A DNA stretch of 64,000 bases from Terriglobia bacterium (GTDB taxonomy: Bacteria > Acidobacteriota > Terriglobia > Terriglobales > Acidobacteriaceae): NCBI GenBank assembly GCA_020072815.1, contig JAIQGE010000021.1, positions 1 to 64,000 of the forward strand. The letters run 5' to 3'. This document shows positions 1-64,000 of this stretch, piece after piece (position 1 is the stretch's first letter; the number at the start of each line of letters is the position of its first letter). The position numbers and the translations under genes were made by a program. The notes under the pieces were generated by a model that was not told where the DNA came from, searched no databases, and saw only the letters and a program-made list of their open reading frames with translations.

Positions 1-93
1 TTCATGACGCATTCTCTTGCACCTGATGCAAGCGGCTCGGCGCGCAAGCCGGCCTCGCCGCCAGGGTGCTAATGCATAGAGCGGCGCACTTCC

Positions 94-122
94 TGCTCAG
101 CAGCGTCTGCTCCTTATATAAT
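94..122 (+). promoter_or_regulatory. Putative sigma-70 promoter of the ubiD-like gene
   Basis: A perfect TATAAT lies at 117-122. The hexamer 17 bases upstream (TGCTCA, 94-99) matches the -35 consensus only weakly (3 of 6). Transcription would begin near base 129, giving a leader of about 30 bases before the TTG start at 159. The call rests on the -10 box and its position; no activator site was recognised. Confidence 0.45.
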
Positions 123-158
123 CGGCGGGTTCTTTCACCCTGACTGCGGGAGCGCCGA

Positions 159-1784
159 TTGGCCTATTACAACGACCTGAGAGAGTGGATTGCCGCGCTG
201 GACCGCGCCGGCGAACTCAAACGGATTCGCGCCGAAGTTGATCCCATCCTGGAGATCACCGAAATTGCCGACCGCGTTTCCAAGGGCGCCGCGAAAAAGT
301 ACGGCCGTCCCGGCGGACCTGCGCTGCTGTTTGAGAACGTGAAAGGCGCGAATGGCATTCCCGTGTTCATCAACCAGTTCGGTTCGGAGCGCCGCATGCA
401 GATGGCGCTGGGCGTTGACCGGCTAGACGAAATCGCCGATCGCATCCGCCAGTTGATGAACATGAAGTCACCGGAAGGCTTTCTGGAAAAACTCAAAATG
501 CTTCCCATGCTGGCCGACATGGGCAAGTTCTTTCCCAGGACCGTGGAAACCGGCCCGTGCAAGGAAGTCATCAAGAAGAGGGATTTCTCTCTGCTTGATT
601 TTCCCGTGCTGCAGTGCTGGCCCCAGGACGGCGGGCGCTTCATCACCTTGCCGTGCGTGATCACTCGCGACCCGAAGACCGGAAAGCGCAACGTGGGCAT
701 GTATCGCATCCAGGTGTACGACGCCACCACCGCCGGCATGCACTGGCAGCGCCAGAAAGTTGCGGCCGAACACTATCGTGAACTGCTGCGCCAAGGCTCC
801 AATAAGAGCGACGAAAACGCGACCCCAAGTGACAGTGGAGCGCAGGCGCCCTCGCCTGCGACTGAACTCACAAAAAAGCGCGCTGCCGTTGACATCATGG
901 CCCGCTCCGGCGGCGGCTCTGTTCTCGCCCCGGGAGATCGTCCCAGCGGGACCATGGAAGTTGCCGTGGCCATCGGTACTGAGCCTGCGCTGACTTTTTC
1001 CGCCATCGTGCCTGCGCCGCCGGAAGTGGAAGAGTTCATCGTCGCCGGCTTTCTCCGCCAGAAGCCGGTGGAACTGGTCAAATGCGAAACCGTGGACCTC
1101 GAAGTCCCGGCGTCCGCCGAGATCGTCATCGAAGGCTACGTCAAGCTCGACGAGCTTCGCACCGAAGGTCCTTTCGGCGACCACACCGGTTTTTACTCGC
1201 TGGAAGACGAGTACCCGGTCTTGCATGTCACCTGCATCACGCATCGCAAAGATCCCATTTACGCTACCACCATCGTGGGCAAGCCGCCCATGGAAGATGC
1301 CTGGATGGGCAAAGCCGTGGAGCGCATCTTCCTGCCGCTGATGAAGCTCACGCTGCCGGAAATCGTGGACGTGAACCTGCCGGTGGAAGGCGTGTTTCAC
1401 AACCTGATGATCGTTTCCATTCGCAAGTCGTATCCCGGACACGCGCGCAAAGTCATGAACGGCATTTGGTCGCTGGGCCAGGCCATGTTTACCAAATGCG
1501 TGGTGGTCGTGGACGAAGACGTGAACGTGCAGGACATCGGCGAAGTGGTGCTCAAGGTCTTCAACAACATTGATCCTGAGCGCGACATCCAGTTCACTCT
1601 TGGCCCAGTGGATTCGCTGGACCACGCATCGCGTCTGGCGAATTTTGGTTCCAAGATGGGCATTGACGCCACCCGCAAGTGGCCCGCCGAAGGGTTCACT
1701 CGTCCCTGGCCCAACGAAATCCTGATGGACGAGAAGACCAAAGCGCTGGTGGACAAGAAGTGGAAAGATCTGGGGATTGAGTGA
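159..1784 (+). CDS. ubiD: UbiD-family (menaquinone-type) decarboxylase with an internal insertion
   Basis: The 541-residue protein resembles UbiD-family decarboxylases, prenylated-FMN enzymes that decarboxylate aromatic or unsaturated acids, for example in ubiquinone or menaquinone synthesis. The N-terminus (YYNDLREWIAALDRAGEL), the segment GMHWQRQKVAAEHYREL and the block EGPFGDHTGFYS are typical. The start is TTG at 159, with GGGAG at 148-152 six bases upstream. E. coli UbiD is about 497 residues. The extra length falls mainly in a low-complexity stretch of about 50 residues (roughly 212-262) between HYREL and MEVAVAIG, which are usually nearly adjacent. That stretch contains a perfect DNA palindrome at 841-860. 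No UbiX partner is adjacent, so the substrate cannot be told from context. The family call is firm; the menaquinone role is an inference. Confidence 0.9.
   Translation: MAYYNDLREWIAALDRAGELKRIRAEVDPILEITEIADRVSKGAAKKYGRPGGPALLFENVKGANGIPVFINQFGSERRMQMALGVDRLDEIADRIRQLMNMKSPEGFLEKLKMLPMLADMGKFFPRTVETGPCKEVIKKRDFSLLDFPVLQCWPQDGGRFITLPCVITRDPKTGKRNVGMYRIQVYDATTAGMHWQRQKVAAEHYRELLRQGSNKSDENATPSDSGAQAPSPATELTKKRAAVDIMARSGGGSVLAPGDRPSGTMEVAVAIGTEPALTFSAIVPAPPEVEEFIVAGFLRQKPVELVKCETVDLEVPASAEIVIEGYVKLDELRTEGPFGDHTGFYSLEDEYPVLHVTCITHRKDPIYATTIVGKPPMEDAWMGKAVERIFLPLMKLTLPEIVDVNLPVEGVFHNLMIVSIRKSYPGHARKVMNGIWSLGQAMFTKCVVVVDEDVNVQDIGEVVLKVFNNIDPERDIQFTLGPVDSLDHASRLANFGSKMGIDATRKWPAEGFTRPWPNEILMDEKTKALVDKKWKDLGIE
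841..860. repeat. Palindrome inside the ubiD coding sequence
   Basis: CGCAGGCG, a four-base CCCT loop and CGCCTGCG form a perfect 8-bp stem. It lies inside the extra segment of the UbiD-like protein and looks like an intergenic REP-type hairpin rather than conserved coding sequence. The reading frame passes through it without a stop. Confidence 0.6.
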
Positions 1785-2162
1785 GCAAACAATTTGCCGC
1801 AGATTTTCGCAGATGATGGCTGATCAGAGAGTTGGCCGCGAATGAGCGCGAACGGCACGAATCATTGGACGGCATTGAATTGAGTAATCCATTCCGTCCG
1901 ATCGTCTTGCGGCTCCAGAGTTGCCATCCGGTTCTGCCGCTCGGTATACGAAGGTGACTCAGGTGACTGCGAGACTTGATTCCGGTGTTTGCGAAAGTTG
2001 ACTCAGGCCTCTGGGTGAAAGTTGATTCCGGTGTCTGCGACAGTCAAGCGCCGCAAGGCGCGAAAGAGTCTAGCCCACCCTGAGGCGAGCGCATGCGAAG
2101 CCGGAGGGGTGGGTTAGGTGGAAAAAGAAATGTGAGCCCCGTAGGGGCGGCACAATACTGAC
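1785..2162. repeat. Gene-free spacer built of several repeat phrases
   Basis: No gene is supported here. From left to right: a phrase starting GCCGCAGATTTTCGCAGATGA and ending in GCGAAC...GAATC (about 1793-1865), which recurs after the aminotransferase at 8117-8188; degenerate copies of AAAGTTGACTCAGGCC and related GTTGATTCCGGTGT words (1970-2040), the 16-mer recurring exactly at 8189-8204; an imperfect hairpin between AGCCCACCC (2072-2080) and GGGGTGGGTT (2106-2115); and a GCCCC-GTA-GGGGC hairpin at about 2136-2148. Confidence 0.7.
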
Positions 2163-2174
2163 AAGGAGTTGGAA

Positions 2175-2663
2175 TTGACCAATCCATTCGCCGCCATCGC
2201 CGCCGACCTCGGACGCACCGTGGCGCGGGCCAAGCCGCTACTGATGAAGCTAAACAACGTGGACACCAGCACGCGTCCGTCGGCGACGAAGTGGGCGAAA
2301 AAGGAAATCCTCGGCCATCTCATGGATTCCGCATCCAACAACCAGCAGCGTTTTGTGCGCGCCGCTTTGCAAGGCAGCCTGACGTTCCCGGGATACGACC
2401 AGGAGCCGCTGGTCGAGTTGCAAAATTTTCGCGAAGTGGACTGGAGTTTCTTGGTGGACCTGTGGGCCAGCTACAACCGTTTTCTCGCGCACGTGCTCGC
2501 CGGGCTTCCGGCCGCTGCCGCCGGGATTACGTGCCACATCGGCAACAATTCGCCGGCCACGCTCGGCTGGATCGCTGAAGATTACGTGGCCCACATGAAA
2601 CACCATCTCAACCAGGTCCTGGGCAAGATATTTGAAACCAACTACGGACGAAAACCGAGCTAG
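2175..2663 (+). CDS. DinB-family (DinB_2-like) protein
   Basis: A 162-residue protein of the DinB/YfiT four-helix-bundle superfamily. These are cytoplasmic metal-binding proteins, some acting as thiol S-transferases or hydrolases. Histidines fit the usual metal triad: one in the N-terminal helix (ILGHLMDSASNN) and more near the C-terminus (VAHMKHHLNQV). A TTG at 2169 directly abuts the AAGGAG (2163-2168), leaving no spacing. The TTG at 2175 has a 6-base spacing and is preferred. The M28 peptidase starts 3 bases after the stop, so the two are probably co-transcribed. A second DinB gene lies at 18354. The substrate is unknown. Confidence 0.8.
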   Translation: MTNPFAAIAADLGRTVARAKPLLMKLNNVDTSTRPSATKWAKKEILGHLMDSASNNQQRFVRAALQGSLTFPGYDQEPLVELQNFREVDWSFLVDLWASYNRFLAHVLAGLPAAAAGITCHIGNNSPATLGWIAEDYVAHMKHHLNQVLGKIFETNYGRKPS

Positions 2664-2666
2664 CTG

Positions 2667-3731
2667 ATGCGAGACCTGCTGTCTGAATTGCTGGAAGAGC
2701 CGGACCCGGAACCGTCGCGGCGCCGACGCCGGTGGCCGGTTCCTCTTGCTGTCCTGGCAGCCGTTGTACTGCTGATCGTCTTGCCGATCATCTTCATGAC
2801 TTCCATGCCGGGCAAGTCTTTTTCCGGCGCGCTGCCGCCGCTCTCCAGTGATCAGAAAGAAATCGCTGCCATCCTCAAAAGCCGTGTCTGGTATCTGGCG
2901 GAAACCATTGGCGAGAGAAACGCGTTCGCTTATCCCGCTTTGCAAAACACCGCGGAGTATGTGGAGAACTCTTTCAAGCGGCTGGGCTATCAGGTGACGT
3001 CGCAAGAGTTCACCGTGCAGACCAAGACCGTGCATGCCAAGCAGGTGCGCAACATCATCGCCGTGATTCCCGGCAGCGCCAGGGCTTCAGAGATCGTCGT
3101 GGTAGGCGCGCACTATGACACGGCGGACGAGTGTCCCGGCGCCGACGACAACTCCAGCGGCGTGGCCGCCCTCCTGGAATTGGCGCGCCTGCTCAAGGAC
3201 TCGCACCCTGCGCGCACCATCAAATTTGTGGCGTTCGTGAATGAAGAGCTGCCCTGGTTCCAAACGGAAAACATGGGCAGCCTGGTTTACGCTCGGCAAG
3301 CCCGCACCGGCAAAGAGAATATTGTCGCGGCAATTTCTTTGGAAACGATTGGTTCTTATTCTGACCAAAAGGGCAGTCAGCAGTATCCCGCGGGATTTGG
3401 GTTGCTTTATCCGGCGAAAGGCAACTTCATCAGTTTCATCGGCAACGTGTCTTCGCGAGCGACCGTGAGGCAAGCCGTGAGGGCGTTTCGCAAGAATGCG
3501 AAATTTCCGTCGGAAGGTGCCGCGGTCCCTGCTTCCGTCACCGGCGTTGGCTGGTCGGACCATTGGTCATTCTGGCAGGCGGGGTATCCCGCCATCATGG
3601 TCACGGACACCGCGCCGTTTCGAAACAACAACTATCACCTCCCTGGCGACCAGGCCGACACTCTCGATTATGACCGCATGGCCCGCGTCGTGGATGGACT
3701 CCGATACGTGGTCCAGGACCTGGCAAGATAA
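2667..3731 (+). CDS. M28-family zinc aminopeptidase, membrane-anchored
   Basis: A 354-residue peptidase of family M28 (aminopeptidase Y/S type), which removes N-terminal residues from peptides with two zinc ions. After a basic stretch of Arg residues (about 18-24) a hydrophobic segment (about 25-46) looks like an uncleaved anchor, placing the catalytic domain outside the membrane. Visible ligand motifs are VVGAHYDT (His), CPGADDNSSGVAAL (bridging Asp), NEELPW (Glu pair) and a C-terminal NNNYH (His). It follows the DinB gene by 3 bases. The family assignment is secure; peptide specificity is unknown. Confidence 0.9.
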   Translation: MRDLLSELLEEPDPEPSRRRRRWPVPLAVLAAVVLLIVLPIIFMTSMPGKSFSGALPPLSSDQKEIAAILKSRVWYLAETIGERNAFAYPALQNTAEYVENSFKRLGYQVTSQEFTVQTKTVHAKQVRNIIAVIPGSARASEIVVVGAHYDTADECPGADDNSSGVAALLELARLLKDSHPARTIKFVAFVNEELPWFQTENMGSLVYARQARTGKENIVAAISLETIGSYSDQKGSQQYPAGFGLLYPAKGNFISFIGNVSSRATVRQAVRAFRKNAKFPSEGAAVPASVTGVGWSDHWSFWQAGYPAIMVTDTAPFRNNNYHLPGDQADTLDYDRMARVVDGLRYVVQDLAR

Positions 3732-3772
3732 GAAGACCGCGAACAAGCCCGGTTTCCGGTTGCGGGCCCCAG

Positions 3773-3793
3773 CCCAGGACTTTTAGTCCGGGG
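3773..3793. repeat. Hairpin CCCAGGACT-TTT-AGTCCGGGG
   Basis: Nine-base arms at 3773-3781 and 3785-3793 pair with one mismatch around a TTT loop, 40 bases after the M28 stop codon. There is no T-run after it, so it is a weak terminator candidate and may be another dispersed hairpin repeat. The AT-rich remainder up to 4014 probably holds the promoter of the next gene, but no confident boxes were seen. Confidence 0.45.
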
Positions 3794-4014
3794 TGAGTGC
3801 AAGCGAATAAGACGTTCATCGCGGTAGCAATGAACCTACTTGCACATTTTCTCCAATAACCTCACAATTCCATAAGGCGTGTAAATGACTGATAACAAAA
3901 CCAGAAAAAATCAGTCACGTTGAACCATTAGAATTCACTAACCTTTGAAACAGTCAGCTGAAGAAATGCGCCGAGGGGAACGATCTGGACCGATGCGCTG
4001 AGGAGCACATCCTT

Positions 4015-5115
4015 ATGGACGTTGCAATTTTTGGCGCTGGAATTGCCGGGTTAATGACCGCCATCACGTTGCGCGGACGCGGGCACAACTGCCGCGTTTT
4101 CGAAAGAAGCCGCCAGGCCCACGAAGCCGGCATGGGGTTCATCCTGGTTCCCGAAGGCATTGCCTGCATGGAGGGACTCGGCGTGCGCCTGGGCGGCGTG
4201 CCGCTTGAGCGTTTTTATTACCGCAATTCCGCCGGAGATGTTCTGCATGAACAGGCCATGCCGTTGGGGGCGCGCAGCATCCGTCGCCGCGATCTGAGTG
4301 CGTCACTGCTGGACGCGCTACCGCCAGATACCACCATCACTTTTGACGCCGAGCTGGAGCACCTGGAGTTTGACCAGCAAGGTCGTGTGACGCGCGCCGT
4401 CCTCAGTTCCGGCGAGGCGATTCGCGCCGACCTTTACGTGGCTGCCGACGGCAGTCATTCCCGTGCCCGGCAGGCGCTTTTTCCCGGCTGGCCGGCGCCC
4501 ATGGCGCGCGTGCCGGAGATCGTAGGATTGGTCCAGTGCCCCGAAACCGTACGTTGGGCGGGGCATAACTTCAACAAGTTCCATTCCAGCGGCGGCGGCA
4601 TCGCCTTGGGAATCCTGCCGGTGGATGCCGATCACGTAGTCTGGTACCTGCAGTTTGACGCCGAGCGCTTCGCCTTGCCTCACGAGGCCTTGAACGGACA
4701 TCCTCATGCCCCGGAAGCCAAACGCAGCTTCGCCCGCAAGCTGGCCGGCGATTGGGCCTCGCCCATCCCGCATCTGCTGCAGGTGACCAACTTTTCCCGC
4801 GTGCATCTTTGGCAACCCGTGGATACCGATCTGGTTCCCCAGTTCCACCACGGCAATCTGGCGCTGGTGGGCGACGCGGCGCACCCGCTTTCACCGTTTA
4901 CCAGCCAGGGCGTGTCGTCGGCGATATCCGATGCCGTCGTGCTGGCCCGTGAAGTGGAGTCATCGCTCACCGCGGACGGGCTTTCGCCCGCGCTGGAGCG
5001 CTATTCCGCCGAACGGCGCCAGCAGTGCCAGCCCTTCGTTGCCAAAGGGCGCGCACTGATGCAGCGTTTCCTGGAACCACTGGCGCAAGAGCAGGTATTG
5101 CTGCCCATCGCGTAA
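4015..5115 (+). CDS. FAD-dependent monooxygenase
   Basis: A 366-residue flavoprotein monooxygenase of the PHBH/UbiH-like class (FAD_binding_3), which uses NAD(P)H and O2 to hydroxylate aromatic or polyketide-like substrates. The N-terminal Rossmann motif is DVAIFGAGIAGLMTA, ending in an acidic residue for ribose binding (VFERS). The second FAD motif is LVGDAAHPLSPFTSQGVSSA (about residues 283-302). A GAGGAG lies about 12 bases before the ATG. A hairpin terminator separates it from the convergent FAD pseudogene. The substrate is not predictable. Confidence 0.88.
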   Translation: MDVAIFGAGIAGLMTAITLRGRGHNCRVFERSRQAHEAGMGFILVPEGIACMEGLGVRLGGVPLERFYYRNSAGDVLHEQAMPLGARSIRRRDLSASLLDALPPDTTITFDAELEHLEFDQQGRVTRAVLSSGEAIRADLYVAADGSHSRARQALFPGWPAPMARVPEIVGLVQCPETVRWAGHNFNKFHSSGGGIALGILPVDADHVVWYLQFDAERFALPHEALNGHPHAPEAKRSFARKLAGDWASPIPHLLQVTNFSRVHLWQPVDTDLVPQFHHGNLALVGDAAHPLSPFTSQGVSSAISDAVVLAREVESSLTADGLSPALERYSAERRQQCQPFVAKGRALMQRFLEPLAQEQVLLPIA

Positions 5116-5149
5116 TCGCGAGCCTGCATCATTACGCGCAGAGCCTTGG

Positions 5150-5167
5150 AAACCGCCTGGCGGTTTT
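5150..5167. terminator. Bidirectional hairpin between convergent genes
   Basis: AAACCGC (5150-5156), loop CTG and GCGGTTT (5160-5166) form a 7-bp stem with A/T ends in both directions. It sits between the stop of the FAD monooxygenase (5115) and the stop of the convergent reductase pseudogene (5173), where a shared terminator is expected. Confidence 0.55.
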
Positions 5168-5172
5168 GAATG

Positions 5173-6314
5173 CTATGACGCTGCGCTGTTCGCCGGCATG
5201 CTGGCCATAATCTTCTGCATGTTCTCCGGCGAGAAGAACTCCGGTATCGGAACTCCGTGGGCCAGCATGCTGAAGAAGCGGCCGCGCTGTTCCGGATTAA
5301 ACTGCAGAGCAAAAAGCGCCTGCGCCAGTTCCGGCGGAGGCGGCGCCAGCGCAGCCAGTTGCGTGGTCATCTCGAAATACGGCAGCTCCGATTCGTTGCG
5401 TTTCTTTTCATAAGCGGCCAGGGCCTGCTCCATCGGCTGGCGTCCGCTCAACCCGGCGTCAATGCCTTCCGCCAGCCATTCCGCGCTGCGCAGGGCATCC
5501 GTAATTCCGGAAGCCGTGCAGGGATCTTTCTGGTAGCCGGCATCGCCCACCAGCGCCCATCCCGGACCGTAAGGGCGGCGCAGATGGTAGGGGATGTGGC
5601 CGCGTGGTGTTTTTCCACGTTGGTGCGCACCTCCGCAAGCTCGCGCGCCGGGAATGCCACGCCGATCAACGAGAGGTTGTCATTGGTGTTGTAAGCAAAA
5701 ACCACGCGGTTAGGACGCAGCCACAGGTGCCAGACCTTCATGGGCACGCCGCTCCAGTAGGAGTACCACGAGCCTTCCAGTCCGGGACTGGTGTGGGTTT
5801 CCGGGGCCTTCACCGCCTGGGCCACCACGGAAAACATTCCATCGGCGCCCACCACGATGCGCGCTTTCTCGGTGACCACTCCACTTTCGTGCCGGCCGCG
5901 AATCCCGACCACCCGATCGTTGTCCCAGAGCAGTTCCTGCACGGAGAAGCCTTCGCGCAACTCGGCCCCGGCTTCCACGGCTCCCGCCGCCAGAATGGGG
6001 TCCAGCACAATGCGCCGCGGCGCAAACGCCGTGTTGACGCCGTCCACTGGGGGCACAGGCCCGGTGAGGGAGAATTCGCCATAATTGAAATAATCATGCG
6101 TAATGGGCGGGCAGCCGGTGGCGGCCAGACGGTCGAGAAGTCCCATGCGCTTCATGGCAGCCGAGCCGGACTGGTGCATAAAGTGGTTGGAGAACGCCAT
6201 ATCGCTGGGAAACGTGGTGCGGTCCACCAGCAGGACTTTGTATCCTTTGCGGGCCAGCAACAGGGCCACAGGCGACCCGGCGCAACGGGCGCCGACTACG
6301 ATGGCATCGTACAT
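5173..6314 (-). pseudogene. FAD-dependent oxidoreductase, frameshifted and probably internally deleted
   Basis: The start (MYDAIVVGARCAGSPVALLLARKGYKVLL in parts) is a Rossmann FAD-binding fold of the geranylgeranyl-reductase/halogenase-like family. Reading is intact from 6314 to about 5610. The conserved block that should follow, PYGPGWALVGDAGYQKDP, lies in another frame (from about 5607 down to 5173), so translation in the original frame yields nonsense. Relatives usually have some 30 residues between the VRTNVEK-like segment and PYGPGW. Here the two are almost adjacent, which suggests a deletion plus frameshift rather than a single-base error. The divergent SRPBCC gene starts 123 bases away. 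The disruption is seen directly; the deletion size is inferred from family memory. Confidence 0.75.
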
Positions 6315-6436
6315 GGTGCCTCCTCAACTCGAATTTTCTCGCTCCCAGGCACTATATAAGAGTTTTTTAAAACTTTCAGTTAGAATTTCTCCGCTGTTTG
6401 AGGATTTGGAAAACCAAAGACCAATGAGGATGATCC

Positions 6437-6874
6437 ATGGCGAAAGTCTATGCATCCAGCGTGATTGACGCGCCCCCAGAGCAAGTTTGGCAATACATTC
6501 GCGATTTCAATTCACTACACACATGGTTTCCCGGCGTCACCGACACCAAAATTGAAGGCAGCATTCCTGGCGACAAGGCCGGCTGCGTCCGTAACTTCGG
6601 CCTGCCCGGCGGCGGGCGCATGCGGGAACAGTTGCTGGAGTTCTCTGACCAGAATCACAGCTGCGTATATAAGATGCTCGAGGGCGCTGTCCCCATGTCC
6701 CGCTATCAGGCCGGAGTCCGATTGCTGCCCGTCACCGACGCGGGTTCCACGTTCGCCGAACTCAGCGCGGAGTTTGAATGCGCGCCGGGAATGGAAAATG
6801 ACGTAGCCGGGTTCCTGGGGAGCACCTACAAGGCGGCTTTCGATGGGCTGAAACAACATTTCAAAAGGGCATGA
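6437..6874 (+). CDS. SRPBCC-family (polyketide cyclase/START-like) protein
   Basis: A 145-residue SRPBCC helix-grip protein, a fold that binds hydrophobic ligands. The start AKVYASSVIDAPPEQVWQYI and the segment DFNSLHTWFPGV match the MxaD/polyketide-cyclase-2 subgroup. The ATG at 6437 has GAGGA six bases upstream. It lies divergently from the broken FAD reductase and 10 bases before the aminotransferase, with which it is probably transcribed. Function is unknown; such proteins often accompany oxidoreductases acting on hydrophobic substrates. Confidence 0.82.
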   Translation: MAKVYASSVIDAPPEQVWQYIRDFNSLHTWFPGVTDTKIEGSIPGDKAGCVRNFGLPGGGRMREQLLEFSDQNHSCVYKMLEGAVPMSRYQAGVRLLPVTDAGSTFAELSAEFECAPGMENDVAGFLGSTYKAAFDGLKQHFKRA

Positions 6875-6884
6875 CGCAGCCTAA

Positions 6885-8138
6885 ATGAAGACGCAGCCCA
6901 AAAAAAAAGGCATGCAGCCCAAAAAATATGAAGCAGCGATGAAAGAATCCTACTTCTCAGACGATTCCGTCCCCCTGGACCTGCTGCGCGAGCGCGCGTT
7001 CAACATGCGCTGGGCCCAGCAGCCTGCCGGCGTGATCCCGCTCACCGCCGCCGACCCGGACTTTGCCGTGTGTCCGCCGATACAGGAAGCCCTGGTCCGC
7101 TACGTCGGCGACGGCGTGCTGAGCTACGTCCCCCCGGAAGGTCTCCCCAGTTTTCGCGAAGCCGTGGCCGAATGGATGCGCTCGACGCGAGGCTTCGAAT
7201 GCGCGCCAGAGCATGTTTTTGCCACTGACAGCGCCGCTTCCGGTATGGCCGTGGTCGCCCGCGCGTGCCTCAAGCCCGGCGATGAAGCTCTGATCCCCGG
7301 GCCAGTGGATTTTCTGTTGCACCATACCATCGAACTCGCCGGGGCCAAGGCGGTGCGCGTTGCCGTCACGCGCGCCACAACGCCAGAAGAATTTATTGCC
7401 GGTCTGGAAGCGAAAATCACGCCGCGCACCCGCATGTTGTGGCTGTGCAACCCGCATAATCCCCTGGGCGTGGTGTATTCGCGCCAGTGGCTGCAAGCCG
7501 TGGCCGGGTGGGCCGTACGCCGCGGGCTGAGAATTCTTTCCGACGAAATCTGGTCAGACATCGTTTATGAACCGCACCGCCACGTGGCGACGGCATCGCT
7601 AGCGCCGGAAATTGCGCGCAACACCGTCACCGTCTATGGCTTTTCCAAGAATTTTGCTTTGGCCGGCCTGCGCGTCGGCTGCTTGATCTGCAGCGATCCC
7701 GCGTGGAAAAAAGAAATCGTCGCCGCCTCTGACGCCGAGAGCACCGTCTACGGCGTCTCCGTACTGTCGCAGGTGGCGGTGATCGCCGCGCTGCGCGAAG
7801 GGCGCGGCTGGCTGGCGGACTTTGTCTCTCATCTCAAAGCCCAGCGCGACTACACCGTCGAACGGCTGCGCCAGTGGCCGGGCGTAACCGTAGAGCCTCC
7901 GCAAGGGACGTACGTGATCTTCCCCAATACCAAGAGCCTGGACGAAGACTCTGAGCGCCTATGCACCCGTCTTCGCGACGAAGCCAAAGTTGCGCTGGTC
8001 CCCGGGCTGCCACGCTGGTTCGGCGAAGGATCGGCGGGCCATGTGCGAATTTGTTTTGCTACTTCCCGCGGAATTCTCAAAGAGGCGTTTGACCGACTGG
8101 AGCCAGTGGTGGAGAAGATTGCCGCAGATTCGCGCTGA
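6885..8138 (+). CDS. PLP-dependent aminotransferase (class I/II, MalY/PatB-like)
   Basis: A 417-residue fold-type I PLP enzyme. The catalytic lysine lies in VYGFSKNFALAGLRVG, the substrate and PLP residues in LWLCNPHNPLGVVYS, and the Asp-Tyr region in ILSDEIWSDIVYEPH. Overall it resembles MalY/PatB cystathionine beta-lyase-like or aspartate-aminotransferase-like proteins. The Lys-rich first 20 residues look non-native, so an internal ATG (for example 6912 or 6939) could be the true start. The last codons (IAADSR) are supplied by a repeat phrase that begins at 8117, so the present C-terminus may be derived. It sits 10 bases after the SRPBCC gene. Confidence 0.85.
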   Translation: MKTQPKKKGMQPKKYEAAMKESYFSDDSVPLDLLRERAFNMRWAQQPAGVIPLTAADPDFAVCPPIQEALVRYVGDGVLSYVPPEGLPSFREAVAEWMRSTRGFECAPEHVFATDSAASGMAVVARACLKPGDEALIPGPVDFLLHHTIELAGAKAVRVAVTRATTPEEFIAGLEAKITPRTRMLWLCNPHNPLGVVYSRQWLQAVAGWAVRRGLRILSDEIWSDIVYEPHRHVATASLAPEIARNTVTVYGFSKNFALAGLRVGCLICSDPAWKKEIVAASDAESTVYGVSVLSQVAVIAALREGRGWLADFVSHLKAQRDYTVERLRQWPGVTVEPPQGTYVIFPNTKSLDEDSERLCTRLRDEAKVALVPGLPRWFGEGSAGHVRICFATSRGILKEAFDRLEPVVEKIAADSR

Positions 8139-8204
8139 TGACGGATCACGAAGAACTCGGCCGCGAGTGAACGCGATAGCCGCGAATCAAAGTTGACTCA
8201 GGCC
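8117..8204. repeat. Repeat phrase overlapping the 3' end of the aminotransferase gene
   Basis: GCCGCAGATTCGCGCTGATGA...GCCGCGAGTGAACGCGAT...GCGAATC, followed by AAAGTTGACTCAGGCC (8189-8204). The same order of words, including an exact copy of the 16-mer, follows the ubiD-like gene (1793-2009). The first 22 bases lie inside the coding sequence and supply its stop codon. Confidence 0.65.
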
Positions 8205-8244
8205 AGGCGAAGAAGTCCGCTGTGTTCTGTGTGCAGCGCCGGGT

Positions 8245-8273
8245 TTTTCACTCCCGGTGAAAGCAGCTATACT
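8245..8273 (+). promoter_or_regulatory. Putative promoter of the secreted protein at 8333
   Basis: TTTTCA (8245-8250, 4 of 6 matches to TTGACA), a 17-base spacer and TATACT (8268-8273, 5 of 6). Transcription would start near 8280, giving a leader of about 50 bases to the ATG at 8333. Confidence 0.5.
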
Positions 8274-8332
8274 AATTTCAAATCTCGACCCATCCCCCAC
8301 AAATTCTCACTTAGCAATCCCTTGGAGGCGAC

Positions 8333-9574
8333 ATGAAAGCCTGCGTGGCGCGTGCACGTGCAATCCGGTTCGTCCTGTTTCTTTTGACCGCTAGCTCGCT
8401 GTTGGCCGCACAGACCCAGACGTTTGATCTTGTCTCCTTCACGCCGCCCGCGGGTTGGGCTGCCTCCCAGGACAGCGACCATGTCGTATTCACCTTCATT
8501 GACAACGCGGCCAAAACCTTCGTGATGCTGGCGGTGTACAACAGCGCGCCGGGATCGGGCGATGCCGAAAAAGATTTTGTGAGCGAATGGAAAGACGTGG
8601 TCGCCAAGAGCTTTTCCGCGGGCAGCGCCCCGGCATCGGCTGCCGGCCAGTCGCAGGGCGGGTTCAAGTTTCGCCAGGGCAGCGCGCAGGTCAAGCAGCA
8701 GAACGGCCAGCCAGCGTATGTCCGCCTCATGGTGTTTCCGGCAGGAAAGCGACGCTTCTCCGTGATGATGGTCGCCACCAACGAGAAAGCTCTGGAAGCG
8801 CGTCAAGCGGCGGCGCAATCTTTTCTGGACAGCATGAGACTGGTCGCGCCGACCGCGGCTTCCGCTCCCGCCCCTGCGTCTAGCAGCAGCGGAGCACGCA
8901 GCGGGCCCAGCGCCGCGCCGCGTCCCGGCAAAGGCCTCTCCGGAGTCTGGATGGGATTCAAGACCTATGTCGGCAACTACGAGCCGCAACCGCGCTGGTA
9001 CACCTTTTACGATGACGGCCAGATCTTTGAAGACATTCCGCGTGCGGGCTTTTTGGGATTTGATCGCAGCGCCAGCCAGTCCGATTCCGGCCAGCGCAGC
9101 TACTGGGGTACGTACAGCTTCTCGAACAGCTCCGGCTCCATCACCAAACCCGGCGTGAAATATCCTGAGGCGCTGCAGAGCGAAGGCGCCGGAAAACTCA
9201 AGATTGACAGCGCCCACTTTTACCTTTGCCAGTCCGTGGACGGCCTTCGCTTGCAAGGCGCGTGGACCAGCCTGGCCAATCCCAACGATCCTGATCTTGA
9301 CCGCTGGCCGGTGGGGAAGAGGCCGATCTTCCGGTTTTCGAGCGACGGAAAATTCGCGGATGAGGGCGTGTTCGCCACTTTCTTGAAGTCGGGCGACCCG
9401 CGCCAGGACGCCGCCGGCACGGGAACCTATGAGATTCGCGACTTCACGTTGATCCTTCGATTCTCGGATGGCCGCGTGAAGCAGTTGGCGATTACCGCCA
9501 TGCTGGGCGCGAATGCGGCGGCGTCGAATGACACGCTGTACATCGCCCGCAGCCGGTTCCAGAAGAGGAAGTAG
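8333..9574 (+). CDS. Exported protein of unknown function
   Basis: A 413-residue protein with a clear signal peptide (basic MKACVARARAIRF, hydrophobic core, cleavage near LLAAQTQ). TGGAGG at 8323-8328 is four bases from the ATG. The first half (about 25-170) has the look of a domain that measures damage or fit to a secreted substrate (SFTPPAGWAASQDSDHVVFT), like PsbP/DUF1795-type domains. A Ser/Ala/Pro-rich linker (about 180-205) leads to a C-terminal half beginning GLSGVWMGFKTYVGNYEPQP, a lipocalin-like beta-rich segment. No catalytic motif was recognised. Confidence 0.7.
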   Translation: MKACVARARAIRFVLFLLTASSLLAAQTQTFDLVSFTPPAGWAASQDSDHVVFTFIDNAAKTFVMLAVYNSAPGSGDAEKDFVSEWKDVVAKSFSAGSAPASAAGQSQGGFKFRQGSAQVKQQNGQPAYVRLMVFPAGKRRFSVMMVATNEKALEARQAAAQSFLDSMRLVAPTAASAPAPASSSSGARSGPSAAPRPGKGLSGVWMGFKTYVGNYEPQPRWYTFYDDGQIFEDIPRAGFLGFDRSASQSDSGQRSYWGTYSFSNSSGSITKPGVKYPEALQSEGAGKLKIDSAHFYLCQSVDGLRLQGAWTSLANPNDPDLDRWPVGKRPIFRFSSDGKFADEGVFATFLKSGDPRQDAAGTGTYEIRDFTLILRFSDGRVKQLAITAMLGANAAASNDTLYIARSRFQKRK

Positions 9575-9631
9575 GCGTCGGCCGAGGAATGATCGCAGGA
9601 AAGAGCCGAGTCTGCCCGACGGGTGGCCCCT

Positions 9632-9660
9632 TTGTCTCCCCGGCAACTAGCCTTTATACT
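9632..9660 (+). promoter_or_regulatory. Promoter predicting a leaderless nuoI transcript
   Basis: TTGTCT (9632-9637, 4 of 6), a 17-base spacer and TATACT (9655-9660, 5 of 6). The expected start point, 7 bases after the -10 box, is 9667, the A of the ATG. No Shine-Dalgarno is possible on such a transcript. Confidence 0.5.
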
Positions 9661-9666
9661 GTCCGC

Positions 9667-10128
9667 ATGTCCATATTCCGCGATATTTACGGGATTGCCA
9701 AGGGGATGTCCGTAACCTTCTTTGAGATGTTTCAGCCCACCATCGTGGAGGACTATCCCAACAAAAAGCTGCCCAACGAGGGCGCGGTGTTCCAGGAGCG
9801 CTTCCGCGGACTGCACGTCCTGCAGCGCGACGAAAACGGCCTGGAAAAGTGTGTAGCCTGTTTCCTGTGCGCGGCGGCGTGTCCTTCGAACTGCATCTAC
9901 ATTGAAGCCGCGGAGAATACGGAAGAGCATCGCATCAGCGGCGCCGAGCGTTACGCCAAGGTCTACAACATTGACTACAACCGCTGCATCTTCTGCGGTT
10001 ACTGCGTGGAAGCCTGCCCCACTGACGCCATCACCCACGGCCACGGCTTCAAACTGGCCACCTTCAACGCCAGCAACCTGGTGTATCGCAAAGAACAACT
10101 GCTGACGAAAATCGAACCGGCGTCCTGA
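9667..10128 (+). CDS. nuoI: NuoI-like NADH-quinone oxidoreductase subunit I (2x 4Fe-4S)
   Basis: A 153-residue ferredoxin-type subunit carrying two [4Fe-4S] clusters that relay electrons from NADH towards quinone in complex I. The Cys motifs are CVACFLCAAACP and CIFCGYCVEACP, each the expected CxxCxxCxxxCP. The N-terminal amphipathic part (RDIYGIAKGMSVTFFEMF) is typical of NuoI. No other nuo gene is adjacent. An upstream in-frame extension to 9589 is open, but the ATG at 9667 matches the family start. Confidence 0.9.
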   Translation: MSIFRDIYGIAKGMSVTFFEMFQPTIVEDYPNKKLPNEGAVFQERFRGLHVLQRDENGLEKCVACFLCAAACPSNCIYIEAAENTEEHRISGAERYAKVYNIDYNRCIFCGYCVEACPTDAITHGHGFKLATFNASNLVYRKEQLLTKIEPAS

Positions 10129-10134
10129 AGGACG

Positions 10135-10179
10135 CATCGCCGCCATCGCGCGCCATCGCCGTCATCGCGCGTCATCGGG
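10135..10179 (-). repeat. GATCACGGCGAT-family repeat, left copy
   Basis: Tandem GATG(A/G)CG words read on the minus strand, starting with TCCCGATGACG at 10179. An inverted partner starting with the same TCCCGATGACG lies at 10688-10733. The two copies flank the four-helix-bundle gene. Confidence 0.6.
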
Positions 10180-10226
10180 AAAGCAAGGCCCCAAGGGCCT
10201 AGCCAATGAAAGCCTGTGTCCAGGCA

Positions 10227-10583
10227 TCATTCTCTCGCCGTGCGACGAGACGCAGCAAAGATGGCAAGCAATTGGTTGGCTTCAGAGAGCAAGTTCATGA
10301 GCTTGGAGGCTTTCATAAGGCCGCTTTCCGACAAGAGTTCCAGCCAGAACACTGTTTCGTCTGCTTCTTCCACAACGACTCCCAATTTGGCGATAAACTC
10401 AGCCTTCGATCGCGACCTGCCCGCAGCCCGGTAGTTCGCGCCCACACTCGTCCCTGAACGCAAGATCTGTTGGGCAATGACGTTGGCTTCACGGGAATGC
10501 GGGAGCGACTGTGACATCCTGATGAGCCGCAACGCAAAAAGCTTGGTTCTCGCTTTCAATTCTTCGTGCTTGTCTGTGTCCAT
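10227..10583 (-). CDS. Four-helix-bundle protein (23S rRNA intervening-sequence protein family)
   Basis: A 118-residue protein of the four-helix-bundle/IVP family (TIGR02436), first known from open reading frames in 23S rRNA intervening sequences and now seen scattered through genomes. Typical segments are LRSGTSVGANYRAAGRSRSKAEF and EADETVFWLELL (both quoted in part). The ATG is at 10583. The gene lies between inverted copies of a GATCACGGCGAT-type repeat, and a short tandem repeat sits just upstream. The biochemical role of the family is unknown. Confidence 0.85.
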   Translation of the reverse strand: MDTDKHEELKARTKLFALRLIRMSQSLPHSREANVIAQQILRSGTSVGANYRAAGRSRSKAEFIAKLGVVVEEADETVFWLELLSESGLMKASKLMNLLSEANQLLAIFAASRRTARE

Positions 10584-10600
10584 CTTTCAATTTTCCTCTG

Positions 10601-10661
10601 GATTCACTCGGCCTTTGGACTCACTCGACCTTGGATTCACTCGACTCTTGGATTCAACGAC
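10601..10661. repeat. Degenerate tandem repeat (GGATTCACTCGACCTT)
   Basis: Four consecutive variants of a 15-17-base word (GGATTCACTCGGCCTTT, GGACTCACTCGACCTT, GGATTCACTCGACTCTT, GGATTCAACGACCTT) upstream of the four-helix-bundle gene. No coding role is seen. Confidence 0.7.
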
Positions 10662-10687
10662 CTTGAGGGTGGTCCTTAACCGCAGTC

Positions 10688-10733
10688 TCCCGATGACGGC
10701 GATGTCGGCGATCACGCGCGATCACGGCGATCT
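10688..10733 (+). repeat. GATCACGGCGAT-family repeat, right copy
   Basis: TCCCGATGACGGCGATG followed by TCGGCGATCACG and CGCGATCACGGCGATC. It is inverted relative to the copy at 10135-10179 and closely related to a copy between the two lspA genes (54984-55013). Confidence 0.65.
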
Positions 10734-10741
10734 CTCGAAGC

Positions 10742-11455
10742 TCACGGTTTCATCGTCGGCCTGATAACCACCTCGCTGGCAAACGAATTGGGCGACTGCG
10801 TCACCAGCATGCCCACCACGTGGCCAATGTCGTCGGGCTGTAGCATCTTTGCGGGGTCTTTGCCTTCGTGCGGAGAGAGTTCCGTGTTGGTGGAGCCGGG
10901 GCAGACCACGGACACGCGGATGTTGTGCCCGCGCAGCTCTTCCGCCGCCGAGTAAGATAGTCCATTCAATCCCCACTTGGACGCCGCATACACTGCCGCG
11001 TTGGGCAGCGGGTTTTTGCTGGCGATGGACGAGATGTTCACGATATGCCCGCCGCCGCTGGCGATCAAAAGCGGCGCAAAAGCGCGAATGGTGTAGAACA
11101 CTCCGCGCAAATTGGTGTTCATAGTATTGTCCCAGGCTTCCAGGGAGGTCCGGTGCAGAGCCTGGCCATAGCAGGCGATTCCGGCGTTGTTGACCAGAAT
11201 GTCCAGGCGGCCAAAGGTCCTGTGCACCCGCTCCGCCAGCGCGGCCACGGAAGCCCAATCGGCTACGTTGCAGGGCAGGGCTTCGCATTGTCCTCCGGCG
11301 GAGCGGACTTGCCGAGCGGTGTCTTCCAGGTGGGCCACGGTCCGGCCGCACACCACCACGGTTGCGCCCAGGGCGGCCAGCCGCCGGGCGATGCCCGCGC
11401 CAATCCCGCGGCCGCCCCCGGTGATGACAGCGATTTTCTGCGCAAGTTCCAGCAT
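10742..11455 (-). CDS. Short-chain dehydrogenase/reductase
   Basis: A 237-residue classical SDR that uses NAD(P)H to interconvert alcohols and ketones. The cofactor motif is ITGGGRGIGAG, followed by ILVNNAG, the catalytic Ser in NISSIAS and YAASKWGL with the Tyr and Lys. The ATG at 11455 has an AAAGGAG nine to ten bases upstream, so it is preferred over an in-frame start at 11515 whose extra residues look non-native. The substrate is unknown; FabG-like activity is possible, but no fatty-acid genes adjoin. Confidence 0.88.
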   Translation of the reverse strand: MLELAQKIAVITGGGRGIGAGIARRLAALGATVVVCGRTVAHLEDTARQVRSAGGQCEALPCNVADWASVAALAERVHRTFGRLDILVNNAGIACYGQALHRTSLEAWDNTMNTNLRGVFYTIRAFAPLLIASGGGHIVNISSIASKNPLPNAAVYAASKWGLNGLSYSAAEELRGHNIRVSVVCPGSTNTELSPHEGKDPAKMLQPDDIGHVVGMLVTQSPNSFASEVVIRPTMKP

Positions 11456-11644
11456 GGCTTGAATCTCCTTTGGCTTCGTGCCCCAACTCCCTGGAATTTT
11501 ACCGGGAACATTCAAGGTACGTTAAGTGTCTTTAGTCGGGGCGCAGTGCGTTTATTATGTAGGAACGCCTCTCACTTGGCGGGCGGGATAACGTTTCGCC
11601 GGGAATTTGCATCTGAGAAGTAAACCAGCATTTTCTGACGCTGC

Positions 11645-11675
11645 TTGCCCAAAAGTGGGGATAGTCTTTTATAAT
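11645..11675 (+). promoter_or_regulatory. Putative promoter in the 11456-11787 spacer
   Basis: A perfect TATAAT at 11670-11675 with TTGCCC (4 of 6) at 11645-11650 and a 19-base spacer. Transcription would begin near 11682, leaving a leader of about 105 bases before the TPR gene. Nothing else was recognised in this 332-base spacer. Confidence 0.5.
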
Positions 11676-11787
11676 CCGTGGCTCAGATTGTTCTTATTCA
11701 GGCAAGCCAGTTTTCGGCTGGGCGGCGCTCAGGTGCGTCCGGTCCGAACAAAATCCGGCAGAGATGGATTGAAGGAGCGATAGCCAA

Positions 11788-13125
11788 ATGAAAAAAGTGC
11801 TTGTCACATTCGTGCTGGCGCTAATTGCGGGTACCCTGGCGCAAGCCACGGCGCAAACCCCTGCGGGTTCTGATCAGCAGAATATCCCTACCAACCAGAA
11901 AGTCATCAAAGACCCGGCGGAGTACAACGCCTACATCGCGGCGTTGAACACCCAGGACCAGGCGGCCAAAGGCGCCTTGATGGAAGCCTTTGTGAAGCAG
12001 TATCCGCAGAGCATCGTGAAGCTGGAAGCGCTGCAGGAAGCCATGGCGGCGTACCAGGCGGCCGGCAACCAAGCCAAGGTCAGGGAACTGGCGAAGCGGA
12101 TTCTGGTGGAGGACGCCAAGAATGTTCGCGCCCTGGCCATCGTCACCTTCTTTGACCGCTCTGAAGCCAAGACCCCGGACGATTTCGCAAAAGTCAAAAC
12201 GGAAGCTGAGCAGGGGCTGGATTCGCTGGGCTCCTGGACCAAGCCGGAGGGCGTATCGGACGCCGACTTTGACAAGCAGAAGACCCAGATGAAGATCATC
12301 TTCGCTGGGGCCGCCGGATTCGCCTCTCTGCAGACCAAGGACTTCGCTGGCGCTGCCAAACATCTGCAAGTCGCCCTGCAGGTGGACCCCAGCAACCTGG
12401 AGGCGTGCTACCAGCTTGGCATCGCATACCTGAAGTCAACTCCGTTGGATAAGAGAGGCTTTTGGTACGTGGCCAAGGCGTACGGCATCGCCAAAGCCGC
12501 CAACAACGCCGCCGGCGCCAACGTTGTGAACCAAAACGGCCTCGCCGAATACAAGAGATACCACGGCGGCGCCGATGGCTGGGAAGCATTCCGCGACGCT
12601 GCCGGCGCTCAGAGCGCGCCACCGGCGGAAATCGCGGTGACGCCGGCCCCCACGCCGCAGGAAATCGCCTGCAAGGCGGTCCAGGACAACGACCCGGCCA
12701 CCCTGTCGTTTGGCGACTGGGAGTTTATCCTGCAATACCGCGACTCCGGCGCGCAGTGCAACAAAGATGCTGCGGAAAAAGTTTGGACAGCCATCCAGAA
12801 CAAGCAAAAGGATTCCAAAGGCGAGCAGGCCAAGCTGAAAATACCAATCAAGGTGATTTCTGCGACGGAAGGGACCATTGAAGCTGCGATCACTGAAGAT
12901 AACCAGCAGGCCAACAAAGCGGACCTCCACGTGGTGATGGAAAAACCCATGACCACGGCCCAAATCCCCGCGGCCGGCGCAACCATTGAACTGATCGGCG
13001 TGATCTCCGAGTACACGCCCAGCCCGTTCATGTTCACCATGAGCCACGGCGAATTGCCGGCAGCCGCCAAGCCCAAACCCAAGCCTCCGGTCAGGAAACC
13101 GGTGCCGCATACGAAGAAGAAATAG
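11788..13125 (+). CDS. Exported TPR-containing protein
   Basis: A 445-residue protein with a signal peptide (KKVLVTFVLALIAGTLAQATAQ). Residues from about 40 to 260 contain TPR-like helical pairs (for example HLQVALQVDPSNLEACYQLGIAYL). The C-terminal part after a Pro-rich hinge (about 290-445) is an uncharacterised beta-rich domain ending in a Lys/Pro tail (KPKPKPPVRKPVPHTKKK). AAGGAG at 11772-11777 is ten bases from the ATG. The gene stands alone between a promoter and a strong terminator. The TPRs suggest a periplasmic scaffold; the partner is unknown. Confidence 0.8.
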   Translation: MKKVLVTFVLALIAGTLAQATAQTPAGSDQQNIPTNQKVIKDPAEYNAYIAALNTQDQAAKGALMEAFVKQYPQSIVKLEALQEAMAAYQAAGNQAKVRELAKRILVEDAKNVRALAIVTFFDRSEAKTPDDFAKVKTEAEQGLDSLGSWTKPEGVSDADFDKQKTQMKIIFAGAAGFASLQTKDFAGAAKHLQVALQVDPSNLEACYQLGIAYLKSTPLDKRGFWYVAKAYGIAKAANNAAGANVVNQNGLAEYKRYHGGADGWEAFRDAAGAQSAPPAEIAVTPAPTPQEIACKAVQDNDPATLSFGDWEFILQYRDSGAQCNKDAAEKVWTAIQNKQKDSKGEQAKLKIPIKVISATEGTIEAAITEDNQQANKADLHVVMEKPMTTAQIPAAGATIELIGVISEYTPSPFMFTMSHGELPAAAKPKPKPPVRKPVPHTKKK

Positions 13126-13143
13126 ACAGATCTATTCTTGAAG

Positions 13144-13174
13144 AAGGGCAGCCCGTGTGGGCTGCCCTTTTCTC
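13144..13174 (+). terminator. Strong intrinsic terminator after the TPR gene
   Basis: AAGGGCAGCCC (13144-13154), loop GTGT and GGGCTGCCCTT (13159-13169) form a perfect 11-bp stem followed by TTCTCTT. It lies 18 bases after the stop codon and can also serve the convergent ymdB gene. Confidence 0.9.
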
Positions 13175-13193
13175 TTGAAACTGGGAAGCTTTA

Positions 13194-13991
13194 TTATTCG
13201 CCCAGCATCAGCCGCTGAATCGTCCGGGCGCGGCCGGTGCTTTCGTCGCAATCAATCAGCACCGCGCAGAATCGCGGGTCGCCTTTGGCTGCTTCGAATC
13301 GTCCGGGCAGTCCGAAAAGAAACCGCTGCAGGATCTGCTCTTTCTCCACGCCGATCACGCTGTCATACGGCCCGGTCATCCCCACGTCCGTCTGGTAGGC
13401 CGTGCCTTTGGGCAGCACGCGGTTGTCCGCCGTGGGGACATGAGTGTGCGTGCCCAGAACGGCGGTGACGCGCCCGTCGAGATACCAGCCCATGGCGATC
13501 TTTTCTGACGTGGCTTCCGCGTGAAAATCCACGATCACGATCTTCGCCGTGATTTGTTTGAGCAACGCATCCGCTTTGCGGAAAGGATCGTCATTGTCCG
13601 CCATGAAGACGCGGCCTTGCAGGTTGATCACCGCGTAGGCTTGCCCGTTGCGGGCGACGCCCTGATACCATCCCACTCCGGGAACACCTTCCGCATAGTT
13701 CGCCGGACGCAGCACGCGCCGCGCCTGGCTGTTGGGATTGCCGTTGGCGGAATTGAAATACTCAATGATCTCGCGCTTGTCCCAAACGTGGTTTCCCGTG
13801 GTCAGCACTTCACAGCCCAGGCCAAACAACTCTTCCGCGATCGACGGAGTCACGCCGAAGCCGCCCGCGGAGTTCTCCGCGTTGGCGATGATCAGCTCCA
13901 CTTTGTTGGTTTCCACCACGTGCGCCAGGTGGTCATGGACGATTCTGCGGCCGGCATTCCCAAAAATGTCGCCGATAAAGAGGATCTGCAT
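13194..13991 (-). CDS. ymdB: YmdB-type metallophosphoesterase (TIGR00282 family)
   Basis: A 265-residue calcineurin-like phosphoesterase of the YmdB family; the Bacillus and Deinococcus members hydrolyse 2',3'-cyclic nucleotides. Metal-binding motifs are QILFIGDIFGNAGR (Asp), IIANAENSAGGFG (Asn-Glu), LTTGNHVWD (Asn-His) and VIVDFHAEATSEK with AVLGTHTHVPTAD (His cluster). It is the last gene of a probable four-gene minus-strand run with the binding protein, anmK and nagZ. The ATG at 13991 is 83 bases after the preceding stop. Assignment is firm; the link to murein recycling is contextual only. Confidence 0.9.
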   Translation of the reverse strand: MQILFIGDIFGNAGRRIVHDHLAHVVETNKVELIIANAENSAGGFGVTPSIAEELFGLGCEVLTTGNHVWDKREIIEYFNSANGNPNSQARRVLRPANYAEGVPGVGWYQGVARNGQAYAVINLQGRVFMADNDDPFRKADALLKQITAKIVIVDFHAEATSEKIAMGWYLDGRVTAVLGTHTHVPTADNRVLPKGTAYQTDVGMTGPYDSVIGVEKEQILQRFLFGLPGRFEAAKGDPRFCAVLIDCDESTGRARTIQRLMLGE

Positions 13992-14074
13992 GAGTCTTTG
14001 ATACTACCATCTCCGCCCTGCGCACCCGCCAGTTGCGAACGCAGGCAACGCCACGCTTCGCGGCCAGCCGGCTT

Positions 14075-15595
14075 TCAGCGCGACCACTCAACCTCGGTCA
14101 GAAAATCGTAATTGCCGGAAGGCTGCGGATGCACGTTGCGCACCCGCGTGGAATGCACCATCACGTTGTCCATGTACCAGAAATCAATGTAGGGAAGCTC
14201 CCGCGCCAGGATCTGCTGCACGTCGTGGTAAATCTGCTTGCGCCTGGCTTGGTCCACGGTCTTGCGGCCTTCGTCAATCAACTGGTCCACCTGCGGATTG
14301 GAATAGTAACCGCGGTTGGCGCGCTTGGGCGGGAAGCTGCCGGAATAGAAAACGTACTCGAAGATGTCCGGGTCCTGGTTGCTGCCACCCACCCAGCGCA
14401 GTGAATAAAGTTGGAACGAACCCTTGGTGATGTCGGAATAAAAGGTGCCAAACTCAAAGCTGCGAATGTCCAGGGCGATTCCCACTTCGCGCAACTGCTG
14501 CTGCAATACCGCAGCCAGAATCCGCGTGGTCTCTTCCGTGGACGTCTTCATCGTGAGATGAAAACGGACGCCGTCCGGGCCGTGGGGAAATCCGGCGGCG
14601 TCGAGCAGGGCATTGGCCTTTTCCGGAGAACGCGGATAATGGGCCACGTCACTGGAATACGCCCAGTGCTGCGGAGGAAGCACGCTGTCCGCCAGCCGCC
14701 CGTAACCGCCAAAGAGCGCCTGCAATATGATGTCGCGATCAATGGCGTAGGCCAGCGCCTGGCGTACGCGAACGTCTTTGAGAATGGGATCCCGCAAATT
14801 GAAGGCCAGATACACCAGTCCGGTCCCCGGTTCCCGCACCACCGCAAGGTTGCGTTCACGGCGCAGGGTGTTCACCAGGTCAGCAGTGAGCGAGTTAGGA
14901 GGCGTGAGATCAGCGCTCCCCTTTCGCAGTTCAAGCGCGCGCGTGGTGGTATCCAGCACCACGGCAAAGCGTACGCGGGCGACCTTGGCGGGCGTGGCCC
15001 AGTACGTGTCATTGCGCTCAAGAATTACCTCGCGGTCGGGCTCCTGGCTGACAAAGCGAAACGGCCCAGAACCAACCGGCTTGCTGGTGACCTCTTTGCC
15101 GCTGCCGTAAGGCACAATGCCGAACGCGCCGTCACTCAAGCTCCACAGCAGGGTCGCGTCGGGTTCGCTCAGGCGGATGATGAGCGTGGCATCGTCCGGC
15201 GCTTCCACCGCGGACACATGCCGGTACGCGGCAGCGCGCAGGCTGACCACCGTCTTGTTCAGCAGGGAGTCCAGCGTCCATTTCACGTCGCGTGAAGTCA
15301 GCGCCCGCCCATCGTGAAAATGGATCCCTTTGCGCAGATGAAAGACGTAGGTCTGCGGATCGGGCGTCTCCCACTTTTCCGCCACCCAAGGCCGCAGGAC
15401 AAAGTGATCGTCTTTGCGGACGAGAGAATCAAAGATCAATCCGGCGATGCGTTCCGAGTAGGCGTCTGTCCCCACGCGTGGATCAAGGTTCGTCGGACTG
15501 TTCTCAATGATCATGACCAGCGTGTTGGGATCAGGATGGCCGGAGCAGGAGACGCACGGCGCGCTCACAGCGAAAAGCAAAAGTAATAACCACAA
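14075..15595 (-). CDS. ABC transporter substrate-binding protein, family 5 (peptide/oligopeptide)
   Basis: A solute-binding protein of the DppA/OppA class (SBP_bac_5), which captures peptides or similar solutes outside the inner membrane. The family signatures are IIENSPTNLDPRVGTDAYSE, FHLRKGIHFHDGRALTSRDV (in part) and DIILQALFGGYG. The TTG at 15595 is followed at once by a hydrophobic signal (WLLLLLFAVSAPCVSCSG) with Cys residues at the end, suggesting a lipoprotein. The frame stays open to 15799, but that part is repeat-derived (FNHRGHRGARK is a translated repeat), so I exclude it. No permease genes are adjacent. It lies downstream of anmK, so a murein-peptide ligand is possible but unproven. 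Confidence 0.85.
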   Translation of the reverse strand: MWLLLLLFAVSAPCVSCSGHPDPNTLVMIIENSPTNLDPRVGTDAYSERIAGLIFDSLVRKDDHFVLRPWVAEKWETPDPQTYVFHLRKGIHFHDGRALTSRDVKWTLDSLLNKTVVSLRAAAYRHVSAVEAPDDATLIIRLSEPDATLLWSLSDGAFGIVPYGSGKEVTSKPVGSGPFRFVSQEPDREVILERNDTYWATPAKVARVRFAVVLDTTTRALELRKGSADLTPPNSLTADLVNTLRRERNLAVVREPGTGLVYLAFNLRDPILKDVRVRQALAYAIDRDIILQALFGGYGRLADSVLPPQHWAYSSDVAHYPRSPEKANALLDAAGFPHGPDGVRFHLTMKTSTEETTRILAAVLQQQLREVGIALDIRSFEFGTFYSDITKGSFQLYSLRWVGGSNQDPDIFEYVFYSGSFPPKRANRGYYSNPQVDQLIDEGRKTVDQARRKQIYHDVQQILARELPYIDFWYMDNVMVHSTRVRNVHPQPSGNYDFLTEVEWSR

Positions 15596-15762
15596 AGGAC
15601 ACGAGAGCGCATTCTTCCAAAGTCCCGAACCCGCGGGTTCGGCGGGTGAGGGATCCCTATCGCCTCCATGATCGCGGCTCCTGACTGTTTGACCGCAAGA
15701 TTGCCGGGCCACATATGGATCTCTCCCCTTCGGCAAGCTCAGGGGCGAGATCTCAGAAAAAG

Positions 15763-15799
15763 ACTTCCGTGCTCCTCTGTGTCCTCTGTGGTTAAACAT
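15763..15799. repeat. ACGGAG/ACAGAGG-type repeat at the 3' end of anmK
   Basis: TTCCGTGCTCCTCTGTGTCCTCTGTGGTTAAA in parts: three near-copies of a CTCTGTG word. The same family occurs at 25491-25524 and 39351-39381. Its first bases overlap the last codons and stop of anmK (15792), and it makes a spurious N-terminal extension of the binding-protein frame. Confidence 0.65.
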
Positions 15800-16937
15800 A
15801 GGAGATCTTCCCCAGCACCCCTGCCCGCTTCGCTCCTGTTGCCGAAGGAATATTTCCCGGCTGGCGATGCCACGTCTGATATGCCAACACGGCGAAAGCC
15901 GCGGCCTCTTTGGCCTGGCTGGGGATCCCGAAGTCGTCCGTCGTCTTGAGCTTCAGGCCGAGAGCGCTGGCTTCTTCGGCCAGCATGCGCATCAGCGTGC
16001 GATTCTCCGTTCCTCCGCCGGAGACAATGTAGTCGCGGAAGCTGCCGCGCGGCAGGACAAATCTCTTGATCGCCTGCGCGATGGAGTGGGCAGTCAGCGC
16101 CGTGGCTGTGGCGGCGACGTCTTCTTTAGCGGCGCGGCCGCATCTGCGCAGAAACGCCCGGGCGTATTCGCGGCCAAACTCTTCGCGCCCTGCGGTCTTC
16201 GGTGGCCTCCGCGTGAAGTATGGGTTGCGCAGTGATTCTTCAAGCACCGCTTTAAGTATCTTCCCGCGCCCGGCGATTGCCCCGCCACGGTCAAACGGCT
16301 CGCCGAAGAGTGTCTGGGTGAGCTGGTCCATCAGCATGTTGCCGGGACCGGTATCAAAAGCCAGCACGTCTTCTGGAAGGGCGCCTGCGGGGATGGCCGT
16401 GAGGTTGGCGATGCCGCCAAGATTCTGCACGATCCTGCCTGCGCGGGCGTCGCGGAAAAGAGCATAGTCAAGAAAAGGAACCAGCGGCGCGCCTTTGCCG
16501 CCGGCGGCCATGTCGGCAGGGCGGAAGTCGGACACCACGGGCGCGCCTAGGCGGTGGGCGAGCACCGCTACTTCACCGGTCTGCCATGTGCAGGCGATCT
16601 TGCGTCCCAGATACGTCGCCGCTTCGCCCTGATGGTAGATGGTCTGGCCGTGGCAGCCGGCCAGATCAATGCGGCGAACCTTCAGGGCTTTTTGCGTGCG
16701 GCCCACCGCGTCAGCATAAAGCTCGCCGAGAAGAAAGTTGAGGCGCGAAAGTTCGGCAACGCTGATCTTGTCCGCATTCATGGCGCGAAGAATCGCCGAG
16801 CGCACCGGCGCAGGATACGCGAAGTGCCGGTGTCCCAGAAGCTTAAAGCGCAACTTGAAGCCTTGGCCGGAGAGGCGCACCAGCGCGACATCAATGCCGT
16901 CCGCCGACGTGCCGCTCATGATTCCGGCAACGATCAA
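15792..16937 (-). CDS. anmK: Anhydro-N-acetylmuramic acid kinase
   Basis: A 381-residue sugar kinase that converts cytosolic 1,6-anhydro-MurNAc to MurNAc-6-phosphate during peptidoglycan recycling. The N-terminal ATP-binding motif is VAGIMSGTSADGIDVALV. DLAGCHGQTIYHQGE, FDTGPGNMLMDQ and the late YIVSGGGTENRTLM block complete the ASKHA-type signature. The ATG overlaps the nagZ stop by four bases (ATGA), implying translational coupling with the enzyme that makes its substrate. The length matches E. coli AnmK (about 369). Confidence 0.95.
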   Translation of the reverse strand: MIVAGIMSGTSADGIDVALVRLSGQGFKLRFKLLGHRHFAYPAPVRSAILRAMNADKISVAELSRLNFLLGELYADAVGRTQKALKVRRIDLAGCHGQTIYHQGEAATYLGRKIACTWQTGEVAVLAHRLGAPVVSDFRPADMAAGGKGAPLVPFLDYALFRDARAGRIVQNLGGIANLTAIPAGALPEDVLAFDTGPGNMLMDQLTQTLFGEPFDRGGAIAGRGKILKAVLEESLRNPYFTRRPPKTAGREEFGREYARAFLRRCGRAAKEDVAATATALTAHSIAQAIKRFVLPRGSFRDYIVSGGGTENRTLMRMLAEEASALGLKLKTTDDFGIPSQAKEAAAFAVLAYQTWHRQPGNIPSATGAKRAGVLGKISYV

Positions 16938-18070
16938 GCAATGTTCTCCATGCCCTCGGAGGACGTTTGCCCGCCGGGGCCGCTGCCGCCCACAATGCGC
17001 GAAAACTCTTCCACAATGCGCCGCAGCTTCTGTACCACTTTGGCCTTGGGCTCGCGGGCAAAGCCGCGCAACTCCGCCGACCGCCTCTTCAGGCTCAGCA
17101 CACGGCGCGCGGCCTGGGACACCTGCGCGGCGAATTTGCGGTCTTTTTCCGCGGCGCGCAGCACGGCTTCATAGCCGCGCCAGACCAGTTCCTGGTTGTG
17201 GCAGACCAGAAACATGTCGGCGCCGGCTCGCAGGGTTTCCACCGCCACTTCTTCAATCGTCCCGCCTTTCAGCACGCCGCCCATCTCCAGATCGTCCGAG
17301 ATGATCAGGTTGCGGAAGCCGATCTTGTCGCGCAAGATGTCTTTCATCCATTTCTTTGACAGTGACGCAGGAACATTGTTCTTGGTGACCTGCGGATACG
17401 CCGCATGCGCGACCATGACGAACGGAATCTGGCTGCGCAGTTCGCGATAGGGAAGCAGGTCTTCCGCCCACAGTTTTTTCCAGGGCTTGGCGATGGAAGG
17501 CAGTTCGTGGTGGGTGTCCAGGTTGGCTTCACCCAGGCCGGGAAAATGTTTGCCGCAGCCCAGGACTTTGCCTGCCTTGAGGCCCTTGAGGCACTCGCGC
17601 GCGTAAGCGATGACCTGCTTGGGATCGGACGAAGCGGTGCGCGACGTGAGCACGCTGCGCGAAACCGCGAAGCCGAGGTCGAAAACCGGCGTGAAGTCGG
17701 TGTTGAAGCCCAGAGCGCGGGCCTCCAAACCAAGAATGTTGCCGTGCATGCGCCACAATTTCTTGTCGCCGGTGGCGAACACCTGTTCCACCGACGGCGC
17801 GGGAGCAAACACCTTCTTCAGGCGGTCCACCGTGCCGCCTTCCAGGTCCACGCAGAGAAACATGGGGACGCGCGTGGTGGATTGCGAGTCGCGCAGCAGC
17901 TTCCAGGTTTGGCTGGCGCTCTCAATGTTGCGGGCAAAAAGAATGACGCCGCCGGGCTGGATCGTGGACAGCATGGTGCGCAACTGCGAATCCATCTCCA
18001 GGCCGTCATAACCCATGATGAGGAGCTGGCCAATCTGCCGGCGCAAGTCCAATGTCGTTTTCTTAGCCAT
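16934..18070 (-). CDS. nagZ: Beta-N-acetylhexosaminidase (GH3)
   Basis: A 378-residue glycoside hydrolase family 3 enzyme of the NagZ type, which releases GlcNAc from GlcNAc-anhydroMurNAc muropeptides in the cytoplasm. The signature KHFPGLGEANLDTHHELP carries the mobile-loop Asp-His pair, and LIISDDLEMGG holds the nucleophile Asp. There is no signal peptide, as expected for the cytosolic enzyme. The C-terminal 50 residues are basic. The ATG lies 2-3 bases after the predicted transcription start, so the message may be nearly leaderless. It overlaps anmK by four bases. Confidence 0.93.
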   Translation of the reverse strand: MAKKTTLDLRRQIGQLLIMGYDGLEMDSQLRTMLSTIQPGGVILFARNIESASQTWKLLRDSQSTTRVPMFLCVDLEGGTVDRLKKVFAPAPSVEQVFATGDKKLWRMHGNILGLEARALGFNTDFTPVFDLGFAVSRSVLTSRTASSDPKQVIAYARECLKGLKAGKVLGCGKHFPGLGEANLDTHHELPSIAKPWKKLWAEDLLPYRELRSQIPFVMVAHAAYPQVTKNNVPASLSKKWMKDILRDKIGFRNLIISDDLEMGGVLKGGTIEEVAVETLRAGADMFLVCHNQELVWRGYEAVLRAAEKDRKFAAQVSQAARRVLSLKRRSAELRGFAREPKAKVVQKLRRIVEEFSRIVGGSGPGGQTSSEGMENIA

Positions 18071-18078
18071 CGCCTCCG

Positions 18079-18106
18079 ATTATACGAAGTCCTTGGGAAT
18101 TGCCAG
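18079..18106 (-). promoter_or_regulatory. Putative nagZ promoter with a very short leader
   Basis: On the minus strand: CTGGCA (18106-18101, 4 of 6), a 16-base spacer and a perfect TATAAT (18084-18079). The expected start is about 18072, two bases before the nagZ ATG. The -35 box lies inside the left arm of the 25-base inverted repeat (18100-18124), so repeat and promoter are physically merged. Confidence 0.5.
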
Positions 18107-18273
18107 AATTGCCAAGATTGCCAACATTGACAAATGGGCGCAAGCTGGAAGCTCGCAGCACAAATCCATTACCTCCATCTTTCCTTGGGGAAATGCGCGG
18201 CTTGACTGCCGAGTCTTCCTCAGCGCGAATTCTGCCAATCATCAATTTTTGGCAATCTTGGCAATCCTGGCAA
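18100..18273. repeat. Long inverted repeat of GCCAAGATT words
   Basis: Arms of 25 bases at 18100-18124 and 18249-18273 are complementary with one mismatch, separated by 124 bases. Each arm is itself a tandem of an ATTGCCA(A/G) word. The spacer between arms has no supported gene. Transcription through it could form a long hairpin upstream of the divergent or tandem genes. Confidence 0.8.
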
Positions 18274-18353
18274 TGGGCACGGGGGAGGGGGCGCAGCCAG
18301 TCCCGAGGCGTGATTCGTCGGGGTTCTTGACTGCGCCCTTTTGGCAGGAGAGC

Positions 18354-18863
18354 TTACATTCCTTGCTCATCGGCGGAAGGTCCGTAAATCGCGGGGACAG
18401 GAATATTATTCAGGCGCAAATAAACGCCCAGTTGCGCGCGATGGTGCACGTTATGGTTCAGAACCCACGTGCGCAAGCAGGCGATCTTGGGCATGGTGAA
18501 CAGCACCTGGCCGTTGTTGAGCAGCGACCACGGCTTGCTCAGCTCTTGGTCGCTGACACCGGCCAGCGCCGCGCGGGCTTCAGCCACATGTTTATCGAAT
18601 CGCTCCAAAAGTTCCTTGGTGGACGCGGGCGCCGGAGGCGGCTGCATGGCCTTGCCGCCAGGGGCCAGATCAATGGAATCCTGGGAGATGGTGTAGGTGG
18701 TCCAGGAAGGGATTTCTGAAAGATGCCCGGCCAGCCACAGCATGGTGCCGGATTTTTCATGGGGTTTCCAGCCGAACTTGGCTTCCGGAACGCGCTCCAG
18801 CGTGCGGCGGGTGCCGGCCATTTCCTGGTCAAATTCCGGTAACAGCGATTGGCTAAGCGACAT
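18354..18863 (-). CDS. DinB-family protein
   Basis: A 169-residue DinB/YfiT-like four-helix protein, the second in the window. Metal-type histidines occur in LWLAGHLSEIPSW and in TWVLNHNVHHRAQLGVYL near the C-terminus. The ATG at 18863 has GGAGG about ten bases upstream and is preferred over the open extension to 18893. It stands alone; function is unknown, with thiol transferase or bacillithiol/mycothiol-type chemistry known for some relatives. Confidence 0.85.
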   Translation of the reverse strand: MSLSQSLLPEFDQEMAGTRRTLERVPEAKFGWKPHEKSGTMLWLAGHLSEIPSWTTYTISQDSIDLAPGGKAMQPPPAPASTKELLERFDKHVAEARAALAGVSDQELSKPWSLLNNGQVLFTMPKIACLRTWVLNHNVHHRAQLGVYLRLNNIPVPAIYGPSADEQGM

Positions 18864-19126
18864 GGCGGGTGGTTCCTCCAAGGGTCGTTTCACTGGCAGG
18901 GAGGAATGTAACCGAATAAAAAGCGAAAGTCAAGGGCCGAGAAGAAAAATTTCACAAAAACGCGGAGACAGGGAGGGACAGTGGCGGAGGGCGCCGAAGG
19001 TGGGTGCCGAGGGCGAGTGTCGCCTGGTTCCCAGCAAGGCCCGTTCGTTTCCGGGTCGAATGCGCTCGTGTTCGTTTGGGTTGCGGCTTCGTCGCCCCGC
19101 CTTGCCCGCCTCCGCCTGCCCAGGCC

Positions 19127-20644
19127 CTAATGTAACGGCAGGGTGACGCGGAGAAGCTTCTGCTCATCGCGGGCGATGAACGAGGCTGTTTCGGGCTCAG
19201 TGGTGAAGCTCAGGCTCCAGTACACCACGTGGCCATAGGCTTTGCTTTCTTGTCCGTCAATCCTCACACGGGCGTGATTACCATCAATGCCGTGGATCTC
19301 GTATCCGTAGTGTTTGAAGTCCTTGCTGAATCTAAGACCGTTCATGCCCAACACGTCGTATTCCGGGCCGGGCTGGCCATCCACGACCAGGCGTCGCAGG
19401 GCGCGATTGGTGCTGCGGTTCATGAAAAGCTTGCCACCCCGCACGATTTCGTAAGCCAAGTGGTGGTCGGGCTCGTTGGTCACGTAGATCCACTGCACAA
19501 AGCTGACGACGCGTTTGCCCGGAAATTTTGCCCCCGGCTTGTTGTCGCGCACCTCCACAAAGTCCTCGCCCTGCTGGCCGACATACGCGAAGTGCCGTCC
19601 GTCCGCGGAGAAAATAATCGGACTCACGATGTCATCAAAGGCCGGCCCTGGCTGGTTCCCGACGAAGACCACAACGTCGCCGGCCGCCCGGCGCGCGGCG
19701 TACACCAGCTTGCCTTCAGGATCAAATACCGGATTTGAGAGCCCGTGGAATTCGGGAACGAAGTCCAGCGCGCCGGTGACCATCTGTCCTTCGAAAAACC
19801 CCTTGCCTTCAAAGGTGGCGTCCTGCGCATGGCCGTCGAGTACCACGGTGCCGCGCGGCTTGGCCTTCCAGCCGGATTTTACGATGGCGCCGGCATAAGC
19901 GTAATGCTTTCCGTCCGGTGAAAAAGCAATGTCGCTCACCACGGCAAAGCCCGGACCGGTTGCGCCGTCCACCACATACATCCACTCCAGATCATGAAAT
20001 CTGGGCAAATGAGGGGAAGTGGCCACATAGAAACGGCTGCCGCCGGGGTTGAAGCCCCAGTGTCTGTAGTCAAAAGTGTCCATCTCCGGCCCGGTTTCTT
20101 TTCCGTCCACCAGGGCCACCCATTTCTTTCCATGTTTGCCCAAGTAGGCCAGATGTTTGCCGTCGCTTGAATACTGGGGAAGAGAAATTTCTTCGTACTC
20201 CGGTCCGCGAGCGGCGCCATCCACAAACAGGCGGCATTTCTTTCCACGGCAGGCGCAGTAGGCAAATGAGCTTCCGTTGGGCTGCCATTTAAAAACCGAC
20301 ACCACAGAGGACTCTTCTGAATACTCTTTGGCATCGTAGATGAGCACCCACTTGGTATCGCGCTTGGCAATGAAGGCCAGGTGGGCTTCGTCAGGCGAGA
20401 ACTCCAGATGCCTGACTTCATCGTAAGCGTCCCCCTGCTGCTTGCCGTCAAGGCGCACGATGGTCCGGTCGTCACGTTTTTCCGCCCATGCAAGATGGTG
20501 AGCGGAGTCGGTGATCTGGACGAGTTCCGCGCCCGCCGGAAGCTCGGCGATGAGTTCTTCATGAAAACTAGGAGGGGCGCTCTGGGCCCCGCAAGACAAA
20601 ACTACGCAGCAAGAAAACAAAAAGCAGGCAATTGTCAGTCGCAT
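19127..20644 (-). CDS. Exported beta-propeller (WD40-like/PD40) protein
   Basis: A 505-residue protein with a signal peptide (RLTIACFLFSCCVVLSCGAQ). It contains repeated units of the type FSPDGKHYAYAG, YSSDGKHLAYLGKHGKKW, FSADGRHFAYVGQQGEDF and FSPDEAHLAFIAKRD, each followed by a VDGKETGPE-like strand. The units are spaced about 50-90 residues apart, suggesting a six- to eight-bladed propeller related to PD40/TolB repeats. No catalytic domain is present. The ATG at 20644 is chosen because the signal peptide starts there. It is likely periplasmic, with unknown binding partner. Confidence 0.8.
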   Translation of the reverse strand: MRLTIACFLFSCCVVLSCGAQSAPPSFHEELIAELPAGAELVQITDSAHHLAWAEKRDDRTIVRLDGKQQGDAYDEVRHLEFSPDEAHLAFIAKRDTKWVLIYDAKEYSEESSVVSVFKWQPNGSSFAYCACRGKKCRLFVDGAARGPEYEEISLPQYSSDGKHLAYLGKHGKKWVALVDGKETGPEMDTFDYRHWGFNPGGSRFYVATSPHLPRFHDLEWMYVVDGATGPGFAVVSDIAFSPDGKHYAYAGAIVKSGWKAKPRGTVVLDGHAQDATFEGKGFFEGQMVTGALDFVPEFHGLSNPVFDPEGKLVYAARRAAGDVVVFVGNQPGPAFDDIVSPIIFSADGRHFAYVGQQGEDFVEVRDNKPGAKFPGKRVVSFVQWIYVTNEPDHHLAYEIVRGGKLFMNRSTNRALRRLVVDGQPGPEYDVLGMNGLRFSKDFKHYGYEIHGIDGNHARVRIDGQESKAYGHVVYWSLSFTTEPETASFIARDEQKLLRVTLPLH

Positions 20645-20778
20645 AAAACCAGCTTTCCCCGGACAATAGTGCACAAAATGCCAAAAACGTTACAAAGTAT
20701 TTTTACCCGGGCGGCTGAAGAAACTGTGCAACCAATGAAAGCAGTGGACCTATGGCTCTGGGCGGACCCAGATGATTT

Positions 20779-22377
20779 CTAGTCCACAGTAGCCGCTGTT
20801 ATCGGGACCAATTGTTTCGCATCCGGAGAAATGCGGCCCTTGGGGCCGAATACTTTGGTTGATTGTCTCCACTCATCAAGAACGCGGCCCTCAGAATCAG
20901 TGACTCTCCAGGGCTCCAGGATGAGCCGCCGTTCTTCTTCAAATTCGAAATCGCCCGACTCAAAAGGGATGCTGGACGCTTCCGGTGGAGGAGCATCGGT
21001 GCCGGCGAGGTAGGTACGAGGCTGCAACGCGCCGGCCATGTAAGTGCGTTTGGCTTCTGCCTTCTCCCGAGTCGGGCCCTGAATGATGAGATCCACCAAT
21101 CCAGTCAGCAAATGACCATGCGACAGGAACTTGGGCAGATCATCAGCCAGCTTTCGTAGCCTGCCCACGGGGGAATAGACCTTCTGGAGGAGCCACCGGT
21201 AAGCAGCGACAAAGTCATCCGCGTTCTCGCGCACGGGCCGGGTCACCAGCGTGTATCCGGTGAAGTCCCGCAGCAGCGCATTGGGCATCAGGGCCGGAGT
21301 TTCCTGCGCGGCCAGCCGATGGAAATGAGGGGTACCAGGAATAGGGGACTCAAAGCAGATAAAACTGGGAACGTGCAAGCCGCACTCATGCAAGGATTGA
21401 GGCACGGACTGTATGTACTTCCAGTCGTCCACCATGGGATTGAGCATGAGCCCGGATTCCACCAGGATCCCATGCTTGTGGCACTCGTCCATAACCATCT
21501 TGGTCTTATCGAGCGCGTTTTGAAATTTATTCATATCGGCAATGGCTTCAGGGTTGAAGCTTTCCAGACCCATGAACAAAAACCTGCATCCGGAGCGCGA
21601 AAGCATCTTGACTATTTGCAGGTTGCTAATGGCGTTAAAGGTTATGGCCGATCCCCAGGAGATCTTCAAGGGCTCGAGTGCGGCGCACAACTCTTGCAAG
21701 TAGGAAAGGTTTCCACCGATGTTGTTGTCATTGAAGGCAGCCATCTTCAGCTTGTAATTGGGAACTAACCCTCGCAGAACGCGCTGGGCTTGCCGAATGT
21801 CGCGCACTACAGTGTCCGTTGGCCGGACCTGATGCCTGGTTCCAATGCCGGTCAAGGCGCAGAACTCGCACATGAAAGGACAACCGCGAGTCACTTCCAG
21901 TGAAATCGGCAGAAGTTGCTGCTGGGCGGCAAGTTCAAACCGAGGAGCCGGGAGGCGCGCCGGATCGTACGGTGAACCCAGGTAAACCGGCTGCAGTTCG
22001 CCCTTGGAAAAATCTTCATAGATGCGCGGAACTGCGCTCTCAGGATCGCCAATCACAATGGCATCAAAGTAAGGACGGCAAAGATTCGAATACGTGCTGG
22101 CCAGAGTACCACCCAGCACGGTCTTCGCTCCCCGCCTTCTCCAGTAATGGGAGATCTGCCGGGCTCGGTCAAAGTCCGCATGAAGACAGGAAATAAACAA
22201 GAGATCGTAGTCTTTTTGCCAATCGGGATCTCGCCAAGTGTCATTCACTACTTCCACGTCCTCATGCGGGGGAAGAAGCGAGGCAATCAGTGGCCCGATT
22301 TGCGGTTGAAGAGCCCCGCGATGGTGGGCCCCGCGCCTGTGAAAATCCACAAAAACTGAAATGATTCCTACGCGCAC
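20779..22377 (-). CDS. B12-binding-type radical SAM protein
   Basis: A radical SAM enzyme of about 532 residues. An N-terminal cobalamin-binding-like Rossmann domain (LLFISCLHADFDRARQISHY, KTVLGGTLAS) precedes the iron-sulfur motif TRGCPFMCEFCALTG, a CxxxCxxC that ligates the [4Fe-4S] cluster for SAM cleavage. The barrel continues through GSAITFNAISN and LFMGLESFNPEA. The GTG at 22377 has AAGGA seven bases upstream and opens the conserved VRVGIISVF strand; a TTG at 22473 is possible but its extra 32 residues look non-native. The target is unknown. Relatives include methyltransferases and tailoring enzymes. Confidence 0.85.
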   Translation of the reverse strand: MRVGIISVFVDFHRRGAHHRGALQPQIGPLIASLLPPHEDVEVVNDTWRDPDWQKDYDLLFISCLHADFDRARQISHYWRRRGAKTVLGGTLASTYSNLCRPYFDAIVIGDPESAVPRIYEDFSKGELQPVYLGSPYDPARLPAPRFELAAQQQLLPISLEVTRGCPFMCEFCALTGIGTRHQVRPTDTVVRDIRQAQRVLRGLVPNYKLKMAAFNDNNIGGNLSYLQELCAALEPLKISWGSAITFNAISNLQIVKMLSRSGCRFLFMGLESFNPEAIADMNKFQNALDKTKMVMDECHKHGILVESGLMLNPMVDDWKYIQSVPQSLHECGLHVPSFICFESPIPGTPHFHRLAAQETPALMPNALLRDFTGYTLVTRPVRENADDFVAAYRWLLQKVYSPVGRLRKLADDLPKFLSHGHLLTGLVDLIIQGPTREKAEAKRTYMAGALQPRTYLAGTDAPPPEASSIPFESGDFEFEEERRLILEPWRVTDSEGRVLDEWRQSTKVFGPKGRISPDAKQLVPITAATVD

Positions 22378-22562
22378 CGGTCTATCCTTGGAATCGTGCA
22401 GAGACCTTGAGTGAAACTGGAGACTAGCTTGTTTATAGTTGGGAACGGTAACAGATAAGCCCTGGAAGCTCAAGGAATAAAGCGGACCTAGGTGTGGCCG
22501 TATAGAAGTCCAACAGTGATTAGGGAATACTTAGAATCTATATTAATGGTTTGCACTATGTT

Positions 22563-25445
22563 TCATACTTGTTTCTTTAGCTCATTCAGCAGATTCAGCG
22601 CGTCCAGCGGCGTCAGGTTGTTCAGGTCGGCCTCTTTCAGGCGGTCCACAATCTTCTGCGAGAGCGGCGTAAACATGGTCAACTGCATCTGCGGTTCGGC
22701 GTCACGCGTGCCCGGAGCCAGGTGCTCCGTAGCTTGGTGTTCAGCGTTTTCGTGTTCGTGCAGCACTTCGCGCGCCCGGCGAATCACCTCCGGCGGCAAG
22801 CCGGCCAGCTTGGCTACTTCGATCCCGTAACTTCGATCGGCCGCGCCCGGCTCCACTTTGCGCAAGAAGACAATCCCGCCGCCCGTCTCTTTCACTGAGA
22901 CATGGAAGTTCTTCACGCCGGGAAGCCTGTCAAGCTCGGTCAGCTCGTGATAGTGCGTGGCAAACAGCGTCTTGGCCCGGCTGGTGGAGTGAATGTATTC
23001 GATCACCGCCCAGGCAATCGCCAACCCATCATAGGTAGAAGTCCCGCGGCCGATTTCGTCCAGCAGGATCAATGACCGCGCGGTGGCCGTATTGAGGATG
23101 GCGGCGGTCTCGGTCATTTCCACCATGAATGTCGAGCGTCCGCGGGCCAGATTGTCACTGGCGCCGATGCGGGTGAAGATGCGGTCTGTAACCGGCAGGC
23201 GCGCCGATCGCGCCGGAACAAAGCTGCCCATCTGCGCCATAAGAACAATGAGCGCCGTCTGCCGCAGATACGTGGACTTGCCGCCCATGTTGGGTCCGGT
23301 GATGAGCAAAATACCGTGCGTGGTCGCGTTGAGATAAAGATCATTGGGGACAAAGCGGTCACTCACGCCGGAGATGTCCAGCTGCTCCAGCACGGGATGG
23401 CGGCCGTCAATAATTTCCAGGGCGTTGGCATCGGCGGCAGAAGGGGATCGGGTGGACGATGGTCCAGCGGTAGTTGGCTCAGAGACAGCAAACTGCGGCC
23501 GGCAATATCCGCGATTCTGCGCGATGTACGCCAGCGACGCCAGCACATCCACTTCCGCCACGGCCAAAGAAGTCTGCCGGATGCGCTTAGCTTCGGCGGC
23601 GATCGCCGTCCGTAACTCAGCAAACAGCCGCCGCTCAATCTCCACAATCTTTTCCTGCGCGTCCAGGACCTTGGCTTCGTACTCTTTCAGCTCCGGCGTG
23701 GTGAAGCGCTCGGCGTTCACCAGCGTCTGCTTGCGTTCGTAATCGGGCGGCGCGTGATGCAGGTTGGCTTTGCTGATCTCAATGTAATAGCCGAAAACCG
23801 AGTTGAACTTGACCTTGAGCGAGCCGATCCCGGTGCGCTTGCGTTCGCGCTCTTCAATCTGCGCGATGTACTGCTTGCTGTTGCGGCTGAGATTGCGCAG
23901 CTCGTCCAGCTCCGCGTCCAGGCCGGGCTGGATCACGCCGCCATCGGCCAGAGTGAGCGGCGGCTCGGGAACAATGGTTTTTTCGATGCGCTCGCGCAGA
24001 TCAGCCAACTCGTCCAGTAGGGAATGGAGTTCAGTGAACCGGGCAGACGACAAACCAGTTTCATTCACACCCTTCTCTCCGGAGAGTGTGACGTTCAACC
24101 GCCCCAGCGCCGCCCGCACCAGCGGTATGCGATTCAGGCTGGCGCATAAGGCGAGCACGTCGCGCGGGTTGGCGGTCTCCAGGGTCACGCGGCTCAGCAG
24201 ACGCTCAACGTCCAGCACGCCTTCCAGCGCACGCCGTAATTCTTCGCGGGCGATGAAGTCCTTCACCCCAGCTTCCACCGCGTCCAACCTGTGGCCGATT
24301 TCCACCACGTTGATGGACGGCCGCAGCATCCACGAGCGCAGCAGGCGCTTGCCCATGGGCGTGAGCGTGGCATCCAGCGCGCGGAAGAGCGTAACTTCCG
24401 TCCCGGTGTTGGCGAACAGCGGCTCCACCAGTTCCAAATTGCGGACGGTGACCGCGTCCAGCACCAGGTATTCCTGGCGGTCGTAAAAACCGATGCGGTC
24501 CACGTGTTGCAGCGTGCCCTTCTGCGTGGAGCGCACGTAATGCAGGATGGCCCCGGCCGCGGTGGCGGCTGCGGGCTTGCCTTCCAGGCCAAAGCCTTCC
24601 AGCGACAACACGCCGAACTGGTTCTCCACCAGCGGGATGGCGTAGTCGGGCGAGAAGACCCAGTCGTCCAGCGGCGTTTCGGTGAAGCGGACCCGTTCGG
24701 CGTTCGCGCGGGAGGAATCAGCCAGCCTGCCAAGGTCGCCGGTGCGAGGAAGGGCGGACGGCGTGGAAGTTTGTTCGGCGGCTGGCGACGCGGCAACGCT
24801 GCCACTCTCAGATGCGCCTTCATGCAAAGGAACTTCTGCTGGCGCTCCCGCGCTGGCGTTATTCAATGGCGCGCGATCAAACAGCGGCAATCCCCTTGGA
24901 TACAAGACTTCACGCGGGCGCAGTTGCTGCAACTCTTCCAGAATACGGCGTTCGGCGTCCGGGCCGCGAAATTCCGTGGCGCGAAATTCTCCTGTGGAAA
25001 GATCCAGTGCCGCCAAGCCCACTGCCCCGCCGCTTCCCGGAGAAGTCGCCCGCGCCAGCGCCGCCAGAAAGTTGTTGTCTTCCGCTCCCACGCTGGAATC
25101 AATCGCCGTCCCCGGCGTGAGCACGCGCGTCACTTCGCGCCGTACCAGCTTCTTCGCCAGCCGGGGATCTTCCATCTGCTCGCAGATGGCCACCTTGAAT
25201 CCCTTGCGCAGCAGCTTCGACAAATAGCCTTCCGCAGCGTGATACGGCACGCCGCACATGGGGATGGCCTGGTCCTTTTCTTTGTTGCGCGAAGTGAGCG
25301 TGATCTGCAGCTCTTTGGCTGCCACCACAGCGTCTTCAAAGAAGAGTTCGTAGAAATCGCCGAGGCGGAAGAAGACCAGAGCGTTGGGATGCTGCTTCTT
25401 AATGGCGGCATATTGCCGCATCAGCGGAGTGGAGGGCTCGGTCAT
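22563..25445 (-). CDS. mutS: DNA mismatch repair protein MutS
   Basis: A 960-residue MutS, the mismatch-recognising ATPase. The mismatch wedge motif [15 protein letters not shown] lies near residues 23-37, Walker [17 protein letters not shown] near 690, Walker [16 protein letters not shown] and the HYHELTELD block follow. It is about 100 residues longer than E. coli MutS (853). The excess is two low-complexity inserts: an Ala/Ser/Pro-rich stretch at about 195-245 in the connector region, and a shorter one just before the ATPase domain (about 650-670). No mutL is nearby. Confidence 0.97.
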
Positions 25446-25490
25446 GGCCTAGTGAATGGATTATAGAGCGTCTTTTGCAGGGGAGATAAA

Positions 25491-25524
25491 TTCCACCACG
25501 GAGGCACGGAGACACGGAGGAAAG
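25491..25524. repeat. CACGGAGGCACGGAGACACGGAGG repeat
   Basis: TTCCACCACGGAGGCACGGAG followed by ACACGGAGGA: three tandem (G/A)CACGGAG words in the spacer between mutS and the toxin-antitoxin pair. The family recurs at 39351-39381 and, more degenerate, at 15763-15799. Confidence 0.75.
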
Positions 25525-25595
25525 CAAGGGTCGCCAGGATATAGAAAGGGATCTTCCGCAGGCTTGTTGGTTTGCCACCAGGCCAGATCGCTCTA

Positions 25596-25636
25596 TTGTC
25601 AAAGGGGCGTTAATTAGCTAATATACATTAGCTAAT
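25596..25636 (+). promoter_or_regulatory. Promoter and twin palindromic operator of the antitoxin-toxin pair
   Basis: TTGTCA (25596-25601, 5 of 6), a 17-base spacer and TAATAT (25619-25624). Two perfect copies of the palindrome ATTAGCTAAT lie at 25613-25622 and 25627-25636, centre to centre 14 bases apart. The first overlaps the -10 box and the second covers the start-point region. This is the layout expected for autorepression by a Phd-type antitoxin dimer. The ATG follows at 25642. Confidence 0.75.
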
Positions 25637-25641
25637 AGCTT

Positions 25642-25872
25642 ATGAAGACTTTCACCATTCACCAAGCCAAAACCAACCTGTCCAAGCTCATCGAAAAGGC
25701 GTGCCAGGGTGAGGAGATCGTGATCGCACGCGGTCCGGAGCCGGTGGTCCGTCTGGTCCCGATTGCCGACACCAAAGGCCGCCGCCAGCCGGGAGCATTG
25801 CGCGGCAGATTGCGCGTGGGGCCGGAGTTCTTTGAGCCGCTGCCGGCAGAAGAGCTGGCTGGCTGGGAGTAG
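25642..25872 (+). CDS. Type II antitoxin, Phd/YefM family
   Basis: A 76-residue antitoxin. The start KTFTIHQAKTNLSKLIEKA is the N-terminal DNA-binding fold of Phd/YefM proteins, followed by EIVIARGPEPVVRLVPI. The acidic, Pro-containing C-terminus (FFEPLPAEELAGWE) is the usual toxin-neutralising tail. It stands 6 bases before the PIN-domain gene, downstream of twin ATTAGCTAAT operators that it probably binds. Confidence 0.9.
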   Translation: MKTFTIHQAKTNLSKLIEKACQGEEIVIARGPEPVVRLVPIADTKGRRQPGALRGRLRVGPEFFEPLPAEELAGWE

Positions 25873-25878
25873 GCCGAC

Positions 25879-26266
25879 ATGCGTTTGCTGCTGGACACCC
25901 ACGCCCTTCTCTGGTGGTTGAGCGACGACCCGGCGCTGTCTGCACCGGCGCGGAAATTGATTGCGCGTGCCAACAATACGGTCCTGGTGAGCGCGGCCTC
26001 CGCCTGGGAGATTGCCACCAAAATTCCGTTTGGGAAAACTGCCAGACGCGGCTGACTTGGTGGCAGACTTCCCAGGTTACCTGGCGCGGGAACGGTTTGA
26101 GAGCTTGCCCATTTTGTCGGAACACGCCGTACGGGCAGGCTTGCTGCCCGGGCCGCACAAAGATCCGTTTGACCGGATGCTGATCGCCCAGGCCCAAGCC
26201 GAAGGCGTACCTGTGATCAGCAACGACGTCGCATTGGATGGCTACAGCGTACGCCGCCTCTGGTGA
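25879..26266 (+). pseudogene. PIN-domain toxin (VapC-like), frameshifted
   Basis: The frame from the ATG at 25879 begins RLLLDTHALLWWL, with the first catalytic Asp, and runs through VLVSAASAWEIATK. It then shifts and stops at about 26055. The remainder of a normal PIN domain (FRLGKLPDAADLVADF ... DPFDRMLIAQAQAEGVPVIS, with the other acidic residues) continues one frame over to 26266. Removing one A from the AAAA run at 26020-26023 restores a complete protein of about 128 residues. Two pieces plus an intact antitoxin suggest a recent mutation, a sequencing error in a homopolymer, or less likely programmed slippage. Confidence 0.85.
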
Positions 26267-26298
26267 GCATCGAGTAAAGCTAAGACATCCAGGCAGCA

Positions 26299-27147
26299 TC
26301 AGGGCCAGTCGGTAAATGCCTTCCCCCTCCGCACCATCGCCGCGGCAATTTCCTTGAGCAGCTTGGCCGCGACCATGGCCGTCTGATCGTGGAAGTCGCG
26401 CGTCGGGTTGTATTCCACAATGTCGGCGCCGACGATAGGCACACGCAGGCTTTGGATCATCGTCAGCGCGTCGCGGACGGACATCCCACCCGGCTCGTAG
26501 TGCGACACGCCGGGAGCAAACGCTGGATCAAGCACGTCAAGATCAAAGGAAATGTAAAGCGGGCCTGCAAGATTCCATGGCGCAAAGCGGTGCAGCTCAC
26601 GCATGGTGATCACTTCCGCGCCGAACCTCTTTGCCTGCTCGGCCTGATGGCCGTTGATGGTGCGAATCCCTACTTGCACCAGCCGCCGCGCCAGTTTTTC
26701 TTCCATGATGCGCGCGAAAGGACACGCGTGCGAGAGATGGTTGCCGCCGAGCTGGTCATACAGGTCTGGATGAGCGTCAAAATGCAAAATCGTCAGGTCA
26801 GGCCAGCGCGGGCGGAAGCCTTTCACAATGGGATAGGTGATGGAATGGTCGCCACCCAGGCAGATCAGCGGATGACCCAGGCCCAGAGTCCGCCATACGC
26901 CGGCTTCAATCGCGGCGAACGCGGGGATGGGATTTTCCGGAAGCTCCAGGTCGCCGGCATCGTTGAATGAATTGGGTCTGCCCAGATCCAAGCCGTCTTC
27001 CGTCCACAGATTGGTGGAGTCCGAGTAAAGCGCCGCGCGAATCAACTTTGGCGCCTGCGCCGGCCCGCGCAGAAAACTGGAGTTGGCGTCAAAGGGAATG
27101 CCCAGCAGGGAAATGGTTTCCTGAGCGGGATGGGCATCGGCGGCCAT
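26299..27147 (-). CDS. speB: Agmatinase/arginase-family (ureohydrolase) protein
   Basis: A 282-residue manganese ureohydrolase, most like agmatinase (agmatine to putrescine and urea). The metal-binding motifs are LGGDHSITYPIV (His), ILHFDAHPDLYD (Asp-His-Asp) and YISFDLDVLDPAFAPG (Asp-Asp). All six metal ligands expected for the family appear present. No arginine decarboxylase gene adjoins, so arginase, agmatinase or another guanidino substrate cannot be separated by context. Its stop lies close to the end of the convergent toxin gene. Confidence 0.88.
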   Translation of the reverse strand: MAADAHPAQETISLLGIPFDANSSFLRGPAQAPKLIRAALYSDSTNLWTEDGLDLGRPNSFNDAGDLELPENPIPAFAAIEAGVWRTLGLGHPLICLGGDHSITYPIVKGFRPRWPDLTILHFDAHPDLYDQLGGNHLSHACPFARIMEEKLARRLVQVGIRTINGHQAEQAKRFGAEVITMRELHRFAPWNLAGPLYISFDLDVLDPAFAPGVSHYEPGGMSVRDALTMIQSLRVPIVGADIVEYNPTRDFHDQTAMVAAKLLKEIAAAMVRRGKAFTDWP

Positions 27148-27178
27148 TAGCGTGCGGTTGCAAGGACGAAAACTATTT

Positions 27179-28315
27179 TTACTGGGCTTTTGTCGGGCGA
27201 AAGTCTCTGATGGTCAAGACACAGAAGGGATCGCCCACAGGAACAGGAAAAGGCGGCGTCCTTGGCTTCTTGAGGTGGGCCTCAGTAAAGCTAAGACGAA
27301 GACCTTCGGACGGCTGCTTCGGAATATCTTCCAGCTTCGCCGCGGGCACAAAACCGTTGTTGCGCCACAGGAACAGCTGGACAAAATTATCAAATGTGTC
27401 TTCTCCGTCCTTTTCGCTGCCCACCTTGAATAGTTTAAATTCGGGCCAGCTTCGGCGGTAAAACTCCTCGACTTCCGCTATAGTCATGGGAAGAACGTAT
27501 TGATAGATGCGCAGCTCAGGGTAGTCCTTCCATCGGCCCTCAACAGCGCTTTGCACGGTATCTTCGGTTTCCTTGGGCAAGAAGGCTGCCTTGTCGGGCA
27601 AGGGGATCCGCTTGGCATCCATGAGCAGCAAGTACATGAGATGGGTGCCGGCGCCGACATCCCGCATCACTTCAATCGCTTCATCGCGCTGACGGTTGCG
27701 GGCCAGATAGTTTGCCAGTGTTTCCCGGTACAGGACGTTGCGGGGATCGAGTTCCACCGCCTTTCGGCCCGCCTGCACCGCCAGATTCAGGTCCACGTAG
27801 ACCCAGGCCATAGTGTCGTTACGCCAGCCAAAATTGCGGATGCCATAAAGCCGCTCCTTCCAGTAATAAGCGGCGGCATTGTTGGGTTGCAACGCGACCA
27901 CGCGATCACAATATCCTGCCGCGCGGTCCGCCTTCTCGCGCCGCGACTTTTCCGCCTCTCCTAAATCCTGGGCCATTTTGGATTTGCCGCTGAGAGCGAC
28001 CGGGGTAAACATGATCTCTGCCCGGGTTAAGCGCGCGGCCAGCAACAGCGCTTCTACGTCATCCGGCTGGGAGGCCAGGTAGTCGCTCAATTGCTTGGTC
28101 GCTTCCAGGATGCCTTTCTGGAGCTGTTGCTCAGAAACAGAGATTGGTTTGGCTGCTTCAACTGCCTCCGCCATTTCGGCCAATTTCTGGATCTTTTCAA
28201 ATGAGGGCTTCTTCGCCCCGCCCGCACTGCACCAGAGAGCCAGTTGGAGGGAAAGAACGCAGCCTGTAATGCCGCAGGCGCGTTTCATATAGGACCATTT
28301 TGGTAAGGTTTGCAT
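27179..28315 (-). CDS. Exported TPR-like protein
   Basis: A 378-residue protein. An AAAGGAGG sits seven bases before the ATG at 28315, fixing this start despite a second Met at residue 10. A signal peptide follows (MKRACGITGCVLSLQLALWC in part). Residues about 60-240 are helical repeats resembling TPRs (CDRVVALQPNNAAAYYWKERL, AGRKAVELDPRNVLYRETLANYL). The C-terminal 130 residues are unassigned. The agmatinase gene starts 31 bases downstream, so both may share a transcript. Confidence 0.75.
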   Translation of the reverse strand: MQTLPKWSYMKRACGITGCVLSLQLALWCSAGGAKKPSFEKIQKLAEMAEAVEAAKPISVSEQQLQKGILEATKQLSDYLASQPDDVEALLLAARLTRAEIMFTPVALSGKSKMAQDLGEAEKSRREKADRAAGYCDRVVALQPNNAAAYYWKERLYGIRNFGWRNDTMAWVYVDLNLAVQAGRKAVELDPRNVLYRETLANYLARNRQRDEAIEVMRDVGAGTHLMYLLLMDAKRIPLPDKAAFLPKETEDTVQSAVEGRWKDYPELRIYQYVLPMTIAEVEEFYRRSWPEFKLFKVGSEKDGEDTFDNFVQLFLWRNNGFVPAAKLEDIPKQPSEGLRLSFTEAHLKKPRTPPFPVPVGDPFCVLTIRDFRPTKAQ

Positions 28316-28582
28316 AGTCGCCTCCTTTTGAGACGTTCGATGAGGCAGCCCGTGGAGACCCTAGGGCGTCTTGGGGGGATTCTTACCCAGGAATCATACT
28401 CCTATTCTTTAGGATGTCGTGCAGCAATCTCCTTGAAAACGCGGCCAGCAGAGGATTGTCGAGCGATGTCAGCACTCAGGGCGCAGATTGCGGCAGCGCC
28501 GGCAACGAGCGAGCTTGTAAATTGATTGACAGAGGTAGCGCGCTCATCTAATGTTGAACATGTTCATATAAAGATTTCAGCC

Positions 28583-29323
28583 ATGAACGCCTCCCGCACC
28601 TTTCTCACCGCCGAATGGCGAATGGCCGCCATGCTCAACTATGAAGTTGACGCCGCCTTGCTGGAGAAGCTCGTTCCTTCGGGGACCGAGCTCGATCGCT
28701 GGCAGGGCAAGCTCTTCGTCAGCCTGGTGGGATTCCGGTTTCTGAATACCAAGGTACTGGGGATGGCGATTCCGTTCCATCGCAACTTTGACGAAGTGAA
28801 TCTGCGTTTTTATGTCCGCCGGCGGGCGGGGGACGAAGTCCGGCGCGGCGTGGTGTTCATCCGCGAGATTGTTCCGCGATGGGCCATCGCCACCGTGGCG
28901 CGGGTGGTTTACAACGAGAACTACGTCGCCCTGCCCATGTGGCACCGCATCGACCCGCGCGAGGACGGCGGCGTCAACGCCGAGTATGGCTGGCGGACCA
29001 GCCAGGGCCGGAACCAAATCCACCTGAGAACGTCTGGCGCAGCCACGCTGCCGGAAGAAGGGTCGGAAGAACAGTTCATCACCGAGCATTATTGGGGCTA
29101 CGCTGCGCAGCGTGACGGCGGCTGCGTGGAGTATCGCGTGGAGCATCCTTCCTGGCGAGTGTGGCGGGCGGCGAGCGTCCAATTTGAAGGCCACACCGAA
29201 GATCTCTACGGCCCCGAACTGGCGGCGGTGCTGAAACGCAGGCCGGCGTCGGCATTTCTGGCCGAAGGATCAGAAGTTACCGTGCGCAAGGGAAGCAGAC
29301 TCATGAAAGATGACGGTGGTTAG
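28583..29323 (+). CDS. DUF2071 (YqjF-type) protein
   Basis: A 246-residue protein matching DUF2071, an uncharacterised family related to acetoacetate decarboxylase-like folds. Diagnostic segments are FLTAEWRMAAMLNYEVD, GTELDRWQGKLFVSLVGFRF (in part) and FDEVNLRFYVRR. The ATG at 28583 fits the family start; the TTG at 28526 adds 19 non-conserved residues. It stands alone, divergent from the TPR gene. Function is unknown. Confidence 0.85.
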   Translation: MNASRTFLTAEWRMAAMLNYEVDAALLEKLVPSGTELDRWQGKLFVSLVGFRFLNTKVLGMAIPFHRNFDEVNLRFYVRRRAGDEVRRGVVFIREIVPRWAIATVARVVYNENYVALPMWHRIDPREDGGVNAEYGWRTSQGRNQIHLRTSGAATLPEEGSEEQFITEHYWGYAAQRDGGCVEYRVEHPSWRVWRAASVQFEGHTEDLYGPELAAVLKRRPASAFLAEGSEVTVRKGSRLMKDDGG

Positions 29324-29617
29324 CACGACCACCTCTACCGAAGGGTAGCTTCGTGCTTCAGGCATTCGACTGCCACGATCGGAACTGGTATAAACAACTC
29401 CGTCGGCAGAGCACGCGGCTAGTTTGAATCTCAAGCTGGTCTTGTTATCGCTCACCGATACTTGGTTCGACTCCAAGCTTTGACATGGGTGTAAACCATT
29501 ACGTCCCGTGCGGCGGAGCCAGCCTTCGGGTAAACCGGGTTTCAGCCCTGTGGGTTCAGCCCCCCGTTGCAACCTGGTGGCTCTGCCGTGTGGGCTTATC
29601 GGGGAGGGTTCCGGCGC

Positions 29618-30400
29618 ATGGTCGAATTTGTGGCAGTTCTGGCGGTGGCGGTCGTAACGCTGGCCCTGGCGATCAGGCTGTTTCCCTTCAAACGCATGAT
29701 TGTTTACGAGTATCAGAAAGCGTTGAAATACTACAAAGGACGCTGTACCGGCACTTTGGGTCCAGGAAGCTATTGGTTCTTTCCCCGCTCCACCTCCATC
29801 GTGCCCGTCGACATGCGGCCGGAATTCGTGACGATCCAGGGGCAGGACGTTTTGAGCTCCGACGGGGTTACGCTGAAGATCAGCCTGGCTGCCGAGTTTG
29901 AGGTTGCAGACGCCAACCTGGCTGTCAACAAGAATGCGAACTATCGCACCAGCCTGTACCTGACGCTGCAACTGGCGTTGCGCGAAATCGTCGGCAAGGA
30001 AAAAATTGAGGCGGTGCTGGAAAACCGCAACGGGATTGGCGCTCAACTGATGGAGCTGACCTCAGGCAAAGCCTCAGACTACGGATTGAAGCTGATCAAG
30101 GCCGATGTGAAAGACATTATGTTCTCCGGTGATATGAAAAACGCGTTCTCTCAAGTAGTAAAAGCCCAGAAGGAAGGTCAAGCAGCGCTGGAGCGTGCGC
30201 GAGGAGAAACCGCCGCCCTGCGCAGCCTGGCAAATGCTGCCCGGACCATGGACGACAATCCAAATCTTCTTCAACTCCGCGCGCTCCAGACAATCTCTGA
30301 GTCTTCCGGCAATACGCTAGTGTTGGGCGTTCCTGATCAGTTTTCGGTCCCCAGACGTTCTGAGAAACGCGGGGGCGCTCAGGGCAAGAAGGAAGAATAA
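29618..30400 (+). CDS. Slipin/stomatin-like SPFH-domain protein
   Basis: A 260-residue membrane protein with an N-terminal transmembrane helix (VEFVAVLAVAVVTLALAIRL) and an SPFH/Band 7 domain (VDMRPEFVTIQGQDVLSSDG, ALREIVGKEKIEAVLENRN). These proteins form ring-like membrane scaffolds. A coiled-coil region (about 190-225, AQKEGQAALERARGETAAL) follows. GGGGAGGG about nine bases upstream supports the ATG at 29618. No NfeD-type protease partner is adjacent. The 294-base spacer before it shows no recognised site. Confidence 0.85.
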   Translation: MVEFVAVLAVAVVTLALAIRLFPFKRMIVYEYQKALKYYKGRCTGTLGPGSYWFFPRSTSIVPVDMRPEFVTIQGQDVLSSDGVTLKISLAAEFEVADANLAVNKNANYRTSLYLTLQLALREIVGKEKIEAVLENRNGIGAQLMELTSGKASDYGLKLIKADVKDIMFSGDMKNAFSQVVKAQKEGQAALERARGETAALRSLANAARTMDDNPNLLQLRALQTISESSGNTLVLGVPDQFSVPRRSEKRGGAQGKKEE

Positions 30401-30699
30401 AGCCCCGTCCAAACCTGCAGCGGGCAGCTTGATTCTCTCTTACGAAAGCGCGTCTTTCGCGCCGGACGACTGTCGGATTTTCAACCCGCACAGGTGAACC
30501 ACCCACGGTACAAGTCCTTCCGGTGTTTGTGTTCGCTCGACACAGGTGTGGGTCCTGTTTGGCCTGGTATCAAGACCTTCGCGAAACGAGCAAGTGCTTG
30601 TAAATAAGCCATTTAGCAGGAAGGCCTGATGGCACGCAGTGTGCACTATCCACCAGCGCAAATCCCCCGACCAATCTGAAAACTCAGGAGGCCCGATCC
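30401..30699. other. Gene-free spacer
   Basis: No gene, terminator hairpin with a T-run, or known riboswitch was recognised in these 299 bases. The only clear element is the AGGAGG at 30686-30691, eight bases before the next ATG. The region could hold a long leader for the lipoprotein gene. Confidence 0.5.
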
Positions 30700-32025
30700 A
30701 TGAAGCGGGTTCTTGCTCTAACTGCTGTAGCTTTAGTGTTTGCTATGTCCTTGGTTGGCTGCGGAAGCAGCAACCCTGCCGTAAATGCGACCAACGCATC
30801 CATCTTCACGGGGGACGCAGTCAATCCGGCGATCCTCAAGTTTGAACTGACGATCAGCGCCGTCACACTGACAGGCACATCGCCCACCCCGACGACCGGT
30901 AATCTTCTGAGCAAGCCGGCGGAGGTTGAATTCGTGCACCAAGCCGGCACCTTCGAGCCTCTGGCTCTGATCAACATTCCTGCCGGAACATATTCTGGCG
31001 CTACCCTGACGGTTGGCAACCCTGAGTTGGTGGTCGTAAACGGCACAACGCCGGCCAGCGTCCCGGTCACGCTTTCGGGCAGCACGGTTACCGTGAGCTT
31101 CAGCCCGGCCGTCACGGTCACCGCCACCAGCAACTCGCAGATCAACTTCGATCTCGACCTGGCGTCTTCGGTCACGCTCAACGGCAGCCCGACGATCACT
31201 TCGGCGACGGTCGCCCCTAAATTCAACGTGACCACGTCCACGGTGAACGCCTCTGGCAATGAAGACAGCGACAGCGGAGAAATCGACGATGTGCACGGCA
31301 ACGTCACGAACATTACCGCTCCGAACTTTACCGTCCAGACCAAAGAAGCAACTCTCACGTTCGCCACTGACACCAGCACCCAATTCAAAGACGGCATTAC
31401 CCAGCTTTCTGACATGAAGGTGGGCGACATCGTGGAAGTGGACGGCAAGACCAAGGCTGACGGCACCAAGCTGGCGACCAAGGTCGAGAGGGAAAGCACA
31501 TCGTCCGGCGATGAAGCTGAAGGCGTGATCAGCGCGGTGACCGGCGCTCCGGCTACGGCCATTACCATTGCGCACCAGGTCAGCGCCTCGACTCCAGCTG
31601 CGCCTCCTGTGACTGTGGACATCACGATCAACGCTTCCACGGTGTTCAGCGTGCGCGCCGACAAACTCAGCGTGAGCGCTCCGGCGTTTGACGCTTCGCA
31701 CATCGGCAAAGGCCAGCGCATTGAAGCTGACGCCGCCGCTGCCGGCTCGCCGCTGGTGGCCACCAAACTGAAACTGCGCGAGCAGGGTATTGTAGGGACG
31801 GTAGCAGCATCGCCGGCCCCGACCGCCAGTGCGTTCACCTTGACCATCGATCCGGCCTCGGCGTTCGGCAAGCTGAGTGGGGCGACCTCAGTGGCCGTGA
31901 CTATCCCGAGTGGCGGAAACGTGAAAGTAACGCCCACGGCCGGCGCCACCGTACTGGTACGCGGTCTGGTGTTCGTCAACGGCGCTACCTACACGATGAT
32001 CGGTACTCGCGAAGACAACAATTAA
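30700..32025 (+). CDS. Lipoprotein with DUF4382- and DUF5666-like domains
   Basis: A 441-residue lipoprotein: signal peptide RVLALTAVALVFAMSLVGCG with the lipobox LVGC (Cys about residue 23). Residues about 45-170 form a beta-rich DUF4382-like domain (ILKFELTISAVTLTG, INIPAGTYSGATLTV). From about 195 to the end are DUF5666-type repeats (DDVHGNVTNITAPNFTVQT, DMKVGDIVEVDGKTKADGTKLATKVE in parts), small beta-barrels seen in secreted proteins. The protein is rich in Thr, Ala and Val and has few charges. It stands alone with its own RBS and terminator. It is probably exposed on the cell surface or periplasm; function is unknown. Confidence 0.8.
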   Translation: MKRVLALTAVALVFAMSLVGCGSSNPAVNATNASIFTGDAVNPAILKFELTISAVTLTGTSPTPTTGNLLSKPAEVEFVHQAGTFEPLALINIPAGTYSGATLTVGNPELVVVNGTTPASVPVTLSGSTVTVSFSPAVTVTATSNSQINFDLDLASSVTLNGSPTITSATVAPKFNVTTSTVNASGNEDSDSGEIDDVHGNVTNITAPNFTVQTKEATLTFATDTSTQFKDGITQLSDMKVGDIVEVDGKTKADGTKLATKVERESTSSGDEAEGVISAVTGAPATAITIAHQVSASTPAAPPVTVDITINASTVFSVRADKLSVSAPAFDASHIGKGQRIEADAAAAGSPLVATKLKLREQGIVGTVAASPAPTASAFTLTIDPASAFGKLSGATSVAVTIPSGGNVKVTPTAGATVLVRGLVFVNGATYTMIGTREDNN

Positions 32026-32058
32026 CCAGGAGTTTCTCCTCGCATGTTCTTTTTTTGG

Positions 32059-32090
32059 GGCCCGCTACGGCGGGCCTCTTTTTCTTTTTT
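32059..32090 (+). terminator. Intrinsic terminator after the lipoprotein gene
   Basis: GGCCCGC (32059-32065), loop TACG and GCGGGCC (32070-32076) form a perfect 7-bp stem followed by TCTTTTTCTTTTTT. A T-run also precedes the stem. Confidence 0.9.
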
Positions 32091-32162
32091 AGACGCCTTG
32101 CGGGAAACCTGCGGCGATCCTTCTATTGACGCCATCCCGCGCAGGTGGTTTCCTTAGACAGC

Positions 32163-33149
32163 ATGGAATTGCGCAAAGATCCCATCACACGCTCCTGGGT
32201 CATCGTGGGCGACGACGCGGAGAAGCCTGTACAAAGCGGCTATTGCCCGTTCTGTCCCGGATCGCCCAACGCCCCGCAGGTAATCACCACGTTGGGCTCC
32301 AGCGAGCCCGGCGCCGGACCGGTGATGGCCATGGTGCATCCTTCGCCCCTGTACCGCATTGAGGGCGAGCCGCATCGCCACGCCGAGGGCATCTATGACG
32401 CCATGAACACCGTGGGCGCGCATGAAGTCCTGGTGCAGAGCATCCGGCACGATATTGAGCTGTGGCAGTCCTCTGACGCCGAGATCTCGCAATTCCTCAC
32501 CCTGGCCGCGCAACGCATACAGGACTTGAAGCATGACATTCGCTTCAAATACGTGACCATGTTCAAGAATTACGGGCAGCCGGCCGGCCAGGAATTTGGA
32601 CATCCGGTTTCGGAAATCACCGCCACCACCTTTGTCCCGCGCCGCGTGCTGTACGAGCTGCGCGCGTGCCGCGACTACTATCAGGAAAAAGAGCGGTGCG
32701 TTTTCTGCGACACTTTGGGTCAGGAACTGCGCAACCCGGTGCGGATCGTGGAGACCCGCGGCAACTATGTGGCGCTGTGTCCGTTTGCCTCGCGCGTGCC
32801 TTACGAACTCTGGATCATGCCGCAGAAGCACGATTCCTCCTTCGAGCGTTCCATCAACGCCAAGGCAGCGCATCTGGCCGACCTGAGCAGCCTGATTCGC
32901 CACACCTTCCAGCGCGTGCTCAGCATCGCTGAGTCCTTTCACATGGTGCTGCACACCGTCCCCAACACCTACCAGAAATCGAACGTGCTGCAGTACTGGA
33001 AGACCGTGGACGAGGACTACCACTGGCACATTGAAATCCTGCCCATCATGGTCGCCAAGGCCAAACCGTATTTCCTCAAAGAGGTTTACTACACGCCGAT
33101 TTCGTCCGAAGTGGCGGCAGAACGTTTGCGGAAGTTGGAGACAAGATAA
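32163..33149 (+). CDS. GalT-like nucleotidyltransferase (HIT superfamily) with altered active site
   Basis: A 328-residue protein with the overall sequence of galactose-1-phosphate uridylyltransferase. The start ELRKDPITRSWVIV, a zinc-type CPFCPG (about residues 25-30), FKNYGQPAGQEFGHP, a second Cys pair (CVFCD) and a late DYHWHIEILPI (287-289 HxH) are all GalT features. The catalytic motif, normally HPHxQ with the second His as nucleophile, is HPVSE here (147-151), so the nucleophile is Val and the Gln is Glu. Activity as a uridylyltransferase is therefore doubtful, and a different phosphorylase, nucleotide-binding or regulatory role is possible. The ATG at 32163 matches the family start; a GTG at 32145 is open. 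No galK or galE is near. Confidence 0.75.
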   Translation: MELRKDPITRSWVIVGDDAEKPVQSGYCPFCPGSPNAPQVITTLGSSEPGAGPVMAMVHPSPLYRIEGEPHRHAEGIYDAMNTVGAHEVLVQSIRHDIELWQSSDAEISQFLTLAAQRIQDLKHDIRFKYVTMFKNYGQPAGQEFGHPVSEITATTFVPRRVLYELRACRDYYQEKERCVFCDTLGQELRNPVRIVETRGNYVALCPFASRVPYELWIMPQKHDSSFERSINAKAAHLADLSSLIRHTFQRVLSIAESFHMVLHTVPNTYQKSNVLQYWKTVDEDYHWHIEILPIMVAKAKPYFLKEVYYTPISSEVAAERLRKLETR

Positions 33150-33151
33150 GG

Positions 33152-33335
33152 CAGTAATTAGCAATTGGCACTTAGCAATCAGCCGCGCAAAGTTCTCCGT
33201 AAGTTTATGATTTAGATAAGCTTTCGGCGACAGCCCCGACTCTTCATAGGGTCAAATCCCTGTGTTCGCGTTTGGGAGAAGCCATTGGGTTTTCGGCTAA
33301 AGGCCAATTGCTAGTTGCCAGTTGCTAGCTGCTCA
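33152..33335. repeat. Spacer with two TTGCTAG-type repeats
   Basis: CAGTAATTAGCAATTGGCAC..TTAGCAATCAGC at about 33152-33183 and GGCCAATTGCTAGTTGCCAG..TTGCTAGCTGCTC at about 33302-33335 are opposite-orientation members of one family also found at 37343-37380, 41410-41430 and 44315-44350. The 110 bases between them contain no gene. A short AGGG-TCAAAT-CCCT stem there is not a tRNA T-arm. Confidence 0.65.
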
Positions 33336-33382
33336 TTACCAGTGTGTGCGCTTCGTCACTCCTTGGATGAGAGAAACGCGTC

Positions 33383-33388
33383 TATAAT
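33383..33388 (+). promoter_or_regulatory. -10 box of the heme operon
   Basis: A perfect TATAAT 15 bases before the ccsA ATG. Transcription would start near 33395, leaving a leader of about 8 bases. No convincing -35 hexamer was found. It is the only promoter-like site before the ccsA-hemACD run. Confidence 0.5.
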
Positions 33389-33402
33389 TTTCAATTAACT
33401 CC

Positions 33403-34233
33403 ATGCCCTTATTCTGGTTACGAGTCGCGCTGTCGCTCTACACCGTAGGCCTGATCTACGCTTTGGCGTCATTCTGGGGCGGACGCCAGGTGCTCACTCG
33501 CATCACCATGCCCGCGGTGGGCTTGGGCATGACCTTCCATTTTGTCGCGCTGATTGAAAACGCCATGGGGACAGGCGCCTGGACGCCGGCTTCCATGCAC
33601 GAACTGGAGTCCATGCTGGCGTTTCTCTTGATGGTTTTTTTCTTTGTGGTTTACGCCCGATACCGGGCCACCGCTCCCGGCCTGCCGGTTTTCCCGCTGG
33701 TGTTCCTGCTGACCGCTTCGGCGGCGCTGGGATCAAACACTGTGTCGTCGCCCAACCCGTTGTTTGTCAGCAGGCAGTGGATTTTCATCCACGTTGGCCT
33801 GATCTTTATCGGATACTCGGCGCTCCTGTTCAGTTTCATTGCCAGCATCCTGTACTTGATCCAGGAGCGATCTCTCAAGGCAATCAAGACCAAAGCAACC
33901 ACCAACAGCTTCTGGACCAAGTTGCCCGCGCTGGCGGTGATTGATGAGATCGGCTACAAGTGCCTGATCTGGGGATTTCCTTTTATGACCCTGGGGCTGA
34001 TCGCCGGCGCCATTCTGGGCGAATCCAAGCAGGGAGCAGCCTACTTTTACGACGTGAAGATCGTGATCTCCATCGTCACCTGGGTGCTGTATGTGATGGT
34101 GTTGTACACGCGCTGGAGCGCCGGCTGGCGGGGACGCCGCGCCGCCTACCTGGCGACGTTTGCTTTTGCCACCGCGGTCCTGGCTTGGGCCGCCAACAAT
34201 TTGAGCCATACGCACAAGTTTATTGCCAAATGA
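33403..34233 (+). CDS. CcsA/HemX-type cytochrome c assembly or HemA-modulating membrane protein
   Basis: A 276-residue polytopic membrane protein of the CcsA/CcmC/HemX family with about eight hydrophobic segments (for example LFWLRVALSLYTVGLIYALA, FIHVGLIFIGYSALLFSFIA). The position directly before hemA matches hemX of Bacillus (hemAXCD), where the protein tunes HemA levels; CcsA homologues handle heme for cytochrome c maturation. The ATG at 33403 is used. The stop overlaps the hemA ATG by four bases (ATGA). The hemX versus ccsA role cannot be settled from sequence alone. Confidence 0.85.
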   Translation: MPLFWLRVALSLYTVGLIYALASFWGGRQVLTRITMPAVGLGMTFHFVALIENAMGTGAWTPASMHELESMLAFLLMVFFFVVYARYRATAPGLPVFPLVFLLTASAALGSNTVSSPNPLFVSRQWIFIHVGLIFIGYSALLFSFIASILYLIQERSLKAIKTKATTNSFWTKLPALAVIDEIGYKCLIWGFPFMTLGLIAGAILGESKQGAAYFYDVKIVISIVTWVLYVMVLYTRWSAGWRGRRAAYLATFAFATAVLAWAANNLSHTHKFIAK

Positions 34234-35510
34234 AATTCCACCTCATCGGCGTAAATCACTTGAGCGCACCGCTGGAGATGCGCGAGCGGCTGGCTGTCCC
34301 GGAGACCCGGCTGCCGGAGGCGATTGGCGCCCTGGTGAAACAGCCCGGCGTGGACGAAGGCATGGTGATCTCCACTTGCAATCGCGTGGAACTGATCGCC
34401 AGCACGCAGTCGCACGCCGACTTGCGCGGATTCTTGCACAGCTACTTCGGCGTGAGCGGGGACGCCATCGGCTCAAATCTTTATGAATTCCGCGAGCGTG
34501 AAGCCGTGCGCCACGTTTTCCGCGTGGCTTCCAGCCTGGATTCCATGGTGGTGGGCGAAGCGCAGATCCTGGGCCAGGTGAAAGAGGCTTACACCGTTGC
34601 CCGCGGACTGGGAGCGGTCCACTCCAAGCTGGAGGCTCTGCTGTCCCGCGCGTTTGCCGTCGCCAAGAAGGTCCGCTCAGAGACTTCCATCGGCAGCTCC
34701 AGCGTTTCCGTTGCGTCCGTGGCGGTGCAACTGGCGGAACGGATCTTTGGATCGCTGCAAGGCAAGACGGTATATCTGGTGGGCGCCGGTAAAATGGCGG
34801 AACTCGCCGCTCGCCACCTGATCAGCCACGGGGCCGCGCGCATCATCATCAGCAATCGCACCTACGCGCGCGCTGAGGAACTTGCCGAAGAGTTCAACGG
34901 CCAGGCCATTCCTTTTGAGCGTCTCTACGACACCGCCGGCCAGGCTGACATTATTCTCACCTCCACCGGAGCGGCTGATCCGCTGTTTCGCCGCGAGCAC
35001 GGCGAAGCTCTGCTGAAAGGCCGGCGCAATCGTCCCATGTTCTTCATTGATATCGCTGTCCCCCGCAACGTGGCCGCGGAAGTCAACGAACTCGACGGTA
35101 TCTTTGTGTATGACGTGGACGACCTGCAGTCGGTGGCCAGCACCAACAGCGCGGAGCGTAAAAAAGAAGCTGAGCGGGCGGAGAAGATCGTTGAAACCGA
35201 AGTGGACCGTTTTGCCGCGCGCATGAAGTCTCTGCATTTCGTCCCCACGATTCTTTCCCTGCAGGAATATTGTGAAACCATTCGTCAAGCTGAGGTTGAT
35301 AGGATTCGTGGCCGCCTCGGCGGGATTTCTCCCGACCAGGAAGCCGCCATTGACGCCATGACCCGCGGCATCATCAACAAACTGCTGCACACGCCCATTA
35401 CCACGCTGAAGTCGTCGGCTGCCCATCCGGAGGCTGAGACCATCCATGAAATGATTCGCCGCATCTTTAACTTGGACAGCGGCCAAAACAACGGAAAGCC
35501 CAAAGGCTAA
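34230..35510 (+). CDS. hemA: Glutamyl-tRNA reductase
   Basis: A 426-residue HemA, which reduces glutamyl-tRNA to glutamate-1-semialdehyde, the first step of C5 heme synthesis. The N-terminal [19 protein letters not shown] and the catalytic Cys in [12 protein letters not shown] are present. NADPH binding is in [19 protein letters not shown]. The ATG overlaps the ccsA/hemX stop (ATGA) and the stop TAA shares its last base with the hemC ATG (TAATG), so all are translationally coupled. Confidence 0.97.
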
Positions 35511-36445
35511 TGGCCAACCTTCGCATCGGCTCGCGCGGTTCCCAACTGGCGCTCTGGCAGGCCAATCACGTGGCCGGGCTGCTGCGCGCCCAGGGCCACG
35601 CCGTGGAAATTGAAATCATCAAGACCACGGGCGACAAAATCCTGGACGTGGCGCTGGCCAAGGTTGGCACCAAGGGCATGTTCACCAAAGAAATTGAAGA
35701 AGCCCTGGCGGCGAAGCGCGTTGACTTGGCGGTGCACAGTTTGAAGGACGTACCCACCGAGCTTGATCCGCAGTTTACCCTGGCCGCCATCATGAAGCGC
35801 GAAGACCCGCGCGACGCCTTCATCTCCGTGAAGTATGCGGCGCTGGGCGATCTGCCGCAGGGCGCCAAAGTCGGCACCAGCAGCTTGCGTCGGCAATGCC
35901 AGTTGAAGTCCTTGCGGCCTGATCTGGAAATCTTTCCCTTGCGCGGCAACGTGGATACGCGCCTGCGCAAACTGGAGTCGGGCGAATATGACGCCATCAT
36001 CCTGGCCGCCGCCGGAGTCCACCGCTTAGGTTTGGACAAGCACGTGCGCTCGCGCATTCCCGCTGAGACCATGTGCTCAGCGGTGGGCCAGGGCGCTCTG
36101 GCGATTGAATCGCGTGCCGGCGACCGCGAGACGCTGGCGCATCTGGCTTTCCTGAATCATGCCGAAACCCGCGCGGCCATCGAATGCGAGCGCGCTGTGC
36201 TGGGCGCGATGGGCGGCGGTTGCCAGGTCCCTATCGGCGCTTTCGCCGAAATGCGCGATGGCAGTTTGCATTTGCAGGCGATGGTTGGGCGGCCGGACGG
36301 AAGCGAAATCCTGCGCGAATCCGCCACGGGCCATGATCCCGTGCAACTTGGGCGCGAAACTGCGCAAAAGCTCTTGCAGCGAGGCGGCGACAAGATTCTC
36401 AAGGACGTCTATCAAATGGGAGTCGCGGTCCCGAGCCAGCCATGA
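35510..36445 (+). CDS. hemC: Porphobilinogen deaminase (hydroxymethylbilane synthase)
   Basis: A 311-residue HemC, which links four porphobilinogens into hydroxymethylbilane. [18 protein letters not shown] starts the fold. [16 protein letters not shown] holds the catalytic Asp region. [14 protein letters not shown] contains the dipyrromethane-cofactor Cys. It is overlapped by one base with hemA and four with hemD. Confidence 0.97.
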
Positions 36446-37293
36446 GCGTTGATCCTGTAGCTCTGCAAGGCGCCATGCAGCCGCTGACCGGCTGGCGCAT
36501 CCTCACCACTCGCGCCAGCAAGCAGTCCGGCAGCTTGGCCCAGCCTCTGCGCGAGTTGGGCGCTGACGTTATTGAGATTCCCACCATCGAGATCAAGCCG
36601 CCCGCCAGCTACAAGCCTCTCGACGACGCATTGCGGAAGATCGCCACCTACGAATGGCTGATCCTGACCAGCGTCAACGGCATGGAAGCCGTGGTCGAGC
36701 GCCTGAAAAAACTCAAGATCGGAATGGACCAGCTCAAGCACCTGCAGATTGCGGCCATCGGCCCGGCCACGCAGAGAGCCATCGAAGCGCAGGGACTCAA
36801 AGTTGCCGTGACGCCGGAGAAATACATTGCCGAATCCGTGGTGGAGGCATTGCGCGGCAAGACGGAAGGGAAGCGCGTGCTGCTGGCCCGCGCAAAAATC
36901 GCTCGCGACGTATTGCCCACGGAACTCAAGAATGCCGGCGTTCTGCTTGACGTGGTCGAAGCCTATGAGACCGTGGTGCCCGCCGGAGCGCAAGCCAAGT
37001 TGCAGAGTCTGTTCTCCGGAAGAACGCCGCGCCCGGACATTGTGACCTTTACCAGTTCGTCCACGGCCACGAACTTTTTCTCATTGCTGGGCAAAGACAG
37101 TCTCAAAGCCCTCAACAACGTCACCCTGGCATCCATCGGCCCGGTCACCAGCAAAGCTCTCCGCACCGCCGGCTTTCCTCCCGCCATTGAAGCCCGCGAG
37201 TACACCATGCAAGGTCTGGTCCTGGCCATTTCAGAACACGTACACAAAGTGGCAGCGCAGCAGTTGTTGCAGAGGTTATTGGGGCCGCAATAG
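36442..37293 (+). CDS. hemD: Uroporphyrinogen-III synthase
   Basis: A 283-residue HemD, closing and isomerising hydroxymethylbilane into uroporphyrinogen III. The family is weakly conserved, but [37 protein letters not shown] and [15 protein letters not shown] are typical, as is the two-domain length. The ATG overlaps the hemC stop (ATGA). It ends the operon; no hemB or hemL follows directly. Confidence 0.92.
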
Positions 37294-37302
37294 AAACAGT
37301 TT

Positions 37303-37380
37303 CACCGCGAAGGACGCGAAGGACGCAAAGATGCGAGGCTGCCTTAGCCAATTGCTAGTTGCCAGTTGCTAATTGCTGTC
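37303..37380. repeat. Two repeat families between hemD and the S9 peptidase
   Basis: TTTCACCGCGAAGGACGCGAAGGACGCAAAG (in parts; three GCGAAGGAC words, 37303-37330) is followed by an AATTGCTAGTTGCCAGTTGCTAATTGCTG block (37343-37380, in parts). The second block overlaps the last codons and supplies the stop codon of the convergent S9 peptidase gene. Confidence 0.75.
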
Positions 37381-39351
37381 ATAAATATTGCACCCGCACT
37401 TCTCCGGCGGCACATACTTCTTCAAAAACTCCGTAATGCGGGTGTAGGCGTCAATCTGGTTTTCCAGCTTGGAAAAGCCGTGGCCTTCGTTCTCATAGAC
37501 CTTGAATTCCACTACGCCGCCGCGTTTCTTTACCGCCTGCACCACCTGCTCGGCTTCCGTCTTGGGGCAGCGGGGATCGTTGCCTCCCGCCAGCAGCAGC
37601 AGGGGCGCTTTGATCTGGTCGGCAAAGTAGATGGGCGAACGGTCTTTGAATCGCGCCATGTCCTTGATGGGATCACCCATGCTGGCCCGGACAAATTCGC
37701 GCAGCAAGGGAGAAGTGTTTTCCATCTCCGTAAACCAGTTTACGAACGGAATCATGGGGATGCCCGCGGCCCAGCGGTCGGGCGCTTTGGCCACGGCCAT
37801 CATGCTCAGGTAGCCGCCGTAGCTGCCGCCCATCACGGCGATCTTTTTTGTGTCCACATATCCGGTCTTGACCAGCCAATCTGCGGCGGAGACCACGTCC
37901 TCCAGGTCGCCGCCGCCCATGTCAAAGCGGTTGGCGTCAGCGAATTCCTTCCCGTAGCCGCTGGAGCCACGATAGTTCGGGGCGATCACGAAGAACCCCT
38001 GGTTCGCCAGGTATTGAATGGGACGGCTGAGGTCATTCTGCACCTGGCCGTTCGGCCCGCCGTGGACGAAAACCACCGCAGCGTTCTTTCCGTTGCGTTC
38101 CGCGTTGTAGGGCGCATAGACATACGCCGAAATCTGCCACTTGCCGTCTTTGCTGGGATAGTGGACCAGGTACGGCTCCACCATGTCTTCACCGCGGATG
38201 CCGCCGGAAAGCGCATGCGTGACCTGGTGCGCCTTCTGCGCGGCAAAGTCATAGACCCACAGGTCCGTGGGCGCGTTGGGGCCGTCATGGTAGTAGAGCA
38301 TGCGCGCGCCATCGCGGGTGAATGGCGACTCCGACCCGGCCAGCGTATTGATGCCGTTGGTCACGGCCAGCGTCTGCGCCTGGCGAGTGCCCAGGTCGTA
38401 GACGATGATGTCGCCATTGCCGTCTTCGTTGGTGGTCCAGGTGAGCCGTTTGCCGTCAGGGAAAAACTTGCCGGAGCTGGTTTCCCATTTGCCCTGGGTC
38501 AGCCAGGTGATTTTTTTGGTGGCTACATCAAGAAGAGCGGCGTTGTTATAACCGTTGGCTGCGTTGGAGGTGAGGAGCACGGTCTTGCCGTCGGGCGAAA
38601 TATCACTGGCGACGAAATTCTGCTCGCCCTGGTGGGGGGTGAGGTTAGTAGCCTGTCCCGTAGCGGCGTTCGCCAGAAAGATGTTGCTGTCCTTGTCGGC
38701 GGCGTCCCCTTGCGTGAAGACCAGCCATTTGCCGTCGCGCGACCAAGCTGCAACAACGTTGCTGCGGTCCTTCGGCGTGTTCCGGGTGATATGAGTCACC
38801 TTCCTGCTGGCAATTTCCATCACATCAATTTCGCGGCTGGGGGAATCTTTTGGACGCACGCCGTAGGCCAGGCGCTCGCCGTCCGGCGACCAGGCGAGGT
38901 CTCTTTCAGAAGTTTCCGGCGTGCCGGTCAGATTGACGACCTGCCCGTTGCTGGGCGAGACCAGAAAGATGTCCCACTGTTCATTGCCGTCCGTGTCAGA
39001 GATGTAGGCGATCCAGCGGCCTTTGGGCGACCATGACAAGCCCGACTGGCGCTGGTTGCTCACCGTGAGCTGCGTGGGCCAGCCGCCCTCCGCCGGGACC
39101 ACCCAGATATTGTTCCGCCCGCTGATGTTGCTGATGAACGCGATCTGCCTGCCGTCCGGCGACCACGTACTGTCACCAATGTTGCGCGTCATGTACAGCT
39201 TTTCAATGCTCAGCGGCATCACGTCAAACTTGTTTTTTGCGGTGATCTGCGCGGGGTCGGTGATGAAGGTGGGAGCGGAAGGAGGCGCTTGGCCGAAAGA
39301 CAGCGCCGCAGCAAAGAAGCAAACCGCCAACCAATTCATCCGCTTTTGCAT
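37369..39351 (-). CDS. S9-family (prolyl oligopeptidase/DPP-like) serine peptidase, exported
   Basis: A 660-residue S9 peptidase. A signal peptide (MNWLAVCFFAAALSFGQA) leads to a beta-propeller with repeated SPDGRQIAF, SWSPKGRWIAYISD and AWSPDGERLAYGV units, then an alpha/beta hydrolase domain. The nucleophile elbow is VMGGSYGGYLSMM, an oxyanion and acid region follows (LLLAGGNDPRCP with Asp), and the catalytic His is in YENEGHGFSK. The ATG at 39351 is used because residues upstream (to 39402) translate a repeat; 39339 is also possible. It probably cleaves short peptides in the periplasm. Its stop codon is derived from a TTGCTAG repeat. Confidence 0.92.
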   Translation of the reverse strand: MQKRMNWLAVCFFAAALSFGQAPPSAPTFITDPAQITAKNKFDVMPLSIEKLYMTRNIGDSTWSPDGRQIAFISNISGRNNIWVVPAEGGWPTQLTVSNQRQSGLSWSPKGRWIAYISDTDGNEQWDIFLVSPSNGQVVNLTGTPETSERDLAWSPDGERLAYGVRPKDSPSREIDVMEIASRKVTHITRNTPKDRSNVVAAWSRDGKWLVFTQGDAADKDSNIFLANAATGQATNLTPHQGEQNFVASDISPDGKTVLLTSNAANGYNNAALLDVATKKITWLTQGKWETSSGKFFPDGKRLTWTTNEDGNGDIIVYDLGTRQAQTLAVTNGINTLAGSESPFTRDGARMLYYHDGPNAPTDLWVYDFAAQKAHQVTHALSGGIRGEDMVEPYLVHYPSKDGKWQISAYVYAPYNAERNGKNAAVVFVHGGPNGQVQNDLSRPIQYLANQGFFVIAPNYRGSSGYGKEFADANRFDMGGGDLEDVVSAADWLVKTGYVDTKKIAVMGGSYGGYLSMMAVAKAPDRWAAGIPMIPFVNWFTEMENTSPLLREFVRASMGDPIKDMARFKDRSPIYFADQIKAPLLLLAGGNDPRCPKTEAEQVVQAVKKRGGVVEFKVYENEGHGFSKLENQIDAYTRITEFLKKYVPPEKCGCNIYDSN

Positions 39352-39422
39352 TCTCCGTGCCTCTGTGTCTCCGTGGTGGAATTTGTCTTTTGAAACACTC
39401 ACGGCTGCGCCGCCTTATGAAT

Positions 39423-40229
39423 CTACACCGTGGACCAGGTCTTGTCCGCGGCGTGGCAAAGTTTTTCCAGGTTGCAGTCCGCGCAACGCGGCTTGCGGGC
39501 CACGCATACCGCGCGCCCGTGATGAATGATCTGGTGGGAGAAATCAATCCACTTTTCCTGCGGGACCACTTTCATCAGGTCCTGCTCGATGTTCTTCGGA
39601 TCGTCGGCCCTGGTCAGTTCCAGCCGTCGCGATATGCGATGCACGTGCGTGTCAACCACCACGCCCACCGCTATCTTGAACCACGAACCCAGCACCACAT
39701 TGGCCGTCTTGCGCGCGACCCCCGGCAGGGTCAGCAAATGCGCCATGTCGTCCGGCACCTGGCCGCCAAATTTTTCCATGATTCCCTTGGACGTTCCCAC
39801 CACGGACTTGGCCTTGTTGCGGTAAAAGCCCGTCGGCCGCAGGATGGGCTCAAGCTCTTCCGGCGTGGCCGCCGCCATGGCCTGCGGCGTGGGATACTTT
39901 GCGAAAAGCCCCGGTGTGACCTTGTTCACCATCACGTCAGTACATTGCGCGGACAAGATGGTGGCAATCAGCAACTCCCACGCGCTGCGGTGGTGAAGCG
40001 CGCAGACAACGTTAGGATAGCGTTCGTCGAGGCCCTGCAGGATGGCCTGGATCCGCGCCGGGCTGAGCGGATCGTAACCGCCCTTACCGCCTCTCGATTG
40101 CGGCTTTGACTTCGCTTTCGGCATAGGCTTTAACTGCAACCCAGACTGCAGCCCAGGCTTCGGCTTGGGTCTCGCGGCTTTTTTGGCGGGCGTCTTGCGG
40201 GACTTCGATTTGGACTTGGCAACAGGCAT
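39423..40229 (-). CDS. nth: Endonuclease III with a basic N-terminal tail
   Basis: A 268-residue Nth, a DNA glycosylase/AP lyase for oxidised pyrimidines. The helix-hairpin-helix LPGVARKTANVVLG contains the catalytic Lys, VVDTHVHRISRRL the catalytic Asp, and the C-terminal CVARKPRCADCNLEKLC is the Cx6Cx2Cx5C [4Fe-4S] motif. The core matches the 211-residue E. coli enzyme. The first 50 residues are an extra, very basic Lys/Pro/Ala tail resembling histone-like or eukaryotic NTH1 tails. It lies 21 bases beyond the region upstream of the S9 peptidase. Confidence 0.95.
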   Translation of the reverse strand: MPVAKSKSKSRKTPAKKAARPKPKPGLQSGLQLKPMPKAKSKPQSRGGKGGYDPLSPARIQAILQGLDERYPNVVCALHHRSAWELLIATILSAQCTDVMVNKVTPGLFAKYPTPQAMAAATPEELEPILRPTGFYRNKAKSVVGTSKGIMEKFGGQVPDDMAHLLTLPGVARKTANVVLGSWFKIAVGVVVDTHVHRISRRLELTRADDPKNIEQDLMKVVPQEKWIDFSHQIIHHGRAVCVARKPRCADCNLEKLCHAADKTWSTV

Positions 40230-40292
40230 AAGGAGAAAATTTAAAGCACAGGGCTTACAATCTCAATAGCCGAACTGACGAATGAGGTCGCG

Positions 40293-41147
40293 ATGGCATC
40301 TACCATGAAAGTTACCGCAGGTGAAAAACTGCACGCAGTCCCGCTAACGCTGGAAGGCGCCAGCGTGTTGCACCAGATGTTCCGTTTCCGCTGGCCGGAA
40401 TGGCGAAAGCTCTCCGCCGATCAGCAGAAAGAGATTCTTTCGGAGGCGGCCACGGCTCTGGAGAAGCTGGAACACCACGTCTCCGGGCAGACCGCGCTGT
40501 TTTCCATGCTGGGCCACAAAGCGGACCTCATGCTGGTGCATTTCCGCAACGAATTTGATCACCTGAAGCACGCGGAGCTGGAGTTGGCCCGCCTGCGCCT
40601 GAGTGATTACCTGGAGCAGACAACTTCGTTTGTTTCCGTGGTGGAGATGGGATTGTACGAGTCGTCGCTCAAGCTGTTCCGCAGTCTGCAGGAGAAGGGT
40701 ATTGAGCCGCACACGCCGGAGTGGGACGCCGCCGTGGCGGACACCATCGCCCGGCAGACCGAAGCCATGCGCCCGCGCTTGTTTCCCCAGATCCCGCCCT
40801 TACGCTACGTTTGCTTCTACCCGATGGACCGCCGCCGCGGCGAAGAACAGAACTGGTACAGCCTGCCCATTGAGGAGCGCCAGCGGCAGATGGAAGAACA
40901 CGGCATGGTGGGCCGCCGCTACGCCGGCACGGTAAAGCAGATCATCACCGGCTCCATCGGCCTGGACGATTGGGAGTGGGGCGTGGACCTGTTTGCCGAC
41001 GACCCGGTGGTCTTCAAGAAACTGATCTACGAGATGCGGTTTGACGAAGTCAGCGCCAAATATGCCCTTTTCGGCCAGTTTTATCTGGGGGTGCGCGTGC
41101 CGGCGGCAAGGTTACCAGAGTTATTCAGCGGCAAATTGCCGGATTGA
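40293..41147 (+). CDS. hemQ: Coproheme decarboxylase HemQ (chlorite dismutase family)
   Basis: A 284-residue member of the chlorite dismutase-like family, most like HemQ/ChdC, which oxidatively decarboxylates coproheme to heme b in the coproporphyrin-dependent pathway. Diagnostic blocks are YVCFYPMDRRRGEEQNWY, HGMVGRRYAGTVKQIITG and GLDDWEWGVDLFADDP. The pathway needs HemY and HemH forms that are not in this window, but hemA, hemC and hemD lie 3 kb upstream. A TACAAT at 40256-40261 may be its -10 box. A start at 40308 (MKVTAGEK) is also possible. Confidence 0.93.
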   Translation: MASTMKVTAGEKLHAVPLTLEGASVLHQMFRFRWPEWRKLSADQQKEILSEAATALEKLEHHVSGQTALFSMLGHKADLMLVHFRNEFDHLKHAELELARLRLSDYLEQTTSFVSVVEMGLYESSLKLFRSLQEKGIEPHTPEWDAAVADTIARQTEAMRPRLFPQIPPLRYVCFYPMDRRRGEEQNWYSLPIEERQRQMEEHGMVGRRYAGTVKQIITGSIGLDDWEWGVDLFADDPVVFKKLIYEMRFDEVSAKYALFGQFYLGVRVPAARLPELFSGKLPD

Positions 41148-41182
41148 CCTTCGCCGGTGGGGATGGGTAGTCTTTAAGTTCC

Positions 41183-41407
41183 ATGGTCAAGAGTGTTCAG
41201 GCCGGACAGATTTGGCGCGCCGACGAAGGCGGCGCCAATTTCCTTGTCACCAAGGTGTACAGCGAGCTTTTTACCCAGTTTGCCATGCTGCGTCCCGCCA
41301 CTGCCGCCGCCCCGGATTCAGACACTATCCGCGTGAAAGTCTCCAAATTGGAGGAAGGCATGACTTTGCCCGGCTACACCTTCACGCAAGATTCACAGGA
41401 CTTCTGA
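41183..41407 (+). CDS. Small protein of unknown function (74 aa)
   Basis: A 74-residue frame between hemQ and dedA, with about 35 bases from the hemQ stop and codon use like its neighbours. It has a beta-like pattern (AGQIWRADEGGANFLVTKVYS, RVKVSKLEEGMTLPGYTF, quoted in parts) and no Cys or membrane segment. I do not recognise the family. The TTGCTAG-type fragment CAGCAGCCATTAGCACTTAGC follows the stop at 41410-41430. Confidence 0.6.
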   Translation: MVKSVQAGQIWRADEGGANFLVTKVYSELFTQFAMLRPATAAAPDSDTIRVKVSKLEEGMTLPGYTFTQDSQDF

Positions 41408-41480
41408 ACAGCAGCCATTAGCACTTAGCCGGTAGTCCGGGCAAGCACTAGTCCAAAACCACCACCCATGACCCAACTCC

Positions 41481-42140
41481 ATGATTGAAAAAATCATTGC
41501 CGCGCTGGCGGGATTCATCATCGCCGTGATCTCCAAGACCGGGTACCTGGGAGTGATGTTCCTGATGGGGATCGAATCGGCGTGCATTCCCCTGCCGTCG
41601 GAAATCATCATGCCCTTTGCCGGATACCTGGTGTACGCGGGCCATCCTGATCCGTTGACGCATTTCACCTTCAATCTTTTCTGGGTGGCGACGGCCGGCG
41701 CCATCGGCTGCAACCTGGGATCGGTGGTGGCTTACGAAGTCGGCCATTTCGGCGGACGGCCGCTCGCGGAAAAATACGGGTCGTACGTTCTGCTCAGCCG
41801 CCACGACCTGGACATGGCGGACCGCTTCTTTCACCGCTTTGGCGCCATTGCCGTCCTGGTAGCCCGCCTTTTGCCCGTGGTGCGAACGTTTATAGCCCTG
41901 CCCGCGGGTGTGGCCCGCATGCCCCGCTTGAAGTTTCATATCTACACTTTCGTCGGCTCCTGGCCGTGGTGCCTGGGGCTGGCCTGGGTGGGCATGAAGT
42001 TGGGTGAACATTGGGACAAAGATCCCCGGCTGAAAATGTGGTTCCACCGTTTTGACGCGGTGATTGTCGTTTTGTTTTTGGCCGGAGTGGTTTGGTTTGT
42101 GTGGTCGCACTGGAAGAATAGGGTGCGGGCGAAGGGGTGA
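41481..42140 (+). CDS. DedA-family membrane protein
   Basis: A 219-residue DedA/Tvp38-type polytopic protein. Members act in membrane homeostasis, including undecaprenyl phosphate and lipid flipping. Characteristic blocks are GVMFLMGIESACIPLPSEIIM (in part), YEVGHFGGRPLAEKYG, FFHRFGAIAVLVARLLPVVRT and FIALPAGVARMP, including the conserved Arg pair. Four to five hydrophobic segments are visible. It stands alone before the insertion element. Confidence 0.93.
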   Translation: MIEKIIAALAGFIIAVISKTGYLGVMFLMGIESACIPLPSEIIMPFAGYLVYAGHPDPLTHFTFNLFWVATAGAIGCNLGSVVAYEVGHFGGRPLAEKYGSYVLLSRHDLDMADRFFHRFGAIAVLVARLLPVVRTFIALPAGVARMPRLKFHIYTFVGSWPWCLGLAWVGMKLGEHWDKDPRLKMWFHRFDAVIVVLFLAGVVWFVWSHWKNRVRAKG

Positions 42141-42169
42141 GTGCCCGCACCTCCCGATATCTCAACGTA

Positions 42170-42191
42170 GAGACGTGGCATGCCACGTCTC
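42170..42191. repeat. Perfect 22-bp palindrome after dedA
   Basis: GAGACGTGGCA and TGCCACGTCTC abut with no loop (42170-42180 and 42181-42191). It has no T-run, so it is not a typical terminator. It may be a REP-like dispersed element or a protein-binding site. Confidence 0.85.
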
Positions 42192-42253
42192 CACCCGCGC
42201 GCCCTGTATCTGTCACGGCCCCAATTACTAAATAGGCAATAACTAGATATCAA

Positions 42254-42274
42254 CCCCCCCCCCCCCCCCCCCCC
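42254..42274 (+). repeat. Run of 21 C upstream of the transposase
   Basis: A pure C tract that ends 36 bases before the preferred transposase start. A TATATT at 42287-42292 may be a -10 box, putting the tract in the spacer/-35 region, where length change would alter promoter strength. It may also be partly an assembly artefact. Confidence 0.75.
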
Positions 42275-42310
42275 ACTGTTTTGGGCTATATTTAGGTCAT
42301 GGAGAATGTT

Positions 42311-43261
42311 ATGAGCCATGAGCCGACAAGCCTTCAAGAGGCAATTATCTACTTCTCGAATCCTGACAACTGCATTGACTACCTTGCTGTCCGTCGCTGG
42401 CCAGAAGGCGTCATCTGCCCTGGTTGTGGCTCCAAGAAAGTCAGCTTCAATGCAAAGCGGCGCACTTGGAAGTGTGGAAGTCATCACCCCAAGCGTGAGT
42501 TCTCTGTCAAAGTCGGAACGATCTTTGAGGACAGCCCGATTCCTTTGGACAAGTGGCTCACGGCAACTTGGCTGCTTACGAACTGCAAGAATGGAATCAG
42601 TAGCTATGAGATTGCGCGTGATCTGAAAGTCACTCAAAAGTCGGCATGGTTCATGCTTCACCGGATTCGTCTCGCAATGCAGGATGATTTCTTTGGTTCC
42701 AAAATGAGCGGCGAAGTCGAAGCCGATGAAACTTATATCGGCGGCAAATCGCGCAACATGCACAAGGCGCGCAGGGTTCGCGTAAATGTACGCGACAATA
42801 ACAGCGGGAAAACCATTGTCATGGGAGTGCTTCAGCGTGGCGGCAAGGTTCGTGCCAAGGTAGTCCCGAATCGCAAGAAGGAATCGTTGAGCGAGGTCAT
42901 CTACAACACCGTTGAAAAGGGTTCCATTCTGTATAGCGACGAGCATCCTGCTTACATGGCCTTCAGTAGTGATTATGTCCATCAAGTCATCAATCACCTG
43001 GAGAAATATGTAGATGGGCGAGTCCACACAAACGGAATGGAAAACTTCTGGTCGCTGTTTAAGCGCGGCCTTGGCGGGACTTACGTGGCTGTTGAGCCGT
43101 TTCATTTGTTCCGTTATGTAGATGAACAGGCGTTCCGTTTTAACAACCGCAAGGGGCTTGATGACGCCGGCCGCTTCAATCTGGCCATCTCTCAGATCGT
43201 TGGCAAGCGTCTTACCTTTGCCGCATTGACTGGCAAGGTGGGGCCCGCCGCGAACAATTAA
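42311..43261 (+). CDS. IS1595-family transposase
   Basis: A 316-residue transposase. An N-terminal zinc ribbon (CPGCGSKKVSFNAKRRTWKC with a later His pair) is followed by an ISXO2-like DDE-type domain: VEADETYIGGKSRN (first Asp), ILYSDEHPAYMAF (second Asp) and HTNGMENFWSLFKRGLGG (third acidic/Asn region). The ATG at 42311 has GGAG six bases upstream; an ATG at 42299 is also open. The stop overlaps the stop of the small convergent gene by two bases. It appears intact, so the element may still move. Confidence 0.93.
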   Translation: MSHEPTSLQEAIIYFSNPDNCIDYLAVRRWPEGVICPGCGSKKVSFNAKRRTWKCGSHHPKREFSVKVGTIFEDSPIPLDKWLTATWLLTNCKNGISSYEIARDLKVTQKSAWFMLHRIRLAMQDDFFGSKMSGEVEADETYIGGKSRNMHKARRVRVNVRDNNSGKTIVMGVLQRGGKVRAKVVPNRKKESLSEVIYNTVEKGSILYSDEHPAYMAFSSDYVHQVINHLEKYVDGRVHTNGMENFWSLFKRGLGGTYVAVEPFHLFRYVDEQAFRFNNRKGLDDAGRFNLAISQIVGKRLTFAALTGKVGPAANN

Positions 43262-43428
43262 CCCTTTACGCGGGAAGCGCGGAAAGCGGGCGAAGTCTTA
43301 GCCCGCTTTTTCCGTGCTTGTTTTCGCTTCCATTCTTTTTCGCGTCTTTGCAACTCATCATGCGAAACAGAGAGAACTGTCCGCATAACAGCATCGAACT
43401 TCTGAAACTCGTTGTGGTCTTTGGTCAT
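43258..43428 (-). CDS. Small basic protein carried with the IS (56 aa)
   Basis: A 56-residue frame, MTKDHNEFQKFDAVMRTVLS and onward, ending in a Lys/Arg-rich tail with SPAFRASRVKG. It resembles the short FDxxM...SHDEL proteins scattered through many genomes, whose function is unknown to me. Its ATG overlaps the stop of the DUF4145 gene (ATGA), which argues that it is translated, and its stop overlaps the convergent transposase stop. An acidic helical front and a very basic tail suggest nucleic-acid or protein binding. Confidence 0.7.
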   Translation of the reverse strand: MTKDHNEFQKFDAVMRTVLSVSHDELQRREKEWKRKQARKKRAKTSPAFRASRVKG

Positions 43429-44153
43429 GGTTTAGGTGGCCTTCTAGCCTTCAGTTTAGCTGGCATGACATAGACGTGATCTAGATATTCTCGCGTGAAT
43501 GCGACAATGTCCTCCGCGTCCGAATCTTTGGTATCGTCCAATCCATCGGCATGTGCGCCTACGTTCCCGGCCAATCTGATTTCATGAGCAAACTCCCTAA
43601 GGGGTTGCGTGATTGTGCCCTTGGAAGCTAAATCGTCTATTTGTTCAACCAGGTTCTTACCTTTCGCGTTGAGAGTAATCACGCTACTTTGAATCGCGCG
43701 TCGGCACATCACGACACATGCGCGATATGCTTTGACCCACTGACAGCGAATCGCCTCTCTGAAATCCTCGGCAACATCTTCGGGGATACTTTTTTCTAGG
43801 TCTTGATTGGGTGCGCCCAACGGGTAATATTCGTCACAGATATGATAAATCTGTGAAGACGTTGTAACGTCGCTTCTGACTATGGCCAAGATGTACTTGT
43901 TACACGCGACACAGCGAGCCGCTCCAATCATTCGGATTGGCAAGGTATTCGGAGTGCCTTCCTGGAATGGTTCCCCAACAGTCATGAAAGCGGCCTTGCT
44001 TTGACAATGGGGACACTCTCCATTGAGAACAAAGCCGTCTTTGAATATGTTTGATACTTTCATGTTTCGTGGCCAATCTTTCCACAGGAGCGCGGCGGAC
44101 TCCCCTAGCAATTGCCAGAGCGTCCGAGTTTCCTGTCCACTTATGAGGCTCAT
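43425..44153 (-). CDS. DUF4145-domain protein with a zinc ribbon, IS passenger
   Basis: A 242-residue protein. An N-terminal part contains Cys pairs CPHCQSKAAF and CVACNKYILA, a zinc ribbon. The rest is a DUF4145 helical domain (AEDFREAIRCQWVKAYRACVV, IDDLASKGTI, IRLAGNVGAHADG, quoted in parts). DUF4145 occurs alone and beside restriction or other defence genes. The ATG at 44153 has GGAGG six to seven bases upstream, better than the open start at 44180. It is the first gene of the passenger operon; the 56-aa gene follows with an ATGA overlap. Role in the element is unknown. Confidence 0.82.
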   Translation of the reverse strand: MSLISGQETRTLWQLLGESAALLWKDWPRNMKVSNIFKDGFVLNGECPHCQSKAAFMTVGEPFQEGTPNTLPIRMIGAARCVACNKYILAIVRSDVTTSSQIYHICDEYYPLGAPNQDLEKSIPEDVAEDFREAIRCQWVKAYRACVVMCRRAIQSSVITLNAKGKNLVEQIDDLASKGTITQPLREFAHEIRLAGNVGAHADGLDDTKDSDAEDIVAFTREYLDHVYVMPAKLKARRPPKP

Positions 44154-44260
44154 CGTACACCTCCACAGTGGGCGAGGCAAGTATATTTGTGCCGGTTACT
44201 CCATTCGACCCAACGGTCACCCAACTGTTTACCACTTAGTACATTTTCTGCCTATCTCGT

Positions 44261-44647
44261 TGGTTCTTAACTGCCTTAGCGCCCTTTGCGGTAAAGACCG
44301 CCATATGGCGCTTGGCTAGTTGCTAGTCTGCGATTTGCTAGCTGCTGGTTGTCAAAGACCGTTGAACTTCCCGCCCTGAGACGGATCGAACCAACATAGC
44401 AGATTTCCTGTAGCGAATACAGCACGAACTTGTACACTGTACTGTTGCGCTTGTGGAAGGTGTCGTTTTTCGCGCGGTTCTTTACCGATGGAGCACTTTA
44501 AATGGGCCACCCGCCCACCCTGTTGCTCCGAAGAAAAGCCGCCTTGGTCGCAAAAGGATGGGGCACCCTCGAGTATTCTAGGGAACAGAGAAAGGCAAGA
44601 AAAGGTGGGCCACCCGCCCCAGGTAAATTAGTCTTGCGGCATAACGA
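44261..44647. repeat. Gene-free region right of the IS
   Basis: A TTGCTAG-family block (44315-44350: GGCTAGTTGCTAG, TTTGCTAGCTGCTGG), a GTACA-C-TGTAC palindrome near 44433, and two direct copies of GGGCCACCCGCCC (about 44503-44517 and 44608-44620) with a GGATGGGGCACCC between. No gene is supported. Confidence 0.6.
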
Positions 44648-45358
44648 TCATTGGTAGAAGAAGCGCACCAGTGGCTCTCCTGATAGCCGTTGGCGTTGTA
44701 TTTCTTGCATCATGCGGCGTTCACTTGCGAGATCCTCGTCGGATACCTGTGTGGCGAGACCAAGGTGCGAAAGTCCTTGGATAGCATCGATGCTAATATC
44801 CCGATTTTTCCGAATGAGAGCGATAGTCCGAAGCATATCGTCCTCTGACTGCAAACTGGTTGGTGGTGCCTGGGTTTCTCCCGGTTTCGGCCACCTTGGG
44901 CCGAAATGATAGACGGCGGCGAACATAATCTTTGCTTTGAATTCGCTAGCGCCGCCCGCTCGGGACGCTGAGTAAAACATGCGATGAACGTCCTGCCACG
45001 GGTGAGTATGGGATTGGCATTCAGTATCGTGAACAATTGAAGCATTGCGGTATTCACCCTCAAACGGGCCGCCGATGATCGACCAAAAGATTCGGGGGAT
45101 TGAAGCGCCGTCTATTGTCGAGTTTGCCGGAGCGGTCCAATCTTTTCCGTTGGCGTCTTCGTAAACGAAAGTTTTGATGAGACGCATTGTGCGGCCGTCC
45201 TGGTTCCATTCTGTTTGCGGGTTTCCCAGAAACTTGCCAAAATCTTCGACAGGAGCAGCGATAGCGCTTTCGGCTAGAGCCTGCGTCCCTATTGTGGAGA
45301 TGGGGGCAGCAGCCAGGAAGAGCAACAGGAAAAATGCTTTTCGCACCAAGCACCTCAC
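44648..45358 (-). CDS. Exported DUF1353 protein
   Basis: A 236-residue protein with a signal peptide (KAFFLLLFLAAAPISTIGTQALA) and a DUF1353 domain: STIDGASIPRIFWSIIGGPF and YRNASIVHDTECQSHTHPWQ, with HRMFYSASRAGG. The family is common in phage and bacterial surface contexts, possibly a small hydrolase-like fold; its activity is unknown. The C-terminal 70 residues are an extra helical part. The ATG at 45358 fits the signal peptide. It borders the repeat-rich region beside the IS. Confidence 0.85.
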   Translation of the reverse strand: MRCLVRKAFFLLLFLAAAPISTIGTQALAESAIAAPVEDFGKFLGNPQTEWNQDGRTMRLIKTFVYEDANGKDWTAPANSTIDGASIPRIFWSIIGGPFEGEYRNASIVHDTECQSHTHPWQDVHRMFYSASRAGGASEFKAKIMFAAVYHFGPRWPKPGETQAPPTSLQSEDDMLRTIALIRKNRDISIDAIQGLSHLGLATQVSDEDLASERRMMQEIQRQRLSGEPLVRFFYQ

Positions 45359-45757
45359 AATTTCAAGATTCCGACGGAGGGAGACTCACGGACCACTTCA
45401 TTGAAAAACGAAAACTCGGGAGCAATCCCTTCGCCTGAGAACGCAAGTTTATTACATCTCCGGATCGAGGCAAAGATTTTCCAAGAAGGTGACTTGGGCG
45501 GCATAGTACACTCGAGAACATCATACGGTCTAGCATTTCTGTTTAAACGCAGGCCGCTCCGGATTGCTCCCCAGTTTGCAAACCCCGCTGCAATGCGAGA
45601 AGATAATTAGTTTGCACTGACAGATGAACTGTCTCCTGGACGCTGTTGTATGGCGTCTTTTGAAGCTGGCTTTTTGGCCGGCGAGTATTTGAGTGCGCAG
45701 GCATCTACTGCTGACGCTCCCTTTTCGAAAAATCCCTCAGGATGGTCACAAACTTAA
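45359..45757. other. Gene-free spacer
   Basis: These 399 bases separate the divergent DUF1353 and inositol-phosphate synthase genes. A 69-codon open frame (45401-45610) has no recognised family or Shine-Dalgarno and is not called. No clear promoter pair or repeat was seen. Confidence 0.5.
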
Positions 45758-47110
45758 ATGAAGGCAAAGTCTTCCACTGAAGCTACAGCGATGCAAGGAT
45801 CGAAAATAGCCTCCGCCCGCGGCAAACTGGGCGTAATGATTGTTGGCATGGGAGCGGTGGCCACCACGTTCATTGCCGGGGTGGAAGCCATTCGCCGGGG
45901 CATCGCCAAGCCCATTGGGTCGCTCACGCAGATGGGGACCATCCGGTTGGGGAAGCGCACGGAAGGCCGGTCGCCCAAGATCAGCAAGTTTGTCCCGCTC
46001 GCCAATCTCAAAGACCTGGTCTTTACCGCGTGGGACATCTTTGAAGACGACGCCTACGAATCCGCCCTGAATGCCGGCGTCCTGGAAAAGGAACTGATCA
46101 ATCAAATCAAGCCTTTCCTGCGGGCCATTAAGCCGCGCAAAGCGGTGTTTGACCGCAATTACGTGAAGATGCTGAACGGCAAACACGTTAAGAAAGGGAA
46201 GAACAAGCGCGACCTGGCCGAGCAGTTGCGCGCCGACATACGCGATTTCAAAAAGAAGTCCGGCGCCGACCGGCTGGTGATGATCTGGTGCGCGTCCACG
46301 GAAACCTTCCTGACACAGAGCCCAGTCCACGAATCGCTGGAAGCTTTTGAGCGCGGCATGGAGAAGAACGACCCGAACATCGCACCGTCCATGCTCTACG
46401 CCTACGCGGCGCTGATGGAAGGTGTGCCCTTCGCCAACGGCGCCCCCAACCTCACCGTGGACATTCCGGTGATGATGGAGCTCTCCAAGGCCAACAACGC
46501 GCCCATCGCCGGCAAGGATTTCAAGACCGGGCAAACGTTGATGAAGACCATCCTCGCTCCGGGCTTCAAAGCGCGCATGCTGGGCATGAGCGGATGGTTT
46601 TCCACCAACATCCTGGGCAATCGCGACGGCGAAGTCCTGGAAGACCCGGGGTCCTTCAAAACCAAAGAGGAATCCAAGCTCTCCGTGCTGGACCGCATTC
46701 TGCAACCGGAGCTTTATCCCGATCTCTACGGCAATATCTTTCACAAGGTCCGGATCAACTATTACCCGCCCCGCGGCGACAACAAAGAAGGCTGGGACAA
46801 CATTGATATCTTCGGCTGGCTGAACTATCCCATGCAGATCAAGGTTGATTTCCTCTGCCGTGACTCCATTCTGGCCGCGCCCATCGTCCTGGACCTGATC
46901 CTGTTCCTGGATCTGGCCAAACGGTCGGAAGAACTGCGCGGTCTGGGCATCCAGGAATGGCTCAGTTTTTATCTCAAGTCGCCCATGACTGTGCCCGGGC
47001 TTTATCCCGAACACGATCTGTTCATCCAGTTGATGAAGCTCAAGAACACCCTGCGCCATCTAAGAGGGGAACAGCTCATCACGCACCTCGGGCTGGAGTA
47101 TTACGACTAA
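45758..47110 (+). CDS. ino1: Inositol-3-phosphate synthase
   Basis: A 450-residue myo-inositol-1-phosphate synthase, which converts glucose-6-phosphate to inositol-phosphate with NAD. The Rossmann motif VMIVGMGAVATTFIAGVEA, the DRLVMIWCASTET block and the SGWFSTNILGNRDGEVL loop are family marks. Other features are the NNAPIAGKDFKTGQTLMK phosphate-site region and the IFGWLNYPMQIKVDFLCRDS dimer/active segment. The long N-terminal 22 residues are not conserved. Inositol may feed phosphatidylinositol-type lipids or compatible solutes, but no partner genes adjoin. Confidence 0.93.
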   Translation: MKAKSSTEATAMQGSKIASARGKLGVMIVGMGAVATTFIAGVEAIRRGIAKPIGSLTQMGTIRLGKRTEGRSPKISKFVPLANLKDLVFTAWDIFEDDAYESALNAGVLEKELINQIKPFLRAIKPRKAVFDRNYVKMLNGKHVKKGKNKRDLAEQLRADIRDFKKKSGADRLVMIWCASTETFLTQSPVHESLEAFERGMEKNDPNIAPSMLYAYAALMEGVPFANGAPNLTVDIPVMMELSKANNAPIAGKDFKTGQTLMKTILAPGFKARMLGMSGWFSTNILGNRDGEVLEDPGSFKTKEESKLSVLDRILQPELYPDLYGNIFHKVRINYYPPRGDNKEGWDNIDIFGWLNYPMQIKVDFLCRDSILAAPIVLDLILFLDLAKRSEELRGLGIQEWLSFYLKSPMTVPGLYPEHDLFIQLMKLKNTLRHLRGEQLITHLGLEYYD

Positions 47111-47365
47111 ATCCTTGGTTTTTTGACGCGAAAAGTCCGCGGCCCGGCGGGAAAAACTGCAAAGTCTTTAGAATCATTCGTCTTGCGACCTTTGCGCGGG
47201 GAGCCTCCCGATCAGCGGGGAGAACACTGGGAAATCCTGCCGAATCCCCGCCTTTTACCGGAACTTTACGGTTTCTGCGGTGTTGCTGGATAACCCCAGG
47301 GCCAGCTGCTGTCATCCAATTTGTCTACAGCAAAAACCCTTGTAGGTGGACAGATGTCCCGGCAG

Positions 47366-47371
47366 TATAAT
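47366..47371 (+). promoter_or_regulatory. -10 box in the spacer before the M48 protease
   Basis: A perfect TATAAT with TTGTAG (47340-47345) 20 bases upstream, a longer spacer than ideal. The start would be near 47378, giving a leader of about 40 bases. The rest of the 308-base spacer (47111-47418) holds nothing I recognise. Confidence 0.4.
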
Positions 47372-47418
47372 GAAGTCACTGAGATCGCGTCGGTACCCGC
47401 ACCGGCAGGAGTGTACCT

Positions 47419-48564
47419 ATGAAATTTCGTTCCTTACTGCTCGCCTTAATCTTGGCGGCAGGCGCCAGTCTGACAATCTCTGCGTTCGCGCAAGAACCCA
47501 AGCCTCCGGCGCAAACCACGCCTGACCAAACTCAGGCGCAGCCTGCTCCGGCCCCTCAGACGCAGCCGGCAGCGACCCAGGACCAGGCGCAACCGGCAGC
47601 GGATGCAGACCAAGACGCCGGCAAGGACGTCAAGAAGTCCCAGCAGAAGATCAAGCACGACGGCGGCAAGGACGACATTGACGCCATCGGTAACCGCAAG
47701 ATGGGCGGGCTGGACTGGTACTCCATCGAGTCGGAAATCAAGCTCGGCAAACAGTTTGCCATGCAAATTGAGCAGAGCATGAAGCTCATCCAGGACCCGG
47801 TGGTCAATGAGTACGTAAACCGCATCGGGCAGAACCTGGTTCGCAACTCTGACGCCAAGGTGCCTTTCACCATCAAGGTGGTGGACGCCGACGAAATCAA
47901 CGCCATGGCCCTGCCGGGCGGATTTTTCTACGTCAACTCCGGTTTGATCCTGGCCGCCGACGATGAAGCGGAGCTGGCCGGCGTGATGGCCCATGAGATT
48001 GCTCACGTCTGCGCCCGTCATGCCACGCGCGGCGCCACGCGCAGCCAGTTGGCCAACATCCTCACCCTCCCGCTGATCTTTGTGGGCGGCGGCATTGGCT
48101 ATGCTGCACGCGAAGTCGCCGGCATCGGTCTGCCCCTGACCTTCTTGAGCTTCAACCGCGGATTTGAAGCCGAAGCCGATCACTTGGGTGTGCAGTACAT
48201 GTACAAGGCCGGCTACGATCCCAACGAGTTTGTGAACTTCTTTGAAAAGGTGCAGGCGCAGGAGAAGAAGAAGCCGGGCACTCTGGCCAAGGCCTTCGCC
48301 ACGCACCCGCAGACTCCGGACCGCATTCAGCGGACGCAGGAAGAGATCGCCACCATCCTGCCGGACAAGGACCAGTACATTGAAACCACGTCAGAATTCA
48401 ATGACATTAAGGCCCGTCTGGCAGCCATCGAAAATCGCCGCAAGATTGACGACCAGAACACCAACAAGCCCACGCTGCGTCGCACCGCCGGCAACGGCAC
48501 TCCAGGCAAAGACGGCGACAAGAAGGATGACGACCGTCCCACGCTGAAACGCCGCGATAATTAA
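47419..48564 (+). CDS. M48-family metalloprotease, exported
   Basis: A 381-residue zinc protease of the BepA/YfgC-like M48 group, which acts in the periplasm on envelope proteins. A signal peptide (SLLLALILAAGASLTISAFA) is followed by a Gln/Pro/Ala-rich linker (about 30-75), then the catalytic HEIAHVCARH (HExxH at about 192-196) and the third ligand in EAEADHLGVQYM. The C-terminal tail is Lys/Asp rich. AGGAG is seven bases before the ATG. It stands alone with a strong terminator. Confidence 0.92.
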   Translation: MKFRSLLLALILAAGASLTISAFAQEPKPPAQTTPDQTQAQPAPAPQTQPAATQDQAQPAADADQDAGKDVKKSQQKIKHDGGKDDIDAIGNRKMGGLDWYSIESEIKLGKQFAMQIEQSMKLIQDPVVNEYVNRIGQNLVRNSDAKVPFTIKVVDADEINAMALPGGFFYVNSGLILAADDEAELAGVMAHEIAHVCARHATRGATRSQLANILTLPLIFVGGGIGYAAREVAGIGLPLTFLSFNRGFEAEADHLGVQYMYKAGYDPNEFVNFFEKVQAQEKKKPGTLAKAFATHPQTPDRIQRTQEEIATILPDKDQYIETTSEFNDIKARLAAIENRRKIDDQNTNKPTLRRTAGNGTPGKDGDKKDDDRPTLKRRDN

Positions 48565-48584
48565 GATCGCTGATTTTCCTACAA

Positions 48585-48615
48585 CAGGCGGCCTTAGGGC
48601 CGCCTGATTTGTTTT
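48585..48615 (+). terminator. Intrinsic terminator after the M48 protease gene
   Basis: CAGGCGGCC (48585-48593), loop TTAG and GGCCGCCTG (48598-48606) form a perfect 9-bp stem followed by ATTTGTTTT. Confidence 0.9.
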
Positions 48616-48722
48616 GAGGTCGTCCGGCCCAGGCACGGCCGCTTGCATTGTGCGCGGCGACTCGCACCTGCGCGCACGGACGCAGCTGCTCAATGAGAAT
48701 TCTCTTGATGGGTTGGGCGCGG

Positions 48723-48944
48723 CTAGGCTGGAGCGACGCCGCGCAGGGGACCGAGCCGGCCCTTGGTCACGCAGTGGTGGATTTTTTCTACACAGTCCAG
48801 CAGTTCAGGCCGGGCGCTGGCCCCGACAAACGAGCAGCATTGGCGGCAGGTAGATCCGATTAACCCGGCATTCAAGGAGTTGAGTTGCCGCCTGAAGAAT
48901 CCAGGGCCCTTGGGACCCTTTCCTTCGCCGTGAGGAGCTTGCAT
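48723..48944 (-). CDS. Small Cys/His protein (73 aa), zinc-ribbon-like
   Basis: A 73-residue frame whose middle reads STCRQCCSFVGASARPELL, then a VEKIHHC end. The CxxC plus HxC arrangement suggests a small zinc-binding fold like short proteins seen in Acidobacteria, though I cannot name a family. GGAG lies five bases before the ATG on the minus strand. It follows the convergent M48 terminator and is 254 bases from the similar-sized Cys protein at 49199. Confidence 0.5.
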   Translation of the reverse strand: MQAPHGEGKGPKGPGFFRRQLNSLNAGLIGSTCRQCCSFVGASARPELLDCVEKIHHCVTKGRLGPLRGVAPA

Positions 48945-49198
48945 GTGTTCTCCGGAAGACTTCTACAGCCCATCATGCCACAAAGAGGGAAGAAAGAGCA
49001 GTGTTTTCTTGAAGACCCGGCGCGATAGAAGAAGAGAACTAGACTCTACGCTTAATGACTTACGACTTCGGGGAGATGCGGAGAATGGAATATCCCTACC
49101 AGCGCAGTTGCCCTGCAATGCCGCAGAAAGTTGCGGCATCCCGGCCCAACCTGCGCCTGTCCTGGAAACCTGCCCGGGCGGCTTAAACCGCCCAGGAG

Positions 49199-49432
49199 TT
49201 ACTTTCCGGCGTAGGACTCGGCCGCCGCTATGGGCTCAAACTGGCGTGCCGGATGAGCCTCCACCACCTTCATTTCATGCCAATCATAAGCGAACTCTTT
49301 GCCGCAATCGAGGCATACCACATACGTACCCGCCACGGAAGACGCCTGCGACCGCTGGCCCCGTCTTTTGGTCATGGGGAAGCTGAAGTTCTTGTGATGG
49401 CACCCAAACAACAAATCGAGCAGACTCGCCAT
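49199..49432 (-). CDS. Small Cys-containing protein (77 aa)
   Basis: A 77-residue protein, MASLLDLLFGCHHKNFSFPM at the start, with a second Cys pair in YVVCLDCGKEFAYDWHEMK. The pattern CHH...CxxC is a likely small zinc site. I recall similar short proteins in Acidobacteria, but function is unknown. The start at 49432 has an AAAGG-type RBS about seven bases upstream; the open frame to 49540 is otherwise unconserved. Confidence 0.65.
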   Translation of the reverse strand: MASLLDLLFGCHHKNFSFPMTKRRGQRSQASSVAGTYVVCLDCGKEFAYDWHEMKVVEAHPARQFEPIAAAESYAGK

Positions 49433-49690
49433 AATGTCACCTTTCCTGCCTAGCCCCGTTGGGGGCTCCTGGAAGCTGAAACTGTCTAAAGAACTTGCCG
49501 TCAACAAGGTCAGTGTACTATAGGACATGTCCTTTAGCACATAAAAATTGTGACCTTCGTTCTTATTTACTTAGAGTCGTTCTGAGGAAGAAAGGTTTCG
49601 AAAAGCGGGGGAGAAAAGCGAAGCGACCACCTGGAAAGAAGGTAATTATTACATAATACTAACTGTAAGTTATTGAAAAATATAAATCCA

Positions 49691-49954
49691 CTAGGTGGTG
49701 TTCTTGGTCTTCTTGGCTGGTTTACTGCCTCGGCACTTGGTCATAATGGCTTGATGGAGTCGGGTCCGGAGGGCTTCAGGGAGCTCGTAAATCTGGTTAT
49801 CGCGGTAGATTTCAATGGTCTTTTTGGTGGTATTCATGACCACGTGGCATTCCCGACACCAATGGAGATGCTCGTCCAATTCGGCCTTGAGCCCCTCGCT
49901 GATGGTGCCGTCCAGGTAGTCAGTTAGTTCTTTCAGGAAATCGTTGCATTTCAC
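49691..49954 (-). CDS. Zinc-binding anti-sigma factor (zf-HC2)
   Basis: An 87-residue anti-sigma factor of the ZAS/zf-HC2 type. The zinc motif is HLHWCRECHVV (HxxxCxxC), which often releases the sigma factor when thiols are oxidised. There is no membrane helix, so it is cytoplasmic. Translation starts at GTG (49954), whose GTGA overlaps the stop of the sigma gene, giving coupled synthesis. Confidence 0.88.
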   Translation of the reverse strand: MKCNDFLKELTDYLDGTISEGLKAELDEHLHWCRECHVVMNTTKKTIEIYRDNQIYELPEALRTRLHQAIMTKCRGSKPAKKTKNTT

Positions 49955-50583
49955 TGGACTTCGTTCCCCCCGCCTTTTCTGGACTTAAAAAATCTGGTCA
50001 AACGCTCTCGCAACTGCAACCGGGCGCGCAACAATCGCGATTTCACGGCCGGTATGCTCAGTCCCAGCATCTCTGCTGTTTCCTCCGTAGAGAGACCTTC
50101 AACGTCGCGCAATACGAAAACCGTCCGGAAGCCAGGGGGAAGGCCCTGGATGGTCTTCTTTAATATATCGCCCAATTCAGACTGCCCGTACAACTGCTCC
50201 GGATTGGGGCTCCAGTCTGCCACCTCGCGGGGCATTGAGCCGTCTTCCGTCTCCACATCCTCGTCCAGCGACACCGTGCGATCATTGCGCCGCTTGCGCA
50301 GCCGCATCAGGGCTTCATTGACGGCAATCCTGACCAGCCACGTGTAGAACTTGGAGTTACCCTGGAACTGCTCCAGATTCGTATACGCCTTGAGAAATGC
50401 GTCCTGGACCACGTCCTGAGCGTCTTCCTCGTTATGCGTGATGTGCTGCGCGATGCGGAAAACATTCCGGTCATAGCGCTTCACCAACTCGCTAAACGCT
50501 TCCAGATCGCCTTTCTTGGCGGCCTGGACCAGCGCCAGCTCACTGGAGACGCCTTCCTCGGGCTTCTTTTGGATGGTTTCCAT
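49951..50583 (-). CDS. ECF-type RNA polymerase sigma factor
   Basis: A 210-residue sigma-70 family factor of the RpoE/SigW class. Region 2 is FSELVKRYDRNVFRIAQHI with DAQDVVQDAFLKAYTNL, region 4 is LRDVEGLSTEETAEMLGLS with a helix-turn-helix (VKSRLLRARLQLRERL). The ATG at 50583 is used; a TTG at 50598 is also open. The anti-sigma gene follows with a four-base overlap. The target regulon and its promoter motif could not be read from the window. Confidence 0.93.
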   Translation of the reverse strand: METIQKKPEEGVSSELALVQAAKKGDLEAFSELVKRYDRNVFRIAQHITHNEEDAQDVVQDAFLKAYTNLEQFQGNSKFYTWLVRIAVNEALMRLRKRRNDRTVSLDEDVETEDGSMPREVADWSPNPEQLYGQSELGDILKKTIQGLPPGFRTVFVLRDVEGLSTEETAEMLGLSIPAVKSRLLRARLQLRERLTRFFKSRKGGGNEVQ

Positions 50584-50710
50584 GCAGTACCGACTCAAAA
50601 TAATTTACTATGTTATTGACTCCGTGAGGGTGAAAAAGAAGCAAAAATCGGTGATTTTATCTCGCCGTCATGCCCTGTAACCACTTGATAACTCCAGGCT
50701 CTGATCGTAT

Positions 50711-51058
50711 ATGAAAAAAATCTTGCTCCTGTCTTTTTTACCTGTCCTTTTCTTCGTTTCGGGATGCAGTAAGCAGCCCCCGGCTGACGTCCACATCAAA
50801 GTGGTGATGAAGAAATACAGCTTTGACCCGCCCGAGATCCGCGTCAAATCCGGCCAACTGGTGGAACTTGAGGTGACCACCGCCGACGTCCAGCATGGCC
50901 TGGACATCCCCGATTTGGGCATCAAGCAGTCCGTCCAGCCAGGCAAGACGGCCACCGTCCGTTTCCGGGCGCCAGCCAAGGGTGAATACCGGATGGCTTG
51001 CGGGGTGATCTGCGGGCCCCATCATGATGATATGGCCGGCAAGCTGGTGGTGGAGTAG
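50711..51058 (+). CDS. CuA-type cupredoxin lipoprotein
   Basis: A 115-residue lipoprotein (KKILLLSFLPVLFFVSGCSK; lipobox VSGC) with a cupredoxin domain. The CuA motif is complete: a His in TTADVQHGLDIP and CGVICGPHHDDM (CxxxCxxxHxxM), as in cytochrome c oxidase subunit II and nitrous oxide reductase. It lacks the two transmembrane helices of subunit II and no oxidase genes are adjacent. It may deliver copper or electrons to an envelope oxidase. The ATG directly follows an ACTCCAG...GATCGTAT leader without a clear RBS, and it is divergent from the sigma operon. Confidence 0.85.
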   Translation: MKKILLLSFLPVLFFVSGCSKQPPADVHIKVVMKKYSFDPPEIRVKSGQLVELEVTTADVQHGLDIPDLGIKQSVQPGKTATVRFRAPAKGEYRMACGVICGPHHDDMAGKLVVE

Positions 51059-51171
51059 TCCGGCAGCGTATTCCCGCAAAGGCTCGCGGGGCGGGGGCTT
51101 CCAGGGGTGGCTTGGAAGATACTAGAGGTGTAGACTTCAGTCTGGTAAGCCATATAATCGCCGCAAGACGA

Positions 51172-52143
51172 ATGCCGCATCCCACGGAAATTCAGAACAT
51201 TATTGAAGAGGCGGTGGCCGAAGTGTTGGAGTCGGCGCTGCCCGGGATTCGTGCCGAGATTGTTCGCCGGGCCACAGCACAGTTGGAAAACCTGTTTCCG
51301 GCTCCCGGCTCCGCCCCCACAGACCTGCTCAACGAGGCCATGGCTTCCATCCAGGAGACCACTTCCCAAGCGGAGATCCTGCGCCATTTGCTGGAAGGCG
51401 GGGCGCGCTTTGCCGGACGCGTGGCCCTTTTCGTGGTCAAAGGCGGCGCGGTCAGTGGATGGCAGGGTATCGGCTTTGAGGACAATGACATCATCAAAGG
51501 CCTCCCTTTGGATACCTCAAGCAGCCTGGCAGCCCGGGCCATGCAGTCCCGTGCCCCAGTGGGCGGAACCAGTGGGGAATTTGACACCGCCTTCCTCGCC
51601 GCCGTGCAGTCGCCCGCGCAACCGGACTGCTACGTCCTGCCCCTGGTGGTAAAAGACAAAGTTGCAGCCCTGATTTACGCGGATGCAGGCGCGATTCCTG
51701 CCGGGACTTTGGATGCTTCCGGGCTTAGCGCTTTGACCCGTTTTGCCGCGCTCTGGCTGGAACTGAGCGCCGCGCGCAAGACCGGCGCGCCAGCGGCCGA
51801 GGAATCGCAGCCCACCGCTGGTTTTGCCGCGGCTCCCTCCGCCATGCCGGCGCCTCCTCCAGGACCGGTGCCGGTGGAGGACGACCTTCACCGCAAAGCC
51901 AAGCGCTTTGCCAAGTTGCTGGTGGAGGAGATCAAACTTTACAACCAACCGAAAGTCGCCGAAGGCCGGACCCAGAGCGACCTCTATGACCGTCTGCGCG
52001 AAGACATCGAGAAGAGCCGCGCCACCTACAACAAGCGCTACGGCGAAACTCCAGCGGCTTCGGCCGATTATTTTAATCAGGAACTCATCCGCATTTTGGC
52101 GGATAATGATGTATCGCTCATGGGCGCAAGTTTTCCGCAGTGA
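51172..52143 (+). CDS. GAF-like protein of unknown role
   Basis: A 323-residue protein. The first 60 residues are helical (HPTEIQNIIEEAVAEVLES). A GAF-like sensor region (about 60-200; RVALFVVKGGAVSGWQGIGF, CYVLPLVVKDKVAALIYAD, quoted in parts) is followed by a Pro/Ala-rich linker and a helical C-terminus (DDLHRKAKRFAKLLVEEIKLY ... YNKRYGETPAASADYFNQEL, in parts). The ATG at 51172 is used; a TTG at 51112 is open. The stop overlaps the transglycosylase start by four bases (GTGA), suggesting coupling. Confidence 0.7.
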   Translation: MPHPTEIQNIIEEAVAEVLESALPGIRAEIVRRATAQLENLFPAPGSAPTDLLNEAMASIQETTSQAEILRHLLEGGARFAGRVALFVVKGGAVSGWQGIGFEDNDIIKGLPLDTSSSLAARAMQSRAPVGGTSGEFDTAFLAAVQSPAQPDCYVLPLVVKDKVAALIYADAGAIPAGTLDASGLSALTRFAALWLELSAARKTGAPAAEESQPTAGFAAAPSAMPAPPPGPVPVEDDLHRKAKRFAKLLVEEIKLYNQPKVAEGRTQSDLYDRLREDIEKSRATYNKRYGETPAASADYFNQELIRILADNDVSLMGASFPQ

Positions 52144-54416
52144 TCTTTTCCATGGCAGTCAAGGTACAAGTGTCCATCAGAAGTCTCTCCATCATTCTTT
52201 TATTTTCCTCGCTGCTGTTGCCGGGACATCTCTCCGCTCAGACAGCCAAGAAAAAGACGAGCGCGCATCCCACCAAGAAAAAGGTTGTGCCGGCGTCTTC
52301 CACCGGCTCCGCCAAGCTCCGCCACGCGACGCGGGCGTTTGTCGCCTCGGCCGACCTCAAGCCCATGGCCCAGCAGCTTTTGGAAAACCGCACGCCACCG
52401 GGCTACGCCGGAATTGAAGAGTACGCCGCCGCACACAGCAAAGATGACGCCGGCGCGCTGGCCTGGCTGGTGATGGGCTACGCTCGCTATCTGGACAAGG
52501 AATACGCCAGTGCACGCGACGCTTGGACGCACGCTGCTCCGCTGGAGCCCGTGCTGGGCGACTATCTCGACTTTCTTCGCGCCAGCGCCTTCCAGGGCGA
52601 GCAAAACCCGGCCGAAGTGATCAAAGCCTTGGACGCCTTTGAACAAAAGTATCCCGACTCTCTCAACCAGCACGACGTGACCATGTTGTACGCGGGAGCG
52701 CTGGTGTCCGCCGGCGAACCTCAGCGTGCTGCCGCCTATTTGGAGAAACACCGCCAGCCGCTGCACTCGGACTTGGAATTGGCGTTGGCTAAAGCCTACG
52801 AAGCCGCCGGCGAAAGAGAGAAAGCGCAACAGATTCTGCGCCGTTTGTATTTTGAAATGCCCACCAGTCCGGAAGCCGACGCCGCGGCACAGGAACTGCG
52901 CACGTTGGGCGAATCCCAGCCTTCCGGCAGCTTTGAACAGCGCAGCACCCGCAGTGAACTGCTCCTGAAGGCCCGGCGTTTCCAGGACGCGGTAAGCGAA
53001 CTGAGTCCGCTGGTGGAGCTGTCTCCGCCGGACAAGATGGTTTCCATGCAGGCGCAGTTTGGAACGGCGCTCTACAAAACCCGCAAACGCGACGATGCTT
53101 ATCGGCTGTTTGAAAACATCGCCAAGAACGAGTCCGCGTCCGTGGACGCGCGGGCCCAAGCCTTGTATTTCCTGGCGGAGATTTCGCGCGACCGGGATGA
53201 CCGCTCCAAGCAGGCGGCGTACCTGATCCAGTTACGAACGCTGGCGCCTGAGAGTTCATGGCTGCAAGAGGCTCTGTTTTCCGCCGGCAACATGTACATG
53301 TTGCGGAATGAGTTTGAAAGCGCGATTCCGTTTTACACGGAAATGTACCAGCGCCAGCGCAATGGCCGGTATTCTCCATTCACGCACTGGCGAGCGGCTT
53401 GGCTCAGCTATCGCCTGGGCAAGAAAGATGACGCCAAGCGGCTGTTTGAAGAGCAACTGGAGATGTACCCAACATCCTCAGAAGTCCCGGCTGCTGTGTA
53501 CTGGCGCGGACGCCTTGCTGAAGAAGAAGGCGACAAGGCCTTGGCCCGCGCGTACTACCAGAAGCTGGCGGAAAACTTCCGCTATTTCTACTACGCATAT
53601 CGCGGTCACGCGCGCATGCAGGCGATGGGTGGTGACCAAGTCGCTGACCCCACGCCGCTGGACAAGCTGCCTCCGCCGGCGGCGCCTCCCAGGAACTGGG
53701 ACGCCCCTGAAGATAATCTGCGCCTGAAGAGGGCCCAGTTGCTGGCCAATGGCGCGCTCTACGATTTTGCGGTGAAGGAAATGCAAGCCGCTGCTTCCGG
53801 GACGCCGCCGTGGCTGGCCAAAGCGATCTCTGAAATGTATATGGGGCAGGGAAGCTACATCCATTCCATTGAGACGCTGAAGCGCACGGTGCCCGGCTAC
53901 TTCTCCGCGGAGATTCCCCAGATTCCGCGTCCGGTTTGGGAAGGTTTGTTCCCGCGGCCTTTCTGGGATGAGCTGAAAAGAGATTCTGAGCAGAACCACC
54001 TTGACCCGTACCTGGTGGCTTCGCTCATTCGGCAAGAATCAGAGTTCAACCCGGCCGCCGTCTCCAGCGCCAACGCCCTGGGACTGATGCAGCTTCTTCC
54101 CAGCGTGGGCCGGGGCGTGGCCAGGGAAATGAAGCTCCGGCTGTCTTCCAGCGACGATTTGCTCACGGCCAACACCAACCTGCAACTGGGCACCCGCTAC
54201 TTCAAACACATGGTGGACCACTACGACGGGCAGGTGGAATACGCACTCGCCGCTTACAATGCCGGCGAAGAGCGCGTGGACGAGTGGCGCAGGAACGGGA
54301 AATTCAAAGACATGGACGAATTCGTGGAGTCCATTCCGTTCACCCAAACCCGCGAGTACGTGCAAGCCATTATGCGCAACACGGCGATGTACAAGCTGCT
54401 GTATTCCAAGAACTGA
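52140..54416 (+). CDS. Lytic murein transglycosylase, Slt70-like, with helical repeat superstructure
   Basis: A 758-residue exported enzyme (signal SIRSLSIILLFSSLLLPGHL, cleavage near SAQ). Residues 60-560 are TPR-like helical repeats (LALAKAYEAAGEREKAQQIL, AAYLEKHRQPLHSDLEL), the doughnut-like part of Slt70. The C-terminal SLT domain has VASLIRQESEFNPAAVSSAN with the catalytic Glu, LGLMQLLPSVGRGVA and YALAAYNAGEERVDEW. It cleaves glycan strands to 1,6-anhydro ends, the substrate pool of NagZ/AnmK. The start GTG overlaps the upstream stop; an ATG at 52152 is the alternative. Confidence 0.9.
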   Translation: MIFSMAVKVQVSIRSLSIILLFSSLLLPGHLSAQTAKKKTSAHPTKKKVVPASSTGSAKLRHATRAFVASADLKPMAQQLLENRTPPGYAGIEEYAAAHSKDDAGALAWLVMGYARYLDKEYASARDAWTHAAPLEPVLGDYLDFLRASAFQGEQNPAEVIKALDAFEQKYPDSLNQHDVTMLYAGALVSAGEPQRAAAYLEKHRQPLHSDLELALAKAYEAAGEREKAQQILRRLYFEMPTSPEADAAAQELRTLGESQPSGSFEQRSTRSELLLKARRFQDAVSELSPLVELSPPDKMVSMQAQFGTALYKTRKRDDAYRLFENIAKNESASVDARAQALYFLAEISRDRDDRSKQAAYLIQLRTLAPESSWLQEALFSAGNMYMLRNEFESAIPFYTEMYQRQRNGRYSPFTHWRAAWLSYRLGKKDDAKRLFEEQLEMYPTSSEVPAAVYWRGRLAEEEGDKALARAYYQKLAENFRYFYYAYRGHARMQAMGGDQVADPTPLDKLPPPAAPPRNWDAPEDNLRLKRAQLLANGALYDFAVKEMQAAASGTPPWLAKAISEMYMGQGSYIHSIETLKRTVPGYFSAEIPQIPRPVWEGLFPRPFWDELKRDSEQNHLDPYLVASLIRQESEFNPAAVSSANALGLMQLLPSVGRGVAREMKLRLSSSDDLLTANTNLQLGTRYFKHMVDHYDGQVEYALAAYNAGEERVDEWRRNGKFKDMDEFVESIPFTQTREYVQAIMRNTAMYKLLYSKN

Positions 54417-54427
54417 GTTTTCGTCGG

Positions 54428-54907
54428 TCAGTTCACAGTTTTCTGCTTTCCAAACAAGATCGTCCACGCCAGAAGAATCGCTCCAACCACAATTGCGCTG
54501 TCGGCGACGTTGAACGGCGGCCAGTGGTGCGTGCCCACGTAGAAATCCAGGAAATCGGTGACCGTGCCCTTGGCTACGCGGTCCCACAGATTTCCTAACG
54601 CGCCGCCCAGGACCAGGGACAGTGCGACAGACACCGCCGTCAGCCGTTCGCCGCTCTTCCAGATGAAAAAGGAAACCATGGCCACCGCCGACAGGGAGAA
54701 AGCTATCAGGCCGGCGGTCCGCCAGTGGGAGGCGGAGTCGGCAAACAAGCTAAACGCCGCGCCGGTATTTTCCCAGTGCGAAAGTTGAAAGAATCCCGGA
54801 ATGATCGGGACATCCTGCATGAGGGGAAGACGCTTCAGCACCAGCCATTTGGTGAGGCGGTCAACCGCGATGACAGCAGCGGCGATCAGGAGTTGGTATT
54901 TCCTCAT
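54428..54907 (-). CDS. lspA: Lipoprotein signal peptidase (copy 1)
   Basis: A 159-residue signal peptidase II, an aspartyl protease that removes lipoprotein signal peptides. Four hydrophobic segments and both catalytic Asp blocks are present: GGALGNLWDRV and PPFNVADSAIVVGAI. It is the downstream copy of a tandem pair (the other is 55019-55507). The two differ at many positions but are complete, so this is an old duplication. Its stop lies only 11 bases from the transglycosylase stop (convergent). Confidence 0.95.
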   Translation of the reverse strand: MRKYQLLIAAAVIAVDRLTKWLVLKRLPLMQDVPIIPGFFQLSHWENTGAAFSLFADSASHWRTAGLIAFSLSAVAMVSFFIWKSGERLTAVSVALSLVLGGALGNLWDRVAKGTVTDFLDFYVGTHHWPPFNVADSAIVVGAILLAWTILFGKQKTVN

Positions 54908-54983
54908 GGCTAAAGAGTCGTGTGACCAGCTTCTATTTGAAGGAAGGCAACGCTCTAGGTTACCAGAGAGACCATGCAGTTCC

Positions 54984-55013
54984 GATCACGGCGATGTCGG
55001 CGATCACGGCGAT
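54984..55013 (+). repeat. GATCACGGCGAT-family repeat between the lspA copies
   Basis: GATCACGGCGATGTCGGCGA followed by TCACGGCGAT. It matches the copy at 10688-10733 and ends directly before the stop of the second lspA gene (55019). Confidence 0.75.
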
Positions 55014-55018
55014 TGTCC

Positions 55019-55507
55019 TCACTGGCTCATCGCCTTTTCTTCCTGCGGAGACAGGAATATTTCACTCAGCAACAGAAGCGCGCCTATCACGATGGCGCTA
55101 TCGGCCACGTTGAAAGCCGGCCAGTGGTGCGAACCCAGGTAGAAATCCAGGAAGTCAATGACCCGTCCGCTGGCGACGCGGTCCCACAAATTTCCCAGCG
55201 CGCCGCCAAAGACCAAGGACAGGGCAATCGCGGTGGTGTTCATGGCGTTGCCGTTTTTCCAGAGCAAGGCTGATACCACGGCCAGCGCGGCAATGGAGAA
55301 CATGATCAGCATGGCGATCTTCCATTCGGAAGGCGAGTCTGAAAACAGACCGAAGGCCGCGCCCTGGTTCTGGACATGCGTCAGGCGGAAGAGGCCGGGA
55401 ACCACGTCTACGCTGTCATGCAGCATGATCTTCTGGGCGATCGCCCACTTGGTGATCTGGTCAGTGCCTACGACCACGGTCGCAATCAGAAAGTGATACT
55501 TCCTCAT
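55019..55507 (-). CDS. lspA: Lipoprotein signal peptidase (copy 2)
   Basis: A 162-residue signal peptidase II with both catalytic blocks (FGGALGNLWDRVASGR and FNVADSAIVIGAL). It lies 104 bases after ileS, the classic ileS-lspA order. The ATG at 55507 is chosen over a TTG at 55516. The 111-base gap to copy 1 holds a GATCACGGCGAT repeat. Sequence between the two copies is clearly similar (shared HHWPxFNVADSA), indicating duplication in place. Confidence 0.96.
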   Translation of the reverse strand: MRKYHFLIATVVVGTDQITKWAIAQKIMLHDSVDVVPGLFRLTHVQNQGAAFGLFSDSPSEWKIAMLIMFSIAALAVVSALLWKNGNAMNTTAIALSLVFGGALGNLWDRVASGRVIDFLDFYLGSHHWPAFNVADSAIVIGALLLLSEIFLSPQEEKAMSQ

Positions 55508-55611
55508 AGTTCCCAAGCAGCCTAGCTGCGTCTTTCTGTTCCCTTGCGGCTCCGCCGCTTATCAAAAAAGTCCCGGTCTACTTCCCATCCACCGGCGTTC
55601 TTACGGCGTTC

Positions 55612-58455
55612 TTACTTGCCCGGAGATTGTTTCTCAATTTCCGTGAGCGCCGCCAGACATCGCTCACAAACCGTGGGGTAGCGGTCACTTTCACCCACGC
55701 GCGTGGAATAATTCCAGCAACGGTCACACTTCTTCCCCGGCGCCTTTTCTACATCTACGCGCAAAGGGGCCATTCCGTTCCCCTCAGCGGCATACTTTAA
55801 GTTCACACCCGAGACGATCAGCAGATAGCGCAAGTCTTCACGGTACGATTCCAGCAGCTTCTGCAGGTTCTGCGGAGCATGCACGGTGACCACGGCTTCC
55901 AGGCCGCTGCCAATGAACTTGTCAGCGCGGCGGACTTCCAGGGCCTTGTTCACCTCTTCCCGGACGCCCAGCAGCGCGCCGAAGTCCGCTTCCAACGCGG
56001 TCTTCAAATCCGCCGGGACCGGGCCGTCAGTGATTTCGTCGCCTTGAGGAAAGTATGCCAGATGTACGCTCTCCGGTCTGCCGGAAACTTGGGGCAAGGC
56101 CGACCAAACTTCCTCGGTGGTGAAGGTCATAATGGGGGCCAGCAAGCGGACCAGGGCTTCGCCCATCTTCCAGATTGCGGTTTGACCGGAGCGGCGCGCC
56201 TTGGAGTTAGGCGGCGCCGTGTACAAGCGGTCTTTGATCACGTCAAAATACACGGCGCTCAGATCGGTCGCGCAGAATTCGTTGAGTTGGTGATAGATGC
56301 GGTGGAACTCAAAGCCTTCGTACCACTTGCGCACGCGGTCAGTGATTTCTGCGGTGCGGACCAGCATGTACTGGTCCAGCCGCGTCATGTCGGCAAACTT
56401 AACGGCGTGCTGCGCGGGATTGAAGTCCCCCAGATTGCTCAGGATGTAACGGAACGTATTGCGGATCTTGCGATAGTTGTTGTCGGCGATGCGCTCAATT
56501 ACTTCCGGCGCGGCGTTCACGTCTTCACGGAAGTCAACCGACGCCACCCACATGCGCACGATTTCCGCGCCGTATTTGTTGGCCACGTCCACCGGGTCAG
56601 CGGTGTTGCCCAGCGACTTGGACATGGCGCGGCCTTGCGCGTCCAGCACCCAGCCCACGGTGGCCGCGCTGCGATATGGCGACTGGTTGCGCGTGCCCAC
56701 GCCGCAGAGCAGGGAAGACTGGAACCATCCGCGATGCTGGTCGCCGCCTTCGAGATAAAGATCGGCGGGCCAGGGCAGGCCGGGTTCGCGGCCGAGCACC
56801 GCGGCGTGGCTTGAGCCGGATTCAAACCAGACGTCAATAATGTCGTTTTCTTTGCGGAAGTCCGCGCCGCCGCAGCCGGCGCACTTGGTTCCCGCCGGCA
56901 AGATGTCTTTCGATTCGCGAATGTACCAGGCGTCTGCGCCTTCGCGCGCGAACAGGTCCACCACGGCTTGGTTCACTTCTTTCGATTCCAGCAGCTTGCC
57001 GCAGCCCTGGCAGAAAAAGACGGCGATGGGCACGCCCCATATCCGCTGCCGTGAGATACACCAATCCGGCCGCGATGCCACCATGTTGGTAATACGCTCT
57101 TCACCCCAAGCGGGGTCCCATTTCACTTTCTTGATTTCATCCAACGCCCGCTGCCGCAGCGTGCTGCCGCCCACCGGCGCTTCCATGGAGATGAACCACT
57201 GCTCGGTGGCGCGGAAGATCACCGGATTGTGGCAGCGCCAGCAGTGCGGATACGAGTGCTCAATCTTGTCCAGGCCCATGAGCGCCCCGCGGGACCGCAG
57301 CAGATCAACGATGGGCTGGTTCGCCTGGAACACCGTCTTGCCGTCGTATTCCGGCAGGCCGTTGTGCAGGTGGCCGCCTTCGTCCACGTTGCAAGTCTGG
57401 TCCAGCTTGTATTTCACGCCGGTATAGAAGTCGTCCGCGCCGTGCGATGGCGCAGTGTGCACCGCGCCGGTGCCTTGCTCGGTGGTGACGTAGGTCGCCA
57501 GCACGCCGAGGATTTGCCGGTCGAGAAAGGGATGCGCAAAGGTGATGCGATCCAGCTTGCTGCCGGGAAAACGCGCGGCTTCCGTGGCGCCGGTGAGCTT
57601 GCAAGCCTCCATAGTCTGTTTGGCCAATGCCTCAGCGACCATGTACACCTCGCCATTGTGCTCCAGGGCAACGTACTCAAGGTCAGGGTGAAAAGCCACG
57701 GCCATGGAGGCAGGGATGGTCCACGGAGTGGTGGTCCATATGATGGTGTTGACCTTTTTGCCGGCCAGCTTGGCGTCTATCTTCGCGGGATCGCTGGTGA
57801 GGGCGTACTTCACCCATATGCTGGGGCTGGTGTGCATTTCATATTCGACTTCGGCTTCGGCCAGCGCCGTCTTGTCGTGTATGCACCAGTAAACCGGCTT
57901 CAGGCCTTTGTACACCGCGCCGTTTTCCAGGAAATCGAAGAGCGTGCGCGCGATCATGCACTCAAAGCGCGGATCCATCGTGGAGTAAGGATCGTCCCAG
58001 CGGCCGAAGATGCCCAGGCGCTTGAACTGGCCGCGCTGCAGGTCAAGATACTTCTGCGCGTACTTGCGGCAGGCGTTGCGGACCGACGATGCCGGCATCT
58101 GCAGCTTCTTCTGCCCCAGTTCCTGGTCCACTTTGATTTCGATGGGCAGACCGTGGCAGTCCCAGCCCGGAACGTAAGGCGAATCATAGCCAGCCATGGT
58201 CTTGCACTTCACCACAAAATCTTTCAGGCATTTGTTCAGCCCGGTCCCCATGTGGATGGGCCCGTTGGCGTAGGGCGGCCCATCGTGCAGAACGTAGAGC
58301 GGCCGGCCCTTGCGCGCCTCCCGAATCTTGCCGTAGATCCCCGCTTTCTCCCATCGTTCCAGCCACTTAGGCTCGTTCTGGGGGAGATTTGCCTTCATGG
58401 AAAAATCGGTCTTCGGCAAATTGAGGGTCTTCTTGATCTCCAGCGGCTCGGACAT
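55612..58455 (-). CDS. ileS: Isoleucyl-tRNA synthetase
   Basis: A 947-residue class I synthetase. DGPPYANGPIHMGTGLNK is the HIGH region (HMGT), and GRAMSKSLGNTADP the KMSKS region. A C-terminal zinc-finger has CDRCWNYSTRVGES and CERC. The CP1 editing domain is present (TTPWTIPASMAVAF). The ATG at 58455 has GGAG about six bases upstream and fits the family; 58479 is open. It leads the ileS-lspA-lspA run. Confidence 0.97.
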   Translation of the reverse strand: MSEPLEIKKTLNLPKTDFSMKANLPQNEPKWLERWEKAGIYGKIREARKGRPLYVLHDGPPYANGPIHMGTGLNKCLKDFVVKCKTMAGYDSPYVPGWDCHGLPIEIKVDQELGQKKLQMPASSVRNACRKYAQKYLDLQRGQFKRLGIFGRWDDPYSTMDPRFECMIARTLFDFLENGAVYKGLKPVYWCIHDKTALAEAEVEYEMHTSPSIWVKYALTSDPAKIDAKLAGKKVNTIIWTTTPWTIPASMAVAFHPDLEYVALEHNGEVYMVAEALAKQTMEACKLTGATEAARFPGSKLDRITFAHPFLDRQILGVLATYVTTEQGTGAVHTAPSHGADDFYTGVKYKLDQTCNVDEGGHLHNGLPEYDGKTVFQANQPIVDLLRSRGALMGLDKIEHSYPHCWRCHNPVIFRATEQWFISMEAPVGGSTLRQRALDEIKKVKWDPAWGEERITNMVASRPDWCISRQRIWGVPIAVFFCQGCGKLLESKEVNQAVVDLFAREGADAWYIRESKDILPAGTKCAGCGGADFRKENDIIDVWFESGSSHAAVLGREPGLPWPADLYLEGGDQHRGWFQSSLLCGVGTRNQSPYRSAATVGWVLDAQGRAMSKSLGNTADPVDVANKYGAEIVRMWVASVDFREDVNAAPEVIERIADNNYRKIRNTFRYILSNLGDFNPAQHAVKFADMTRLDQYMLVRTAEITDRVRKWYEGFEFHRIYHQLNEFCATDLSAVYFDVIKDRLYTAPPNSKARRSGQTAIWKMGEALVRLLAPIMTFTTEEVWSALPQVSGRPESVHLAYFPQGDEITDGPVPADLKTALEADFGALLGVREEVNKALEVRRADKFIGSGLEAVVTVHAPQNLQKLLESYREDLRYLLIVSGVNLKYAAEGNGMAPLRVDVEKAPGKKCDRCWNYSTRVGESDRYPTVCERCLAALTEIEKQSPGK

Positions 58456-58563
58456 GGGCTCTCCGGATGCAGGTTGCACGTGTTTTCATTATAACCAGAG
58501 TCGGCGATGCTTCCGGCGAACACCGCTTTCGTACTGCCGCGCATGCTCGCCGAAGAAAATCAT

Positions 58564-59370
58564 TCACTCGGACGGCCAGCACTTTACGGAGCCGGGAAGA
58601 GCTTTAATATCAGGATGCGGGACGAGAGTTACTTCAACGGGATAAGCAATCACGGACGGGGCTCGCGCGGTTTGCTCAGAGGCCAGCTTCAACTTCTTCT
58701 CAAGACATTCGGGAGTGTCAGTACTTTGAGCCTGGCAGCGACCTTTAGCCAGATTCCGGGCGCTCTCTTCGTAGCCTTTTTTGCAGTCAAGCATGCCGGC
58801 GCTTAGTGCGATCTTTTTCGCGATTCGCTCCCAGCAGGCTGCCTGTTCCTTGGGCAGGATGCACTCGGCATCGATAACGCGGGTGTAATTCATGGCAACC
58901 AGTTTGCCAGGGTGTTCCACAAACTCGATCTGGCCCAAGGCTACGTCCTCAAAAATCTTCTTCCCGGTTTTGGCATCGTAGATCGCAAATCCCATACCTC
59001 CGTTGAGGCCGTCATCAGCGCGGAAAAAGACAAGGTTGTTCTTCACGCCCTTGAAATAGCCGCTCCAGTCGTGAGGTCTAACAATCATCTCTGATTTAGC
59101 GCGAGCGGCCGTACAGGGAGCGGCCACGCCGTTGGCGATAGGCACAATCGCGAGCTTATCAGCGCCCTTTTGTCCCAGATCGACTTCTTTGACCATGAAG
59201 TGCGGGAAAAAATAGCAAGTCACTTTGCCGTGAGTATGCATACTGTACCGGGACGGCCCTAAGTCCACGGTTTGCGTGCGCAACGGCTTATCGAATGAAC
59301 TTGCCGATGCAATTGCCGTCAACGCGAGAAGACTTACAAGAAGGCGGAATCGCACAATTCTCTCCGACAT
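58564..59370 (-). CDS. Exported protein of unknown function, last gene of the iron operon
   Basis: A 268-residue protein with a signal peptide (RFRLLVSLLALTAIASASSFD). It contains a beta-rich middle (KVTCYFFPHFMVKEVDLGQ, GGMGFAIYDAKTGKKIFED) and many Cys in the C-terminal half (CILPKEQAACWERI, CKKGYEE, CQAQSTDTPEC). No family was recognised. It starts 7 bases after the ATPase-DtxR stop, so it is probably co-transcribed with the iron transporter, and could be its periplasmic component. The 108 bases before ileS carry no recognised site. Confidence 0.65.
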   Translation of the reverse strand: MSERIVRFRLLVSLLALTAIASASSFDKPLRTQTVDLGPSRYSMHTHGKVTCYFFPHFMVKEVDLGQKGADKLAIVPIANGVAAPCTAARAKSEMIVRPHDWSGYFKGVKNNLVFFRADDGLNGGMGFAIYDAKTGKKIFEDVALGQIEFVEHPGKLVAMNYTRVIDAECILPKEQAACWERIAKKIALSAGMLDCKKGYEESARNLAKGRCQAQSTDTPECLEKKLKLASEQTARAPSVIAYPVEVTLVPHPDIKALPGSVKCWPSE

Positions 59371-59377
59371 GCGACGT

Positions 59378-60598
59378 TCATTTCTGCTCTACGACCAGCT
59401 TAGCACCCTCATCGCGCCCGGAGAGAGTACGGGAATCCAGGCAACACGGCCCTGCGGGAATGGGGCTGCCATGCGGGCACGTTCGCGGATGGCCCAGAAA
59501 GGTGCAGATGCGGTCGGTGGCTTCAGGGGACAGAATGTGCTCGAACTTGCAGGCCTGTTCGGCGACTTCTTTTTCGTCGGCTACTTGAAACGTGTGGGTG
59601 AAGAGCTGCTCCGCCAGGCGATGGCGGCGGATCACGTCTTCCGCGCGCTTGCGGCCTTTCTCGGTGAAATAAATCATCTGCTCACCGTGACCGGTGGCCT
59701 CGCTGGGCGGACGAAACGCCACGTGGCAGCGGTTGAGAACTTGTTTATGCGTGTGCGGCGCGGCGGTGTGGGCTTCCAGTTCCACCAGTCCCATGGTCTG
59801 CATGCGCTCCAGGGCCATGGACATTGGCAACGCGCCTTCCACTTCCACGCGGCCCAGTTCGGCTGGCTCGCCGTTTTCCGCCAGCACCCAGAGTTCTTCC
59901 AGGACTTCGTCATACTGCTCTTCATCGCCCATGGCAAAGGTTTCCTGCGAAGCAATCTTGCCATGGTGCAGTTCGAGCAGGCGGTCGGCCAGGCGAGCGA
60001 CGTCCGGGTCATGCGTCACCATGATGATGGTGCGTCCCTGGGCGTGCAGGTCGCGCAACTGCCGCAGGACGATTTCTTCATTCACCGCGTCCAGATTGCC
60101 GGTGGGCTCGTCCGCCAGAACGATGTGCGGATCGTTGATCAGCGCGCGCGCGATGCACACGCGCTGCTGCTCGCCGCCGGAAAGCTGCGAAGGCAAGTGG
60201 TCGGCACGATCGAGCAGGCCGATGCGGTCGAGCGCCGCGAGAGCTTCCTTCTTGTCGGTCATGCTGTGGAAGTACTGCGCCAGCATGACGTTTTCCACCG
60301 AGGTGAGGTAAGGGATCAGGTGGAATTGCTGAAAGATGAAACCAATTTTCTCGGCGCGAAAGCGGTTCAGCTCCGCCGGCGTCATCTGCGAGACGTTGAC
60401 GCCGTGAATCCAGATTTCGCCTCTGGTGGGCTGGTCCAGACAGCCGAGCAGGTTCACCAGCGTGGATTTGCCTGAGCCCGAAGGGCCCATGATGGCCAGC
60501 CATTCGCCGGGAGCCACGGTCAGGGAAACGTTATCCAGCGCGCGCACTTCGACGTTGCTTTTGTAGACGCGGGTGACGTTTTTGAGTTCAATCGGCAT
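59378..60598 (-). CDS. ABC transporter ATPase fused to a DtxR-type metal-dependent regulator
   Basis: A 406-residue fusion. Residues 1-220 are a MacB/LolD-type ABC ATPase: Walker A GPSGSGKST (38-46), signature LSGGEQQRV (139-147), Walker B IVLADE (159-164) and the switch His (196). Residues about 230-400 are a DtxR/MntR-type repressor: a winged helix (DEVLEELWVLAENGEPAEL ... MALERMQTMGLVEL), then the metal and dimer domain with H326/E330 and C350-x2-E353-H354, matching the Cys102/Glu105/His106 ligands of DtxR, and LGHPRTCPHGSPIP. The DtxR His98 equivalent is Ala. It overlaps the upstream permease by one base (TAATG). A motor ATPase that could sense Fe2+ or Mn2+ and perhaps bind DNA; this function is an inference. 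Confidence 0.9.
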   Translation of the reverse strand: MPIELKNVTRVYKSNVEVRALDNVSLTVAPGEWLAIMGPSGSGKSTLVNLLGCLDQPTRGEIWIHGVNVSQMTPAELNRFRAEKIGFIFQQFHLIPYLTSVENVMLAQYFHSMTDKKEALAALDRIGLLDRADHLPSQLSGGEQQRVCIARALINDPHIVLADEPTGNLDAVNEEIVLRQLRDLHAQGRTIIMVTHDPDVARLADRLLELHHGKIASQETFAMGDEEQYDEVLEELWVLAENGEPAELGRVEVEGALPMSMALERMQTMGLVELEAHTAAPHTHKQVLNRCHVAFRPPSEATGHGEQMIYFTEKGRKRAEDVIRRHRLAEQLFTHTFQVADEKEVAEQACKFEHILSPEATDRICTFLGHPRTCPHGSPIPAGPCCLDSRTLSGRDEGAKLVVEQK

Positions 60599-61713
60599 TA
60601 TTCCCCTCGGAGTATTCCCGCAGGCTGAATTTGTTGCAACAGACGCAACGGCGCGGTGGACGCCGCCAGCGCCAGCAAAATGCTGCCCAGCAATACCGGA
60701 GCGAGCAAGAGCGGTTGCGGCCAGATGGCGGCGGCGAAATTCGCTCTGCCGATCCAGAACGCGACGGCGCTGCCCAGCATATACCCAGCAGCGGCGCCGG
60801 CCAGCGCCAGCAGGGAAGATTCGGCGGCGAAGAGAAAGTTTACTGTGCGGTTGGATGCGCCCAGGGCCTTCATCACGGCAAAATCTTTGCGGCGTTCCAG
60901 AACGGAGCTGGTAAACGTGGCCACCATGCACAGCATGATCAGCGCCACCACCGCGGCGGACGCCGACAGCACCAGGGAACGCGTCTTGCCGATGACCGCC
61001 GTCTGCGCCTGCGTGATCTGGCGGACCGGTTTGACTTCAGCCTGGGGCAGGGCAGAGGCCAGCCTGGCGATGGCGTCCTGAATGTCGCGCGGGCGGCCAT
61101 CCACGCGGACCAAAGCCGTGCTGGGCTGCACGCCCGTCCAGCGCACAAAATCATCGAGGGGGACATAGATGCGGCTGTCATCGTCAGAGCCAGAGTGGAA
61201 CGTGGCCTGCGGACGAATTTCTGCTTTGTCCTTGCCGAACGAAACTTTAAAGGCTGAGCCGCGTGAAAGAGTTTCCGCGGCGCGCGATCCGATGAGCGCG
61301 TTGCCGGCGTGCGGCTCGCCAATCGCCCACCACGAATTCAGCTTGGTGAGCTTGGCGAGATCGGCGCCGCCGACCACAACTTTTGATCCGTCAGGCGCGG
61401 TGGCGATGGCATACGCCAACGGAACAACTTCGCCTTTGCCGCCGAGCGCCGCGCTGATCTTGCCCAGCTCATCTGCGCTGAGAGTGCCCGAGGTCTTGCT
61501 GACAATCACGTTGGCGCCAAAGTTGCGGAATTCGCGGCTGAGCTTGTTTTCCAAATCGTAATAGACGGTAAGCCCTGCGGTGGCGATAGTCGCGACCACG
61601 GCCACTGAGATCAGCGCCGTCAGTGCGCGGTCTTTGCGGACCCAGGCCGCGCGGACTAGCAAGCGCAGAAAAAGCTGGCGGCCTGTCATTTCCTTGCTTC
61701 GCCGGTCGCTCAT
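60598..61713 (-). CDS. FtsX/MacB-type ABC permease
   Basis: A 371-residue permease of the FtsX/MacB family: an N-terminal membrane helix (RALTALISVAVVATIATAGL), a MacB periplasmic-core-like domain (about 60-240) and three C-terminal helices (SASAAVVALIMLCMVATFTS, LFAAESSLLALAGAAAGYML). It overlaps the next permease by four bases (ATGA) and the ATPase by one. Family members shuttle membrane-embedded or periplasmic substrates by mechanotransmission rather than true translocation. Confidence 0.9.
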   Translation of the reverse strand: MSDRRSKEMTGRQLFLRLLVRAAWVRKDRALTALISVAVVATIATAGLTVYYDLENKLSREFRNFGANVIVSKTSGTLSADELGKISAALGGKGEVVPLAYAIATAPDGSKVVVGGADLAKLTKLNSWWAIGEPHAGNALIGSRAAETLSRGSAFKVSFGKDKAEIRPQATFHSGSDDDSRIYVPLDDFVRWTGVQPSTALVRVDGRPRDIQDAIARLASALPQAEVKPVRQITQAQTAVIGKTRSLVLSASAAVVALIMLCMVATFTSSVLERRKDFAVMKALGASNRTVNFLFAAESSLLALAGAAAGYMLGSAVAFWIGRANFAAAIWPQPLLLAPVLLGSILLALAASTAPLRLLQQIQPAGILRGE

Positions 61714-62996
61714 GCGTCACCCCGCAATACGACCGCCGGTTCAAACAGCACGGCTTTGCGAACCGCACTTGCGCTGCCTAAAAAGGTCACCAGAAAGGCA
61801 GTAAAGATGACCACGGCCAGCACCACCGGGTGGACTTCAATGGCCGAACCGAAAATGTTTATCCCAATGCGCCGCACCAGCACTACGCCGGCAAGAAAGC
61901 CGATCACGCCACCGGCCAGCGCCAGCAGCCCGGCTTCAGTAAAGAACAAGGACGCCACCACTCCGTTGCTGGCGCCCAGGGATTTCATCAAGCCGACTTC
62001 ATTGCGGCGCTCAAGCACGGTAGCGGCCATGGCGGCGGAGATCGCCAGCGCGGCCGCCAGCAGCGTGGCGAAGGTCAACAGCAGCATCATCCCGGAGACG
62101 CTGCTAAGCAGCTTGCCCTGGTTTTGTTCCACCTGGCGGATCTGGTCCACGCGCACGTTAGGCAGCGCCTCATGGATCTGGTAGGCAATGGAGTTGGCGT
62201 AGGGCGAGCAATACCAGCGGTCGCGTAGTGCGGGAGTCATCTTGTTGGGGTCGCGACGGCCAAACGCGTCTTCCGGCTTGGTAAGCGCACTGACCACCAC
62301 TCGGCGGACGACGCCCGGGTGCCCCAAGATTTGTTGGACGATATGCAGTGGCGCGACGATGGACTGGTCCTCTGCTCCGCCAGTGCTGAGAATGCCGCTG
62401 ACTTGCAACTTGCGTCCGCCGACTTCCAGTTCGTCGCCAAGCTTGATGCCCGCCCGTTCCGCCAGCTTGCTGCCGACGAGCACCTGAGGATCGTGCGTCT
62501 GCGGCCACTCGCGATAGTCCTGCGGCCATGCTCCGGTGACTTGCCACCACGCGTTCACGCTGCGCGCGCCGGTGGCAAACTCTTCTTTGCCGTAACGGAG
62601 CGGCTGCTCAAAATATGTGCCGATAAGTTCAGCATCAACTTTGCGTCCGTTGCTGGAGAAAGTCTTCGACTCGGAAAGAAAGGGAACAAAGCCCTTGATG
62701 TTGTGTCCCCAGAAAATGCCTTTGAGCTTGGGCAGGTCGGACTCCGGGATGAACGCGCCTTGGCTCGCCGGTTTCAGGTCCACACCGCCCAGGTTTACGT
62801 CCAGCGTGTCTTCGATTGGAGTGAGCACCAGGTTGGCGCCGTATGTGCGCAATTCCTGGTTGATTTTGTCGCCCACGTCATTGCCCAGGGCGATCATGGC
62901 CGTGGCAATGCTCATGCCCAACGCGATGGCCAGCAGGGCCACTGACTTGCGCCGCTTCTGGCGGCGGAACGACTCGAAAAGAAGACGGAGAAACAT
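61710..62996 (-). CDS. FtsX/MacB-type ABC permease
   Basis: A 428-residue partner permease. The start FLRLLFESFRRQKRRKSVALL, MacB-core region and FtsX block (LMKSLGASNGVVASLFFTEA) are seen, with C-terminal membrane helices. It is paired with the permease at 60598, as in the paired permeases (Cj1661/Cj1662 type) of p19/FTR1 iron operons. It starts one base after the stop of the FTR1-DUF2318 gene. Confidence 0.9.
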   Translation of the reverse strand: MFLRLLFESFRRQKRRKSVALLAIALGMSIATAMIALGNDVGDKINQELRTYGANLVLTPIEDTLDVNLGGVDLKPASQGAFIPESDLPKLKGIFWGHNIKGFVPFLSESKTFSSNGRKVDAELIGTYFEQPLRYGKEEFATGARSVNAWWQVTGAWPQDYREWPQTHDPQVLVGSKLAERAGIKLGDELEVGGRKLQVSGILSTGGAEDQSIVAPLHIVQQILGHPGVVRRVVVSALTKPEDAFGRRDPNKMTPALRDRWYCSPYANSIAYQIHEALPNVRVDQIRQVEQNQGKLLSSVSGMMLLLTFATLLAAALAISAAMAATVLERRNEVGLMKSLGASNGVVASLFFTEAGLLALAGGVIGFLAGVVLVRRIGINIFGSAIEVHPVVLAVVIFTAFLVTFLGSASAVRKAVLFEPAVVLRGDA

Positions 62997-62997
62997 C

Positions 62998-64000
62998 TTA
63001 GTGTGAGAATTGTCCGAGCTGTGGCATGAGGTCTGTGACTTTTATCACTACCGCATCGCCTTCCTGGGTTGATTGCAGCGGAATCGGATTGCAGCCGCCG
63101 GGCTGGCCTACGCTCTGCGGGTTGATGGGTGCCGCGCAATTCTTGCAGACGATCCCGTTGTTGCCTTTGTAAAAGCCCACGGCGCCGCAGATCTGGCAAG
63201 CATCGAAGATCGCTGCCACTTTGCCGTCCGGCTTGCGATAGAGCAAAAAACGCACTTTCACGCCCTGTACGTCGGCGCTGAAGCGGCGCAGGTCGCCTTC
63301 CGCCAGGTCTTTGTCGGGGATACTGGCGCGGCCGTCTTTGTCGAACGTGACGGGCGTGGCTTCCGTCAGCTTGGGGCCTTCGGCGTAAATAAACTCGGCG
63401 GTGACCATAAAGATAAAGATGAATGCGGTGCCCACCACCAGGTTGGCCCACAGGCGTTCGCGACGCTCGGTCCACTCCTGCTTGCGGGCCTCGGCTTTAT
63501 TAGCGGGGGCATTTTGATTGGCTGAGGCCGTGCCAGCCGGCTGCGAAGGCGCACTGGCGTCCGGCTTGCGCCGCCGATATTCCAGCAGCACCATCAGCGC
63601 CGCCAGGGCCAGCATGGTGACAGGGAAGAAGTAATCATTGCGGACGATAGGCCCGATCAGCGCCATCTCGCGCTTGCTGGAGCGGATCACGCCGGTTTCA
63701 AACAGCTCATGCACGCCGCTGATGGCCAACTGGGCGGCGACGAAGAAAAGAATAATGGTGGTGACGCGGAAGAACTTCCGCAGGTCCACGCGCACGCTGC
63801 CCTTCACAAACATCACGCCAAAGACCACGGCTAGGGCCACGCCGGCCAGCGTGCCCAGGAAACTCATCAGTTCGGTGGAATTCAGGGTCACGCCGGAGAG
63901 GATGACCACGGTTTCCAGGCCTTCGCGAAACACCATGAGGAAGACAAAAGCGAATAGTCCCCATCGCGACCCGCCGCCGGCCAGCGCGCCCACTTTGCCT
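62998..64000 (-). CDS. FTR1-type iron permease fused to DUF2318 (partial, runs off the right edge)
   Basis: The visible 331 residues (GTG at 63993 is only the first possible start inside the window; the frame stays open to the edge). A REGLE motif (FLMVFREGLETVVIL) matches the second iron-binding motif of FTR1, and the helices that follow match the second half of EfeU, so the first half lies beyond the edge. After helices and a Gln/Ala-rich loop comes a DUF2318 domain: IFDACQICGAVGFYKGNNG with CKNC, a Cys-rich metal or heme-like site. In Campylobacter these are separate genes. Confidence 0.9.
   Translation of the reverse strand, partial: GKVGALAGGGSRWGLFAFVFLMVFREGLETVVILSGVTLNSTELMSFLGTLAGVALAVVFGVMFVKGSVRVDLRKFFRVTTIILFFVAAQLAISGVHELFETGVIRSSKREMALIGPIVRNDYFFPVTMLALAALMVLLEYRRRKPDASAPSQPAGTASANQNAPANKAEARKQEWTERRERLWANLVVGTAFIFIFMVTAEFIYAEGPKLTEATPVTFDKDGRASIPDKDLAEGDLRRFSADVQGVKVRFLLYRKPDGKVAAIFDACQICGAVGFYKGNNGIVCKNCAAPINPQSVGQPGGCNPIPLQSTQEGDAVVIKVTDLMPQLGQFSH

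Follow-up and report, generated by a model that had tools for sequence, protein, structure and literature searches.

The last gene of an iron-uptake operon in an acidobacterial genome encodes a genuine fusion between an ABC transporter ATPase and a module derived from DtxR proteins, a textbook family of metal-dependent repressors. The gene lies in a 64,000-nucleotide stretch of a contig from a soil-dwelling Terriglobia bacterium (JAIQGE010000021.1, positions 1 to 64,000; hereafter the window), and its product is best explained as the ATPase of an FTR1-FtrD/ABC system for iron uptake that is under Fur control. The module is probably no longer a DNA-binding repressor. We moderately favour a reading in which it is a DtxR-derived iron sensor through which iron in the cytosol acts back on the ATPase. 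This reading is consistent with the fixed joint between the two parts, the weakness of the helix-turn-helix (HTH), the retention of the metal domain and the Fur-type promoter.

An initial annotation had described an ABC ATPase and a DtxR part in one continuous operon frame, and this was borne out (Table 1): a single ORF carries both Pfam domains (ABC_tran, residues 21-166, 6e-36; Fe_dep_repr_C, PF02742, residues 312-381, 1.1e-27), and its ATG at position 60598 shares 1 base with the stop codon of the permease gene before it (TAATG), as proposed. The Walker A motif (38-44), the signature (from residue 139), H196 and the metal ligands H326, E330, C350, E353 and H354 were likewise located as claimed, as was the alanine (A346) at the DtxR His98 position, which is Glu in 48/58 aligned fused proteins. 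For the ATPase part, the top NCBIfam models were MacB, LolD and FtsE (the best 25 of 193 models all scored below their own cut-offs) and Foldseek matched MJ0796, MacB and LolD; together with the FtsX permeases, this LolD/MacB-type nucleotide-binding domain places the protein among LolD/MacB (type VII) ABC ATPases. Within the N-terminal part of the module, helix 1 (E231/E234) is followed by a degenerate HTH and wing.

Table 1. Features of the fusion gene and its operon, in window positions.
Feature	Position	Strand	Basis
ABC ATPase-DtxR-like fusion protein, 406 aa	59378..60598	-	single ORF; Pfam
ABC ATPase part, residues 1-220, LolD/MacB/FtsE type	59939..60598	-	Pfam ABC_tran, NCBIfam, Foldseek
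DtxR module N-terminal part, residues 222-311	59666..59935	-	alignment, charge and identity tests, model
Wing insertion, residues ~277-305	59684..59770	-	His/Cys pattern, long-wing proteins
DtxR metal-binding/dimerisation domain, residues 312-381	59456..59665	-	Pfam PF02742; ligand counts
Four-cysteine motif C365-x8-C374PHGSPIPAGPC385C386	59441..59506	-	invariant columns; CPH...CC count
FtsX-type ABC permease 2	60598..61713	-	Pfam FtsX 1.6e-15; adjoins ATPase in relatives
MacB/FtsX-type ABC permease 1	61710..62996	-	Pfam MacB_PCD + FtsX
FTR1 iron permease fused to FtrD-like membrane Fe-S protein	62998..64000	-	Pfam FTR1, FtrD-like

We assessed how widely the fusion occurs by scanning related loci (one genome per species) and taking the best 80. 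The ATPase and the module lay in one frame at 57 of these, some ending at a contig edge and all acidobacterial by label; the other 23 comprised 20 closed ATPases without the module, two cut by contig ends before the module (L055, L069) and one with a broken, partly duplicated frame (L061). A search for proteins with both parts fused had been proposed, and the arrangement named as contrary, with ATPase and module as two intact separate genes, occurred at 0/80 best loci. The 20 closed unfused ATPases belonged, by label, mostly to Edaphobacter/Granulicella and kin, and the flanking DNA examined around them gave no BLAST match to the module. A module profile was also run against 396 Acidobacteriota genomes, with up to nine candidates scored per genome; at a score of at least 98 bits (our choice of cut; the next match reached 88.8 bits) there were 67 places, namely 20 ATPase fusions and 47 DtxR-FeoA proteins, and two genomes (G125 and G360) held one of each. 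Helix 1 of the module followed the VTHD switch at a spacing of 36 residues in 71/73 fused proteins. That the join arose by sequencing or assembly error is close to inconceivable: many relatives are metagenome-assembled and the frame of L061 is broken and duplicated, but independent records, in both the best 80 loci and the 396-genome sample, hold the fusion in one frame and the spacing is constant. When plasmids were searched with the whole fusion protein, 42 records had one place covering 80% of the query, and the 15 matches listed covered the ATPase part alone.

An ATPase tree of 50 rows required three changes of fusion state, and forcing a single fused clade cost 12.6 log-units, a topology that the AU test did not reject (p = 0.094); the tree took 31 of 77 fused proteins, and its E. 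coli plasmid and Fusobacterium rows were long and placed unsurely. The unfused Edaphobacter/Granulicella clade stood beside the fused Terriglobia with modest support, and an early single gain followed by loss in that clade is plausible. In the 10 genomes of this clade that were searched, no protein closely orthologous to the window's Fur was found.

The operon runs from FTR1-FtrD (one protein) through two FtsX/MacB-type permeases to the fusion gene; the start of the FTR1-FtrD gene, at contig position 64290, falls outside the window (full ORF 430 aa, L085). FTR1, FtrD, two permeases and an ATPase thus follow the order of P19-FTR1-FtrD-ABC systems. The source genome as a whole gave no match to P19 (PF10634) or to FeoB_C, and it holds one Fur-family protein and one PF02742 domain, that of the fusion protein. 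FtrD-like domains were found in 70 of the 396 Acidobacteriota genomes, including all 20 with a fusion, and FtrD and the fusion shared a contig, 3.0-3.4 kb apart, in 20/20 fused genes.

The metal site of the module is largely retained. The primary ligands of DtxR (Met10, Cys102, Glu105, His106), whose roles in the family are reported elsewhere (PMC4805248), correspond to E231, C350, E353 and H354 in the window protein, with E231 at the N-terminal position of DtxR Met10 and MntR Asp8. An acid at this position is shared with MntR and PgMntR; the acid-Cys-Glu-His site of PgMntR is reported to bind Mn(II), and the protein also Fe(II) (PMC4805248). Among 58 aligned fused proteins, H326 and E330 were kept in all 58, E353 in 57, E231, C350 and H354 in 54 each, and E234 in 53. 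Two other features were more constant than these classical sensor ligands: RR[HQ]RLAE, present in 76/77 fused proteins (L159 excepted), and the four-cysteine motif C365-x8-C374-P-H376-G-x-x-IP-x-G-x-C385-C386, whose CPH...CC part was present in 76/77 fused proteins (the exception is L004, a cut sequence) and in 44/46 feoB-type proteins (all except L189 and L191). The wing insertion of the window protein contributes H277, H282, H284, C291 and H292, and the pattern H-x(4-8)-H-x-H-[KR]-x3-[NS]-x-C-H occurred in 49/49 long-wing proteins, among them that of the window (the wing could be measured in 67 of the 73 fused proteins). Judging from these residue patterns, the four-cysteine motif and the wing insertion may provide extra metal or iron-sulphur binding.

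The same module is found beside a different importer. Of the 47 DtxR-FeoA places in the 396 Acidobacteriota genomes, 44 had feoB adjacent on the same strand (41 by script, plus L129, L131 and L191); the exceptions were L165, L175 and, at the edge of a contig, L194. Beyond this phylum, on the Pelobacter propionicus plasmid pPRO1, the DtxR-FeoA protein PPRO_RS18310, annotated as a 'metal-dependent transcriptional regulator', directly follows feoB. These proteins belong to the same subfamily as the window's module, sharing CPHG...CC, an acidic and variable HTH and a place beside an importer, but carry FeoA in place of the ATPase and have FeoB as the partner. Fur-type boxes preceded feoB of the FeoA-type proteins in only 6/32 cases (shuffled 0/160), so that Fur-type control is not general there. 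A scan for fusions of 330-450 aa gave ten proteins: two ATPase fusions (L124, L126), one ABC-3 permease fusion (L119) and seven DtxR-FeoA proteins, of which L129 and L131 were of the feoB type and the remainder had, by eye, a hydrophobic N-terminus. A published survey mentions FeoA joined to DtxR-type domains only as sequences that it removed (PMC8980893). The presence of one subfamily on two unrelated iron importers fits a sensor acting on transporters, although repressors also adjoin their targets. It is a tentative possibility that a branch of DtxR proteins abandoned DNA binding and now serves as an iron-sensing valve on at least two unrelated importers of ferrous iron, acting on the FTR1-ABC ATPase and, via FeoA, on FeoB, with a four-cysteine iron or iron-sulphur site of its own. 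If this branch does act on transporters, 'regulators' beside iron genes, such as the Pelobacter feoB-type protein, have been misread.

How the module might act on the ATPase can be outlined. It would dimerise and bind cytosolic iron, with Fe2+ most likely held at E231/C350/E353/H354, aided by H326/E330, and the four conserved cysteines would form a second site. The joint of fixed length would relay metal occupancy to the ATPase, and when iron is plentiful the nucleotide-binding domains would most likely be held apart (trans-inhibition). What the sequences show is a conserved fusion within an operon, an HTH region that is weakly conserved and acidic family-wide, and a Fur-type promoter; the loss of DNA binding, the identity of the metal, its binding, dimerisation, direct gating and the inhibitory sign are inferred. 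Several observations count against this reading: to our knowledge, trans-inhibition like that of MetN is not known for ABC parts of the MacB/LolD type; the related clade with the 20 closed unfused ATPases does without the module; C350 and H354 are lost in L057-L059; and Gln takes the place of H326 in 5 of the 20 fusions from the 396-genome sample (L144, L150, L151, L152, L161).

The module could alternatively be a docking, stability or iron-handling domain, resembling FeoC or receiving iron from the FTR1 pore, which aids assembly or passes Fe on without gating ATP hydrolysis and so is no feedback sensor. We regard this as rather unlikely. The greater constancy of the four-cysteine motif and RR[HQ]RLAE relative to the classical sensor ligands would suit such a domain, as would the proximity of the same module to feoB and the reported ability of FeoC, a small Fe-S partner of FeoB, to protect FeoB from proteolysis (PMC10710835); however, C350 and H354, each kept in 54/58 fused proteins, would be needless for a purely docking domain.

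We compared the DNA-binding part with the metal domain across the family. Between non-redundant members, with canonical DtxR proteins drawn from the same phylum, identity in the HTH/wing core was 0.23-0.24 for fused, 0.21-0.22 for feoB-type and 0.47-0.49 for canonical DtxR proteins (shuffled 0.16-0.20), and identity in the metal domain was 0.63, 0.57-0.58 and 0.64-0.67, respectively. Three identity counts gave 0.23/0.29/0.30 for the fused core (shuffled 0.16/0.22/0.24), 0.22/0.24/0.25 for the feoB-type core (shuffled 0.18/0.20/0.21) and 0.49/0.51/0.51 for the canonical core (shuffled 0.20/0.20/0.22). A conserved DNA-binding HTH was therefore not found family-wide. The low values result from the short-wing groups (23%) and from comparisons between groups, but in the window's long-wing clade the core was 0.50 and the metal domain 0.78 identical (8 non-redundant of 47 proteins); relative to the metal domain, the core is about as conserved there as in canonical DtxR, implying that it retains some function in the window's clade. 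The median net charge of the N-terminal domain was -6.5 to -7 for fused, -5 for feoB-type and 0 for canonical proteins (-8 for long-wing and -3 for short-wing fused proteins). In L042 a deletion across the HTH region has removed most of the HTH and kept the wing insertion, and in L198 only 31 residues remain in the HTH/wing region.

The first HTH test left 10/150 rows unparsed (8 fused, 1 feoB-type, 1 canonical), and its R-x-H-R filter lost four fused proteins (L150, L151, L152, L161) and one feoB-type protein (L191); a second test with a looser parser restored these five and left 6/155 unparsed (L004, L104, L170, L171, L189, L198). The 32 canonical proteins, which include duplicates, were selected with the PHGDPIP and E[ND]YL patterns, so that their lack of CPHG...CC is circular and was not used. 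The model of the module (185 residues, pLDDT 90.8) had helices at residues 2-20, 38-47, 92-115, 121-132, 137-146 and 163-182 and none between module residues 21 and 37, a gap that we take to be the place of DtxR helix 2. Foldseek matched the module best to IdeR/DtxR (best E 1e-7; for example 2it0_A, 156 columns, rmsd 2.5); with a pTM of 0.58, the full-length model does not predict the domain arrangement. Given the weak family-wide conservation of the HTH, the acidity and deletions, and the missing model helix, the module is probably no working repressor. The initial annotation had spoken of a complete DtxR-type regulator; the metal-binding/dimerisation domain keeps its ligands, but the description goes too far for the winged helix, which looks degenerate in identity, charge and model.

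Beyond the right edge of the window, where a palindrome at the operon promoter had been suggested, a promoter-like site (TTGACT-17-TAAAAT) is followed by AATTGAAATTGAAATTGAAATTCATTTTCATAATC, the site and the palindrome lying at contig 64300-64362; we call the palindrome Fur-type by comparison with what we take to be the Fur consensus. Upstream of FTR1, the palindrome TTGAAATTNATTTTCAA occurred with at most 3 mismatches in 34/44 fused operons (shuffled 3/650), the palindrome GCAACTNAGTTGC replaced it in 5/44, and neither was present in the remaining 5/44 (L015, L050, L057, L058, L059). Outside the fused set, 21 upstream regions were available (2 contig-cut, 1 frame-broken, 18 closed unfused); the palindrome GACCAAWTTGGTC was present in 16/21 of these and in 0/44 fused operons, and a Fur-type box was present in 1/18 closed unfused operons (L063, 2 mismatches). 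In the source genome the 16-mer TTGAAATTNATTTTCA is matched perfectly at just two sites, one at the fusion-operon promoter and the other 41 bp before the only Fur-family gene; with at most 2 mismatches there are 19 matches (overlaps counted apart), compared with 2 for the reversed control. A DtxR 19-mer consensus, from which the module's own operator may differ, was found within 6 mismatches in 0/65 upstream regions (shuffled 13/650).

The Fur-type box tracks the module (34/44 fused, 1/18 unfused operons), and the module could therefore be its binder; this co-occurrence, and the lack of an exact copy of the 16-mer in 10 unfused genomes, are compatible with binding by the module. Those 10 genomes all have Fur-family genes, none closer than 34% to the window's Fur. 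Among 12 fused genomes, an orthologue of that Fur (74-90%) was found in six (L006, L010, L013, L019, L022, L036) and was not found in the other six (L014, L047, L048, L051, L053, L058; best match at most 33%). Where a Fur orthologue and a readable promoter were both at hand, the box was present in 6/6 (the window, L006, L010, L019, L022, L036; the L013 operon promoter was not extracted and was left out of the count). Without the orthologue, the box was present in L014 alone, L047, L048, L051 and L053 having GCAACTNAGTTGC and L058 neither. The box also preceded the fur orthologue, with at most 3 mismatches, in 4/7 cases (the window, L006, L019 and L036, not L010, L013 or L022; shuffled 1/410); in this test the fur frame was unrecognised at 7/22 Fur loci of fused genomes and 12/19 of unfused genomes, and one region was cut short. 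On these sequence comparisons, the presence of the box appears to follow the Fur orthologue rather than the module, which speaks for Fur. The co-occurrence with the orthologue, the Fur box reported for the Campylobacter jejuni operon and the assumed consensus together suggest that the palindrome is a Fur box; Fur is predicted to bind TTGAAATTCATTTTCA on the operon promoter, and the module to bind nothing.

These data also bear on a third alternative, which we judge improbable, namely that the module is an iron-dependent repressor, either kept attached to the transporter or released from it by cleavage, that represses its own operon, as in YtgCR, a described permease-DtxR fusion whose repressor is cleaved off (PMC5599777). 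Such a repressor would accord with the fusion protein holding the genome's only PF02742 domain, with the retention of most metal ligands, with the 0.50 identity of the HTH/wing core in the window's clade and with the co-occurrence of box and module. Against it, the core is barely above shuffled family-wide and acidic, the model has no helix 2, the DtxR-type 19-mer was not found within 6 mismatches in the 65 upstream regions, and the box is present in 6/6 cases with a Fur orthologue and readable promoter while 5/6 fused genomes without one have another palindrome or none (L014 is the exception). The joint is also of fixed length, with model helix 1 beginning right after the last ATPase strand, and the constant 36-residue spacing would argue against a flexible, cleavable linker. 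Of the two roles first suggested for the fusion, gating of the ATPase by cytosolic metal is thus favoured, while a tie of transcription to transport is less supported, since the DNA-binding part looks degenerate and the box follows the Fur orthologue.

If iron feedback on the ATPase is correct, the cell could curb iron import rapidly at the protein level as well as through transcription. With the sensor placed on the ATPase, the prediction for the ABC part of FTR1-P19 systems, whose role is poorly understood, would be that control falls on ATP hydrolysis. The window operon resembles C. jejuni 1649-1656 (P19-FTR1-FtrD-ABC) and an E. coli plasmid relative in its order of FTR1, FtrD, two permeases and ATPase. 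In the C. jejuni 1649-1654 system, P19 is reported to lie between FTR1 and FtrD, and a Fur box upstream of the operon (PMC6083913), whereas the window has FTR1 and FtrD as one protein, no P19 in the genome and a DtxR-like module on the ATPase. The ATPase of the E. coli plasmid operon, which has the same gene order, is 231 aa long and lacks the module.

FeoC, a winged-helix protein, offers a functional likeness as a small cytosolic Fe-S protein acting on an iron transporter and not on DNA, although we claim no sequence relation; a K. pneumoniae NFeoB/FeoC complex is the subject of a study in the reference list of PMC8980893. With DtxR, IdeR and MntR the window protein has the metal/dimerisation domain in common (Pfam, Foldseek) but differs in its degenerate HTH, the absence of an FeoA/SH3 domain, the extra CPHG...CC and the fused ATPase. 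MetN (C2) and ModC resemble the window protein in architecture: there too a C-terminal cytosolic domain sits on the ATPase, and it senses the imported substrate, which is reported to inhibit (PMC10710835), but their sensing domains have other folds, while that of the window is DtxR-derived and its permeases are of the FtsX/MacB type.

The suggestion that the fusion is not a described system stood: no report of an ATPase-DtxR fusion was found among the titles and abstract openings listed from the open-licence literature, and none of the best 25 of 193 NCBIfam models represents it. The nearest described precedent is YtgCR of Chlamydia trachomatis, a permease joined to a DtxR-type iron repressor, with orthologous fusions reported in 11 phyla (PMC5599777), and an ABC-3 permease-DtxR fusion (L119) is also present in this phylum. 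YtgCR and the window's fusion both join a subunit of an ABC iron/metal transporter to a C-terminal DtxR-derived iron module. In YtgCR, however, the module is carried by the membrane permease and the repressor is reportedly cleaved off and represses (PMC5599777), whereas in the window the ATPase and not an ABC-3 permease bears the module, the transporter is of another class and the HTH is degenerate.

Palindromes other than the putative Fur-type box also occur upstream of FTR1, the first being GACCAAWTTGGTC, which is strongly shared by iron-uptake operons whose ATPase lacks the DtxR-like module (L064-L083) and was found in 16 of 18 closed unfused operons versus none of 44 fused operons. In five fused operons (L047, L048, L051, L053 and L054), four of which belong to the Bryobacterales-like clade of the tree, the Fur-type box is replaced by a different palindrome, GCAACTNAGTTGC. 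Elsewhere in the genome from which the window derives, two overlapping copies of the Fur-type palindrome, each with one mismatch (G000:C1:19927-19948), lie close to the start of a 321-aa ORF (L211:1458-2423), making this ORF a possible further Fur target.

The 268-aa ORF next to the fusion had no Pfam match at an E value of 1 and no BLAST match among the matches listed in the best 80 fusion-related loci. Two adjacent ORFs in the window look, by eye, like tandem signal peptidase II (LspA) paralogues. At one metagenomic locus (L061:7995-9495), the ATPase-module frame is broken and partly duplicated, probably through an assembly fault.

Features located in the window and in related loci
Feature	Location	Strand	Remark
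LspA-like ORF	54428-54907	-	name by eye
LspA-like ORF	55019-55516	-	name by eye
268-aa ORF	58564-59370	-	immediately downstream of fusion
Hydrophobic N-terminus + DtxR metal domain + FeoA ORF	L116:5214-6263		
Hydrophobic N-terminus + DtxR metal domain + FeoA ORF	L117:5482-6507		
Hydrophobic N-terminus + DtxR metal domain + FeoA ORF	L118:6348-7391		
ABC-3 permease-DtxR fusion, YtgCR type	L119:6162-7505		Pfam

A further protein architecture in Acidobacteriota places a hydrophobic stretch, judged by eye, ahead of a DtxR metal domain and FeoA (Pfam searches of L116, L118, L121, L123 and L134). ORFs at L121, L123, L127, L128 and L134 resemble the frames of L116-L118; lengths range from 341 to 402 aa, and a FeoB-like frame adjoins the ORF in all eight loci. 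In L116-L118, the ORF and a canonical DtxR are divergently oriented. The protein is possibly a membrane-anchored iron sensor serving FeoB.

Acidobacteriota also carry an ABC-3 permease-DtxR fusion of the known YtgCR type, confirmed by Pfam in L119, and candidates resembling it, recognised by size and an adjoining ABC ATPase only, occur in L120, L122 and L130.
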